Origin: Mogibacterium sp.
GTDB taxonomy: Bacteria > Bacillota > Clostridia > Peptostreptococcales > Anaerovoracaceae
Length of the DNA: 37,718 bases
Assembly: GCA_017510725.1 (NCBI GenBank)
Contig: JAFWMD010000021.1
Coordinates: 1 to 37,718, forward strand
Reading direction: 5' to 3'
A program made the translations under genes and the position numbers. Below, piece by piece: positions 1 to 37,718 of this stretch. How positions within the stretch are numbered: position 1 is the first letter of the stretch; every line of letters starts with the position of its first letter. The notes under the pieces are model-generated. The model was not told where the DNA came from. It saw only the letters and a list, made by a program, of their open reading frames with translations, and made no database searches.

Positions 1-1041
1 GATAACTACGATAAGAACGTCATCAGAACGGTCGAGGCTCATACCGAGGGCGAATACTGCAGAGTCGCTCTCGACTGCCCGGAACTTCCGGGAAACACAA
101 TGATCGAAAAGAAGCATTATCTTGAGGAGCATTATGACTACCTCAGAACAATGCTCATGTTTGAGCCTCGCGGACACCACGACATGTTCGGTGCGTTCCT
201 CTGCGAGCCGATCAATCCGGAAGCTGACTTCGGCGTATTCTTCATGGACGGCGGCGGCTACCTCAACATGTGCGGACACTGCTCCATCGGAGCTGCTACG
301 GTTATCCTTGAAGCAGGTCTCATGGAGATGAAGGAGCCGGTAACACAGGTTGTTATCGAAGCACCTGCAGGTCTGATCCATCTTGAGTGCACATGCAAGA
401 ACGGCAAGGTCACAGGCGTTAAGCTCACAAACGTTCCTGCGTTCGTTTACAAGGAAAACCTCGAGCTCGAGTATCAGGGCAAGAAGGTCGTATATGACAT
501 CTGCTTCGGCGGTTCATTCTTCGCTCTTGTTGACACGGAGAAGAACTTCGGATTCAAGGTAACACCTGAGCACACAAAGTTCCTCACAGAGTGGTCAAGC
601 TTCGCTCTTCAGGAAATCAACAAGACTGTTCCTATCCAGCATCCTGAGCTTGACATCACAAGCGTAGACCTCATCGAGAACTACTGCGAAGATGAACTTA
701 CAGAAGATGATAAGGTATTCTGCCCGGAGGCCAAGTTCGCTCTGAAGAACCAGCTGGTATTCGGCGAGCCTCATGATCCGCAGATCGACAGATCCCCATG
801 CGGCACAGGTACGTCCGCTAAGCTGTCCTGGCTGTACAAGCACGGTAAACTCGGTGTTGGTGAGTGCTTCGTTTACAAATCATTCATCGATACAAGATTT
901 ATCGGTACTGTTGCAGACACTGCAAAGGTCGGCGACTTCGATGCTATTATCCCACAGGTAACAGGCGCTGCTTATCTCTGCGGAGAAGCTAAGTGGTTCA
1001 TGGATCCTGATGACAAGATGACAAAGGGCTTCACAGTATAG
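1..1041 (+). CDS. Proline racemase family protein (5' end cut by window edge)
   Basis: Cofactor-independent proline racemase/hydroxyproline epimerase family: interconverts L- and D-proline (or epimerises hydroxyproline) in the cytosol, feeding D-proline reductase in amino-acid-fermenting anaerobes. The frame is open from base 1, and the 33 residues before the first Met (position 100) already match the family N-terminus (IRTVEAHTEGEY...). 346 residues are visible against a usual length of about 335, so only a few residues are missing. Both catalytic Cys motifs are present: NMCGHCSIG (Cys at visible residue 91) and DRSPCGTGT (Cys at 267). The residue after MCGH is Cys, where proline racemases I remember have Asn and epimerases have Ala or Gly, so substrate choice is open. 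No proline reductase genes lie downstream; an intrinsic terminator follows. Confidence 0.88.
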   Translation, partial: DNYDKNVIRTVEAHTEGEYCRVALDCPELPGNTMIEKKHYLEEHYDYLRTMLMFEPRGHHDMFGAFLCEPINPEADFGVFFMDGGGYLNMCGHCSIGAATVILEAGLMEMKEPVTQVVIEAPAGLIHLECTCKNGKVTGVKLTNVPAFVYKENLELEYQGKKVVYDICFGGSFFALVDTEKNFGFKVTPEHTKFLTEWSSFALQEINKTVPIQHPELDITSVDLIENYCEDELTEDDKVFCPEAKFALKNQLVFGEPHDPQIDRSPCGTGTSAKLSWLYKHGKLGVGECFVYKSFIDTRFIGTVADTAKVGDFDAIIPQVTGAAYLCGEAKWFMDPDDKMTKGFTV

Positions 1042-1069
1042 TTGATCACTTTACACATGTAATACTTAA

Positions 1070-1093
1070 GGCCGGCAGCAATGCCGGTCTTTT
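1070..1093 (+). terminator. Intrinsic terminator after the proline racemase gene
   Basis: The arms GGCCGGCA (1070-1077) and TGCCGGTC (1082-1089) form an 8-bp stem with one G-U pair around a GCAA tetraloop. Four T residues follow directly. Confidence 0.8.
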
Positions 1094-1128
1094 GCTTTAT
1101 CTTATCTATTTAAAAAGTGCTTCAGATA

Positions 1129-1157
1129 TTGACATTTGTTCGTCTTCGTTGTAACAT
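1129..1157 (+). promoter_or_regulatory. Promoter of the tRNA-Arg gene
   Basis: TTGACA (1129-1134), a 17-nt spacer and TAACAT (1152-1157). The predicted start lies about 15 nt before the mature tRNA 5' end at 1179. Confidence 0.7.
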
Positions 1158-1178
1158 TCTTAAGTCGCACAAAGATAT

Positions 1179-1254
1179 GCGCGCGTAGCTCAGTGGATAG
1201 AGTGGCTGACTACGAATCAGTAGGTCGCGGGTTCGAATCCCTCCGCGCGCACCA
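1179..1254 (+). tRNA. tRNA-Arg (anticodon ACG)
   Basis: A complete cloverleaf can be drawn. The acceptor stem GCGCGCG (1179-1185) pairs with CGCGCGC (1244-1250), A1251 is the discriminator and CCA is encoded at 1252-1254. The D stem is GCTC/GAGT. The anticodon stem GCTGA/TCAGT encloses CTACGAA with anticodon ACG at 1212-1214, presumably read as ICG for CGN arginine codons. The T arm is GCGGG-TTCGAAT-CCCTC, which has a C-U mismatch at its second pair. Confidence 0.96.
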
Positions 1255-1257
1255 AAA

Positions 1258-1293
1258 GAGCCTTGGAATCAGCAGATCCCAGGGCTCTTTTTT
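1258..1293. terminator. Bidirectional intrinsic terminator between the tRNA and the secreted-protein gene
   Basis: GAGCCTTGG (1258-1266) pairs with CCAGGGCTC (1279-1287) through nine pairs including one G-U. T6 follows on the plus strand for the tRNA. The run AAAA before it gives TTTT on the minus strand, serving the convergent gene at 1310. Confidence 0.85.
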
Positions 1294-1309
1294 ATACCTG
1301 TACGAGGTT

Positions 1310-1969
1310 TTATAAATCTGAAAGATTTATCATATAGTTGGACAGTGCAATCCTTTTTCCGGAAGGAGTTACAAGATAATCTGTATAATATTCATAGTTA
1401 TTATGTGGATCAGTATGAGTCAGTACCTGATTAATATAATAGCCTTTCTTATTGCTCTTTCTTCCCTTCATTTTTACATTGTAACGTGACTTTTTCTTGT
1501 TGCTGCCATTCAGCTTCATGGACTTTTTTACTATTTTTTCGGATTTGTTCCGGATTTTATAGTATATCTTACCGTTACTTATCGCATAGGATACTACATT
1601 TCCAAGAGCTTTCTTATTCTTCCCCGACAGCTTTATCCTGTGAAGCAAAGAGTTAACATCAGATCCATCTATATAATAGAGATAGCCTTTATAAAGCTTC
1701 ATCGAATCAATTGCTGTCCCTGATTCGGAATCATAAGGTTGTACAAAAAGCTTTTTTTCCCCGGTCTTCAGATTGACTTTGTATAATCCCCCGTTTGCTG
1801 AGCAATATGCATAACTACCATTTACTACTACCTGATTGTACGCAGTCATGGTCTTCGTTTTACTGCTTTTGGCCATAGCTTCAGGCGCTGAAAGAGAAAC
1901 CACCATCATTGCCATAAGGAGTGATGCAATAAGCGAGCGAACAAGTTTAAGACTCTTACTCTTTTTCAT
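1310..1969 (-). CDS. Secreted protein with DUF5050-like repeats
   Basis: 219 residues, beginning with a clear Sec signal peptide: basic MKKSKSLKLVR, a hydrophobic stretch to about residue 25, and a likely cleavage after AMA (about residue 33). The mature part is very Lys-rich and carries repeated beta-type blades of the form 'xxxxYxYxxNGGLYKVNLKTG', 'YKGYLYYIDG' and 'SNGKIYYKI'. These resemble the propeller-like DUF5050/KxYKxxK cell-surface repeats of Clostridia. No catalytic motif is visible, so the function is unknown; extracellular or wall-associated binding is the best guess. The start is supported by GGAGG 9 nt upstream and a promoter at 2018-2047. It is a single-gene unit converging on the tRNA terminator. 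Confidence 0.7.
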   Translation of the reverse strand: MKKSKSLKLVRSLIASLLMAMMVVSLSAPEAMAKSSKTKTMTAYNQVVVNGSYAYCSANGGLYKVNLKTGEKKLFVQPYDSESGTAIDSMKLYKGYLYYIDGSDVNSLLHRIKLSGKNKKALGNVVSYAISNGKIYYKIRNKSEKIVKKSMKLNGSNKKKSRYNVKMKGRKSNKKGYYINQVLTHTDPHNNYEYYTDYLVTPSGKRIALSNYMINLSDL

Positions 1970-2017
1970 AGTGTATCAACCTCCAATCGTTCTCATTACA
2001 ATCCATTTATACTATAG

Positions 2018-2047
2018 ATTATAGCTGTAAAATCAGCAGGTATTCAA
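2018..2047 (-). promoter_or_regulatory. Promoter of the secreted-protein gene
   Basis: On the minus strand TTGAAT (2047-2042), an 18-nt spacer and TATAAT (2023-2018), about 50 nt before the start codon at 1969. Confidence 0.6.
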
Positions 2048-2086
2048 CATAGAAGCCAAATGGGCAAACCAGGTTAATAAAATGAG

Positions 2087-3094
2087 TTACTTCGCCGTGA
2101 ACGGCTTCAGGCCTTCAACAGCCTGTGCGCAGCTCATCCTGACTTCGCCGTTATCCAGGTCGATCAGAATGTATCTGTCATTACCCATTCCAAGCTCTTT
2201 CATGTACGAAGTCTGACGGTGGCCATGTCTGGTTTCGATACGCTCGACCATGTCGTGATGCTCTTTTTCCGTCATTGCATAGATGAGATCGATGCAGGCC
2301 TGATCTACAGCCAGAATGTCATTTGATGCAAGTATACCGACATCCGGCGTCACTACCGGAGCAGCTGCAACGCCTTCGCAGTCGCATGAAACAGACATGT
2401 TCCGCATAACATTTACGTATGTTATATTGCGTCCGAAGTGATCAACTGTAGCCTTGGTGGATTCAGTGATGCGTTCCATCAGTTCTTCTTCGGCGATTGA
2501 CCACATGTCATCAGATCCTTCCCTCTGGTGGATCCACTTTTTGCCGATGCGTCCGTCGGCACATCCAATACCGATGTTCTTGTTTGAACCTCCAAAGCCT
2601 CCCATTGTGTGACCTTTAAAGTGTGTAAGCACCAGCATCGAATCATAGTCGAGCATGTGTGAGCCATGTGACATCTCTGTCATCCACTTACCGCCTTTGA
2701 TTGGCAGCAGCACAGTGCCTTCCTCATCCATGATGTCGACAGGGCAGAAATCCCAGCCGTTGACCCTGAGTGTTTCACGATGCTGCTCAGTGGTGTATCT
2801 GTCGCCTTCATAGAAAGTGTTGGTCTCTACGATGACTGCATCTTTGAGTTCGGCCTCGGAGGTAATAAGTTCTTTGACCCACGGACGCGGAATGATGTTG
2901 GGTCCGTTTTGTTCGCCGGTATGCAGCTTGATTCCCACCTTGCCCGTCATGTTGGCATTAACCTTTTCATAGATTTTCTTAAGACCTTCTGCTGACAGGT
3001 CTCTCGTAAAATACACTATTGATTCATTCCCTTTACGCTCGCTGTACGGCACATACTTTTCGCCGCCTTTGCCTGCAATTGTTCTGACCTTCAT
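2087..3094 (-). CDS. DUF362 domain-containing protein
   Basis: 335 residues. The DUF362 core is seen in GKVGIKLHTGEQ, in the glycine-rich segment THFKGHTMGGFGGSNKNIG and in the later IGCADGRIGKKW. Unlike longer members, no C-terminal 4Fe-4S CxxC ferredoxin motif is present. The family has no firmly assigned reaction. I chose the Met at 3094: AAGGAT lies 7 nt upstream there, while the Met nine codons earlier (3121) has no Shine-Dalgarno sequence. It is the last gene of the MFS > ACT > UPF0210 > DUF362 minus-strand operon, 39 nt after the UPF0210 stop. The neighbours suggest a metabolic rather than respiratory role, but no substrate can be named. Confidence 0.78.
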   Translation of the reverse strand: MKVRTIAGKGGEKYVPYSERKGNESIVYFTRDLSAEGLKKIYEKVNANMTGKVGIKLHTGEQNGPNIIPRPWVKELITSEAELKDAVIVETNTFYEGDRYTTEQHRETLRVNGWDFCPVDIMDEEGTVLLPIKGGKWMTEMSHGSHMLDYDSMLVLTHFKGHTMGGFGGSNKNIGIGCADGRIGKKWIHQREGSDDMWSIAEEELMERITESTKATVDHFGRNITYVNVMRNMSVSCDCEGVAAAPVVTPDVGILASNDILAVDQACIDLIYAMTEKEHHDMVERIETRHGHRQTSYMKELGMGNDRYILIDLDNGEVRMSCAQAVEGLKPFTAK

Positions 3095-3133
3095 TTTCCT
3101 ATCCTTCTTCTCTGCATACATCTCGGTATTCTA

Positions 3134-4492
3134 TTAGTTTTTCAGACTCTGAAGCGGTGCCGGTATCCGTCCGCCTCTCGCTATCATAACTGACGGTGAT
3201 TTTGTGCGCAGCGGCATCACCGGTCCATAACCCAGCAATCCGCCAAAGTTCAGTTCTTCTCCTTCAGCAAGGCCTATCGCCGGAATCAGCCTGACTGCAG
3301 TAGTCTTGGAGTTTACCATTCCTATCGCAGCTTCATCTGCAATTATCGCTGAGATCACATCGGCCGTTGTATCTCCAGGTACCACTATCATGTCGAGGCC
3401 GACAGAGCACACAGCAGTCATTGCTTCAAGTTTCTCAATTGAAAGAGTCCCCTCTCTTGCTGCATCTATCATTCCGGCATCCTCACTCACAGGGATAAAC
3501 GCTCCGGACAGACCGCCTACGCCGGAAGAAGCCATAACTCCGCCCTTCTTGACCGCATCATTCAGCATGGCCAGAGCTGCAGTCGTTCCGTGTGCTCCGC
3601 ATTGCTCAAGTCCGATTTCTTCCAGTATATGAGCAACGGAATCACCGACAGCAGGTGTTGGTGCAAGTGACAGATCCACTATGCCGAACTGTGTCTTCAG
3701 CTTCCCGGCTGCCTCAGAGCCTACGAGCTGCCCTACTCTTGTGATCTTGAATGCCGTTTTTTTGATTGCTTCCGAGACCTCATCAAGCGGTGCATCTTTA
3801 GGCATTCCGGCAAGTACGGACCTGACAACGCCCGGGCCTGAAACTCCTACGCTGAGAACATGGTCAGCCTCTCCTGTGCCATGAAACGCACCCGCCATGA
3901 ACGGATTGTCTTCTACCGCATTGCAGAACACTACGAGTTTGGCAGCGCCCATGCACTGGTCATCTTTGGTTAGCTCTGCAGTCTCTCTTATGATGGCTCC
4001 CATCTTTTTCACTGCGTCCATATTTATGCCGGCACGCGTCGATCCTATATTGACCGATGAACACACAAGCTCTGTCTCAGCCAGAGCGCGCGGAATAGAA
4101 TCTATCAGCTCCATGTCACCTGCGCTGAAACCTTTGTGAACCAGAGCTGAGTAGCCCCCGATAAAGTTAATACCTATTGTATGGGCCGCACGGTCCAGAG
4201 CTTTCGCGTATTTTACCGGGTCTCCGCCCGAAACTCCCGCAAGCATTGAGACCGGTGTTACTGACACCCTCTTGTTTACGATCGGAATACCGTACTTGTC
4301 TGAAATATCCTCACCCACTGATACGAGATCGCCTGCAAGGCGGCAGATTTTGTCATACACCTTGGTGCATGATTTATCTATATCGCTGTCCGCACAGTCA
4401 ATGAGCGAAATACCCATGGTAGTTGTGCGGATGTCCAGATTATTGTCTCTGATCATGGAGATCGTCTCCATGATATCCCTTATGTCATACAT
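3134..4492 (-). CDS. UPF0210 (DUF711) family protein, PFL-like
   Basis: 452 residues, the family's usual length. The start [20 protein letters not shown] and the following [14 protein letters not shown] match the UPF0210 N-terminus, and glycine-rich stretches such as [20 protein letters not shown] are typical. Members have a fold related to glycyl-radical enzymes (often named PFL family) but lack the glycyl-radical chemistry motifs; the function is unestablished. They are almost always encoded next to a small ACT protein, as here. The start at 4492 is chosen because GGAGG sits 9 nt upstream and the homologous N-terminus begins there. The Met at 4546 would overlap the ACT gene and adds an unrelated 18-residue prefix. 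Second-to-last gene of the operon. Confidence 0.88.
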
Positions 4493-4511
4493 ACCCGTCT
4501 TCCTCCGCTGA

Positions 4512-4787
4512 TCAAATCCTGTGCATTGAGTTGAAGATGTTTTCATGCATGAGGTGCACTTCCATGCCCGGAAGGCTTTCCTTCAGCCCGTCCTCAAGCT
4601 CTTTGATGCTGCCCTTAAGCCCTGTTATGTCTATCAGCATGTTCATCGTGAAGAATCTGTCCATAACTATCTGTGATACCTGGACCACATTACCGTTGGC
4701 TTCTGCGACACACGTGGCCGTCCTGGCAAGGATACCTACATCATTGACACCAACTACCGTAAGAACTGCATTTTCCTGTTTTCCCAT
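4512..4787 (-). CDS. ACT domain protein (UPF0237 family)
   Basis: 91 residues forming a single ACT domain: [27 protein letters not shown] (read in two parts) carries the beta-alpha-beta start and the ligand-loop Gly (VGVNDVGI). ACT domains bind amino acids and usually regulate a partner enzyme. This one is the standard companion of UPF0210, whose gene begins 19 nt downstream, suggesting a complex. The start at 4787 (MGKQ) is preferred because GGAGGG lies 4 nt upstream. The Met at 4799 has no ribosome site, and its own ATG overlaps that Shine-Dalgarno. 23 nt follow the MFS gene stop, so co-transcription is likely. The ligand is unknown. Confidence 0.87.
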
Positions 4788-4810
4788 ATGTCCCTCCATA
4801 TAATAAGCAT

Positions 4811-6013
4811 CTAATTAGTCGTCTGACTGCGTGTCTTTATTGTTGCTGCATAAGCGCTGTTGCACAGCCCCAGCACGGCAGAAAGCATAAACAGAGTTTC
4901 TATGCCCAGCACTTTCCAGATCCATCCTCCGAACAGCGCAACAAGTATCGTGATAAAGTGGTTCACTGATACACCGGTAGAAATAGTAGCTCTTACTTCA
5001 TCTGCGTTGTCCGCAAGGTCCTGCACATATACGTTCGAAGCCATAGACGCCAGCGAAATCACGGAGTCAAGCACATAGTTTGCACAGCATATAAGGAATG
5101 CAGTATGCATCGGGAATATGTGGTGTGCAAATCCGTAGAAGAAGCAGACTATAACAAGAATGAGAGTATCGGATATCATTACGATCTTATATCCGAAGCG
5201 GTCTATTATCTTACCCACTGCCGGTGACGCAAAATACGAACATATCGACGACACTGCAAACAGTATACTGATATCCATTGCTGTCGCGCCGTAAAACAGC
5301 ACCAGCACATATGGACCGAAGGTAAAGAAAATTTGCTTTCTGGCTCCGTAAAAGAGCTCGAGCATATAGTACTTGGTATACTTTTTATGAAAGAAGAACC
5401 TTCTTTTTGACGGGTCAGGCTTGCTGTCTCCCTTTATCTTCATCGACGCGATAAATCCCAGGAGAATGATAGCAGCGCTCATCATGAATATAGGCTTGAA
5501 AAGAGTCTTTCTGCTTCCCAGGATAAAGAACAGGCCAATTACCACAAAATACCCCGCCAGCATTCCTATCTGATAGACTGCACCCTGTCTTCCAAGTGCT
5601 ACTCCGCTTTTCCCTTCCTGTGCGTATTCCAGCGTTATCGTGTTGCGCATGCCAAGCTGAATATGCTCTCCAAGGGAATAGATGAATATTGCCATTATTA
5701 CAAGCACTTTAGAAGGCGGAATGATGGCCTGCATAGCCATTCCGGCAAGCATTACAAGAGCCCCTATCTGATAGATGCGCTCTGCTGAAAACTCATACAG
5801 CAGGGCAAGGACAAATATGAGCGCAAGTCCCGGCATCTCCCTGAAGAATTCGGAAACGCCCTTATCGAACGCCGACATGCCTACTGACTCAGCGAGATAG
5901 TTGTCTATTATTCCTTTATACAGACCATGCGCAAGAGCAAACGTCACTATCGTTACGAAGAACGCTTTATAGCTTGAATCAGGTCTGAATGTTTCTCTTA
6001 ATTTCTTTATCAT
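4811..6013 (-). CDS. Major facilitator superfamily transporter
   Basis: 400 residues, about 12 hydrophobic segments separated by short loops, with a longer basic central loop (KGDSKPDPSKRRFFFHKK) between helices 6 and 7, the usual MFS layout. A conserved-type sequence GALVMLAGMAMQA and LEYAQEGKSGVALGRQGAVYQ lie in the N-terminal half. Substrate cannot be told. First gene of the operon with the ACT, UPF0210 and DUF362 genes, so the transported compound may be the substrate of that unknown pathway. AGAGGGA lies 6 nt before the start. A promoter lies at 6034-6063, back to back with the pepT promoter. Confidence 0.82.
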   Translation of the reverse strand: MIKKLRETFRPDSSYKAFFVTIVTFALAHGLYKGIIDNYLAESVGMSAFDKGVSEFFREMPGLALIFVLALLYEFSAERIYQIGALVMLAGMAMQAIIPPSKVLVIMAIFIYSLGEHIQLGMRNTITLEYAQEGKSGVALGRQGAVYQIGMLAGYFVVIGLFFILGSRKTLFKPIFMMSAAIILLGFIASMKIKGDSKPDPSKRRFFFHKKYTKYYMLELFYGARKQIFFTFGPYVLVLFYGATAMDISILFAVSSICSYFASPAVGKIIDRFGYKIVMISDTLILVIVCFFYGFAHHIFPMHTAFLICCANYVLDSVISLASMASNVYVQDLADNADEVRATISTGVSVNHFITILVALFGGWIWKVLGIETLFMLSAVLGLCNSAYAATIKTRSQTTN

Positions 6014-6033
6014 TCAGGTCCCTCTGAAACTTT

Positions 6034-6063
6034 ATTTTAACTGAATAATGCCGGCTTTTTCAA
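6034..6063 (-). promoter_or_regulatory. Promoter of the MFS-ACT-UPF0210-DUF362 operon
   Basis: Minus strand TTGAAA (6063-6058), an 18-nt spacer and TAAAAT (6039-6034). The -35 box lies only 13 nt from the divergent -35 box of pepT, so one regulator could act on both. Confidence 0.5.
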
Positions 6064-6076
6064 TTCCAATCCTCAA

Positions 6077-6105
6077 TTGCCAAACCAGCCGAAAAACAGT
6101 ATCAT
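6077..6105 (+). promoter_or_regulatory. Promoter of pepT
   Basis: TTGCCA (6077-6082), a 17-nt spacer and TATCAT (6100-6105), about 55 nt before the start codon. Confidence 0.55.
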
Positions 6106-6159
6106 TATTTCTGGCGGGCATGCTTGTTCCGCTAATAAAAAAACGGAGGTAATCCATCA

Positions 6160-7371
6160 ATGAGCAGCATCGTTGACAGATTCATGAGATATATTTCCAT
6201 AGATACACAGTCTGATGAAGACAGCCCTACATCACCGAGCACGGCAAAGCAGTTCCGTCTGGCGAGACTTCTTGCCGAAGAGATGGTCGAAATGGGAGTA
6301 TCAAACGTCAGACTTGACGACCAGCACTGCTATGTGTACGGGGAGATCCCTTCGAATCAGGATGCTGACATACCGGCACTCGGCTTTATTTCACACATGG
6401 ATACATCTCCGAGTGCTCCAGGAGACGCCGGCAACGCACGTATCCATAAAAACTACGACGGCGGAGTGATCCGCCTTAATGAAGAGGTCTATCTCGACCC
6501 TGAGATCTATCCAGAACTCAGAGACTATGCAGGCTGTGACCTTATTGTCACCGATGGAGTCTCGCTTCTTGGAAGTGATGATAAAGCCGGCATTGCCGAG
6601 ATCATGAGCATGGCAGAAGCACTCATTAATGATCCTTCGATTCCTCATGGCAGGATCGGCATAGCCTTCACATCGGACGAAGAAGTCGGACGAGGTGCGG
6701 ACTTCTTTGATGTTGAAGGCTTTGGCATGGATTACGCCTATACAGTGGACGGAGGTCCGCTGGGAGAGCTGGAATACGAAAACTTCAACGCCGCGGAAGC
6801 GCGTGTCTATTTCAAAGGCCGTGACATCCATCCCGGATATGCTAAAGATGTACTTATTAATGCTGTCAGGATCGCGACTGAGCTTGAGAGAATGCTCCCT
6901 CAGGAGCAGAGACCTGAGTATACCAATGGCTATGATGGTTTCTTCCACATGACGCAGCTGAACGGCACTCCGGCAGAGGCCGAATCCCGTTATATTATCA
7001 GGGACCATGATGCAGCTCTCTTTGAAAAGAAAATTGCGCTCATGCGCAAATGCGTAGACTACTTCAATACAAAATATGAGAATTCGGTCACACTTGAGAT
7101 TCGCGAGCAATACAGAAATATGAAAGAGCTGATAGAACCTCATATGTTCCTGATAGACAATGCCAAAGCGGCATTCAGAGCATGCGGAGTAGAACCGATA
7201 ATCATTCCTATCAGAGGAGGCACCGATGGTGCAAGACTCACTTATGAAGGCCTGCCTTGCCCTAACCTGTCAACAGGAGGACTGAACTTCCACTCAAATA
7301 CTGAATACATACCTGTACAGTCACTCGAAAAGATGGTGGAAGTGCTGGTAGAGCTGGCAAGAGCTAAATAG
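6160..7371 (+). CDS. pepT: Peptidase T (tripeptide aminopeptidase)
   Basis: 403 residues, normal for this cytosolic M20B zinc metallopeptidase, which removes the N-terminal residue of tripeptides. The two-zinc site is visible: His79 and Asp81 in SHMDTSPSAP, Asp140 in LLGSDDKAG, and the catalytic/ligand pair Glu174-Glu175 in TSDEEVGRG. The C-terminal RGGTDGARLTYEGLPCPNL and NFHSNTEYIP motifs, with a metal-binding His, are intact. ACGGAGG lies 9 nt before the start. Single-gene transcription unit from the promoter at 6077 to the terminator at 7394. Together with the proline racemase and the tyrosine/tryptophan lyase it suggests an organism living on peptides. Confidence 0.95.
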   Translation: MSSIVDRFMRYISIDTQSDEDSPTSPSTAKQFRLARLLAEEMVEMGVSNVRLDDQHCYVYGEIPSNQDADIPALGFISHMDTSPSAPGDAGNARIHKNYDGGVIRLNEEVYLDPEIYPELRDYAGCDLIVTDGVSLLGSDDKAGIAEIMSMAEALINDPSIPHGRIGIAFTSDEEVGRGADFFDVEGFGMDYAYTVDGGPLGELEYENFNAAEARVYFKGRDIHPGYAKDVLINAVRIATELERMLPQEQRPEYTNGYDGFFHMTQLNGTPAEAESRYIIRDHDAALFEKKIALMRKCVDYFNTKYENSVTLEIREQYRNMKELIEPHMFLIDNAKAAFRACGVEPIIIPIRGGTDGARLTYEGLPCPNLSTGGLNFHSNTEYIPVQSLEKMVEVLVELARAK

Positions 7372-7393
7372 AAGAGAAAACGAGGCAACACAA

Positions 7394-7421
7394 AACGGAT
7401 CCCTTGAGGATCCGTTATTTT
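7394..7421. terminator. Bidirectional terminator between pepT and the sirtuin gene
   Basis: AACGGATCC (7394-7402) and GGATCCGTT (7408-7416) form a perfect 9-bp stem around CTTGA. A run ATTTTTATT follows on the plus strand, and TTTT follows on the minus strand. It ends both pepT and the convergent seven-gene operon. Confidence 0.85.
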
Positions 7422-8152
7422 TATTCTTCGGCAATTTTCCTGAAAACCTCCTCCACATCTGCCCTTATGAGTAATGTGGCCCTTTCATCTGCGGATGTCG
7501 GTGTTTTGTTTATCACCACAAGGTTTATCCCGTTGAATTCATTTATCAGTGATGCTGCAGGTTCAACGGCGAGAGATGTTCCCGCTACTATCATAGTATC
7601 TGCTCCCGAGATTTCCCTGCATGCGCCTATCATGGTGTACTTGTCCGGGATCTCTCCATAGAGCACGACCCATGGCTTTATGATACCTCCGCACTTATCG
7701 CACCTCGGTACTCCTTCGCTATGGAGTATCTTTTCCAGCGGATATTCCGCCTCACAGTCCACGCAGTAATTTTCCCGTATGCTGCCGTGAAGCTCATACA
7801 CCCTCTTATTACCGGCTTCCTTGTGCAGCCCGTCAATGTTCTGAGTCACGATGCCGCGCAGCTTATCCTGTTTTTCGAGTTTATACAGATATCTGTGGAC
7901 TGCGTTCGGTCTGGCATCGGGGTATATCATGCGCCTGCGGTAGAACTCATAGAACTCCGCTGTATGCAGCATAAAGAATGCAGCACTGAGTATCTCCTCA
8001 GGAGATCTGCCACCGAACTCTTCCGAATAAAGGCCGTCATCAGAACGGAAATCAGGAATGCCGCTTGCAGTCGACACTCCCGCTCCGCCAAAGAACACTA
8101 TCCGCCTGGATTTTCGGATTATTTCTTTTAGCTTTTCTACATTGTCAGCCAT
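7421..8152 (-). CDS. NAD-dependent protein deacylase (sirtuin, SIR2 family)
   Basis: 243 residues, full-length bacterial sirtuin, removing acyl groups from lysines with NAD consumption in the cytosol. Motifs in order: GAGVSTASGIPDFRS (NAD-binding, residues 24-37), TQNIDGLH (103-110), catalytic His122 in ELHGS, a complete C4 zinc site (Cys130, Cys133, Cys151, Cys154) and AGTSLAVEP. The second loop lacks the Tyr/Arg signature I associate with desuccinylases, so general deacetylation is the default. Start is 4 nt after the DUF2804 stop with only a weak ribosome site, suggesting translational coupling. Last gene of the operon beginning at 11945. Confidence 0.93.
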   Translation of the reverse strand: MADNVEKLKEIIRKSRRIVFFGGAGVSTASGIPDFRSDDGLYSEEFGGRSPEEILSAAFFMLHTAEFYEFYRRRMIYPDARPNAVHRYLYKLEKQDKLRGIVTQNIDGLHKEAGNKRVYELHGSIRENYCVDCEAEYPLEKILHSEGVPRCDKCGGIIKPWVVLYGEIPDKYTMIGACREISGADTMIVAGTSLAVEPAASLINEFNGINLVVINKTPTSADERATLLIRADVEEVFRKIAEE

Positions 8153-8156
8153 TGGA

Positions 8157-9179
8157 TCAGTACTTGTTGTGCACCTTTTCAGCGAAGCACATCACATCCT
8201 TGATATTGATCTCGGTCCCGTCATCGAGCACCGCCCTGCCGCTCATCTTACCGAAAACCTGGTGCTGGTCAGATACGATAACCTTGTAGTCAAGGCACGC
8301 CGCCCTGTCGAGCACCGGTTCAAAAGTCATCTCGAAACGGCCGTCCGAAGACGTGAACTTCCATGTGTCCATATAGCTGTTTTCAGGGATCACGAATTCA
8401 ACATCATCGAGCTTGTGCGCCTTGCCGTTCCAGAACAGCATGTTCTCGGAGGCCGCACTTGTATCGCCAAAGCCGTATCCGATGTTCCATCCGAAGCTGT
8501 TGCCGTCAACATCGGCATTACCGGAGCCCCAGAACCAGGTATTATCGTACGTCCATACGCCTCTTCCCCAATCGAGAGTACCGAAATCAGCTGCTGGATC
8601 GAAATGGTATTTTTTCCCGTCAAAGCTGATATATCCGGAAGCCCTCATGCAGTTGATTTTCTGGTTATAGTAGAAAGCATGCTTTTCAGGCCATGGAGTC
8701 GCTATGACCATAGAATCCATCGGCGGCTGCTCAAGCACGATTTCAGCATCAAGAGGCTTGCCATCCATGAAATTATCGAAATGACACTTCAGATGCCTCG
8801 TCTGATACTTGACCTCGAAGCTCATCTGAAGTCTTTTGTCGCTGTATCTGGTAGTGCCGTATGATGAATCATTTGGCAGGCCCAGCTTTCCCATCGGGAA
8901 CGCGTTGAGCACTGTTTCGGTGTGCTCCCAGGGTTCATCTCCGAACACGAGCAGCGATACTGACTGCAGACCGATGTAGCCATCGTCTGAGATAGTGAAT
9001 GCAGCTGCAAAGTCCTTGTTAACGACAAGATAGTAATCCCATTCCTTTATACGGAATGCAGGCGCCTTGATATCATCCCGGCGGTATTTCTGCACAAGAC
9101 TCCTCGACCATCCCGGCTCTCTCAGTTCACCTTTTTCATCAAGCAGCAGCTGCACCTTAGTCACTTCGTGATTTCTCAT
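8157..9179 (-). CDS. DUF2804 domain-containing protein
   Basis: 340 residues that fit DUF2804 along the whole length: the N-terminal 'LLDEKGELREPGWS' segment, the central FDWGRGVW-like block (here GTLDWGRGVW) and WNIGYGFGD. The function of the family is not established; its beta-rich sequence recalls lipocalin/AttH-like hydroxyneurosporene synthase folds. No signal peptide or membrane segment is seen. I start it at 9179 (MRNHEV): GGTGA sits 5 nt upstream, the family N-terminus begins there, and it leaves 19 nt after the DUF4298 stop, whereas the earlier Met at 9218 would overlap that gene. Member of the seven-gene operon. Confidence 0.82.
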   Translation of the reverse strand: MRNHEVTKVQLLLDEKGELREPGWSRSLVQKYRRDDIKAPAFRIKEWDYYLVVNKDFAAAFTISDDGYIGLQSVSLLVFGDEPWEHTETVLNAFPMGKLGLPNDSSYGTTRYSDKRLQMSFEVKYQTRHLKCHFDNFMDGKPLDAEIVLEQPPMDSMVIATPWPEKHAFYYNQKINCMRASGYISFDGKKYHFDPAADFGTLDWGRGVWTYDNTWFWGSGNADVDGNSFGWNIGYGFGDTSAASENMLFWNGKAHKLDDVEFVIPENSYMDTWKFTSSDGRFEMTFEPVLDRAACLDYKVIVSDQHQVFGKMSGRAVLDDGTEINIKDVMCFAEKVHNKY

Positions 9180-9198
9180 TACCGTCACCATCTCCCTT

Positions 9199-9516
9199 TC
9201 AGAATCCCTTATTCTCAATGCTTCTGAGCACAGCTCTCTGCATCCTCGCCATCAGCGCGCTGTGATCAGTGATAAGATCATAGACCGCATCTTCGGACAG
9301 GACGCCTCTTTTCAGCTCTGCGGGCAGCTTTCCGGCTTCATCAGCCTCATAATCATCGATCCATTTTGTGCTGCCGTAATAGTTTTCAAGTTTATAATAC
9401 TTGCTCTGTATCTTCTCATATTTATCCATGGCTTCGTCCAGTTCTGCAATGACTGCCCCGGCTTCGTCAAGGTATGATTCCATCTTTTTGATTCTTTCTG
9501 TCTGTGCCTTGCTCAT
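9199..9516 (-). CDS. DUF4298 domain-containing protein
   Basis: 105 residues. The first half is a predicted coiled coil (ERIKKMESYLDEAGAVIAEL and on, heptad-like). It is followed by the diagnostic block ENYYGSTKWIDDYEADEAG and KLPAELKRGVLSEDAVYDLI, which I recognise as DUF4298. No biochemical role is known to me. Highly acidic and soluble, therefore cytosolic. AGAGGTGA lies 7 nt before the ATG, so this gene has its own strong ribosome site inside the operon. It lies 17 nt after the EamA gene stop. Confidence 0.82.
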   Translation of the reverse strand: MSKAQTERIKKMESYLDEAGAVIAELDEAMDKYEKIQSKYYKLENYYGSTKWIDDYEADEAGKLPAELKRGVLSEDAVYDLITDHSALMARMQRAVLRSIENKGF

Positions 9517-9533
9517 GAATTATCACCTCTTTT

Positions 9534-10415
9534 TCATGCCGCTTTTTTATCTCCCGTGAGCTCACTGACCGCAGCAGCTCCAAGTATCATGACAGCTCCG
9601 GCTATTGTATATATATTGACCGGCTCCTTCAGGAAAAATGCCGATAACATAACCGCCTCCACAGGATCGATGTAACTGAGAATACCGACGGTCTGTGTCG
9701 GCAGTTTATTGACTGCATCAAAGTAAATTATGTATCCGATGCCGGTGTGCAGCACTCCGAGAATCAGCAGACAGATGATTCCTGTCGCAGTGATGCTCAC
9801 TTCACCGAAAGCTCCGGTCGCTGCAGAATACGGCATCATTATTACCGACACCAGTGCAAGCTGCATTATCGTGGTATTGACCGGAGATATGTCCTTCATA
9901 TACTTGTTGATCAGCACAACCATGGCATAGAAGAACCCTCCGGACACTCCGAAGATTACACCTTTCAGTTCTGAGATGTGCAGTCCTGTCTGGAGGACTC
10001 CCGAAACCAGAACCATACCGCAGAAGGCGACTGCTACACAGCAGAGCTTTTTCAGCGTAAGCCTTTCTTTAAGAACGACCGCTCCTGCAAGTATGTAGAA
10101 GACCGGCTGCATATAATAGCAAAGGGTCCCGGTTGCTATTGTCGTATATTTATAAGCCTCGAACTGGCATATCCAGTTGCAGCACATCAGGATCGAACTC
10201 AGCAGCAGCCACCAGATGTTTCTTCTGATAGCAGCAGTATCCGGCTTTTCTTTCCGGGCACCAAGCAATATAAGTATCGTAATGACCCCAAAGAAAGCGC
10301 GCCCAAGACAAATGATACTCGACGGCATATTGATGTATCTCGTCAGAGTACCGATAGTGCCGAAGAGCAGCATTGTAAATATCAGCTGAAGTCTGGATTT
10401 ATTGATTTCGCCCAT
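9534..10415 (-). CDS. DMT-superfamily transporter with two EamA domains
   Basis: 293 residues with about ten hydrophobic helices in two repeats (residues about 7-140 and 150-285). The EamA signature is seen in each half: a Pro/Gly-rich last helix pair (LCYYMQPVFYILAGAVVLKE and YIDPVEAVMLSAFFLKEP). Such proteins export or import small metabolites, often amino acids; the substrate is unknown. It sits between msrA and the DUF4298 gene with gaps of 20 and 17 nt. GAAGGGG lies just before the start. A second EamA protein at 36433 is only distantly similar by eye. Confidence 0.85.
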   Translation of the reverse strand: MGEINKSRLQLIFTMLLFGTIGTLTRYINMPSSIICLGRAFFGVITILILLGARKEKPDTAAIRRNIWWLLLSSILMCCNWICQFEAYKYTTIATGTLCYYMQPVFYILAGAVVLKERLTLKKLCCVAVAFCGMVLVSGVLQTGLHISELKGVIFGVSGGFFYAMVVLINKYMKDISPVNTTIMQLALVSVIMMPYSAATGAFGEVSITATGIICLLILGVLHTGIGYIIYFDAVNKLPTQTVGILSYIDPVEAVMLSAFFLKEPVNIYTIAGAVMILGAAAVSELTGDKKAA

Positions 10416-10435
10416 ACCCCTTCTGTCAGTTCCGT

Positions 10436-10930
10436 TTACTTTTTACCGGAGAGAGTGAAAAATTCCGCCGGTATGTGACAGTAGCCAGCAGGATTCCTGT
10501 CCAGGTACTTCTGGTGGTATTCCTCTGCAGTGAAGAAATTCTCAAGCGGTTTAACCTCCACTGCGAGAGCCTGTCCAACCAGAGCTTCCTCTTCATCGAA
10601 AGCCTTCCGGATGATCTCAAGCATGTCCGGGTCACTGTAATAAATGCCCGTGCGGTACTGTATCCCCACATCATGGCCCTGCCTGTTGACCGATGTAGGA
10701 TCGATCACCATAAAATAGTACTTTATCAGCTGTTCGAGACTGATAACGCTTTCATTAAACTCCACCAGTACGGTCTCTGCATGTCCGCTGCTTGCACAGA
10801 CGTCCTCATATGATGGCGCATCATCAGGACCGTTCGCATAACCTACTTCCGTCCTTGTCACTCCGTCAAACTGGTCGAAGTACTTCTGAGTCCCCCAGAA
10901 GCATCCTCCCGCAAAATATATTGTCTTCAT
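10436..10930 (-). CDS. msrA: Peptide-methionine (S)-S-oxide reductase
   Basis: 164 residues, usual for MsrA, which repairs the S-epimer of methionine sulfoxide in proteins using thioredoxin. The catalytic Cys10 stands in the diagnostic GGCFWGTQKYFDQFDGV, followed by TEVGYANG, HAETVLVEF and QYRTGIYY. FFTAEEYHQKYLDRNP and GYCHIP form the C-terminal part; that Cys is a candidate resolving residue. No MsrB domain is fused and no msrB gene is in the window. GGGAGA lies 7 nt before the start. Its operon also encodes the free-methionine (R)-sulfoxide reductase, so free and protein-bound methionine are both covered. Confidence 0.96.
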   Translation of the reverse strand: MKTIYFAGGCFWGTQKYFDQFDGVTRTEVGYANGPDDAPSYEDVCASSGHAETVLVEFNESVISLEQLIKYYFMVIDPTSVNRQGHDVGIQYRTGIYYSDPDMLEIIRKAFDEEEALVGQALAVEVKPLENFFTAEEYHQKYLDRNPAGYCHIPAEFFTLSGKK

Positions 10931-10942
10931 CGGCAGTTCTCC

Positions 10943-11479
10943 CTAAAGCATTATGATCTCAGGTTTATGCTTTTCGGCAGGCAGGAAGTTATTGATAAGC
11001 TGCTTGGTCTTGAATCTCAGGTGCGAGGTGTTTGCTCCAGGATTGCACGCAAACCATTCAGCATCTGCCACTGCCTTGTCGATTACGACTTTTACCTTTC
11101 CTTCAGGATCATTGAGTATGCCCATGACTGATGCCTCTCCCGGTGTGAGTCCTATAACATTTTTCATGTCCTCAGGTGAAGCAAACGAGACTCTGGCTGT
11201 ACGCATCATCGCAGCAAACAGCTTTGAGTCAAATCTCTTGTTTGCAGGCAGTATAACGAGGAAGAACTGCGTCTTCTGCCGGTTGCACACTACGATCGTT
11301 TTACGGATCTCTGCTCCTAGTTTTTCAGAGATCTCAACGCACTCCTCCATGGCTTCGACCGTGTCGTTATCGACCCTTTCGTATTTTATGTTTAGTCTCT
11401 CCAGTTCCTGATATGTCCTGGTTTCAAGAGCTCCGCGTTCGTCCTGCGGTGCAGTCGTCATTACTTCGCTGATAAACAT
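10943..11479 (-). CDS. ProX/YbaK-like aminoacyl-tRNA deacylase (prolyl-tRNA synthetase-associated domain)
   Basis: 178 residues. The YbaK/ProX editing-domain fold is read from KTIVVCNRQKTQFFLVILPA (beta strands plus the Lys found in the active site of the family), then GLTPGEASVMGIL and the C-terminal block WFACNPGANTSHLRFKTKQL with HKPEI. This is the PrdX-type variant of prolyl-tRNA synthetase-associated domains, which hydrolyse mischarged Ala- or Cys-tRNA(Pro). Free-standing, not fused to ProS. GGAGG lies 6 nt before the start, and only 1 nt separates it from the preceding gene's stop. Its place beside two methionine-sulfoxide reductases suggests a translation-quality function under oxidative stress (inference). 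Confidence 0.83.
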   Translation of the reverse strand: MFISEVMTTAPQDERGALETRTYQELERLNIKYERVDNDTVEAMEECVEISEKLGAEIRKTIVVCNRQKTQFFLVILPANKRFDSKLFAAMMRTARVSFASPEDMKNVIGLTPGEASVMGILNDPEGKVKVVIDKAVADAEWFACNPGANTSHLRFKTKQLINNFLPAEKHKPEIIML

Positions 11480-11480
11480 C

Positions 11481-11945
11481 TCATTCCTCCCTTTTTATAG
11501 ATGCTGTGGATTCCAGTATGCGCACAAAATCTTCAAATCCGGCCTTGTCCTCTTCAGAAAACCTGCCAAGCTTCGGACTGTCTATGTCGAGCACTCCGTA
11601 AACCGAGCCTCCGGAGTGTATAGGTACTACGATCTCTGAATTGCTGGCTGAGTCACAGGCGATATGCCCCGGAAACTTATGAACGTCTTTTACAAGCTGC
11701 GTTCTGTCTTCAGCAACTGCAGTCCCGCATACACCTTTCCCGACTTCGATGACCGTGCATGCAGGCTTTCCCTGAAACGGCCCAAGCTGCAGCTTCCCGT
11801 CTTTCACCAGATAAAAGCCCGCCCAGTTGATATCCTCAAGCGTTTCCCAGATAAGTGCAGCGGCATTTGACAGTACTGTCATATCCCAGGCAACCCCCTC
11901 TGACAGGCTCTCAAGCTGTCTGCACATCAGATCATAATCAGTCAT
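11481..11945 (-). CDS. Free methionine-(R)-sulfoxide reductase (GAF domain, fRMsr)
   Basis: 154 residues, a single GAF domain. It reduces the R-epimer of free methionine sulfoxide. The three redox Cys of the family are present: Cys63 in GPFQGKPAC, Cys73 in GKGVCGTAV and Cys97 in GHIACDSAS. Their spacing (10 and 24) equals that of the E. coli enzyme as I recall it (C84, C94, C118). The motif SNSEIVVPI closes the pocket. First gene of the seven-gene operon. The ribosome site is weak (AGAAGGG 8 nt before ATG), and a structured leader of about 115 nt precedes it. Confidence 0.94.
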   Translation of the reverse strand: MTDYDLMCRQLESLSEGVAWDMTVLSNAAALIWETLEDINWAGFYLVKDGKLQLGPFQGKPACTVIEVGKGVCGTAVAEDRTQLVKDVHKFPGHIACDSASNSEIVVPIHSGGSVYGVLDIDSPKLGRFSEEDKAGFEDFVRILESTASIKREE

Positions 11946-12005
11946 TTCATATACCCTTCTGTTTTAACTTTGCATTAAACAAATACACAGTTATTTTATC
12001 AAAAC

Positions 12006-12053
12006 GTGTGAGAATACCCCTGTCCTCTATAGGCAGTGGGATGAATCACACAC
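12006..12053 (-). promoter_or_regulatory. Structured 5' leader of the methionine-sulfoxide-repair operon
   Basis: On the minus strand, starting about 9 nt after the predicted transcription start, GTGTGTGA (12053-12046) pairs with TCTCACAC (12013-12006) except for one U-U. Inside it, CCCACTGCCT (12040-12031) pairs with AGGACAGGGG (12026-12017) except for two bulged A, around the loop ATAG. GTTTTGATAAAA follows. It matches no riboswitch I recognise; it could be a terminator-like switch or a stabiliser. Confidence 0.45.
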
Positions 12054-12068
12054 CTTTTTCCAATAATT

Positions 12069-12097
12069 AGTATAATACCGAGGCTCACATCGCTCAA
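12069..12097 (-). promoter_or_regulatory. Promoter of the seven-gene operon 11945-7421
   Basis: Minus strand TTGAGC (12097-12092), a 17-nt spacer and TATACT (12074-12069). All gaps between the seven downstream genes are 20 nt or less, so this is probably the only promoter. Confidence 0.6.
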
Positions 12098-12102
12098 GTC
12101 CC

Positions 12103-12126
12103 GGTCAGCACGGATCCGCCCTGACC
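12103..12126. repeat. Inverted repeat near the presumed left end of the TnpB element
   Basis: GGTCAG (12103-12108) and CTGACC (12121-12126) are perfect inverted arms, and the loop itself contains the palindrome CGGATCCG (12111-12118). A further 12-nt palindrome, CGGGCCGGCCCG, lies at 12206-12217. Imperfect hairpins mark IS200/IS605 left ends, but the exact left boundary cannot be fixed from one copy. Confidence 0.4.
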
Positions 12127-12144
12127 AAAATCACAAACAAATGT

Positions 12145-12173
12145 TTGAACATGCATGCCTTGAATGGTATAAT
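12145..12173 (+). promoter_or_regulatory. Promoter upstream of tnpB
   Basis: TTGAAC (12145-12150), a 17-nt spacer and a consensus TATAAT (12168-12173). The expected start near 12180 gives a leader of about 110 nt before tnpB. The -35 box overlaps a small hairpin CAAAC-AAAT-GTTTG (12134-12147). Confidence 0.65.
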
Positions 12174-12237
12174 AAGAGCAACTTAAGAATGATTCAACCC
12201 GTTTCCGGGCCGGCCCGTTGCAGGCAGGAGTGCATCA

Positions 12238-12277
12238 GGATATGCGTGATACAAGACACGCGTATCCTTCTTTTTTT
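12238..12277 (+). terminator. Intrinsic terminator inside the tnpB leader
   Basis: GGATATGCGTG (12238-12248) and CACGCGTATCC (12257-12267) form an 11-bp stem with one T-G pair around an 8-nt loop, followed by TTCTTTTTTTC. It ends only 14 nt before the tnpB start codon and lies downstream of the promoter. It should therefore stop most transcripts before tnpB, or serve as an attenuator or insulator. Confidence 0.75.
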
Positions 12278-12291
12278 CAGAGGTAGAAACC

Positions 12292-13395
12292 ATGACACGT
12301 ATCAGAGGCTACAAATACAGAGCATATCCAGATAAGAAGCAGCGGGAGTTCTTTGAAAGGACCTTCGGCTGCTGCCGCTTCGTGTACAACTACTATCTCG
12401 AAGCAAAGCAGCAGATCTGGAATGAGTGGCACGATACACTGAGCTATTCAGAAATGAGCAAGGACCTATCACACGTCCTCAAGAAAGAGAATGCATGGCT
12501 CAAAGAAGCGGACAGCATAGCTCTTCAGCAGTCACTGAGACATCTCGACAGAGCATACGACAACTTCTTCAAAAGGCGCGGAGGATATCCTAAGTTCAAG
12601 AGAAAGAGATCAGCTCAGAGCTACCGCACGATGAGCGGGAACGGGAACATCTCGATAGAAGGAAACATGATTAATCTGCCTAAGGCAGGCTATGTGAAGA
12701 TAGTAAACACAAGGATCTTCGAAGGGCGCATCATCAGCGCGACAGTATCCAGGACAGCAAGCGACAGATACTACATATCCCTCCAGGTGGAAGAAGAATT
12801 TGAGGTGCTGCCGAACAAGGGAGGAGAGATAGGCATAGATACAGGACTCAAATCTCTGTATACTGACTCCGACGCAAATTCAGTCATCAACCCGAAGGCT
12901 TTTGCTAAGCACGAGAAGAGGATCAGGCGTCTGCAGAGAAGCCTTTCGAGGAAGCAGAAAGGATCAAGGAACAGAGAAAAGGCAAGAAAGAAGCTGGCCA
13001 TAGAACACGAGAAAGTATCGAACATCAGGAACGACTTCCAGCACAAGATCAGCTACAGGCTGGCGAACGAGAACCAAGTCGTCTGCATAGAGGATCTTGA
13101 TGTGAAGGGAATGATGGCTGACCACAGGCTGGCAAAAGCGATAACTGACGCATCATGGTCCAGATTCTACAGAAAGCTCGAATACAAGATGGCTGATCAC
13201 GGAGGCGTGCTCATAAGGGTACCTAAGACATACCCTTCCAGCCAGAGGTGCAGCTGCTGCGGGAAGATAAACCACAAGGTCAGAGACCTCTCTGTACGCA
13301 GGTGGACATGTCCTGTTTGCGGAGCAGAACATGACCGTGACATCAATGCCGCAAAGAACATACTTGAAAAAGGCCTTGAGATGCTTGCATCTTAG
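12292..13395 (+). CDS. tnpB: TnpB RNA-guided nuclease (IS200/IS605-type, IS1341-like element)
   Basis: 367 residues, normal for TnpB, an RNA-guided DNA endonuclease ancestral to Cas12. The N-terminal OrfB helix-turn-helix region (residues 1-60) begins with the familiar RGYKYRAYPDKKQ. The RuvC triad is intact: Asp183 in EIGIDTGLKSL, Glu267 in VVCIEDLDVKGM and Asp350 in HDRDINAAKNI. The C4 zinc ribbon is complete (Cys320, Cys323, Cys340, Cys343). GAGGT lies 7 nt before ATG. No tnpA (Y1 transposase) is present in the window, so the element would depend on a transposase elsewhere. The 3' end runs into an omega-RNA. Intact active site and reading frame suggest a functional nuclease. Confidence 0.96.
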   Translation: MTRIRGYKYRAYPDKKQREFFERTFGCCRFVYNYYLEAKQQIWNEWHDTLSYSEMSKDLSHVLKKENAWLKEADSIALQQSLRHLDRAYDNFFKRRGGYPKFKRKRSAQSYRTMSGNGNISIEGNMINLPKAGYVKIVNTRIFEGRIISATVSRTASDRYYISLQVEEEFEVLPNKGGEIGIDTGLKSLYTDSDANSVINPKAFAKHEKRIRRLQRSLSRKQKGSRNREKARKKLAIEHEKVSNIRNDFQHKISYRLANENQVVCIEDLDVKGMMADHRLAKAITDASWSRFYRKLEYKMADHGGVLIRVPKTYPSSQRCSCCGKINHKVRDLSVRRWTCPVCGAEHDRDINAAKNILEKGLEMLAS

Positions 13396-13573
13396 GCCCT
13401 GACAAAAACATAAACTATGTACCGTGGGTCGCACGGGAATCCAAGCCTGTGGAGAGAGTGTAAGACGCTGAATCTTAGGACAAGGCGCAGTTCTCTGTGA
13501 AGCAGGAATCCCCCACCTCTAAGCATTCATGCGTAGGTGGCGGGAACGTTCAACAAAAAAACGGCTGTCTTTC
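13396..13573 (+). ncRNA. Omega-RNA (reRNA) of TnpB with element right end and guide
   Basis: Directly after the tnpB stop is a structured, non-coding stretch with the features of TnpB guide RNAs: a CCGT/ACGG hairpin near 13422-13435 and a terminal stem at the right end. That stem has CCC (13510-13512) plus CCACCT (13513-13518) pairing with AGGTGG (13535-13540) plus GGG (13542-13544). The element ends with TTCAA (13549-13553), which contains the TCAA right-end cleavage motif known from this family. The predicted guide is therefore host DNA from 13554 on. The 5' boundary is uncertain and may lie inside tnpB. Confidence 0.72.
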
Positions 13574-13584
13574 GACAGCCGTTT
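13555..13584 (-). terminator. Intrinsic terminator of the tyrosine phenol-lyase-like gene
   Basis: AAACGGCTGTC (13584-13574 on the minus strand) and GACAGCCGTTT (13569-13559) form a perfect 11-bp stem around a 4-nt loop, followed by TTTT. The TnpB element ends at its U-tract, so the predicted guide RNA (13554-13573) covers half of this hairpin. Confidence 0.85.
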
Positions 13585-13612
13585 ATGCCTACCATTAACA
13601 GTTACGTCTGAT

Positions 13613-15061
13613 CTACTGGTCTTCACCAAAGTCCGCTTTGTATGCGGCAACCAGTTTCTCAGGCCAGTCAGATGTCGCCTCGAGTTTTCCGGTAAAGAAT
13701 CTCAATGTCGCAGGCTCATGCACGAACCTGAGGCCGCCTATCAGATCCCTGTGATCGTATACCCACTTTACTCTGTCTATCACGTATTCAACCTGTGAAA
13801 GTGTGAACACGCGCCTTGGCAGTGCAAGTCTTACAAGCTCCATTGAGGCAAATCTTTCGCTTCCGTCAGCATTCCTTTCTTCGGAAAGCGTACCTCTTTC
13901 CATTCCTCTTATTCCGCCGCACAGATAGAATGCACACACGAGGGCTCCGGCCGGGTATTCCTGCTGAGGTATGTGGGAAACGAATTGGGTTGCATCAACA
14001 TGAGCTCCCAGGCCTCCGGCAGGAGTTATCATCGGTACGCCGTAATCAACCAGCTTGTCGACACAGTACTTTATGAACTGAGGTCCGTGTGAAATGATGT
14101 CCATGTCCATCGACTCATCAAAACCTACAGTCATAGCTTCTATCTCGCGCACCGACATACCGCCGTATGTAAGGAAGCCCTCAAACATAGGAACCAGATC
14201 TTCCATCGAATGGAACAGCTCCTCGTCTCTGACAAGAATGGCTCCGCCGCGCGCGAATCCGAACTTTCTGGCCGAGAAATAGATCATGTCAAACTGATCA
14301 GCAATCTCTCTGGTGATATCACGTACGGACATATCCCTGCGTTCTTCATCACGTACCTTAATGAAGTATAGATTGTCCTGCAGAAGCGATGCGTCGAGTA
14401 CCGACAGTATTCCATGCTTTCTTGCTACAGCACAGGCATCCTTGAAACTCTGTACCGATACAGGCTGACCGCCGATAAGATTCGTTCCGGCCTCCAGTCT
14501 CATGAATGCAACGTTATCTGCACCTTCCTTCTCAATGCAGGCTTCCAGTTTATCAAGGTCGATATCGCCCTTGAACGGAAGATCACTCTGTGATACCAGG
14601 CCTTCGTCCTTTACAAGTTCCTCTACATGACCACCCAGTCTGGTTATGTGGGCCTTGGCCGTTGTGAAATGATAGTTCATGATCACACAGCTTCCCGGCT
14701 TAACGAATCTTGTCGCAAGAATGTTCTCGCACGCCCTTCCCTGATGGGCAGGCAGGCAATATTTCATTCCGAATATTTCCTCAAGCTTGTCCCTCATGCG
14801 AAAGAACGATTCGCTCCCTGCATAGGCATCATCAGGCGTCATCATGCCTGCGAGCATCTGATCGCTCATCGCATTTACACCGGAATCGGTAAGCATATCC
14901 ATGAAGATGTCTCCATTGTGGAGCTGGAAGGTATTGAATCCGGCTTCTCTCATCTTCACGAGTCTCTGTTCTGCAGGCAGCAGCTGAAGCTGCTGAACGA
15001 TCTTGACTTTGTGCATTTCCACAGGAATAGGTTCGTGATCATAAAACTTAATTGCGGGCAT
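13613..15061 (-). CDS. Tyrosine phenol-lyase/tryptophanase family beta-eliminating lyase
   Basis: 482 residues, a PLP enzyme that splits tyrosine to phenol, or tryptophan to indole, plus pyruvate and ammonia. Family blocks: DIFMDMLTDSG (residues 51-61), the PLP phosphate loop PAHQGRACENIL (104-115), Asp223 in VLDAS, the PLP lysine Lys266 in SARKFGFARGG, and ELVRLALPRRVF. Two positions that I recall as separating the enzymes favour tyrosine phenol-lyase: Thr133 in HFTT (Asp in tryptophanase) and Arg388 in MERG (Ile or Val in tryptophanase). Start at 15061 has AAGGAGG 9 nt upstream; the earlier Met at 15097 has none. It is preceded by a tyrosine-codon attenuator (15101-15313), which supports the tyrosine link. 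Many databases would call it tryptophanase. Confidence 0.85.
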   Translation of the reverse strand: MPAIKFYDHEPIPVEMHKVKIVQQLQLLPAEQRLVKMREAGFNTFQLHNGDIFMDMLTDSGVNAMSDQMLAGMMTPDDAYAGSESFFRMRDKLEEIFGMKYCLPAHQGRACENILATRFVKPGSCVIMNYHFTTAKAHITRLGGHVEELVKDEGLVSQSDLPFKGDIDLDKLEACIEKEGADNVAFMRLEAGTNLIGGQPVSVQSFKDACAVARKHGILSVLDASLLQDNLYFIKVRDEERRDMSVRDITREIADQFDMIYFSARKFGFARGGAILVRDEELFHSMEDLVPMFEGFLTYGGMSVREIEAMTVGFDESMDMDIISHGPQFIKYCVDKLVDYGVPMITPAGGLGAHVDATQFVSHIPQQEYPAGALVCAFYLCGGIRGMERGTLSEERNADGSERFASMELVRLALPRRVFTLSQVEYVIDRVKWVYDHRDLIGGLRFVHEPATLRFFTGKLEATSDWPEKLVAAYKADFGEDQ

Positions 15062-15100
15062 TGCAGTATTCCTCCTTACTGTTGATCTCAGTCCCAAAAC

Positions 15101-15129
15101 AAAAGCTCCGCAGCTGCATGCTGCGGAGC
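15101..15129 (-). terminator. Attenuator terminator (segments 3:4) upstream of the lyase gene
   Basis: GCTCCGCAGC (15129-15120) and GCTGCGGAGC (15114-15105) form a perfect 10-bp GC-rich stem around ATGCA, followed by TTTTGTTTT. It lies between the promoter and the coding sequence, 40 nt before the start codon, so it must be bypassed for expression. Confidence 0.9.
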
Positions 15130-15223
15130 GTCATCAACCATGTGCGTCTGCCACGTTATCATACTACTCACAGCAATACAGCTACCCTGTCGCGGTAGTA
15201 GTAATAATAGTATTCTGCTGTGA
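15105..15223 (-). promoter_or_regulatory. Four-segment tyrosine transcription attenuator
   Basis: Read on the minus strand. Segment 1, TCACAGCAGAATAC (15223-15210), pairs with segment 2, GTATTGCTGTGA (15179-15168): 12 pairs with an AG bulge. Segment 2 can instead pair with segment 3: TGCTGTGAGT (15175-15166) with GCTCCGCAGCA, about ten pairs with one bulged C. Segment 3 also pairs with segment 4 as the terminator. The six Tyr codons lie directly after segment 1, and segment 2 ends on the leader stop codon. Ribosomes stalled at Tyr would cover segment 1, free segment 2 and favour antitermination. Completed translation, or none, favours the terminator. Confidence 0.85.
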
Positions 15224-15242
15224 TGTTGATTCTCTGTTTCAT
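15168..15242 (-). CDS. Tyrosine-rich leader peptide (24 aa, six consecutive Tyr)
   Basis: Short open frame ATG (15242) to TGA (15168), encoding MKQRINITAE, then six tyrosines (codons TAC TAT TAT TAC TAC TAC), then RDRVAVLL. The run of one amino acid, the position between a promoter and a terminator, and the stop codon lying inside the antiterminator segment are all as in the trp, his and phe leader peptides of other bacteria. The ribosome site is weak (GAGAAAG 5 nt upstream). The peptide itself is probably without function; its translation senses charged tRNA-Tyr. A TnaC-type nascent-peptide arrest by free tyrosine is an alternative. Confidence 0.85.
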   Translation of the reverse strand: MKQRINITAEYYYYYYRDRVAVLL

Positions 15243-15284
15243 TTGACTTTCTCGATTGTTAACTCTCTGTTAGAATATAGCGCT

Positions 15285-15313
15285 ATGTTACTATGCTTCT
15301 TTGTTAATATCAA
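15285..15313 (-). promoter_or_regulatory. Promoter of the leader peptide-lyase transcript
   Basis: Minus strand TTGATA (15313-15308), a 17-nt spacer and TAACAT (15290-15285). The expected start near 15278 gives about 36 nt before the leader ATG. No terminator separates it from the CooC-like gene upstream, so some read-through is possible. Confidence 0.6.
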
Positions 15314-15331
15314 CAAATAGCACGCTTGTTT

Positions 15332-16075
15332 TTATTTAAATTCACAAACTGTGTCAATGATCTCTTTAACACCCGGGCTGTTACAGTTAAGCGGCTCGCC
15401 TTTAAGCCCTGCCATCATTATCCCATTCTGAGCCGGAATCTCTGCAATAACAGCAGTCTTGTCACGTATGGCGTCTCTTACCATTGCAGCCTGTTCATCG
15501 TCAGCCTTGTTTATAACGAAAAAGACAGGTTTCCCGAGAGCCTTGCCCATGTCGTATATCTTTTCGGACAAATGTATCGATTCGTAAGAGGGATCTATGA
15601 CCATCAGTATAACATCCGCGCACCTGTCCAGCCCGCGGCCGAAATGTTCAACTCCTGCTTCAGTATCGGTGATCACTATGTCATCATCTCCGGTCTCGAG
15701 ATTATCCAGAAACATCTTGCCGGTAAAACCGATACCACAGGCACAGCCCTCCTCTGCTTCTGCGATCTTGCCGATGGCCATCAGGTGCAGGTTTTCTTCT
15801 CCTGTCATGAACTCTCCGGGAATATCGGAAAAGTGCCAGGTGTTATCGAAAACTCTGCCCTTTTCATCGAACACCCGGTACGCACCCTTCTTTCCTCCGA
15901 AATAATGTGTAAAATCTTCCGGCAAATCAAATCCGAGCTGCCTGTGCAGCCCGTAGTTTGACTCATCGGAATCGATCACCAGTACATTCTTTCCTGCTTT
16001 CTGATATGCCCTCGCCAGAAGCGTTGCGACAGTGCTCTTACCGCAGCCGCCCTTTCCGCACAATATAATCTTCAT
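15332..16075 (-). CDS. CooC-like ATPase (CO dehydrogenase nickel-insertion/maturation type)
   Basis: 247 residues, MinD/CooC-type deviant Walker A P-loop ATPase: GKGGCGKST at residues 7-15 with the signature Lys8. VLVIDSDESN forms the next strand, and VITDTEAGVEHFGRG is the Walker B-like segment. A CxC metal-binding pair (Cys111, Cys113 in EGCACGIG) is the hallmark of CooC, which dimerises around nickel and loads CO dehydrogenase. No CO dehydrogenase gene is in the window, so the client is unknown; it could be elsewhere or a different nickel or iron-sulfur enzyme. GGAGG lies 9 nt upstream. Last gene of the minus-strand run from 19075. Confidence 0.85.
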   Translation of the reverse strand: MKIILCGKGGCGKSTVATLLARAYQKAGKNVLVIDSDESNYGLHRQLGFDLPEDFTHYFGGKKGAYRVFDEKGRVFDNTWHFSDIPGEFMTGEENLHLMAIGKIAEAEEGCACGIGFTGKMFLDNLETGDDDIVITDTEAGVEHFGRGLDRCADVILMVIDPSYESIHLSEKIYDMGKALGKPVFFVINKADDEQAAMVRDAIRDKTAVIAEIPAQNGIMMAGLKGEPLNCNSPGVKEIIDTVCEFK

Positions 16076-16163
16076 TCCTTATTTCCTCCGGATAGCTCAC
16101 GTCTCATCAGCGCTGTCCGCTCTGCCATCTTTCAATTTTACTGATTTAAAGTACTCCATATGT

Positions 16164-17255
16164 TTATAGTCCAAGCAGCGCTTCTACCTGATCTCTCTTC
16201 TCATTCAGAACGCAGCCTCCCTTGTGATCATCCGCAAGAATGTCGCTGCTTCTGAGAGCCATGAACAGTCTGGATCTGAGCGCCTCTCTCAGAGATGTAT
16301 CTTTTACGTTAATATCCGAGTATGGCGAGAACGGGCAAGGCTCCGCTCCTCCATGAGAGTTGATATGGAAGAAACCGCGTCCGGCAGCAAGGCATCCGCC
16401 GGAGCTTTTCTCATCGCCCGGGAACGAAATATAAATCATATCCTGCTTGTTCATCCGCAGCTCATCTATCCTGTCTGACATGTATTCGCGGTCATCGTCA
16501 TCAGGAGAGAGATTTGCGCCTTCATCCGAGACCGGAGTGAATTCTATGTAGAATACCGCCTTGCATCCGCGCGATCTCAGCGACTCAAGAAAACTTTCGG
16601 AATATACTTTTTCCATGTTTTCCTTCGTAACAGTAACAGATACGCCGTATATAATACCCTTCTCATGGAGCTTGTCCATCTTCTCCATGACAGTATCGTA
16701 AACACCTGCACCTCTTCTTGAATCAGTCTCTTCGCGCTCACCCTCAATGCTTATTACAGGCACTATATTGCGGCACTTTTCCAGGAGTTCCAGATGCCTG
16801 TCAGTCATGAATGTTCCGTTGGTGAAGACCGGGAACATGATGTTCTTTATCTTTCCTGCCGATTCTATGACATCCCATCTGAGCATCGGTTCACCGCCGG
16901 CCAGCAATATAAAGCTGACGCCGAGGTCCTCAGCCTCTCTGAAGATCTTCATCCATTCTTCCTCGGTGAGCTGCATCGACGGAGCACAGTCAGTCGTAGC
17001 GTCATTTGCACGTGAGTAGCAGCCCTCGCAGTGAAGATTGCAGCTTGAAGTGATGCTCGCGATAAGGTAGGAAGGTACGTGCAGGCCTTCCTTTTCGTTT
17101 TTCTCTCTTCTTTTGTCCGCCACGGCACATGAGGCAGCGAACTTCACCAGAAACGCGCTCTCCCTTGGATCCTTCAGAGTAGCTTTCAGTGCGTCCTTGA
17201 TAACCTGCTCAACTCCTTCAGTTAGGTATTTCTGCAAATCAAATCTTTCGCCCAT
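16164..17255 (-). CDS. Radical SAM protein
   Basis: 363 residues. The SAM-cluster motif CNLHCEGC (Cys72, Cys76, Cys79) follows a 65-residue N-terminal helical segment. LLAGGEPMLR is the GGE motif binding SAM, and FPVFTNGTFMT and PVISIEGE continue the partial TIM barrel. The C-terminal part (GGCLAAGRGFFHINSHGG and EPCPFSPYSD) resembles a shortened SPASM-type region with few Cys. The role is unknown: radical SAM proteins of this shape modify peptides or assist cofactor assembly. No precursor-peptide gene is visible next to it. AGGAAA lies 6 nt before the start. The next gene upstream is an ICMT-like methyltransferase 30 nt away. Confidence 0.87.
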   Translation of the reverse strand: MGERFDLQKYLTEGVEQVIKDALKATLKDPRESAFLVKFAASCAVADKRREKNEKEGLHVPSYLIASITSSCNLHCEGCYSRANDATTDCAPSMQLTEEEWMKIFREAEDLGVSFILLAGGEPMLRWDVIESAGKIKNIMFPVFTNGTFMTDRHLELLEKCRNIVPVISIEGEREETDSRRGAGVYDTVMEKMDKLHEKGIIYGVSVTVTKENMEKVYSESFLESLRSRGCKAVFYIEFTPVSDEGANLSPDDDDREYMSDRIDELRMNKQDMIYISFPGDEKSSGGCLAAGRGFFHINSHGGAEPCPFSPYSDINVKDTSLREALRSRLFMALRSSDILADDHKGGCVLNEKRDQVEALLGL

Positions 17256-17285
17256 TTTTCCGTTTCCTAACTATCTTAAGCTGAT

Positions 17286-17771
17286 TCACCAGATATACGG
17301 TATCAGCTTTTTTGTCTTCTTACAATAATCAATATATGCTTCGCCGAAATCCTCTTTCAGACGCTTTTCTTCGCGGTTCACCTGAAGCATCATAACAGCA
17401 AAGAAAGCAACAAAAACCACAGCGGCTTTCCACGACTGCAGGCAGATCAGCAATCCTATGTAGTATATGAACACACCCAGAAGCATCGGGTTGCGGCAGA
17501 TCCTGTACGGGCCGTCAGTCATCAGATTTACCGTACGCGGTGCAACTTCGTGGTTAAAGGCATCCATAGGATTTCCTTTACCTACATTTTTCATGTATAT
17601 GATCGACCAGACGCTGAGTCCGATGCCGGCTGCTGCCAGAACTGCAAAGCAGATGATCACTGCAGCTCCCGGATGAACATTTCCGGATAATCTCCACATC
17701 AGCAGCGGAATCATTATCACGAACAGCAGCAGCCCTATTAAATAACCCGCTATATCTCTGACAGTCTTCAT
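17286..17771 (-). CDS. Isoprenylcysteine carboxyl methyltransferase (ICMT)-family membrane protein
   Basis: 161 residues with four or five transmembrane helices (about 7-27, 35-58, 97-112, 115-132). The ICMT/PEMT SAM-binding signature is present: GPYRICRNPMLLG (residues about 92-104), then EEKRLKEDFGEAYIDYCKK and the ending LIPYIW. Such enzymes methylate a membrane-bound substrate using SAM; in bacteria the substrates are mostly unknown. Reading in operon order it follows the GNAT-methyltransferase fusion by 17 nt and precedes the radical SAM gene by 30 nt, so three SAM-using proteins are clustered here. AAGGTG precedes the start. Confidence 0.86.
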   Translation of the reverse strand: MKTVRDIAGYLIGLLLFVIMIPLLMWRLSGNVHPGAAVIICFAVLAAAGIGLSVWSIIYMKNVGKGNPMDAFNHEVAPRTVNLMTDGPYRICRNPMLLGVFIYYIGLLICLQSWKAAVVFVAFFAVMMLQVNREEKRLKEDFGEAYIDYCKKTKKLIPYIW

Positions 17772-17788
17772 CTCACACCTTTTGTAGT

Positions 17789-19075
17789 TTACTTTTTCAT
17801 TGATCGAATGGCTAAAAACGTCGGGATGTTCATCTCATGGAGCCTTCCCTCTCCGTTTGTGTCTTCGTACAGTTCCATCACCGCTAAGCCTGCTTCAAGC
17901 TGCCCGCCTATCTGCTCTTCCAGAGAATGTGAAAACTGCACACCTGCATCCTCATCCCGGAGCTGTTTCATCTGCTCAGGATTAGTAATAGGATCGAATG
18001 GCAGCGAATTGATTATCATCTTTTCTTCACTGTCAACTATGTAGTTGATGTAGTGATCCACTCCGGACAGCAATGACCCTCCCGGCTTCAGAATCCTGCA
18101 GCACTCTTTCCATATCGGACGAACATCCCTGACATAGCAATTTGATACAGGATGGAAGATCAGGTTAAACGACTCATTTTCAAACGGAAGAGGCTTTGTC
18201 ATATCTCCCTGTATGATAGTTATCTGATACCCCTCGCGCTCTGCAATCAATTTCTCACTTTCGATCTGTCTGGAAGAATAATCGAGCACAGTACACTCCG
18301 CTCCAAGTGCTGCAAAGATCGGCATCTGCTGCCCTCCACCACTGGCAAGTCCCAGAATTTTTTTGCCTTTGAGATCGCCAAACCACTCATGCGGAACGTT
18401 TCTGGTCGGAGTGAGCTTCACGTCCCAGTCACCTTGCAATGCCGCTGTATACTCCTCATGGCTTATGGGTTTTCCCCATTCCCAGCCTTCTTCGATCCAG
18501 CGGTCTATAGTCTCTGCGTTTATATCCTGATAGTTTTCCCTGCGCATCCATTCCTCTCTGGTAAGCTTTGAGATATGTTCTGTGCGCCTGTCCATCATCT
18601 TGACCCATTCAGCATCCTCATTCGTATATTGATAAGTGAATCCGCACTTTTCCTGTACGCGCCTCGACTTTTCATTGCCCTCGAAATAACCGCACCAGAG
18701 ATTTTCAAGATGCAGGTCCTCGAAAGCATATCTGATGATTTCTCTCACGCCCTCAGGTATTAAGCCCTGTCCCCAGAATGGTACGCCGATCCAGTAACCA
18801 ATCTCTGCCTCAGTATCCGGCAGGCCGATGTTGCTCTGCATACCCACCATCAACCCGATGCTGCCTATAGGCTTACCATCTTCTTTCAGACAGACAGCAT
18901 AAGTCTCAGGCGCAGATAAAACCGTCCTGATTATATCAAGACTATTTTTGACACTTGTATGTACAGGCCAGCCCGCAGCCGGTCCTATTCTTTCATCTTT
19001 TGCATATTCATAAAGATCTTCTGCATCCGTTTCTTCCCACGGCCGCAGAATAAGTCGCTCTGTTGTTAAAATCAT
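17789..19075 (-). CDS. GNAT acetyltransferase-class I methyltransferase fusion
   Basis: 428 residues in one uninterrupted frame. Residues 1-165 are a RimJ/RimL-type GNAT domain: the start [20 protein letters not shown], the acetyl-CoA region [17 protein letters not shown] and the ending [15 protein letters not shown] short linker leads to a second domain (residues 190-428) with SAM motif [11 protein letters not shown] (241-250), the acidic VLDYS after it, [10 protein letters not shown] and [12 protein letters not shown]. Each domain is common alone; the union is unusual and suggests two modifications of one substrate. AAAGG precedes the start by 8 nt. First gene of the run to 15332. Confidence 0.88.
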
Positions 19076-19134
19076 CCGTTAACCTTTCGTTGCTTGCTTC
19101 TGATATTTTTTACTATTGTACTATAATGCATTAC

Positions 19135-19165
19135 AAAAAAACGACTGCAGGTTTATGCAATCGTT
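19135..19165 (-). terminator. Intrinsic terminator of the feo operon
   Basis: On the minus strand AACGATTGC (19165-19157) and GCAGTCGTT (19148-19140) form a 9-bp stem with one T-G pair around an 8-nt loop, followed by TTTTT. It starts just after the stop of the Cys-rich protein gene. Confidence 0.8.
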
Positions 19166-19166
19166 T

Positions 19167-19361
19167 CTAGTGAGTATCCGCTTTTTGATGTAATGCATTC
19201 CCGCAGCAGGCAGCCTCGTTTTGTCTGTGCTTCGGACATGAATCCGCATACGGGCAGCCTATGCAGGCATTACCTTTTTTCTTTTCTTTATAAATATATC
19301 TGGCTGCGAAGAACAGTATCGTTACTATTACTATTATCGCAATTGCCGTAGCTGCATTCAC
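19167..19361 (-). CDS. FeoB-associated Cys-rich membrane protein
   Basis: 64 residues: one N-terminal transmembrane helix (about 4-22), a basic stretch YIYKEKKKG and a Cys-rich tail with CIGCPYADSCP and ACCGN. This matches the small Cys-rich membrane proteins found next to feoB, thought to help iron transport or act as a metal/redox partner (from family context). It starts with GTG, with GGAGG 8 nt upstream. Last gene of the feoA-feoB operon, separated from feoB by a 16-bp inverted repeat (19392-19431). Confidence 0.85.
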   Translation of the reverse strand: MNAATAIAIIVIVTILFFAARYIYKEKKKGNACIGCPYADSCPKHRQNEAACCGNALHQKADTH

Positions 19362-19391
19362 TGTATCTGCCTCCTTTCACTTTTTCAAATC

Positions 19392-19431
19392 AGCATGATG
19401 CGCAGCGAATAATTACGCTGCGCATCATGCT
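19392..19431. repeat. Perfect 16-bp inverted repeat between feoB and the Cys-rich gene
   Basis: AGCATGATGCGCAGCG (19392-19407) and its exact complement CGCTGCGCATCATGCT (19416-19431) enclose AATAATTA. No T-run follows in either direction, so it is not a standard terminator. An mRNA-processing or stabilising stem between two genes of one operon fits better. Confidence 0.85.
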
Positions 19432-19457
19432 TAGTTAAGAACCTAATAAATAGGAGT

Positions 19458-21473
19458 TTATGCTGTTGCCTTAGCAGTATTTGCGCTCTTGTGCAGTGCG
19501 TACTGCCCATCGAAGTGCGCTCTCACCTTCCTTGCGATCAGGATGAGTGCTGCGACCATGCACGCTTCTGCGATCAGTCCCGGAATGAAACCAGCTGCGA
19601 AATGTCCTTCTGTAAACAGGGTTCCGAACTGATTGATCAGGAATGCGATAGTGTATCCGGTTCCGAGCTGCAGACCGATTGCGCCCCAGAGCCATCCTCT
19701 GCTCTTCATCTCAGAATTCATGGCTCCGATAGCTGCGAAGCACGGAGGTGTATAAAGGTTGAAGAACAGATATGCAAGAGCTGTCACGGATGTAAGGCCC
19801 ATGGTTGCGGCTACTGTGTTTGCACCGCCTGTCATGGCAAGCTCTTCCGTGTCAATGAACGATGTCAGCGCAAATACTACAGCAAGCGTACCGACTACGT
19901 TCTCCTTTGCGATGAATCCTGTGATCGCTGCTGCTGCGAGCTGCCATACTCCGAAGCCAAGCGGTATGAGCAGTACTGCAAACGGTGAAGCTATCGATGC
20001 CAGGATCGAAGTGTTTTCTGCACCCTCTTCGACAACCTGAAAATGCCAGTCGAAAGTCTGCATGATCTGTACTACAGTATTGCAGATGAGGATGATCGTA
20101 GCTGCCTTGATGATATATGCCTTTGCTCTCTCCATCATGGATTTGAACGCGAACTTAAGGCTCGGTGCTTTCCACTTAGGAAGCTCCATGATGAAGAACG
20201 ACTTTCTGTATTTATAGCCCGTGATTCCCTTGATGAGCAGAGCGCCGAGGAATATAAGCACAAGTCCGAAGAAGTACGAAAGAGTGCTTACCCAGCCTGC
20301 GCCGTTGAAGAACGCGCCTGCAAAAAGTGCTATAACAGGGATCTTTGCTCCGCAAGGGATGAACGTTGTGAGCATAGTTGTTGCTCTTCTCTCTCTTTCA
20401 TCGCGGATCGTACGGCATGCCATGATGGCCGGGATGCCGCAGCCTGTGCCGATGACCACAGGGATGACCGATTTGCCCGAAAGTCCCACTCTCTTGAAGA
20501 TCGGGTCCATTACCGCGCTTACACGCGCCATGTATCCGCAGTCTTCAAGAAGTGCGATCAGGAAGTACATCACCATTACTAGAGGCAGGAATCCGACTAC
20601 GGCTCCTACGCCACCCACGATACCGTCAGCAAGCAGGGCTGATAAAATAGCCGGGCTGTTTTCCAGCTGACCTGCGACCCATTCCTGGAACGTCCCGATC
20701 CAGCCTACCAGCCAGTCTGCTACGAGAGGTCCGAGCCATGTCTGGGACACCCAGAAAACGCCCCACATGACTACTGCGAATGCAAGGATTCCCGCGATCG
20801 GGTTCGTGAGTATTCCGTCGACCTTGTCCGCGGAGGTCGTCTCAGCAGACTTGGTCTTTCTTTTCTCTACATCTGCAACGATTCCGTTTACAAAACTGTA
20901 ACGCTTTCGGTCTTCGGCATCTACCGCATTCTTGTCATGCAGGTCGATGTCTGCCTGAAGGTATGGCGCCTTCTGCGTTGTTCCGGCAAGTGAGATCGCC
21001 TTGGCGATCATCTCTGAGAGCCCTTTGTTCTCAGTAGATACCGTCTCGAATACAGGGCAGTTAAGCTTTGCAGAGAGTTTAGCAGCATCTATCTTTGTAC
21101 CTTCCTTCTCGTTGATGTCCGTCTTATTCAGGGCAACAACGACCGGGATGCCAAGCTCGAGCAGCTGCGTTGTAAAGAATAATGATCTGCTCAGATTCGT
21201 AGCATCTACGATATTGACGATCGCATCCGGATTAGCTGTGCGGACATATTCACTCGTTATACCCTCTTCCGGTGTGAACGGTGACATCGAATATGCGCCA
21301 GGAAGGTCGACAGCGATGACTTCCTTGTCTCCGGCGAATTCCTTTTTCAGCTGGAATTCCTTGCTTCCGACCGTAACTCCGCCCCAGTTTCCGATCTTTT
21401 CATTTCTGCCTGTCAAAGCATTGTACATGGTTGTCTTGCCGCTATTAGGGTTACCGGCAAAAGCGATTCTCAT
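19458..21473 (-). CDS. feoB: Ferrous iron transport protein B
   Basis: 671 residues. The N-terminal GTPase domain has G1 GNPNSGKTT (residues 8-16), the G3 DLPGAYSM and the G4 NKTD. A helical spacer follows, then about ten transmembrane helices with the two Gate regions (for example PVVIGTGCGIPAIMACRT and PCGAKIPV), both holding the conserved Cys. It carries Fe2+ across the cytoplasmic membrane. The start at 21473 is chosen because AAGGAGG lies 8 nt upstream and MRIAFAGN is the family beginning; the Met eight codons earlier has none. feoA lies 37 nt upstream. Confidence 0.97.
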   Translation of the reverse strand: MRIAFAGNPNSGKTTMYNALTGRNEKIGNWGGVTVGSKEFQLKKEFAGDKEVIAVDLPGAYSMSPFTPEEGITSEYVRTANPDAIVNIVDATNLSRSLFFTTQLLELGIPVVVALNKTDINEKEGTKIDAAKLSAKLNCPVFETVSTENKGLSEMIAKAISLAGTTQKAPYLQADIDLHDKNAVDAEDRKRYSFVNGIVADVEKRKTKSAETTSADKVDGILTNPIAGILAFAVVMWGVFWVSQTWLGPLVADWLVGWIGTFQEWVAGQLENSPAILSALLADGIVGGVGAVVGFLPLVMVMYFLIALLEDCGYMARVSAVMDPIFKRVGLSGKSVIPVVIGTGCGIPAIMACRTIRDERERRATTMLTTFIPCGAKIPVIALFAGAFFNGAGWVSTLSYFFGLVLIFLGALLIKGITGYKYRKSFFIMELPKWKAPSLKFAFKSMMERAKAYIIKAATIILICNTVVQIMQTFDWHFQVVEEGAENTSILASIASPFAVLLIPLGFGVWQLAAAAITGFIAKENVVGTLAVVFALTSFIDTEELAMTGGANTVAATMGLTSVTALAYLFFNLYTPPCFAAIGAMNSEMKSRGWLWGAIGLQLGTGYTIAFLINQFGTLFTEGHFAAGFIPGLIAEACMVAALILIARKVRAHFDGQYALHKSANTAKATA

Positions 21474-21510
21474 TTGGAATACCTCCTTATATAACATTTC
21501 CTTTTATGAA

Positions 21511-21804
21511 CTATATGATGATGGCTTCAGAGAGCATCTTGTCGAGGTTGTATCTGCCGTCCTTTATAACGACGATACAGCTCTTTTTCTTTTTGGAAAT
21601 AAGTGTTATAGGCTCTCCCTGATAGCAGCCAAGTCTGAACAGAAACGAATTCATGTCATCATCATCGGTATTGATCTCTTTGATGATGTAAGTCTGTCCC
21701 GGTTCAGCATCCAGCAGCGTCATATTGCCTCCTGCAGTATCGTATGTTTTTTCTTTTGACCCTACGCCTGCAGCATTATTATTCATTGCATAAGCCAGTT
21801 CCAT
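21511..21804 (-). CDS. feoA: FeoA-domain protein
   Basis: 97 residues. The SH3-like FeoA domain covers about residues 25-97: MTLLDAEPGQTYIIKEI, LFRLGCYQGEPITLISKKK and the final CIVVIKDGRYNLDKMLSEAI. It is preceded by about 25 residues of low-complexity extension (MELAYAMNNNAAGVG...). FeoA is a small cytosolic partner of FeoB needed for iron(II) uptake. GGGAGG lies 7 nt before the ATG at 21804; the Met at 21819 contains that Shine-Dalgarno region and is less likely. First gene of the feoA-feoB-Cys-rich operon, under the promoter/operator at 21862-21894. Confidence 0.93.
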   Translation of the reverse strand: MELAYAMNNNAAGVGSKEKTYDTAGGNMTLLDAEPGQTYIIKEINTDDDDMNSFLFRLGCYQGEPITLISKKKKSCIVVIKDGRYNLDKMLSEAIII

Positions 21805-21861
21805 TGTGCTTCCTCCCATATCGTTAGGTTTTCTTAACTTTATTAAACGTCCTTAACTATT

Positions 21862-21877
21862 GTTAGTTATAGCTAAC
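21862..21877. promoter_or_regulatory. Probable iron-repressor operator (DtxR/IdeR-like) of feoAB
   Basis: GTTAGTTATAGCTAAC is an inverted repeat GTTAG-N-TATA-N-CTAAC that covers the -10 box of the feoA promoter. It resembles the TTAGGTTAGxCTAACCTAA box of DtxR-type iron repressors. A second overlapping palindrome, TAAC-TATT-GTTA, sits beside it at 21854-21865. The repressor gene is not in the window. Confidence 0.55.
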
Positions 21878-21894
21878 CAAAGTTCATTTGTCAA
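21866..21894 (-). promoter_or_regulatory. Promoter of the feoAB operon
   Basis: Minus strand consensus TTGACA (21894-21889), a 17-nt spacer and TATAAC (21871-21866). Confidence 0.75.
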
Positions 21895-21926
21895 GATAAT
21901 TCCGACTATTACTATAGGAATTCGAC

Positions 21927-21961
21927 AAATAAAACAGCTCCGGAACATCAGTTACCGGAGC
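21927..21961 (-). terminator. Intrinsic terminator of the DUF1847-SGNH hydrolase pair
   Basis: On the minus strand GCTCCGG (21961-21955) pairs with CCGGAGC (21943-21937). The stem can be extended by AAC/GTT past one bulged T. TGTTTTATTT follows. It lies between the SGNH gene end and the feo promoter. Confidence 0.75.
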
Positions 21962-21987
21962 GGCAATTCTCACTTTACTATATCCGA

Positions 21988-22548
21988 TCAGTTTTCGGAC
22001 TCATTCAAGCCATTCAATATCTCTTCAAGTTTTTGAGCAAATACGGCATGGCCTTCCGGCGAAAAATGTACGCCATCGAAGGTCATCTCAATTCCCCATT
22101 CTCCTGAATCGGCAAACATGCAGTCTTTTCTGTCTGCAATATCCCGGTACGCTTCTCCAAGATTTTCCGATTCTTCCACCAGATCATCATCCAGTACCCA
22201 TTCACCATATTGCAAAACCGGTGGTGAAATAAGCAGTACCGGCTTGCCCATGTCAATGATCGGATCCAGAAATCTTTCCATACGGGCGGCAATCTGCCCG
22301 GCACTCAATCCCCTGAACAAATCATTTGTACCAATCATTACAATAATCAGGTCGGGCTCGTTTATTCTGATCAGGCTGATATACCTTGATTGCTCGCGAG
22401 GCACAGTCATTCCGTTGACACCGCAATTGATTACCTCGCACTTATCCAGCCTGTCCGTCCAGCGCACCTCCGCCGGGTATCTGTCTCCTAAATATGATCT
22501 CGGATCATATCCATATGTATTCGAATCGCCAATACAGAGTATCTTCAT
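21988..22548 (-). CDS. SGNH/GDSL-type esterase
   Basis: 186 residues, without signal peptide, hence cytosolic. The four SGNH blocks are present: GDSNTYGYD with nucleophile Ser9, the Gly in CGVNGMT, the Asn in GTNDLF and the Asp-His pair in DGVHFSPEGH. The family hydrolyses esters such as short acyl groups on sugars or lipids; the substrate is unknown. The start codon overlaps the DUF1847 stop by 4 nt (ATGA), and GGAGG lies 7 nt upstream, so the two genes are translated together. Confidence 0.9.
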   Translation of the reverse strand: MKILCIGDSNTYGYDPRSYLGDRYPAEVRWTDRLDKCEVINCGVNGMTVPREQSRYISLIRINEPDLIIVMIGTNDLFRGLSAGQIAARMERFLDPIIDMGKPVLLISPPVLQYGEWVLDDDLVEESENLGEAYRDIADRKDCMFADSGEWGIEMTFDGVHFSPEGHAVFAQKLEEILNGLNESEN

Positions 22549-23180
22549 TTCTGTTCCTCCAGCAATTTCTTATAGTAAGCTTTTGCCTGATACAGTGCTC
22601 CTGCAGGATTGTGGGCCAGAACTCTGTCCTTGGCGACCAGTGTTGTTACAAGCGCTTTGGAATACTTGTAGAACAGGCTGTCATGGCCAACACATAATCC
22701 CATAACAACATTGAAATCAGTATCTGCATGATTGAGCACCTCGGCCTGCATTATCGGATTGCACATGACAGCACCGGTTCTGGTTATGTCCTCTTCTGCA
22801 ACACCTACACCGGTTTTCAGGAATGACCCGATTTTACATACAGCCCCATACACCTCAAATCCGTTTTTTCTCAGAATGCGTGCAAGGACCCGGCTTTCAT
22901 CGATAAGGCCGACACAGGTTGCAATACCGATTTTCCTGTATCCCATACGGCTGGCAAACTCAACGACTTCCTCCACGCGTGTGTACCTGAGGTAGAACTC
23001 GTTCTCTATCTGCGCGGAGATTACGGAGACTTTTCTGTTCTCCTCATCCTCATACAGGCTGCTCACCTTTTCTATAGTCTCTTCAGACAGTTCCGCTGTT
23101 AGGCAGAATTCCGGGTACTCACTATCTCTCGTCTGACAGTTCAGGATACCGCAGTCTACACATGTTTTCTTTTCGTTCAT
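22545..23180 (-). CDS. DUF1847 domain-containing protein (Cys-rich)
   Basis: 211 residues. The N-terminus holds a Cys cluster (TCVDCGILNCQ, then Cys26). The diagnostic C-terminal half carries MCNPIMQAEVLN, VMGLCVGHDSLFYKYS and KDRVLAHNPAGALY. I recognise this as DUF1847, a putative metal-binding family common in anaerobes, without an established reaction. No membrane segment is seen. GAGGA lies close before the ATG. It forms a two-gene unit with the overlapping SGNH hydrolase gene. Confidence 0.85.
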   Translation of the reverse strand: MNEKKTCVDCGILNCQTRDSEYPEFCLTAELSEETIEKVSSLYEDEENRKVSVISAQIENEFYLRYTRVEEVVEFASRMGYRKIGIATCVGLIDESRVLARILRKNGFEVYGAVCKIGSFLKTGVGVAEEDITRTGAVMCNPIMQAEVLNHADTDFNVVMGLCVGHDSLFYKYSKALVTTLVAKDRVLAHNPAGALYQAKAYYKKLLEEQK

Positions 23181-23248
23181 ATTATCCTCATAATTTCGAT
23201 TCTTTTGGTAATATTGGTTGCTTCAGTAATGATATCCGCTATGTCTGC

Positions 23249-23473
23249 ATGGATGTGGCAACGCGTATGAATTCTCTCATAACCGGATTGTTTGAGGAAG
23301 GTGCAATGCGGCGCGGGATCCCGATGTGCAGGGTCAGGCATGATCTTCTGGATTCAACATCAGTTTCTCACAAAGAAATGCGCAGCGATGTGAACCGGTT
23401 CATGCAGACAGTCATGAACGAGAGCCCTCTCGATGCATCCTTGCTGCAATTAGATGATGACGACAGCTGGTAA
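23249..23473 (+). pseudogene. Unrecognised open frame, possibly the remnant of a larger gene
   Basis: A 74-codon frame, MDVATRMNSLITGLFEEG to the acidic end LDDDDSW, with codon choice like neighbouring genes. It has no ribosome binding site at any Met, and its upstream extension runs antisense into the DUF1847 gene. I do not recognise the family. It could be the 3' part of a decayed gene between DUF1847 and the HxlR regulator; its stop lies 4 nt from the convergent HxlR stop. Confidence 0.3.
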
Positions 23474-23477
23474 AGGT

Positions 23478-23810
23478 TTATTCTCTGTTTTGCTCTCCCC
23501 AGATACACAACTGATCAAGAACCTTCATAAGTGATTTTCCTCTCTCACTTAAGCTGTACTCGACCTTAGGGGGTATCTGAGGATACTCCGTTCTGATAAT
23601 CAGATGATCGGATTCGAGCTCCTTCAGATTCGAACTGAGAGTCTTATCAGAAATATTCTTCAGATATCTTTTCAATTCATTGAACCTTACAGGCTCATAT
23701 TCCATAAGGCAGTACAGGATTACCATTTTGTGTTTGCCGGAAATCAGTGACAGGGTATAGCTGAAACCGGTATCCTCAAAATTAGCCTTCTCAATATATT
23801 TCTTTATCAT
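23478..23810 (-). CDS. HxlR-family winged-helix transcriptional regulator
   Basis: 110 residues, normal for HxlR/YodB-type regulators, which sense redox or electrophile stress. The wHTH is seen in SLISGKHKMVILYCLMEYEP, RFNELKRYLKNISDKTLSSN, LKELESDHLIIRTEYPQIPP and KVEYSLSERGKSL. The start MIKKYIEKANF at 23810 has AAAGGAAA 4 nt upstream; the frame stays open much further upstream, but those codons run antisense through the flavin reductase gene and are not used. A single Cys near the N-terminal wHTH (ILYCLM) could be redox-active. Divergent from the flavin reductase, which it probably controls. Confidence 0.9.
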   Translation of the reverse strand: MIKKYIEKANFEDTGFSYTLSLISGKHKMVILYCLMEYEPVRFNELKRYLKNISDKTLSSNLKELESDHLIIRTEYPQIPPKVEYSLSERGKSLMKVLDQLCIWGEQNRE

Positions 23811-23851
23811 ACGCTTTCCTTTAGGATAGTACCTTTCATTAATATCAGTAC

Positions 23852-23879
23852 TTGAATATTTTTCCTGTGCGACTAGAAT
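23852..23879 (+). promoter_or_regulatory. Promoter of the flavin reductase gene, with nearby HxlR-type half-sites
   Basis: TTGAAT (23852-23857), a 16-nt spacer and TAGAAT (23874-23879). Between the divergent genes the inverted half-sites TAGTAC (23827-23832) and GTACTT (23848-23853) lie 15 nt apart. They are candidates for binding by the HxlR protein. Confidence 0.5.
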
Positions 23880-23933
23880 TCTATTCGGGATGATTAATCC
23901 TGTCAATCTGATTAATGAAAAGAGGTGCTCAGC

Positions 23934-24497
23934 ATGAGAAAAAAGCTTAATATCACGGAAGGTATTTTCCCAATGCCTGTCCTGATGGTAACAACATATA
24001 ACGAAGACGGCAGCGTTAATGTAATGAATGCCGCATGGGGAACGATGCAGGAAAGAGGGCACGTAGCTCTTAATCTGACTGAATCCCATAAGACCGTACA
24101 GAACATAAAGTCCAGAGGTGCATTCACTGTAAGCATTGCAGATGCAGATCATCTGGTTGAAGCTGATTATTTTGGAGTTGAATCCGGCAACAGAGTCCCT
24201 GACAAGTTTGCCAGAAGCGGACTCACGGCAAGCAAAGCCGAAGCTGTTGATGCCCCTGTTATCAATGAGTTCCCTCTTTGCCTTGAATGTGAATTCATTG
24301 AGTACCAGAATAATGAGTATGGATGCGGTGTAATCGGCAAAGTCGTAAATGTTACTGCAGATGAAAAAGTACTGGTTGAAGGGAAACTGGATATGTCTCT
24401 CGTCAATGCCATAGCTTTTGACCCATATACGCATGGATACTACAAAGTAACCGAGCGAGTCGGTGAAGCTTTCAAAGACGGTCTTAAGTTGAAATAG
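23934..24497 (+). CDS. Flavin reductase family protein (FMN-binding split barrel)
   Basis: 187 residues. The family pattern is read from FPMPVLMVTTYNEDGSVNVM, NAAWGTMQERGHVALNLTES, HKTVQNIKSRGAFTVSIAD and DHLVEADYFGVESGNRVPDK; the end AFDPYTHGYYKV is also typical. Members bind FMN and reduce flavins or act as flavoredoxins in anaerobes; the partner is unknown. The ATG at 23934 is used because AGAGGTG lies 6 nt upstream; the in-frame GTG at 23925 lies within that ribosome site. Divergent from hxlR and closed by the terminator at 24537. Confidence 0.88.
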   Translation: MRKKLNITEGIFPMPVLMVTTYNEDGSVNVMNAAWGTMQERGHVALNLTESHKTVQNIKSRGAFTVSIADADHLVEADYFGVESGNRVPDKFARSGLTASKAEAVDAPVINEFPLCLECEFIEYQNNEYGCGVIGKVVNVTADEKVLVEGKLDMSLVNAIAFDPYTHGYYKVTERVGEAFKDGLKLK

Positions 24498-24536
24498 CCC
24501 CGGAATTCAACAAAGGAGTCTGTACTTACAATAAAA

Positions 24537-24574
24537 AACGGCCCTGAGATCAGGCATCTCAGAGCTGTTTTTTT
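24537..24574. terminator. Bidirectional terminator between the flavin reductase and lipoprotein genes
   Basis: AACGGC (24537-24542) with GCTGTT (24564-24569) and CTGAGAT (24544-24550) with ATCTCAG (24556-24562) form a 13-bp stem broken by one C-A mismatch. T5 follows on the plus strand, and A6 before the stem gives T6 on the minus strand. Confidence 0.88.
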
Positions 24575-24591
24575 AGCTGTATCAAGGCAGT

Positions 24592-25077
24592 TTATTCAAC
24601 TGAAAAAGTTATTTCTACATTATTTCCGCCAAGAAGGTCCTTAAGCTCCTCATCGCTTTTGTTTTCTATGTGCCCAAGCCTGGTGTATGACCACGAGTTG
24701 CTTCCGTAAAACACAACTATGTTGTTACCCGTATACAGCACTATGTCTCCCGGCTCTGTTGTGATGCTGACATCATTGCTTGGCAGATCAGTGCCAATGG
24801 ATCCTACCTGTTCAAAACCGCCGTACATGGATGTATCGATCGTAAGCGGCGACTCTGCGGCAAGTTTTGCCAGAGCTTTCACGGATTCATTATTCTCCCA
24901 TGTGACTTCTGCCTTTTCGCCATTTATTGACATCGTAATGGATATCATATCAGAACCCTCCTCTGTGCTAATTGTCTCTTTGTCGGAAACCGTGCTTTGC
25001 TGACTCTCATTTTTGACGGAACACGAGGTCAGCAGTACCAGCATCAATACCAGAGCAACGATCATCACTCTTTTCAT
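24592..25077 (-). CDS. Lipoprotein with cyclophilin-like domain
   Basis: 161 residues. The lipoprotein signal MKRVMIVALVLMLVLLTSC has its lipobox LTSC with Cys19, and an acidic Ser-rich linker runs to about residue 42. The rest matches the cyclophilin-like fold found in Clostridia (PF18050-type): ISITMSINGEKAEVTWENNE, SMYGGFEQVGSIG, PGDIVLYTGNNIVVFYG and NSWSYTRLGHI. Catalytic prolyl-isomerase residues of true cyclophilins are not evident, so the function is unknown. AGAGGTG lies 7 nt before the start. Third gene of the minus-strand operon 26343-24592 that diverges from the LysR gene. Confidence 0.85.
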   Translation of the reverse strand: MKRVMIVALVLMLVLLTSCSVKNESQQSTVSDKETISTEEGSDMISITMSINGEKAEVTWENNESVKALAKLAAESPLTIDTSMYGGFEQVGSIGTDLPSNDVSITTEPGDIVLYTGNNIVVFYGSNSWSYTRLGHIENKSDEELKDLLGGNNVEITFSVE

Positions 25078-25094
25078 GTCAGAACACCTCTGTT

Positions 25095-26093
25095 CTACAG
25101 ATATTTTTCAAAGAAGGCCTGCAGCCTGTCGAAAGGAATGGCATTATTATCACCACCGTCATAAAGATCCGTGTGTGTAGCCCCTTCAATCACGAGCAGT
25201 TCCTTGTTGTCAGCATACTTATTGCCGTTGACCATGTTATCAAATGCATCCTTTCCGAAGTAGAAAGAATGAGCCTTGTCGCCATGCATCACCATTACTG
25301 CGCTTCTTATCTCATTTGAATACTTCAGGATCGGCTGGTTCATGAATGATTCGCAGCCAATCACGTTCCATCCGCCATTCGAATTGAGCGATCTTGCGTG
25401 ATATCCTCTGTCTGTCTTGTAGTATGAGTGGTAATCCTTTACGAAGTATGGTGCATCATCAGGCAGTGGATCGATGACACCGCCGCCGAGTGCATACTCT
25501 CCTGCCTTAAGATCTGCGAGTCTCTGTGCACACAGCGCAGCTCTGTGAGCATAGCGCTGTTCCTCACTGTCTTCGGAATCAAAGTAACCGTTTGCGTTGA
25601 CTCTGGTCATGTCATACATGGTTGAAGCGACTGTCGCCTTGATTCTTGTGTCAAGAGCTGCAGTATTTATCGCCATTCCTCCCCATCCGCAGATGCCGAT
25701 TATGCCGATACGCTCAGGATCGACCCTGTCATTAAGAGACAGGAAATCCACTGCTGCCATGAAGTCTTCAGTATTGATATCAGGTGACGCCATATATCTA
25801 GGCTGCCCTCCGCTTTCACCGGTAAAAGACGGGTCAAATGCTATTGTGAGAAATCCTCTCTCAGCCATCGTCTGCGCATAGAGACCTGAGCACTGTTCCT
25901 TGACTGCGCCAGATGGTCCGCTGACGGCAATTGCAGGAAGCTTTCCCTCTGCATCCTTAGGTGCATACATGTCTGCTGCAAGTGTGATGCCATAACGGTT
26001 AACAAATGTTACTTTGCTGTGATCCACCTTATCGCTCTTCGCAAAAGTCTTATCCCATTCCTGTACCAGTGTAAGTTCCTCTTTATTGATCAT
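25095..26093 (-). CDS. Alpha/beta hydrolase with Cys nucleophile (dienelactone-hydrolase-like)
   Basis: 332 residues, no signal peptide. The nucleophile elbow GICGWGG holds Cys135 instead of Ser, as in dienelactone hydrolases and YcjY-type relatives. The oxyanion region is AVSGPSGAVKEQ, the acid is probably Asp in MHGDKAHSFYF, and the His is in EGATHTDLYD. FDPSFTGESGGQPRYMASP is a conserved loop of this subgroup. The substrate is unknown; esters or thioesters are plausible. GGAGA lies 6 nt before the start. Genes upstream and downstream are 25 and 17 nt away, forming an operon with the 74-aa protein and the lipoprotein, controlled by the divergent LysR (inference). Confidence 0.88.
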   Translation of the reverse strand: MINKEELTLVQEWDKTFAKSDKVDHSKVTFVNRYGITLAADMYAPKDAEGKLPAIAVSGPSGAVKEQCSGLYAQTMAERGFLTIAFDPSFTGESGGQPRYMASPDINTEDFMAAVDFLSLNDRVDPERIGIIGICGWGGMAINTAALDTRIKATVASTMYDMTRVNANGYFDSEDSEEQRYAHRAALCAQRLADLKAGEYALGGGVIDPLPDDAPYFVKDYHSYYKTDRGYHARSLNSNGGWNVIGCESFMNQPILKYSNEIRSAVMVMHGDKAHSFYFGKDAFDNMVNGNKYADNKELLVIEGATHTDLYDGGDNNAIPFDRLQAFFEKYL

Positions 26094-26118
26094 TTCCGTT
26101 CTCCTTTTATCCCTTTTA

Positions 26119-26343
26119 TTACCTGTTGTTTTCTGCTGTTCTTATGAGATGATCCAGGCAGTCTACTCTGCGCTGATTCCTGTGAAGCTCTTCTATCAGA
26201 TCGCATCTGCATCTTCTCAGGCATTTTACGATCTCATCATCAAATCCAGCTTCATACAGATTGCGCACTCTGTCGATATCCGTACGGCTGCATCCTGCAT
26301 CACCCATATTTGCCATTATTCTTTCAATATCCGTGTTCTTCAT
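26119..26343 (-). CDS. Small conserved protein of unknown function
   Basis: 74 residues, mostly charged helices: MKNTDIERIMANMGDAGCS, then RVRNLYEAGFDDEIVKCLRR and CRCDLIEELHRNQRRVDCLD. It resembles the dimerisation/C-terminal helix region of MerR-type regulators and the small proteins often found beside alpha/beta hydrolases in Clostridia, but lacks a DNA-binding head. No Shine-Dalgarno sequence is visible before the ATG, unlike every neighbour, so translation may be weak or leaderless. First gene of the operon divergent from LysR; the intergenic space is 94 nt. Confidence 0.7.
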   Translation of the reverse strand: MKNTDIERIMANMGDAGCSRTDIDRVRNLYEAGFDDEIVKCLRRCRCDLIEELHRNQRRVDCLDHLIRTAENNR

Positions 26344-26360
26344 GTCTGTATGTTAATGCA

Positions 26361-26389
26361 TTGCATTGATATTCGCTAATGGTTATAAT
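26361..26389 (+). promoter_or_regulatory. Promoter of the LysR gene
   Basis: TTGCAT (26361-26366), a 17-nt spacer and consensus TATAAT (26384-26389), 48 nt before the start codon. Confidence 0.65.
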
Positions 26390-26405
26390 GAATATCATGA
26401 TATTC
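26390..26405. promoter_or_regulatory. 16-bp palindrome at the LysR transcription start, probable operator
   Basis: GAATATCATGATATTC is a perfect palindrome directly after the -10 box, with an extra half-like ATATCAT at 26415-26421. It is well placed for autorepression by the LysR protein. Confidence 0.55.
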
Positions 26406-26437
26406 TATTTATTTATATCATTGAAAGGAGCCTTTTT

Positions 26438-27322
26438 ATGGATATCCGCAGCTTAAGGTATTTCCTCGCAGTCGCCAGAGAAGAAAACATGACCAGGGCG
26501 GCAGAACTGCTGCATGTTACTCAGCCTACACTGTCCAAGACTCTCAAGTCTCTGGAAGAAGAACTCGGAAAAAAGCTGTTCAAACGCAGGAGTTTCAGCA
26601 TAAGGCTGACAGATGAAGGCATGCTTCTTCGTGACAGGGCCGAAGATCTTGTTGCGATGGCTGACAAGATTGAAAAGGAATTCATATCGCTCGATGAGAT
26701 AACCGGCGGTGACCTCTACTTCGGTCTGGCCGAATCGTATCAGATGCGGTATCTCGCACGTGAGATCCGCAGATTCAAAGCGGCATACCCGGGTCTTAAT
26801 TATCATATTACGAGTGGCGATACTGAGCAGGTCACGGAAAAGCTGGACAAGGGACTCCTTGATTTTGCCGTTATTTGCAGCGAACTCCCTGACAGCCGCA
26901 AATACGATTACATCACTTTTCCCGAAAAGGATATCTGGGGAGCAGTCATGCCTGCCTCGCACCCGCTTGCAATAAAAAAGGCCATCACCGTTGATGACCT
27001 TATGGGAGAACCATTATTCTGTTCAGAGCAGAGCTGGCACCGCGAAATAAGTGAGTGGGCGGGTGACCGGGCCGGCGAACTCCGCCTTGAAGGATCTTTC
27101 CGCCTCTCATATAATGGCTCGATGTTTGCTCTTGAAGGTCTGGGAATACTGCTGACTTTTGAACATCTGGTTGATTGTTCTGAAAACAGCGGACTGGTAT
27201 TCAGGCCTCTTGACCCTGTCAAGGAGTCCAGCTTCTATCTCATATGGAGCAAGTACCAGACATTCACGCCAATAGCTGAAAGGTTTCTATCCCAGATCAC
27301 TCAGTCTTTCTCAGAAAAGTAA
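26438..27322 (+). CDS. LysR-family transcriptional regulator
   Basis: 294 residues. The N-terminal wHTH is typical: MDIRSLRYFLAVAREENMTR, AAELLHVTQPTLSKTLKSLE and EELGKKLFKRR. The substrate-binding domain runs from about residue 88 to the end (GDLYFGLAESYQMRYLAREI at its start). The start at 26438 has AAAGGAG 7 nt upstream; the open frame before it includes the promoter and is not used. Divergent from the alpha/beta-hydrolase operon, the usual LysR arrangement, so that operon is its likely target. The effector is unknown. The stop lies 17 nt from the convergent chromate-transporter gene, with no hairpin between. Confidence 0.93.
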   Translation: MDIRSLRYFLAVAREENMTRAAELLHVTQPTLSKTLKSLEEELGKKLFKRRSFSIRLTDEGMLLRDRAEDLVAMADKIEKEFISLDEITGGDLYFGLAESYQMRYLAREIRRFKAAYPGLNYHITSGDTEQVTEKLDKGLLDFAVICSELPDSRKYDYITFPEKDIWGAVMPASHPLAIKKAITVDDLMGEPLFCSEQSWHREISEWAGDRAGELRLEGSFRLSYNGSMFALEGLGILLTFEHLVDCSENSGLVFRPLDPVKESSFYLIWSKYQTFTPIAERFLSQITQSFSEK

Positions 27323-27339
27323 AAAACAATTCCTGAAAA

Positions 27340-27903
27340 TCACATCCCCAATATAACACCGACGACAGCAGAAAATGCTATAAAGAAAATAGGATGGATC
27401 TTCTTGAGCGGTGTATACGAAAAACACACAAACACTACCGCAGCAAGAATAACCGCTGGCCAGTAAATCATCTGTGTCATCCCACTATCTCCTGCAGGAT
27501 TCATCAGCGCTATCCTGGCAACCTGAAGGAGTGCCGCTGTTATCAGCCCTACAGATGCGGCTCTCAGACCATAAAAGACTGAATCCACTATCCTGGATTC
27601 CCGGAACTTGTTCAGAAAGCCGGAAATTATCAGAATGATTATAAGTGAAGGAAAGACCAGTCCCAGTGTAGAGATAATACCTCCAGGTACTCCTCCGGCG
27701 GTATACCCGGCATATGTAGCCATATTGACCCCTATAGGTCCGGGTGTTGACTCGGAGACAGCGATCATGTCTGCAAGCTGCCCCGACGTGAACCAGCCTG
27801 TTCTGTTTCCAAGGTCACTGAGGAATGGTATTGTAGCCAGTCCGCCGCCGACAGCAAACAGCCCGACCTTACAGAATTCAAGGAAAAGGCGGATATATAT
27901 CAT
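27340..27903 (-). CDS. Chromate transporter family protein, second half-subunit
   Basis: 187 residues with five or six membrane helices; a single CHR domain. Signatures: LEFCKVGLFAVGGGLATIPF, the acidic-Pro motif AVSESTPGPIGVNMATYAGY, and GGVPGGIISTLGLVFPSL. In Bacillota, pairs of half-length CHR proteins form one transporter; the natural substrate may be chromate/sulfate or another anion. The start at 27903 overlaps the stop of the first half by 4 nt (ATGA), with GGGGGAAG upstream; longer N-terminal extensions in the same frame would overlap the partner gene and are rejected. Confidence 0.86.
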   Translation of the reverse strand: MIYIRLFLEFCKVGLFAVGGGLATIPFLSDLGNRTGWFTSGQLADMIAVSESTPGPIGVNMATYAGYTAGGVPGGIISTLGLVFPSLIIILIISGFLNKFRESRIVDSVFYGLRAASVGLITAALLQVARIALMNPAGDSGMTQMIYWPAVILAAVVFVCFSYTPLKKIHPIFFIAFSAVVGVILGM

Positions 27904-28502
27904 TCTTCTCTTCCCCCTTTCATTGAACGCTGAATGCTTCTTATTGCGAAGCCTGCTATACCTGAAATGACCACAAGGAATACCGGTGAGGTTATTGTAT
28001 TCCATACATGTGCGAGATTTTCAGGAGTAGCCAGAAAATTGCCCGCGGCTGCAAGCGCCAGTACTGCGATATATATGATCCTTGTCGGCCAGTCCTTGAC
28101 GGCTCCTTTAAACAGCTTAATGACGCTCACCAGTATCAGTGCCGTGACACATGCGCGGATACCATTGAATGCATGCGCTACGATCACACTGTCCATGAAG
28201 CTGCTCAGGAAGGCTGCTATGATCAGAATAAGTACAGCCGGAATGGTCACCACCCCAAGTGTTGCGACTATTCCTCCGGCGATCCCTGCCTGTTTTGCAC
28301 CTATAAACGTTGCCGTATTTACAGCTATTACTCCGGGAGTACACTGTCCTACAGCGTAATAATCAGTCAGCTGTTCGGATGTTGCCCATTTTTTGTTTTC
28401 AACAATTTCCCTCTGAAGGATAGGCAGCATCGCGTATCCTCCGCCAAACATCATGCCTCCGATTTTTGTGAAGGTAAGATACAGATCGATCAAAATATGC
28501 AT
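27900..28502 (-). CDS. Chromate transporter family protein, first half-subunit
   Basis: 200 residues, single CHR domain with about six helices: FTKIGGMMFGGGYAMLPILQ, the acidic WATSEQLTDYYAVGQCTPG and VIAVNTATFIGAKQAGIAGG. Forms the other half of the transporter encoded by the overlapping downstream gene. The C-terminal tail RSIQRSMKGGREE is basic and cytosolic. GGAGA lies 8 nt before the ATG. It follows the DUF3592 gene by 60 nt and may share its transcript. No chromate-resistance regulator is adjacent; the closest regulator is the convergent LysR. Confidence 0.86.
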   Translation of the reverse strand: MHILIDLYLTFTKIGGMMFGGGYAMLPILQREIVENKKWATSEQLTDYYAVGQCTPGVIAVNTATFIGAKQAGIAGGIVATLGVVTIPAVLILIIAAFLSSFMDSVIVAHAFNGIRACVTALILVSVIKLFKGAVKDWPTRIIYIAVLALAAAGNFLATPENLAHVWNTITSPVFLVVISGIAGFAIRSIQRSMKGGREE

Positions 28503-28562
28503 TAATTGTTTCTCCTTAACACCTGCTGCAACTGGTTAATTCGCATTTAATAGTAAGCTAAA

Positions 28563-28868
28563 CTAAATCAGCCTTGCGTTCATCTTGTGCTCAGGGTGAT
28601 ATTTAAGGCGAACACACTGGCCTTCTTCGAGTCCGGCTGTAGGGTTTGATATTATCCCTTCAATTTCTTCCCCATCTTCCGTATGGTATTTTGCATAATA
28701 GTTGAATGTTATGTCTTCTGTTCCGCCTTCATCCTCTATACGCGAGATCACTCCAGTGGTTTCTATCCCGTTTTCCTCGATCTGCTTTTTCATGTTTCGG
28801 GAAATAAACCAGATGACTGCACATATCCCGATAAATACAGCCCACATTATAATGCCTTTTGCATCCAT
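28563..28868 (-). CDS. DUF3592-like membrane-anchored protein
   Basis: 101 residues: one N-terminal transmembrane helix (about 5-23, IIMWAVFIGICAVIWFI) followed by a beta-rich domain with the DUF3592 pattern, ETTGVISRIEDEGGTEDITF, NYYAKYHTEDGEEIEG and LKYHPEHKMNARLI. Function unknown. The ribosome site (AGGAGGGGTGA) is rather far from the ATG, 11 or more nt. Divergent from the alpha-amylase gene. Confidence 0.72.
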   Translation of the reverse strand: MDAKGIIMWAVFIGICAVIWFISRNMKKQIEENGIETTGVISRIEDEGGTEDITFNYYAKYHTEDGEEIEGIISNPTAGLEEGQCVRLKYHPEHKMNARLI

Positions 28869-28964
28869 TTTTTAGACTTCACCCCTCCTGGCGTTTTTTC
28901 TCCATTGCATCTGTCATCACATAGTTGTCCGCCTCATTTATGATAGCACATGAACAGGCATAAT

Positions 28965-28993
28965 TTGACAATGATGCTTCTTTGTGGTAAAAA
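28965..28993 (+). promoter_or_regulatory. Promoter of the alpha-amylase gene
   Basis: TTGACA (28965-28970), a 17-nt spacer and a weak -10 TAAAAA (28988-28993), 85 nt before the start codon. The leader is AT-rich without a clear hairpin. Confidence 0.5.
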
Positions 28994-29078
28994 GTGCAAT
29001 TATATTTTTTATTATTGAACTTTTTCTGCGATTAGCATGAATTTTTGCATCGCAGACTTACATACAGAAGGTACAACT

Positions 29079-30551
29079 ATGGAAACAAACAGAACCATGA
29101 TGCAGTTTTTTGAATGGTATCTGCCGAATGACGGGTTCTGGTGGAAAAGGTGTGCCGCAAAGGCACAGAATCTGGCAGGACTCGGTATAACAGATATCTG
29201 GCTTCCTCCTGCATATAAATGCACATCTCAAAATGATGTAGGCTACAGTATTTACGATCTTTATGATCTCGGAGAATTTGATCAGAAAGGAACAGTACGG
29301 ACAAAGTACGGAACAAAAGAAGAATATATTGAAGCTGTCAAGGCTTTGCATGATGAAGGCATGCTTGTCTATGCTGATATCGTTCTCAATCACAGAATGG
29401 GAGGCGATAAGCTTGAGAAAGTCCGCGCAATACCTGTTTCCCCTGAAAACAGATATCAGCCGATAGGTGATGAACAGACGATCAGTGTATGGTCAAAGTT
29501 CACTTTCCCTGGAAGAAATGATAAATACAGTTCCTTCAAATGGGACCACACCCATTTTACGGCTACAGACTGGGATGAATCATCAAAAGAAACCGGCAAA
29601 ATATATCGTTTTACAGGAAAGGAATGGGAGCCTGATACTGATCAGGAATACGGCAGTTTTGACTACCTTATGGGAATGAATGTCGACATGGAAAACCCGG
29701 AGGTCAACAGCGAACTGAGGAAATGGCTTGAGTGGTATTTAAAGGAGACAGATGTTGACGCCCTGAGACTTGATGCCGTCAAGCATATCAGCTTTTCTTT
29801 CTATCGCGATTTCCTGAAAACGATACGCAGGGATTCCGGAAGAGCATATCCGGCGGTAGGAGAATACTGGAGCGGTGATCCTGACAAGCTTCTCTATTAC
29901 CTTGACTCAGTAGAAAACTCAATGAGCCTGTTTGATGTTGCTCTGCATTTCAATTTCTACCATGCAAGCAAATCGGGCAGTGATTATGATATGAGCAGTA
30001 TCCTTTCCCGCACACTTGTATCTGAAAGGCCTGCTAACGCTGTCACGTTTGTTGACAATCACGACACTCAGCTTGGTCAGAGTCTTCAGTCATTTGTGGA
30101 GGACTGGTTCAAGCAGCTGGCATATTCCATCATACTTCTGAGGAAGGATGGGCTGCCTTGTATATTTTACGCAGACTACTATGGTAACCCGGCACATAAC
30201 CGCCCAATGGTGCCTAACCTTGGTAAGCTTATCAAGCTGAGACACCTTTATTCGTATGGTGACCAGAAAGACTATTTTGATGATAAACACATTGTAGGAT
30301 GGGTCAGGAGCGGTGATGATCAGCATCCCGACTCCGGTTTTGCTGTCCTTTTAAGCAACTCAGAAGGCGGAAGCAAAAAAATGTACATTGGCAAGGACCG
30401 CGCAGGTGTAAAGTACTACGACGCACTGAGTAATAACCTGGAGCCAGTTGTCATTGATAAGGATGGATACGGGGTCTTCACAGTCGGTGATAAAAGTGTT
30501 TCCGTCTGGGTTCTTAAAGGCGCCCTGGAAGAACTTACAGTGAACGAATAA
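29079..30551 (+). CDS. Cytoplasmic alpha-amylase (GH13)
   Basis: 490 residues, no signal peptide, like the intracellular GH13_5 amylases (AmyS/MalS type). It hydrolyses internal alpha-1,4 glucosidic bonds of maltodextrins or glycogen. Conserved regions in order: ADIVLNHRMG (residues 99-108), DALRLDAVKH with nucleophile Asp232, VGEYW with acid/base Glu262, and FVDNHD with Asp329. The start METNRTMMQFFEWYLPNDG is the family beginning. GAAGGT lies 6 nt upstream of the ATG at 29079, whereas the in-frame Met at 29037 lacks one. Single-gene unit; no other starch genes lie nearby, so it probably works on stored glycogen or imported dextrins. Confidence 0.95.
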   Translation: METNRTMMQFFEWYLPNDGFWWKRCAAKAQNLAGLGITDIWLPPAYKCTSQNDVGYSIYDLYDLGEFDQKGTVRTKYGTKEEYIEAVKALHDEGMLVYADIVLNHRMGGDKLEKVRAIPVSPENRYQPIGDEQTISVWSKFTFPGRNDKYSSFKWDHTHFTATDWDESSKETGKIYRFTGKEWEPDTDQEYGSFDYLMGMNVDMENPEVNSELRKWLEWYLKETDVDALRLDAVKHISFSFYRDFLKTIRRDSGRAYPAVGEYWSGDPDKLLYYLDSVENSMSLFDVALHFNFYHASKSGSDYDMSSILSRTLVSERPANAVTFVDNHDTQLGQSLQSFVEDWFKQLAYSIILLRKDGLPCIFYADYYGNPAHNRPMVPNLGKLIKLRHLYSYGDQKDYFDDKHIVGWVRSGDDQHPDSGFAVLLSNSEGGSKKMYIGKDRAGVKYYDALSNNLEPVVIDKDGYGVFTVGDKSVSVWVLKGALEELTVNE

Positions 30552-30553
30552 TA

Positions 30554-30573
30554 ACGACTGTTTCAACAGTCGT
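30554..30573 (+). terminator. Hairpin after the alpha-amylase gene
   Basis: ACGACTG (30554-30560) and CAGTCGT (30567-30573) form a 7-bp stem (9 if the loop closes further). No T-run follows (CTCTGG), so termination would be weak or aided. Confidence 0.45.
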
Positions 30574-30587
30574 CTCTGGTGGAGGAC

Positions 30588-30770
30588 ATGGCATCCTATG
30601 TACTTGTTTCCACTGCGTTTACTGTTTTAGGTATTATCATCATGCTTAACCGTAACATTAGTATTTTGCAACGAAATGACCATCTTGAAGATCTGCTTGC
30701 AGTTTCGAAACGCATTTTACGATTATTTTTCGAACCCGAAAGGCTGTCCAAGCCACATGAAACCCGCTGA
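30588..30770 (+). CDS. Possible small membrane protein (doubtful)
   Basis: A 60-codon frame starting MASYVLVSTAFTVLGIIIML, one possible membrane helix, then a charged tail ending KPHETR. GGAGG is only 2 nt from the ATG, too close to be efficient, and no homologue is recognised. It is the only candidate in the 305-nt space between the amylase and the NapH-like gene. It may be chance. Confidence 0.25.
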   Translation: MASYVLVSTAFTVLGIIIMLNRNISILQRNDHLEDLLAVSKRILRLFFEPERLSKPHETR

Positions 30771-30856
30771 TTGCCACGCAAAACGGGGTTGCTATCGAAC
30801 TTGAGGATTCGTACAGCATACCCCGGCGCATCTGGCATCTTTTGTGACAGAAGTGT

Positions 30857-31720
30857 TTACCGTTTTTGCTTTACTCCAGGCTTATCGCTTATTGCGAAGC
30901 CGATAGATATCGCTTTCGCCGGGCATTCTGCTGCGCATTTGCCGCAGCGTATGCATTCTGCTGAATCCGGCTTTGCCACGGGATCAATGTCCATTGGACA
31001 CAGGTCGCTGCACTTTCCGCACGATACACAGCCTTCATGGTTTATATGCACGCGATACAGGCTCACTTTATTGAGAAGTCCGTAAATAGCTCCCAGCGGG
31101 CACATAACCTTGCAAAAAAAGCGGCAGCATATTATGCATCCAATCAGAGTAATGACCAGGATCACCGCCTTGAGCCCGAACAGCACGCCGAGCTGCGCCC
31201 TGAGTTCAGGATGAGTCAGGAACATCGGTATGCCGCCCTCAAGAGTTCCTGCCGGACATATGTATTCGCAGAATGCCGGTACACCGAGTCCGAAGTTATC
31301 AGTGACAAGAGCCGGTATCAGTATGACAAAGGCCGCCAGAATCACATACTTTATATAAGTCATCGGCTTATATATGCGTTTCTTTGGCGATGGTATCTTA
31401 TGCAGAAGGTCCTGAATAAGACCAAACGGGCATATGAACCCGCATATGGCTCTTCCGAAAATCACTCCCAAAGCAAGAACAAAGCCCAGGGCATAAAAGC
31501 CCAGGCTGAACTTTGCTGAACTGCCGACAGCCTGCATCGCTCCGATCGGGCATGCAAGTCTGGCTGCCGGACACGAATAGCAGTTGATACCCGGATTGCA
31601 GAAGTTTTTCCAGCTTCCCTTATAAAGCCTGCCACCCGGGAAGTTTCCGATATAGCTGTTTGAAAAGCCGAACGCTGTTATCTGTATGAGTTTTCGTCTG
31701 ATGTCCTGACTTATCTTCAT
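30857..31720 (-). CDS. NapH/YccM-like membrane 4Fe-4S ferredoxin
   Basis: 287 residues with about five membrane helices and two CxxxCP-type pairs at the membrane face: CGFICPFGLIQDL and CKVMCPLGAIYGL, plus NCYSCPAARLACPIGA near the N-terminus. The C-terminus carries two 4Fe-4S ferredoxin motifs, CVSCGKCSDLCP and CIRCGKCAAECP. Such proteins pass electrons between the cytosol and an outer-face partner. The partner is probably the TlpA lipoprotein and CXXC peptide of the same operon. The last gene of that operon; it starts 4 nt after the CXXC-peptide stop with only a weak ribosome site, suggesting translational coupling. Confidence 0.88.
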   Translation of the reverse strand: MKISQDIRRKLIQITAFGFSNSYIGNFPGGRLYKGSWKNFCNPGINCYSCPAARLACPIGAMQAVGSSAKFSLGFYALGFVLALGVIFGRAICGFICPFGLIQDLLHKIPSPKKRIYKPMTYIKYVILAAFVILIPALVTDNFGLGVPAFCEYICPAGTLEGGIPMFLTHPELRAQLGVLFGLKAVILVITLIGCIICCRFFCKVMCPLGAIYGLLNKVSLYRVHINHEGCVSCGKCSDLCPMDIDPVAKPDSAECIRCGKCAAECPAKAISIGFAISDKPGVKQKR

Positions 31721-31724
31721 GAGC

Positions 31725-31871
31725 CTACCCCAGACCTATGCACTCAAGGCAGATATGGACCGCCTTAGTAAACACCAAAAACACTTCTCCGCGCATGACG
31801 CCTGTCACAACAAGCCCAACGGAGATCAAAAGCAGCAATATGGCGATAACGAGTCTTTTTCGTGTTTCCAC
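31725..31871 (-). CDS. CD1871A-type small CXXC membrane protein
   Basis: 48 residues starting at GTG (31871), with CAGGA upstream overlapping the end of the tlpA-like gene 4 nt away. One membrane helix (about residues 7-24) is followed by GEVFLVFTKAVHICLECIGLG, ending in the CLEC (CxxC) motif that names this family in Clostridia. A redox-active or metal-binding Cys pair at the membrane surface is likely. The longer frame back to 31931 overlaps the lipoprotein gene and is not used. Sandwiched between a TlpA thioredoxin and a membrane ferredoxin, it is probably part of one electron relay. Confidence 0.83.
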   Translation of the reverse strand: METRKRLVIAILLLLISVGLVVTGVMRGEVFLVFTKAVHICLECIGLG

Positions 31872-31875
31872 TTTT

Positions 31876-32481
31876 CTATAGTCCTGCAAGGTAATCCTCG
31901 ACCACCTTTTTATATCCTTCCACATCTGCACCCAGGAATGGCGTGCAAATCGTGTTTCCTGATTTGTCCACTATAAATGTGGTAGGAACAGCCTCAACGC
32001 TTTCGAATGCCTTTGATACGGATTCGCTGGCGAGGATATTGGTATACTTTGCGCCGGTATCTCCACAGATTTCTTTGGCAAGATCTATATTCCCTTCCCC
32101 GGCACCCCAAAGATCTATTGCTGCGCCTTCTTTAGTCCCTGCCGGCGTTGCGTCGATGACGACTCCGATCACCTGGGCATTGTCAGGCAGTCCCTCTGCC
32201 AGCTCAGCAAGCTCAGGCATTTCCTCTATACACGGTCCGCAGAAGGTCGCCCATACGTTAATTACGGTAACATCCTTGTCACCAAAGATCGCTTCAGACA
32301 CTTTGTTACCCTCCAGATCCTCTGATGTGAAAGAACCGATATTGGTTCCGACCGCTACGTCCTCCACCGCATAGTGATAATCATCTTCTTCAGCATCTTC
32401 TCCTGCAGGTGCATCACCGGCACATGCAGCCAGAATCACACACATCAGGATCGTCATTATCAGTACTAATAATTTCTTCAC
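31876..32481 (-). CDS. TlpA-family thioredoxin-like lipoprotein
   Basis: 201 residues. Lipoprotein signal with lipobox ILAAC (Cys20), an acidic linker to about residue 40, then a TlpA/ResA thioredoxin fold: INVWATFCGPCIEEMPEL with active-site Cys81 and Cys84, and the cis-Pro in EAVPTTFIVDKSG. It reduces or isomerises thiols outside the membrane. It starts at GTG (32481), with GGGGAGG 4 nt upstream. Second gene of the operon; reducing power would come from the NapH-like ferredoxin through the CXXC peptide (inference). No client such as an extracellular Msr or cytochrome is in the operon. Confidence 0.92.
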   Translation of the reverse strand: MKKLLVLIMTILMCVILAACAGDAPAGEDAEEDDYHYAVEDVAVGTNIGSFTSEDLEGNKVSEAIFGDKDVTVINVWATFCGPCIEEMPELAELAEGLPDNAQVIGVVIDATPAGTKEGAAIDLWGAGEGNIDLAKEICGDTGAKYTNILASESVSKAFESVEAVPTTFIVDKSGNTICTPFLGADVEGYKKVVEDYLAGL

Positions 32482-32534
32482 TCTGCCTCCCCTTTTTCCG
32501 GCATGGACCGGATCATCGATACAACGTGTATATC

Positions 32535-32813
32535 CTATAGTGCAACGCTGACGAACGCCAAAGCATAAAGCGCGATCATGGATACTGTTGACAGAATGTC
32601 CAGTATACCCAGAATCTTCACTGCCTTATCCGCCTTTGCCATTCTGCGTCCTATAAAGAAAAATCCAACACCCAGAAACGCCAGAATAACTGTCACTCCA
32701 GTCACCTTGCTGATCCACGCTGCCTTGAAAGATCCAAATATAAGCAAGTATGATAATACAGCCGAAATGACCGGTATCAGTTTTGCTGTTATCACAAAGT
32801 TTTTCTTATCCAT
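32535..32813 (-). CDS. Small three-helix membrane protein, unknown function
   Basis: 92 residues with three hydrophobic segments (about 10-28, 36-54, 66-90) joined by short basic loops (GRRMAKADKAVK). No Cys or catalytic motif is seen. It is the first gene of the redox-relay operon, 53 nt before the tlpA-like gene and behind the promoter at 32888-32915. The ribosome site is weak (GTGAGA). It may be a membrane anchor or scaffold of the relay; I do not recognise the family. Confidence 0.65.
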   Translation of the reverse strand: MDKKNFVITAKLIPVISAVLSYLLIFGSFKAAWISKVTGVTVILAFLGVGFFFIGRRMAKADKAVKILGILDILSTVSMIALYALAFVSVAL

Positions 32814-32887
32814 ATGTTTATCTCACGACCTTCATATCTCAGGAGCATTTAATACATGCAAGCATTTATCAGGCACAAGAATAGCAT

Positions 32888-32915
32888 ATTATAATCCTAT
32901 TTCAATATATTTCAA
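32888..32915 (-). promoter_or_regulatory. Promoter of the redox-relay operon 32813-30857
   Basis: Minus strand TTGAAA (32915-32910), a 16-nt spacer and consensus TATAAT (32893-32888). TTTCAA occurs twice on the plus strand (32900-32905 and 32910-32915), 10 nt apart, so a regulator site may overlap the -35 box. Confidence 0.6.
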
Positions 32916-32926
32916 TAAAACTACAC

Positions 32927-32951
32927 GAGCCGGGACACATTTTCCCGGCTC
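32927..32951 (-). terminator. Hairpin after the histidine kinase gene
   Basis: GAGCCGGGA (32927-32935) and TCCCGGCTC (32943-32951) form a perfect 9-bp stem. On the minus strand GTGTAGTTTTATT follows, so the T-run is displaced by six bases. It lies 15 nt after the kinase stop codon. Confidence 0.6.
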
Positions 32952-32965
32952 TCCATTTACTTAAT

Positions 32966-34864
32966 TTATGCCCTGTTTAGCAGTACAGACGCCTTGAACA
33001 TGTCTCCGTCAATGCTTATCTCGAAGACCCCTCCCATCAGCGTCGTGAGGTCCTTGGCTATCGCCAGACCCAGGCCTGAGCCTTCGGTATTGCGGGAGCT
33101 ATCGCCGCGGGTGAACCTCTCCATGAGCTCATCCGGTGAGATGTTAAGCTCTGCCTTGGAGATGTTTTTTACCTCCACCAGCAGCTTGTCCGATGATGAC
33201 GATGCTTCGCTCACATCTATGTAAACGCGGCTCCTGTCGAGTGCATACTTGCTTATATTGCTCAGCAGGTTCTCGAAGACGCGGTAAAGAAGCTTGCCAT
33301 CAGCACGAACGAGCGTGTTGTCCGTTTTGATATTCTTCTTTATCTTGAGCTTTTTCTTCGCCAGACGGTCTCCCATCTCGGCAAGAGACTGATCTATAAG
33401 GGCTGCAACATCTATGTCACTGATCTCGCAAGGTATGTTTCCGCTCGATGCCTTGGCTGCCTCGAAGAGCTCCTCAGTCAATGTCTTGAGCCGTTCGGTT
33501 TTTTCCTTCACGATCGCTAAATGAGCTGGTGCATCCGGGCTGTCGAGACCCTCTTTCTCGAGAATATCCAGATAGCTGATCATCGAGGTCAGCGGTGTTT
33601 TGAGATCGTGAGAAACATTGCTTATTAGATCTGTCTTGAGGCGCTGATTCTTTATCTCGTTCTGTACTGCCGCATTGGTCGCCTCGGAAATGTGATTGAT
33701 ATCCGAAGCGAGCTGGTCGAGGTCAGTCTTCGGGCCATTCTCATCTTCTTTAACGCTTATTTTATGAGTCAGATTACCTGACTTCACCTCTATAACACCC
33801 GCTCTTATTTCAGCGAGCTTGCCTACCTTGCGTACTATGAGCACTATGGCAATCACCATCGAAACTATAGCCCAGACCAGCAGCCATTCGTACTCACCCG
33901 ACATGATCATGAAAAGCACCGGAAGCCCGATAAGCAAAACAGCTATCAGTGAGTATCTGAGCATAAGCTTGCGTGCTGCACGCCGGTCATCATCATTCGG
34001 GATGGTGAAGCTTCTCACAGCGCTTCTGTTTCTCTCTGCGATACTTTGACCTGCCCTGGCGATGCCTTTGCCCGCCTTCGCGACCCCGTGCCCGGCTGCA
34101 ACAGCACCGATACCGAGAAGTCCAAGTATTTTTCCTGTAAGCGAGCGATGTACCAGCTCATGCGCCTTTACCTTTTTTACCAGTGTCGCCCAGCAGATGA
34201 CCGCTATGGCAAGACACAGTACAATGCCCGCTATGCAATACCAGAAAACAGTTCCGTTAGGTATTCCAAAGATGTAGTTGTCAGTCTCAACAGGTTTGTA
34301 CACACCCGTCAGATCTACCGGGCCGAATCTGTTGTCGAATCCCACAAGTCTGCTCACAGGCATCGAGGCAGCCACCGCTCCGACGACTGCTGCACATCCG
34401 CACGCAAGATGCAGCTCACTCCAGAGTTTATCGAACCAGTTAAGTTTTATCGTGCCGTCTTCTGCTCTGCCGGATCTGCCGGCCATTATGCTCAGGCCGA
34501 TGACCGCGGCAATCGCGGTAACCCCCAGGATCACAGCAACTGTCATCGCCTTGCTTACAAAATCAGCCTGAGCGTGTCCGCTTGCAAACTCAGCTTCCCA
34601 TCCCCATCCGCGTTCTTCGGCAGGGATAGCGGAAATATCCCTCAGATTCGCTACGCCAAAGGTCACTGCACACAGCAGTGCTGTGGCTGTTCCTGCAGCC
34701 GTTGCAAGGATCCCCATCAGGGCGTACAGCCAGCACTTCACAGGTCTGCGCGCCGGCAGCAGATCACCGGTCTCTTTTGTTTCTATTACTTCAGTTTCTT
34801 TGTCAGTTTCTACGACGATCGTATCTCTGTCATCGTCTATATTATCCAGAATAATGTTTTCCAT
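32966..34864 (-). CDS. Membrane sensor histidine kinase
   Basis: 632 residues. After a 40-residue acidic cytosolic start come about six transmembrane segments (44-72, 104-128, 150-170, 203-229, 303-321, 325-344), with only short outer loops. A HAMP-like region follows (345-395). Next is HisKA with His419 in ISNVSHDLKTPLTS, then the ATPase domain with the N box FENLLSNISKY, the G1-type box and GEGSGLGLAIAKDL. A Gly/Ala-rich inner loop (KAGKGIARAGQSIAE) separates the membrane parts. The signal is unknown. The gene starts 9 nt after the response regulator stop, so the pair is certainly co-transcribed. Confidence 0.93.
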   Translation of the reverse strand: MENIILDNIDDDRDTIVVETDKETEVIETKETGDLLPARRPVKCWLYALMGILATAAGTATALLCAVTFGVANLRDISAIPAEERGWGWEAEFASGHAQADFVSKAMTVAVILGVTAIAAVIGLSIMAGRSGRAEDGTIKLNWFDKLWSELHLACGCAAVVGAVAASMPVSRLVGFDNRFGPVDLTGVYKPVETDNYIFGIPNGTVFWYCIAGIVLCLAIAVICWATLVKKVKAHELVHRSLTGKILGLLGIGAVAAGHGVAKAGKGIARAGQSIAERNRSAVRSFTIPNDDDRRAARKLMLRYSLIAVLLIGLPVLFMIMSGEYEWLLVWAIVSMVIAIVLIVRKVGKLAEIRAGVIEVKSGNLTHKISVKEDENGPKTDLDQLASDINHISEATNAAVQNEIKNQRLKTDLISNVSHDLKTPLTSMISYLDILEKEGLDSPDAPAHLAIVKEKTERLKTLTEELFEAAKASSGNIPCEISDIDVAALIDQSLAEMGDRLAKKKLKIKKNIKTDNTLVRADGKLLYRVFENLLSNISKYALDRSRVYIDVSEASSSSDKLLVEVKNISKAELNISPDELMERFTRGDSSRNTEGSGLGLAIAKDLTTLMGGVFEISIDGDMFKASVLLNRA

Positions 34865-34873
34865 ATCCGTCCC

Positions 34874-35572
34874 CTATTGCTTCTCGACTTTGTATCCGAC
34901 GCCCCACACTACCTTGAGGTAACGCGGATCCTTCGGGTCGATCTCGATCTTTTCACGGATCCTGCGAATATGGACAGCAACAGTATTGTCAGCACTGTAT
35001 GCCTCCTCCTTCCATACCTTTTCGTAGATCTCTTCGATGCTGAAAACCCTGCCGGCGTTCGATGCCAGCAGTCTGAGGATACCGTACTCGAGCGGAGTCA
35101 GTGACACCTGCTCTCCGTCTACGGTCACGCTCCTTGCTTCGTCATCTATTTCAAGTCCGCCGCAGCGTATCACTTTTGAGGCTGCAGCTCCGGCTGCGCT
35201 GCCCAGCTGGTTGTAACGCCTGAGCTGAGATCTGACCCTTGCAGTAAGTTCCAGAGGATTGAAAGGTTTTGTCATGTAATCGTCGGCGCCGACATTGAGG
35301 CCTGTGATCTTGTCGTAATCTTCAGACTTCGCAGAGAGCATTATGATAGGAATATTGTGCTCCTCTCTTATGCGCAGCGTAGTCTGTATCCCGTCAAGGC
35401 CAGGCATCATAACATCCATAATGATCAGGCTGACAGGTGTGCTGCGGATGGTATTGAGCGCTTCCATCCCATCGAGCGCGATAAGCGGTTCATAGCCTTC
35501 ATTGCGCAGATAAAAAGCTATTGCCTCGGCGATCTCCCTGTCATCATCAACGATAAGTATGTTAGTTTTCAT
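34874..35572 (-). CDS. OmpR/PhoB-family response regulator
   Basis: 232 residues. The receiver domain (1-120) has the acidic pocket IVDDDRE, the phosphorylated Asp53 in IIMDVMMPGLDG, and TKPFNPLELTARV with the conserved Lys. The winged-helix DNA-binding domain (135-232) has SLTPLEYGILRLLASNAGRV and AVHIRRIREKIE. AAAGGAG lies 7 nt before the ATG. Partner of the kinase encoded next. The space upstream contains TTCTTA direct repeats 11 nt apart (35637-35653), which fit an OmpR-type site and suggest autoregulation. Confidence 0.96.
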   Translation of the reverse strand: MKTNILIVDDDREIAEAIAFYLRNEGYEPLIALDGMEALNTIRSTPVSLIIMDVMMPGLDGIQTTLRIREEHNIPIIMLSAKSEDYDKITGLNVGADDYMTKPFNPLELTARVRSQLRRYNQLGSAAGAAASKVIRCGGLEIDDEARSVTVDGEQVSLTPLEYGILRLLASNAGRVFSIEEIYEKVWKEEAYSADNTVAVHIRRIREKIEIDPKDPRYLKVVWGVGYKVEKQ

Positions 35573-35636
35573 GACAAACTCCTTTCGTACCTCAATAGTA
35601 TACTAGCGGATGCATATTAAGAAAAGGCTGTCATAA

Positions 35637-35653
35637 TTCTTACGTTTTTCTTA
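35637..35653. promoter_or_regulatory. Direct repeat upstream of the two-component operon, candidate response-regulator site
   Basis: TTCTTA occurs at 35637-35642 and 35648-35653, exactly 11 nt apart, as expected for tandem OmpR-type binding. The inverted copy TAAGAA lies at 35618-35623. A -10-like TATACT lies downstream on the minus strand at about 35603-35598. Confidence 0.4.
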
Positions 35654-35661
35654 AGACATGT

Positions 35662-35693
35662 AAAACCGGAGCCCGGTAATGAACGGACTCCGG
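35662..35693 (-). terminator. Intrinsic terminator of the toxin-antitoxin operon
   Basis: On the minus strand CCGGAG (35693-35688) pairs with CTCCGG (35671-35666), continued after one T-G position by CCG/CGG around an 8-nt loop. TTTTA follows. Confidence 0.7.
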
Positions 35694-35750
35694 CACTTCG
35701 TGACACCTCACATCAAGTATGGGACTCGAAGAAGTCAGGATTGTACCCAA

Positions 35751-36017
35751 TTATCTGTAAATATCTCTTCGATGCCCTACTTCTACAATAATAATTATGA
35801 TTTCAGCATCATTTATCTCTGCTAAGATCCGATAATCTCCTACTCTATACCTCCAGTATTGACTTAGGCTTCCTGTCAAGCCTTTGCCATGCTGTCTGGG
35901 ATTATCTGTATTTAAAAGGTTTTTCTCGATCCACGATTTGATAAGCTTTCTGGTTGCCGGATCCAGCTTCTTGATTTGCTTAACAGCTCTCGCTTCGTAT
36001 TTAAGCTCATAAATCAT
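35751..36017 (-). CDS. RelE/ParE-family toxin
   Basis: 88 residues, typical of RelE-type toxins: MIYELKYEARAVKQIKKLDP at the start, NPRQHGKGLTGSLSQYWRYR in the middle and VGDYRILAEINDAEIIIIIV then EVGHRRDIYR at the end. The basic residues and the C-terminal HRRDIY are those of mRNA interferases acting at the ribosome (YoeB/RelE-like). Its start overlaps the antitoxin stop by 4 nt (ATGA), so the two are translated together. It is closed by the terminator at 35662. Confidence 0.93.
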   Translation of the reverse strand: MIYELKYEARAVKQIKKLDPATRKLIKSWIEKNLLNTDNPRQHGKGLTGSLSQYWRYRVGDYRILAEINDAEIIIIIVEVGHRRDIYR

Positions 36018-36226
36018 AAGTCACTCCAGACTTCATCATGACTGTAAAGCTTTACTTCTCCGGCAGCTTTGCGTTCTTCATATTCCTTTAAGGCCTGAAG
36101 ATCATATTCATTTTCAATGCGTTCCAATGCCGCCATACGCAAAAACTCAGACACTGTCAACTGATTATATCGCGCATAGTTTCTGATAAGACGTTCATCT
36201 TCACTTGATAATCTAAGCGAAAGCAT
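36014..36226 (-). CDS. RelB-type antitoxin (ribbon-helix-helix)
   Basis: 70 residues. The N-terminal RHH is seen in MLSLRLSSEDERLIRNYARY and NQLTVSEFLRMAALERI. The C-terminal part (ALKEYEERKAAGEVKLYSHD, EVWSDL) would wrap the toxin. It neutralises the toxin and represses its own promoter. GGGAGG lies 8 nt before the ATG. The promoter at 36252-36281 is overlapped by two TTGTAATAC repeats one helical turn apart, as expected for RHH dimers bound side by side. Confidence 0.92.
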   Translation of the reverse strand: MLSLRLSSEDERLIRNYARYNQLTVSEFLRMAALERIENEYDLQALKEYEERKAAGEVKLYSHDEVWSDL

Positions 36227-36242
36227 AGTGGCTCACCTCCCT

Positions 36243-36281
36243 TTGTAATACATTGTAATACGCAGGAGTGTTTCCTGTCAA
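36243..36281 (-). promoter_or_regulatory. Promoter and operator of the toxin-antitoxin operon
   Basis: Minus strand TTGACA (36281-36276), an 18-nt spacer and TACAAT (36257-36252). The direct repeats TTGTAATAC at 36243-36251 and 36253-36261 (10-nt period) cover the -10 box and are the likely RHH antitoxin sites. Confidence 0.65.
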
Positions 36282-36414
36282 TCTGTATTATCCTCGTATT
36301 TTATATATATCCTGTCCGGAGCTATCCCCAGTACTTCATTGAATGCCTTAGTAATCTCCGCTGTCAAAGCATCATATCCATAGTGCAGCTGACTTTTGCT
36401 TTTATAAAAGGCAT
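36278..36414 (-). pseudogene. Remnant of a MIF-like (phenylpyruvate tautomerase-type) gene
   Basis: On the minus strand an ATG at 36414 with GGAG upstream begins MPFIKAKVSC, the exact type of start of MIF/4-oxalocrotonate tautomerase proteins, including the catalytic Pro. That frame stops after 16 codons. In another frame GYDALTAEITKAFNEVLGI and APDRIYIKYED follow, the typical C-terminal part, ending early at 36278. About 60 middle residues and the last ten are missing. The gene has been internally deleted and frameshifted. Its end overlaps the -35 box of the toxin-antitoxin promoter. Confidence 0.75.
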
Positions 36415-36432
36415 TCTTTTTTTCTCCGCATA

Positions 36433-37320
36433 TTATCCGTTATTCATATTGTGTAAAGTAATGCCGGCAAGAATCAGTATCGCTCCTATAATGTCGCTCA
36501 GCCCGAACGCTTCTCTGAGCACAACTATACCGAGTATTGTTGTAGTAAGAGGGTTCAAAGCTGTCAGTATCCCGGCAGTTTCTGCGCTTATCACTTTCTG
36601 TGCTACAGGCTGCATGGCGAATCCAAAGCTTGAGCAAATGACCGCCAGCATCAGTATCATCATCCACTGGTTCGCGGTTTGAGGGAGGTGCGGAGTCTCA
36701 GTGGCAAAAGAACACGCCATCCCGAAAACTCCCATAAAGCCCACATACAGTATGCCGATAACAAAAGGATCGTATTTCTTTGCCTTCCTGTCTGTGATTA
36801 TGATAGCTGTCGTGTATAGAAATGCCGCTGCGGTACAAAGCAGCTCGCCTATACCAAGTCCACTGCTGAATCCTTTTGCCGCAATAAACCCGATGCCGGT
36901 CAGACTAAGCCCGCAGCACATCAGAGCTTTACCGTTGATTGGCTGACTGAATACGAGCATTTCTGCAAGAGGCACAAGTACAACAGCGGAGTTCTCTATG
37001 AATGATGCTGTCGCTGCAGTTGTATATTTAAGGCCGTTGAGTTCCAGTGTCATTATGAGAAAATAAACAAAGCCCAGCAGTGCTCCGGCAGTCAGATTAT
37101 GATGATCGGACCTTACAGATTCAATCGTTCTGCGGCCGAAGAACATCATTAGTACTGAAAAGGCGATCAGAGACCTGACGCCGAGAAGATTAAGCGGCTC
37201 CATGCCTCCTGCTAACAGCTGCTTGGAGAAGATGAAAGACGATCCCCTGGCGACGGCTACTGCCGACATCAGAAAGACCGCCGATTTTATTGAAAGTGAT
37301 TTGTCTGTCTTGTTCATCAT
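36433..37320 (-). CDS. DMT-superfamily transporter with two EamA domains
   Basis: 295 residues, about ten membrane helices in two EamA repeats (residues about 12-145 and 155-292). The first repeat has RGSSFIFSKQLLAGGMEPLN and ENSAVVLVPLAEMLVFSQPI; the second ends LNPLTTTILGIVVLREAFGL. Probably a metabolite exporter; the substrate is unknown. Its start overlaps the stop codon of the RraA-like gene (TGATG), with no separate strong ribosome site, so translation is coupled, suggesting that the transported compound is related to the RraA-like enzyme. Two Met stand at the start; either may be used. Confidence 0.88.
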   Translation of the reverse strand: MMNKTDKSLSIKSAVFLMSAVAVARGSSFIFSKQLLAGGMEPLNLLGVRSLIAFSVLMMFFGRRTIESVRSDHHNLTAGALLGFVYFLIMTLELNGLKYTTAATASFIENSAVVLVPLAEMLVFSQPINGKALMCCGLSLTGIGFIAAKGFSSGLGIGELLCTAAAFLYTTAIIITDRKAKKYDPFVIGILYVGFMGVFGMACSFATETPHLPQTANQWMMILMLAVICSSFGFAMQPVAQKVISAETAGILTALNPLTTTILGIVVLREAFGLSDIIGAILILAGITLHNMNNG

Positions 37321-37718
37321 CAGTCTTCAGGCGTCTGCAGCTTGTGATACCCTGTTTGCTGACGCGCTTCCTTAAGTGTCATGCCGGCCTCGATCTTGGC
37401 CATGATCTGCTGCTCGACTGCTTCTATCTCATGCGCGACCTTGAGGACTTCTTCAGCCCGCTTGAACGGGACGACGACCACACCGGTATTATCTGCACAT
37501 ATGAGGTCGCCCGGGCAAACCTGTACCCCGGATATGCTGATCGGCTCATTGATGTGATCGACATATACTCTATCCTTGCCTGTAACCATATATGTGCTCT
37601 TTGAAAATATAGGGTATTTAAGTTCTCTGATTACATTGATGTCCCTGCAGACTCCGTCGATAACCGTGCCTGCGATCCCATGTTTAACAGCATAAGTGGA
37701 CATTATGTCGCCCCAGAC
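37320..37718 (-). CDS. RraA-like family protein (5' end cut by window edge)
   Basis: The frame is open to the last base (the sequence reads VWGDIMSTYA before the next Met is far inside the fold), so the gene continues beyond the window; 132 residues are visible. The RraA/HMG-aldolase core is clear: GIAGTVIDGVCRDINVI, with the Arg-Asp pair that binds the substrate carboxylate and metal, then VCPGDLICADNTGVVVVPF. Relatives are 4-hydroxy-4-methyl-2-oxoglutarate aldolases/oxaloacetate decarboxylases or proteins of unknown function, often misnamed as demethylmenaquinone methyltransferase or RNase E regulator. The C-terminal GMTLKEARQQTGYHK tail is usual in the family. Translationally coupled to the EamA transporter. 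Confidence 0.85.
   Translation of the reverse strand, partial: VWGDIMSTYAVKHGIAGTVIDGVCRDINVIRELKYPIFSKSTYMVTGKDRVYVDHINEPISISGVQVCPGDLICADNTGVVVVPFKRAEEVLKVAHEIEAVEQQIMAKIEAGMTLKEARQQTGYHKLQTPED

Follow-up and report, generated by a model that had tools for sequence, protein, structure and literature searches.

A six-tyrosine leader peptide that probably senses tyrosine shortage before a lyase gene of Mogibacterium-related rumen bacteria

Among Mogibacterium-related rumen bacteria, a leader peptide with six consecutive Tyr codons probably serves, as judged from sequence comparison, as a sensor of tyrosine shortage that switches on a lyase gene. In the present study, the window (the whole stretch of Mogibacterium DNA analysed, 37,718 nucleotides) was compared with related loci, and we consider it very probable that a trp-type transcription attenuator which reads tyrosine controls the lyase, this being the best explanation of the evidence. 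Most parts of the attenuator had been named in the original prediction; to these we add a regulon, four lyase orthologues elsewhere that carry tyrosine T-boxes, and a starvation logic that points to tyrosine synthesis.

Layout of the attenuator region

The attenuator region (15101..15313) is read on the minus strand and lies between an ATPase gene (15332-16075) and the lyase gene (13613..15061, minus strand). The product of the latter, 482 aa long, is a PLP beta-eliminating lyase and a divergent relative of tyrosine phenol-lyase; the gene is preceded by the ribosome-binding site AAGGAGG at 15071..15077 on the same strand. Directly downstream of the lyase gene and convergent with it, a TnpB of the IS200/IS605 type was seen at 12292-13395 on the plus strand. 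The predicted promoter of the leader transcript, TTGATA-17-TAACAT (15285..15313, minus strand), is present where the original prediction had placed it, with the -35 box TTGATA at 15313-15308, the -10 box TAACAT at 15290-15285 and a spacer of 17. The promoter match is weak by itself, since 8 promoter-like sites were counted in 12000-16200 against 5.4 (sd 2.2) in shuffles; similar promoter-region sequence was seen by eye upstream in many congeners. An imperfect palindrome, TTTGTTGATATTAACAAA, at 15316-15299 of the minus strand overlaps the -35 box and by eye is kept in many congener loci. It is a possible operator for some regulator, and we take it to be Rex-like in look, though the spacing differs.

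All elements of the leader itself are on the minus strand. The leader peptide ORF, MKQRINITAEYYYYYYRDRVAVLL, has 24 codons, from the ATG at 15242 to the TGA at 15168 (15168..15242), and contains the predicted six consecutive Tyr codons, the putative control codons, at 15195..15212. These codons had been described as lying directly after segment 1; instead, segment 1 (15210..15223) overlaps the first of them. Segment 2 (15169..15183) is common to the 1:2 pairing and to the 2:3 antiterminator, and it overlaps the leader stop codon. Its antiterminator partner, segment 3 (15112..15125), lies within the intrinsic terminator hairpin (3:4) at 15105..15129, where it takes up the greater part of the 5' arm, the loop and the beginning of the 3' arm. 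The perfect 10-bp stem of this hairpin was confirmed, with a loop of 5, and TTTTGTTTTG (also given as TTTTGTTTT) lies downstream of it.

The complementarity of segment 1 (15223-15210) and segment 2 (15179-15168) was found over 12 bp as predicted, with a two-base bulge (by eye) and a duplex energy of -17.5 kcal/mol. The alternative pairing of segment 2 (15183-15169) with 15125-15112 was likewise found, over 14 bp with one bulged U. Since segment 2 can pair with segment 1 or with segment 3, two strong structures compete for the same bases. Folding of the leader transcript, which had been proposed as a check, gave a structure far more stable than shuffles (-54.9 against -39.2 kcal/mol; z -3.9; 0 of 200).

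Runs of five TAY codons occur at two separate places in the genome, the leader and window position 19323-19337; the control pattern, read backwards, also has two matches, so that a five-TAY run is not rare in itself. The run at 19323-19337 was rejected as a second Tyr leader because by eye it reads in another frame. As the Tyr run alone is not rare, it is conservation exceeding chance that carries the case.

Conservation of the leader and of its competing helices

A protein search in one genome each for 84,980 species gave 312 stretches that encode a relative of the lyase, and among the best 80 of these 312, which were kept (L031-L110), 22 loci are congener-like (L031-L051, L086). The proposed alignment of orthologous leaders showed that the Tyr run is kept: an ORF that holds between five and eight Tyr codons precedes the lyase at 19 of the 22 congener-like loci, and the remaining three (L041, L042, L044) offer only 177, 1 and 248 nt of upstream sequence. 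Leaders with five and four Tyr codons were also found at the Saccharibacteria-labelled loci L063 and L070, whose genomes measure about 0.8 and 0.9 Mb. These versions perhaps sit on leaderless transcripts, as seen by eye, and among 40 genomes searched around the Saccharibacteria genome, the sole clear match was the lyase leader of that genome itself. Some side observations belong here. The lyase frame of L086 stops early (439 aa; match of 1445 nt) behind an intact-looking leader, from a frameshift or an assembly error; the 3' end of a putative group II intron was made out by eye at positions 1-180 of L044 (G040), upstream of the lyase; and G015 has a lyase-type leader (L142) close to where another contig stretch ends. 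In L083 and L100, the possible start of a divergent regulator gene was seen by eye ahead of the lyase, and Clostridia such as these may use a protein regulator instead.

It could be argued that the hairpin merely terminates the upstream ATPase gene, which runs in the same direction and stops 89 nt short of the leader ORF, and that the Tyr run is incidental. We give this almost no credence, as the Tyr run, the antiterminator and the terminator persist amid different flanks, Saccharibacteria-labelled loci included, and the same elements recur before other tyrosine genes.

The attenuator is further supported by covariation in an alignment of 22 leaders, window included (A1), in which the shuffle tests were uncorrected for kinship. 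In the antiterminator 2:3, 97.7% of cells are paired and 5 of 14 pairs are changed on both sides, a count that 2 of 500 shuffles reach; its covariation score was reached by 0 of 500 shuffles (kinship ignored). In the terminator 3:4, 96.4% of cells are paired and 7 of 10 pairs are changed on both sides, with 0 of 500 shuffles reaching its covariation (kinship ignored). When the partners of 2:3 and 3:4 were slid by 1-3 columns, pairing was destroyed. The covariation check proposed for all three helices thus came out positively for 2:3 and 3:4; helix 1:2 is kept over the 22 sequences (90.9% of cells paired), yet it has no compensatory changes, and its support is therefore conservation. The antiterminator and the terminator are mutually exclusive and both are conserved, as in attenuators of the trp type.

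Folding of these leaders under different conditions was consistent with a switch. As free RNA, the terminator was formed in 22/22 leaders, and also, as expected, in 22/22 when the RNA was cut away up to a point 14 nt beyond where the stop codon begins. Masking the RNA to 16 nt into the Tyr run, which mimics a stalled ribosome, gave the antiterminator in 16/22 by a simple counting rule, and still the terminator in 6/22 (L036, L039, L047, L049, L050, L086). Of those six, L036 gave the antiterminator and L049 a mixed fold in another folding analysis.

From this arrangement we infer ribosome stalling and a response to tyrosine. If charged tRNA-Tyr is plentiful, the ribosome would pass the six Tyr codons to the stop codon and cover segment 2 (or the 1:2 pairing would re-form); with segment 2 covered or held in 1:2, the 3:4 terminator would form and the lyase would be off. 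If charged tRNA-Tyr is scarce, the ribosome would stall on the Tyr codons and cover segment 1, segment 2 would then pair with segment 3, the terminator would be blocked and the lyase would be transcribed. In the cell, segment 2 would presumably meet segment 3 before segment 4 is made.

The RNA of segment 2 is strongly kept though it is read in frame 1, 2 and 0 in 14, 6 and 2 of the 22 leaders, respectively, and the peptide endings vary accordingly (e.g. VAVLL, SCFAV, LKR, CRRE, out of one RNA segment). The original prediction that the leader stop lies in segment 2 holds at the window locus; it does not hold in relatives, where the stop is found before, in or after segment 2. Since segment 2 is kept while its frame varies, and the Tyr run stays in frame with the start, selection acts on the RNA. 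These observations bear on a sensor like TnaC, in which the nascent leader peptide would bind free tyrosine, the ribosome would stall at the end of the leader, and excess tyrosine would induce the lyase. TnaC of E. coli tryptophanase is a sensor of free tryptophan that works with Rho, without an intrinsic-terminator switch. Tryptophanase is, with tyrosine phenol-lyase, the nearest named relative of the lyase, and both systems have a leader peptide before sister enzymes. However, the conserved C-terminal peptide of the TnaC type is absent here, one RNA segment being read in three frames; an intrinsic terminator with a covarying antiterminator is present; and similar leaders precede tyrS, tyrA-like and DAHP synthase genes, which would be unsuited to induction by excess tyrosine. 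We therefore regard a TnaC-like sensor as very improbable and retain the trp-type attenuator.

The trp, phe and his attenuators of Proteobacteria (trpL, pheL, hisL) are alike in the short ORF with a run of regulatory codons, in the 2:3 and 3:4 pairings, in a probable 1:2 pairing and in the intrinsic terminator. Unlike them, the present leaders have Tyr as the control codon, are hosted by Bacillota and by Saccharibacteria-labelled genomes, and read the RNA of segment 2 in varying frames. The leader pheL is the subject of PMC8262941. The original remark that peptide-leader attenuation is rare in Bacillota was fair, with the reservation that histidine leader peptides of Bacillota (hisS, hisZ, his operon) were already reported in 2010 and 2022 (PMC2965389, PMC9413887). 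As described there, these are also peptide leaders working where T-boxes are common, and they differ in amino acid, genes and lineage. In a survey from 2005, Firmicutes synthetase genes were reported to have T-boxes and no classical attenuation, and tyrosine to be under T-boxes (PMC1262725); the hisS exceptions to this picture came later (PMC2965389). The AroR leader before aroF of Corynebacterium glutamicum contains Phe-Tyr-Phe and is reported to respond to Phe but not to Tyr (PMC11802643). It shares with our leaders the position of an aromatic leader peptide before DAHP synthase; here, in contrast, the leaders are dominated by Tyr runs, and tyrS and the lyase are part of the regulon. No tyrosine leader peptide was found in the literature searched, neither for this enzyme family, as had been anticipated, nor for others. 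The mechanism itself is that of a trp-type attenuator; new here are the amino acid, the regulon and the host groups, as well as an enzyme that may have to be given another role.

Other tyrosine leaders and T-boxes

A covariance model built from the leaders (R1) gave 61 matches in 47 genomes of the genus at E up to 0.1; 48 of these 61 were inspected, as were all but 3 matches of the order-level search described below. Of 20 fetched regions other than lyase leaders, 18 have Tyr runs in short ORFs and two do not. The genes behind these extra leaders are tyrS, tyrA-like genes (G037, G005), a TrpX-like transporter gene (G013) and some without a clear link. The matches L170 and L171 were dropped for a missing Tyr run, and L250, which has the run, because no related gene lies behind it. 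A leader typically of the type AAIYYY stands directly before tyrS in 15 of the 39 genus genomes with a usable region upstream of tyrS (tyrS being present in 43); the remaining 24 lack it or have it elsewhere, which makes the tyrS arm patchy. The TyrS of L167 was confirmed by TIGR00234. Upstream of tyrS in L191, L201 and L202, a terminator-like hairpin is kept by eye and the Tyr leader ORF is absent; these are possibly decayed attenuators. In G026 (contig C129), about 1.9 kb lie between a tyrS-type leader and tyrS, and an insertion may have parted the two. L152, L154 (G037) and L165 (G035) are Tyr leaders followed by no clear tyrosine gene; by eye, an endonuclease IV-like frame, an HD-GYP-like frame and the contig end come next, respectively.

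At the level of the order, R1 was searched in 158 genomes, and 15 of them matched it at E up to 0.01. Of ten additional loci retrieved, nine carry Tyr/Phe leaders, mostly of the type AAEYYYYYFFF, which stem from four other genera of the same family. Behind eight of these nine leaders lies a DAHP synthase frame, confirmed in L241 by NCBIfam TIGR01361 and alike by eye in the rest. Terminators of the extra leaders were named by hand, automatic finding having caught few. When 25 of the 27 extra Tyr leaders were put to an antiterminator test (L160 and L168 left out), 24 were scorable, and in 19 of these 24 the antiterminator beats at least 95% of shuffles, though choosing the best-matching segment makes high scores more likely; L241, L247, L155, L165 and L166 stayed below 95%.

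The similar leaders before tyrS, tyrA-like, TrpX-like transporter and DAHP synthase genes therefore make up a regulon. On the strength of these sequence comparisons, the switch is assigned to a tyrosine/aromatic regulon of this bacterial family, with genes varying by member. An aromatic-pathway gene may have been the source of the leader at the lyase; in the likeliest history, the leader would have begun in the service of aromatic synthesis and reached the lyase afterwards. In G005, a Tyr leader (L157, contig C14) stands before lyase fragments (79% identity over 89 aa, and three shorter pieces), and this genome has AroC and TyrA; the broken copy may reflect decay of the lyase where the pathway exists.

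The T-box is the other device for this task. Tyr T-boxes (RF00230) turn genes on when tRNA-Tyr is uncharged, and thus follow the same logic as the leader, reading the tRNA directly without a leader peptide. At the window locus, no T-box match at gathering score was obtained; a scan with Rfam found none at the leader loci L063, L070 and L086, and a motif check found no T-box core motif at the other leader loci. By contrast, four of 60 other lyase loci scanned with Rfam carry T-boxes above the gathering score (L026, L056, L062, L066), all with UAC as the specifier when the alignment was read by eye. At L075 and L081, T-box cores (at -122 and -221) were rejected as Tyr T-boxes, being below the gathering score and having specifiers that by eye are not UAY. 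The Tyr leader and the Tyr T-box are unrelated devices, and both would predict expression of the lyase when tyrosine is short. The same gene under either sensor offers a clean case of swapped sensors. Within the genus, T-box matches occur in 36/47 genomes, above the gathering score in three; since T-boxes remain in so many genomes, the leader did not replace them in general.

The lyase and tyrosine supply

The lyase scored 440.3 bits against the tyrosine phenol-lyase equivalog TIGR02618 (cut-off 720.7). It passes only the broad subfamily model NF009709 and is well below the equivalog cut-offs of both tyrosine phenol-lyase and tryptophanase. A structure model of modest quality (pLDDT 78.8) has tyrosine phenol-lyases as its nearest folds, with 39% identity. 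In a tree built without tryptophanase, the clade of the lyase forms its own branch against four tyrosine phenol-lyase-like rows. In an active-site alignment of the lyase and 82 relatives (83 members), all 83 retain T124, M379, R381 and K257 (numbering of C. freundii tyrosine phenol-lyase), and all but the truncated L086 retain F448. R217, K256 and H343 are replaced in all 83, R217 by Leu, and M288 is F in clade members (Y in L077). We take K257 to be the PLP lysine, T124, M379, R381 and F448 to form the phenol pocket, and R217 to contact PLP.

Known enzymes of this family degrade tyrosine. Control by tyrosine starvation is odd for a degradative enzyme and points to tyrosine synthesis. We lean slightly towards a lyase that works in this direction, from phenol, pyruvate and ammonia or from phenol and serine, in lineages without the shikimate pathway; the loss of R217 was counted against this reading. 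In the genus, where many of the genomes counted are incomplete and kinship was ignored in every count, chorismate synthase (AroC) is missing in 19 of 25 lyase genomes against 6 of 22 others (p=0.0012); among genomes with completeness of 90% or more and contamination of 5% or less it is missing in 8 of 10 against 1 of 8 (p=0.015). No AroC was found in the genome of the window, which is 84.5% complete, and six lyase genomes of the genus do have AroC. Prephenate dehydrogenase showed no significant contrast, strong matches being present in 5 of 25 lyase genomes against 8 of 22 others (p=0.33), many of them likewise incomplete, and in 2 of 10 against 6 of 8 of the better genomes (p=0.054). These counts refer to the 13 of 47 genomes with strong matches; at the Pfam cut-off the number would be 21 of 47, and 42 genomes show a match of some kind.

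Outside the genus, 53 of 60 lyase genomes retain AroC. Of the 7 lyase loci without AroC, 5 have a Tyr leader or Tyr T-box, against 1 of the 53 with AroC (p=2e-5, kinship ignored), the five control-bearing cases without AroC forming only two groups on the tree; the T-box locus L026 lies in an AroC-bearing genome. Three of these 60 loci have less than 200 nt upstream (one of them, L052, was left out of the Rfam scan), the T-box count may miss weak T-boxes, and completeness is given for few of these genomes.

Against synthesis, it may be held that the attenuator works as described and the lyase is still degradative, with control by tyrosine scarcity serving, for example, the release of pyruvate and ammonia by breakdown of serine, cysteine or some other amino acid. 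Tyrosine phenol-lyase does degrade several amino acids, and the altered active site, the retention of AroC in most lyase genomes outside the genus and the non-significant result for prephenate dehydrogenase all agree with this. However, two unrelated tyrosine-scarcity devices act on the same gene, the other genes behind such leaders are biosynthetic or tRNA-charging ones, and genomes of the genus that lack AroC often have the lyase. We consider a degradative role rather unlikely, while giving it serious weight.

A fuller form of the synthetic reading, which we put forward tentatively, is that the lyase is a phenol-salvaging tyrosine synthase of shikimate-less gut bacteria, namely Mogibacterium relatives, Saccharibacteria and small-genome Bacilli. 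Its switch would have been taken over from the replaced aromatic pathway, the device being a peptide attenuator in one lineage and a Tyr T-box in other lineages. No biosynthetic use of such a lyase was found in the literature searched. In Chlamydia, trp leaders and salvage of indole by tryptophan synthase beta are described (PMC3937554); the likeness is that a pathway remnant rebuilds an aromatic amino acid from a ring compound, an analogy only, with another enzyme and another amino acid. The control logic turns a degradative-looking lyase gene into a directly testable candidate tyrosine synthase. If this is true, it could explain the tyrosine supply of some rumen bacteria and Saccharibacteria that live without the shikimate pathway.
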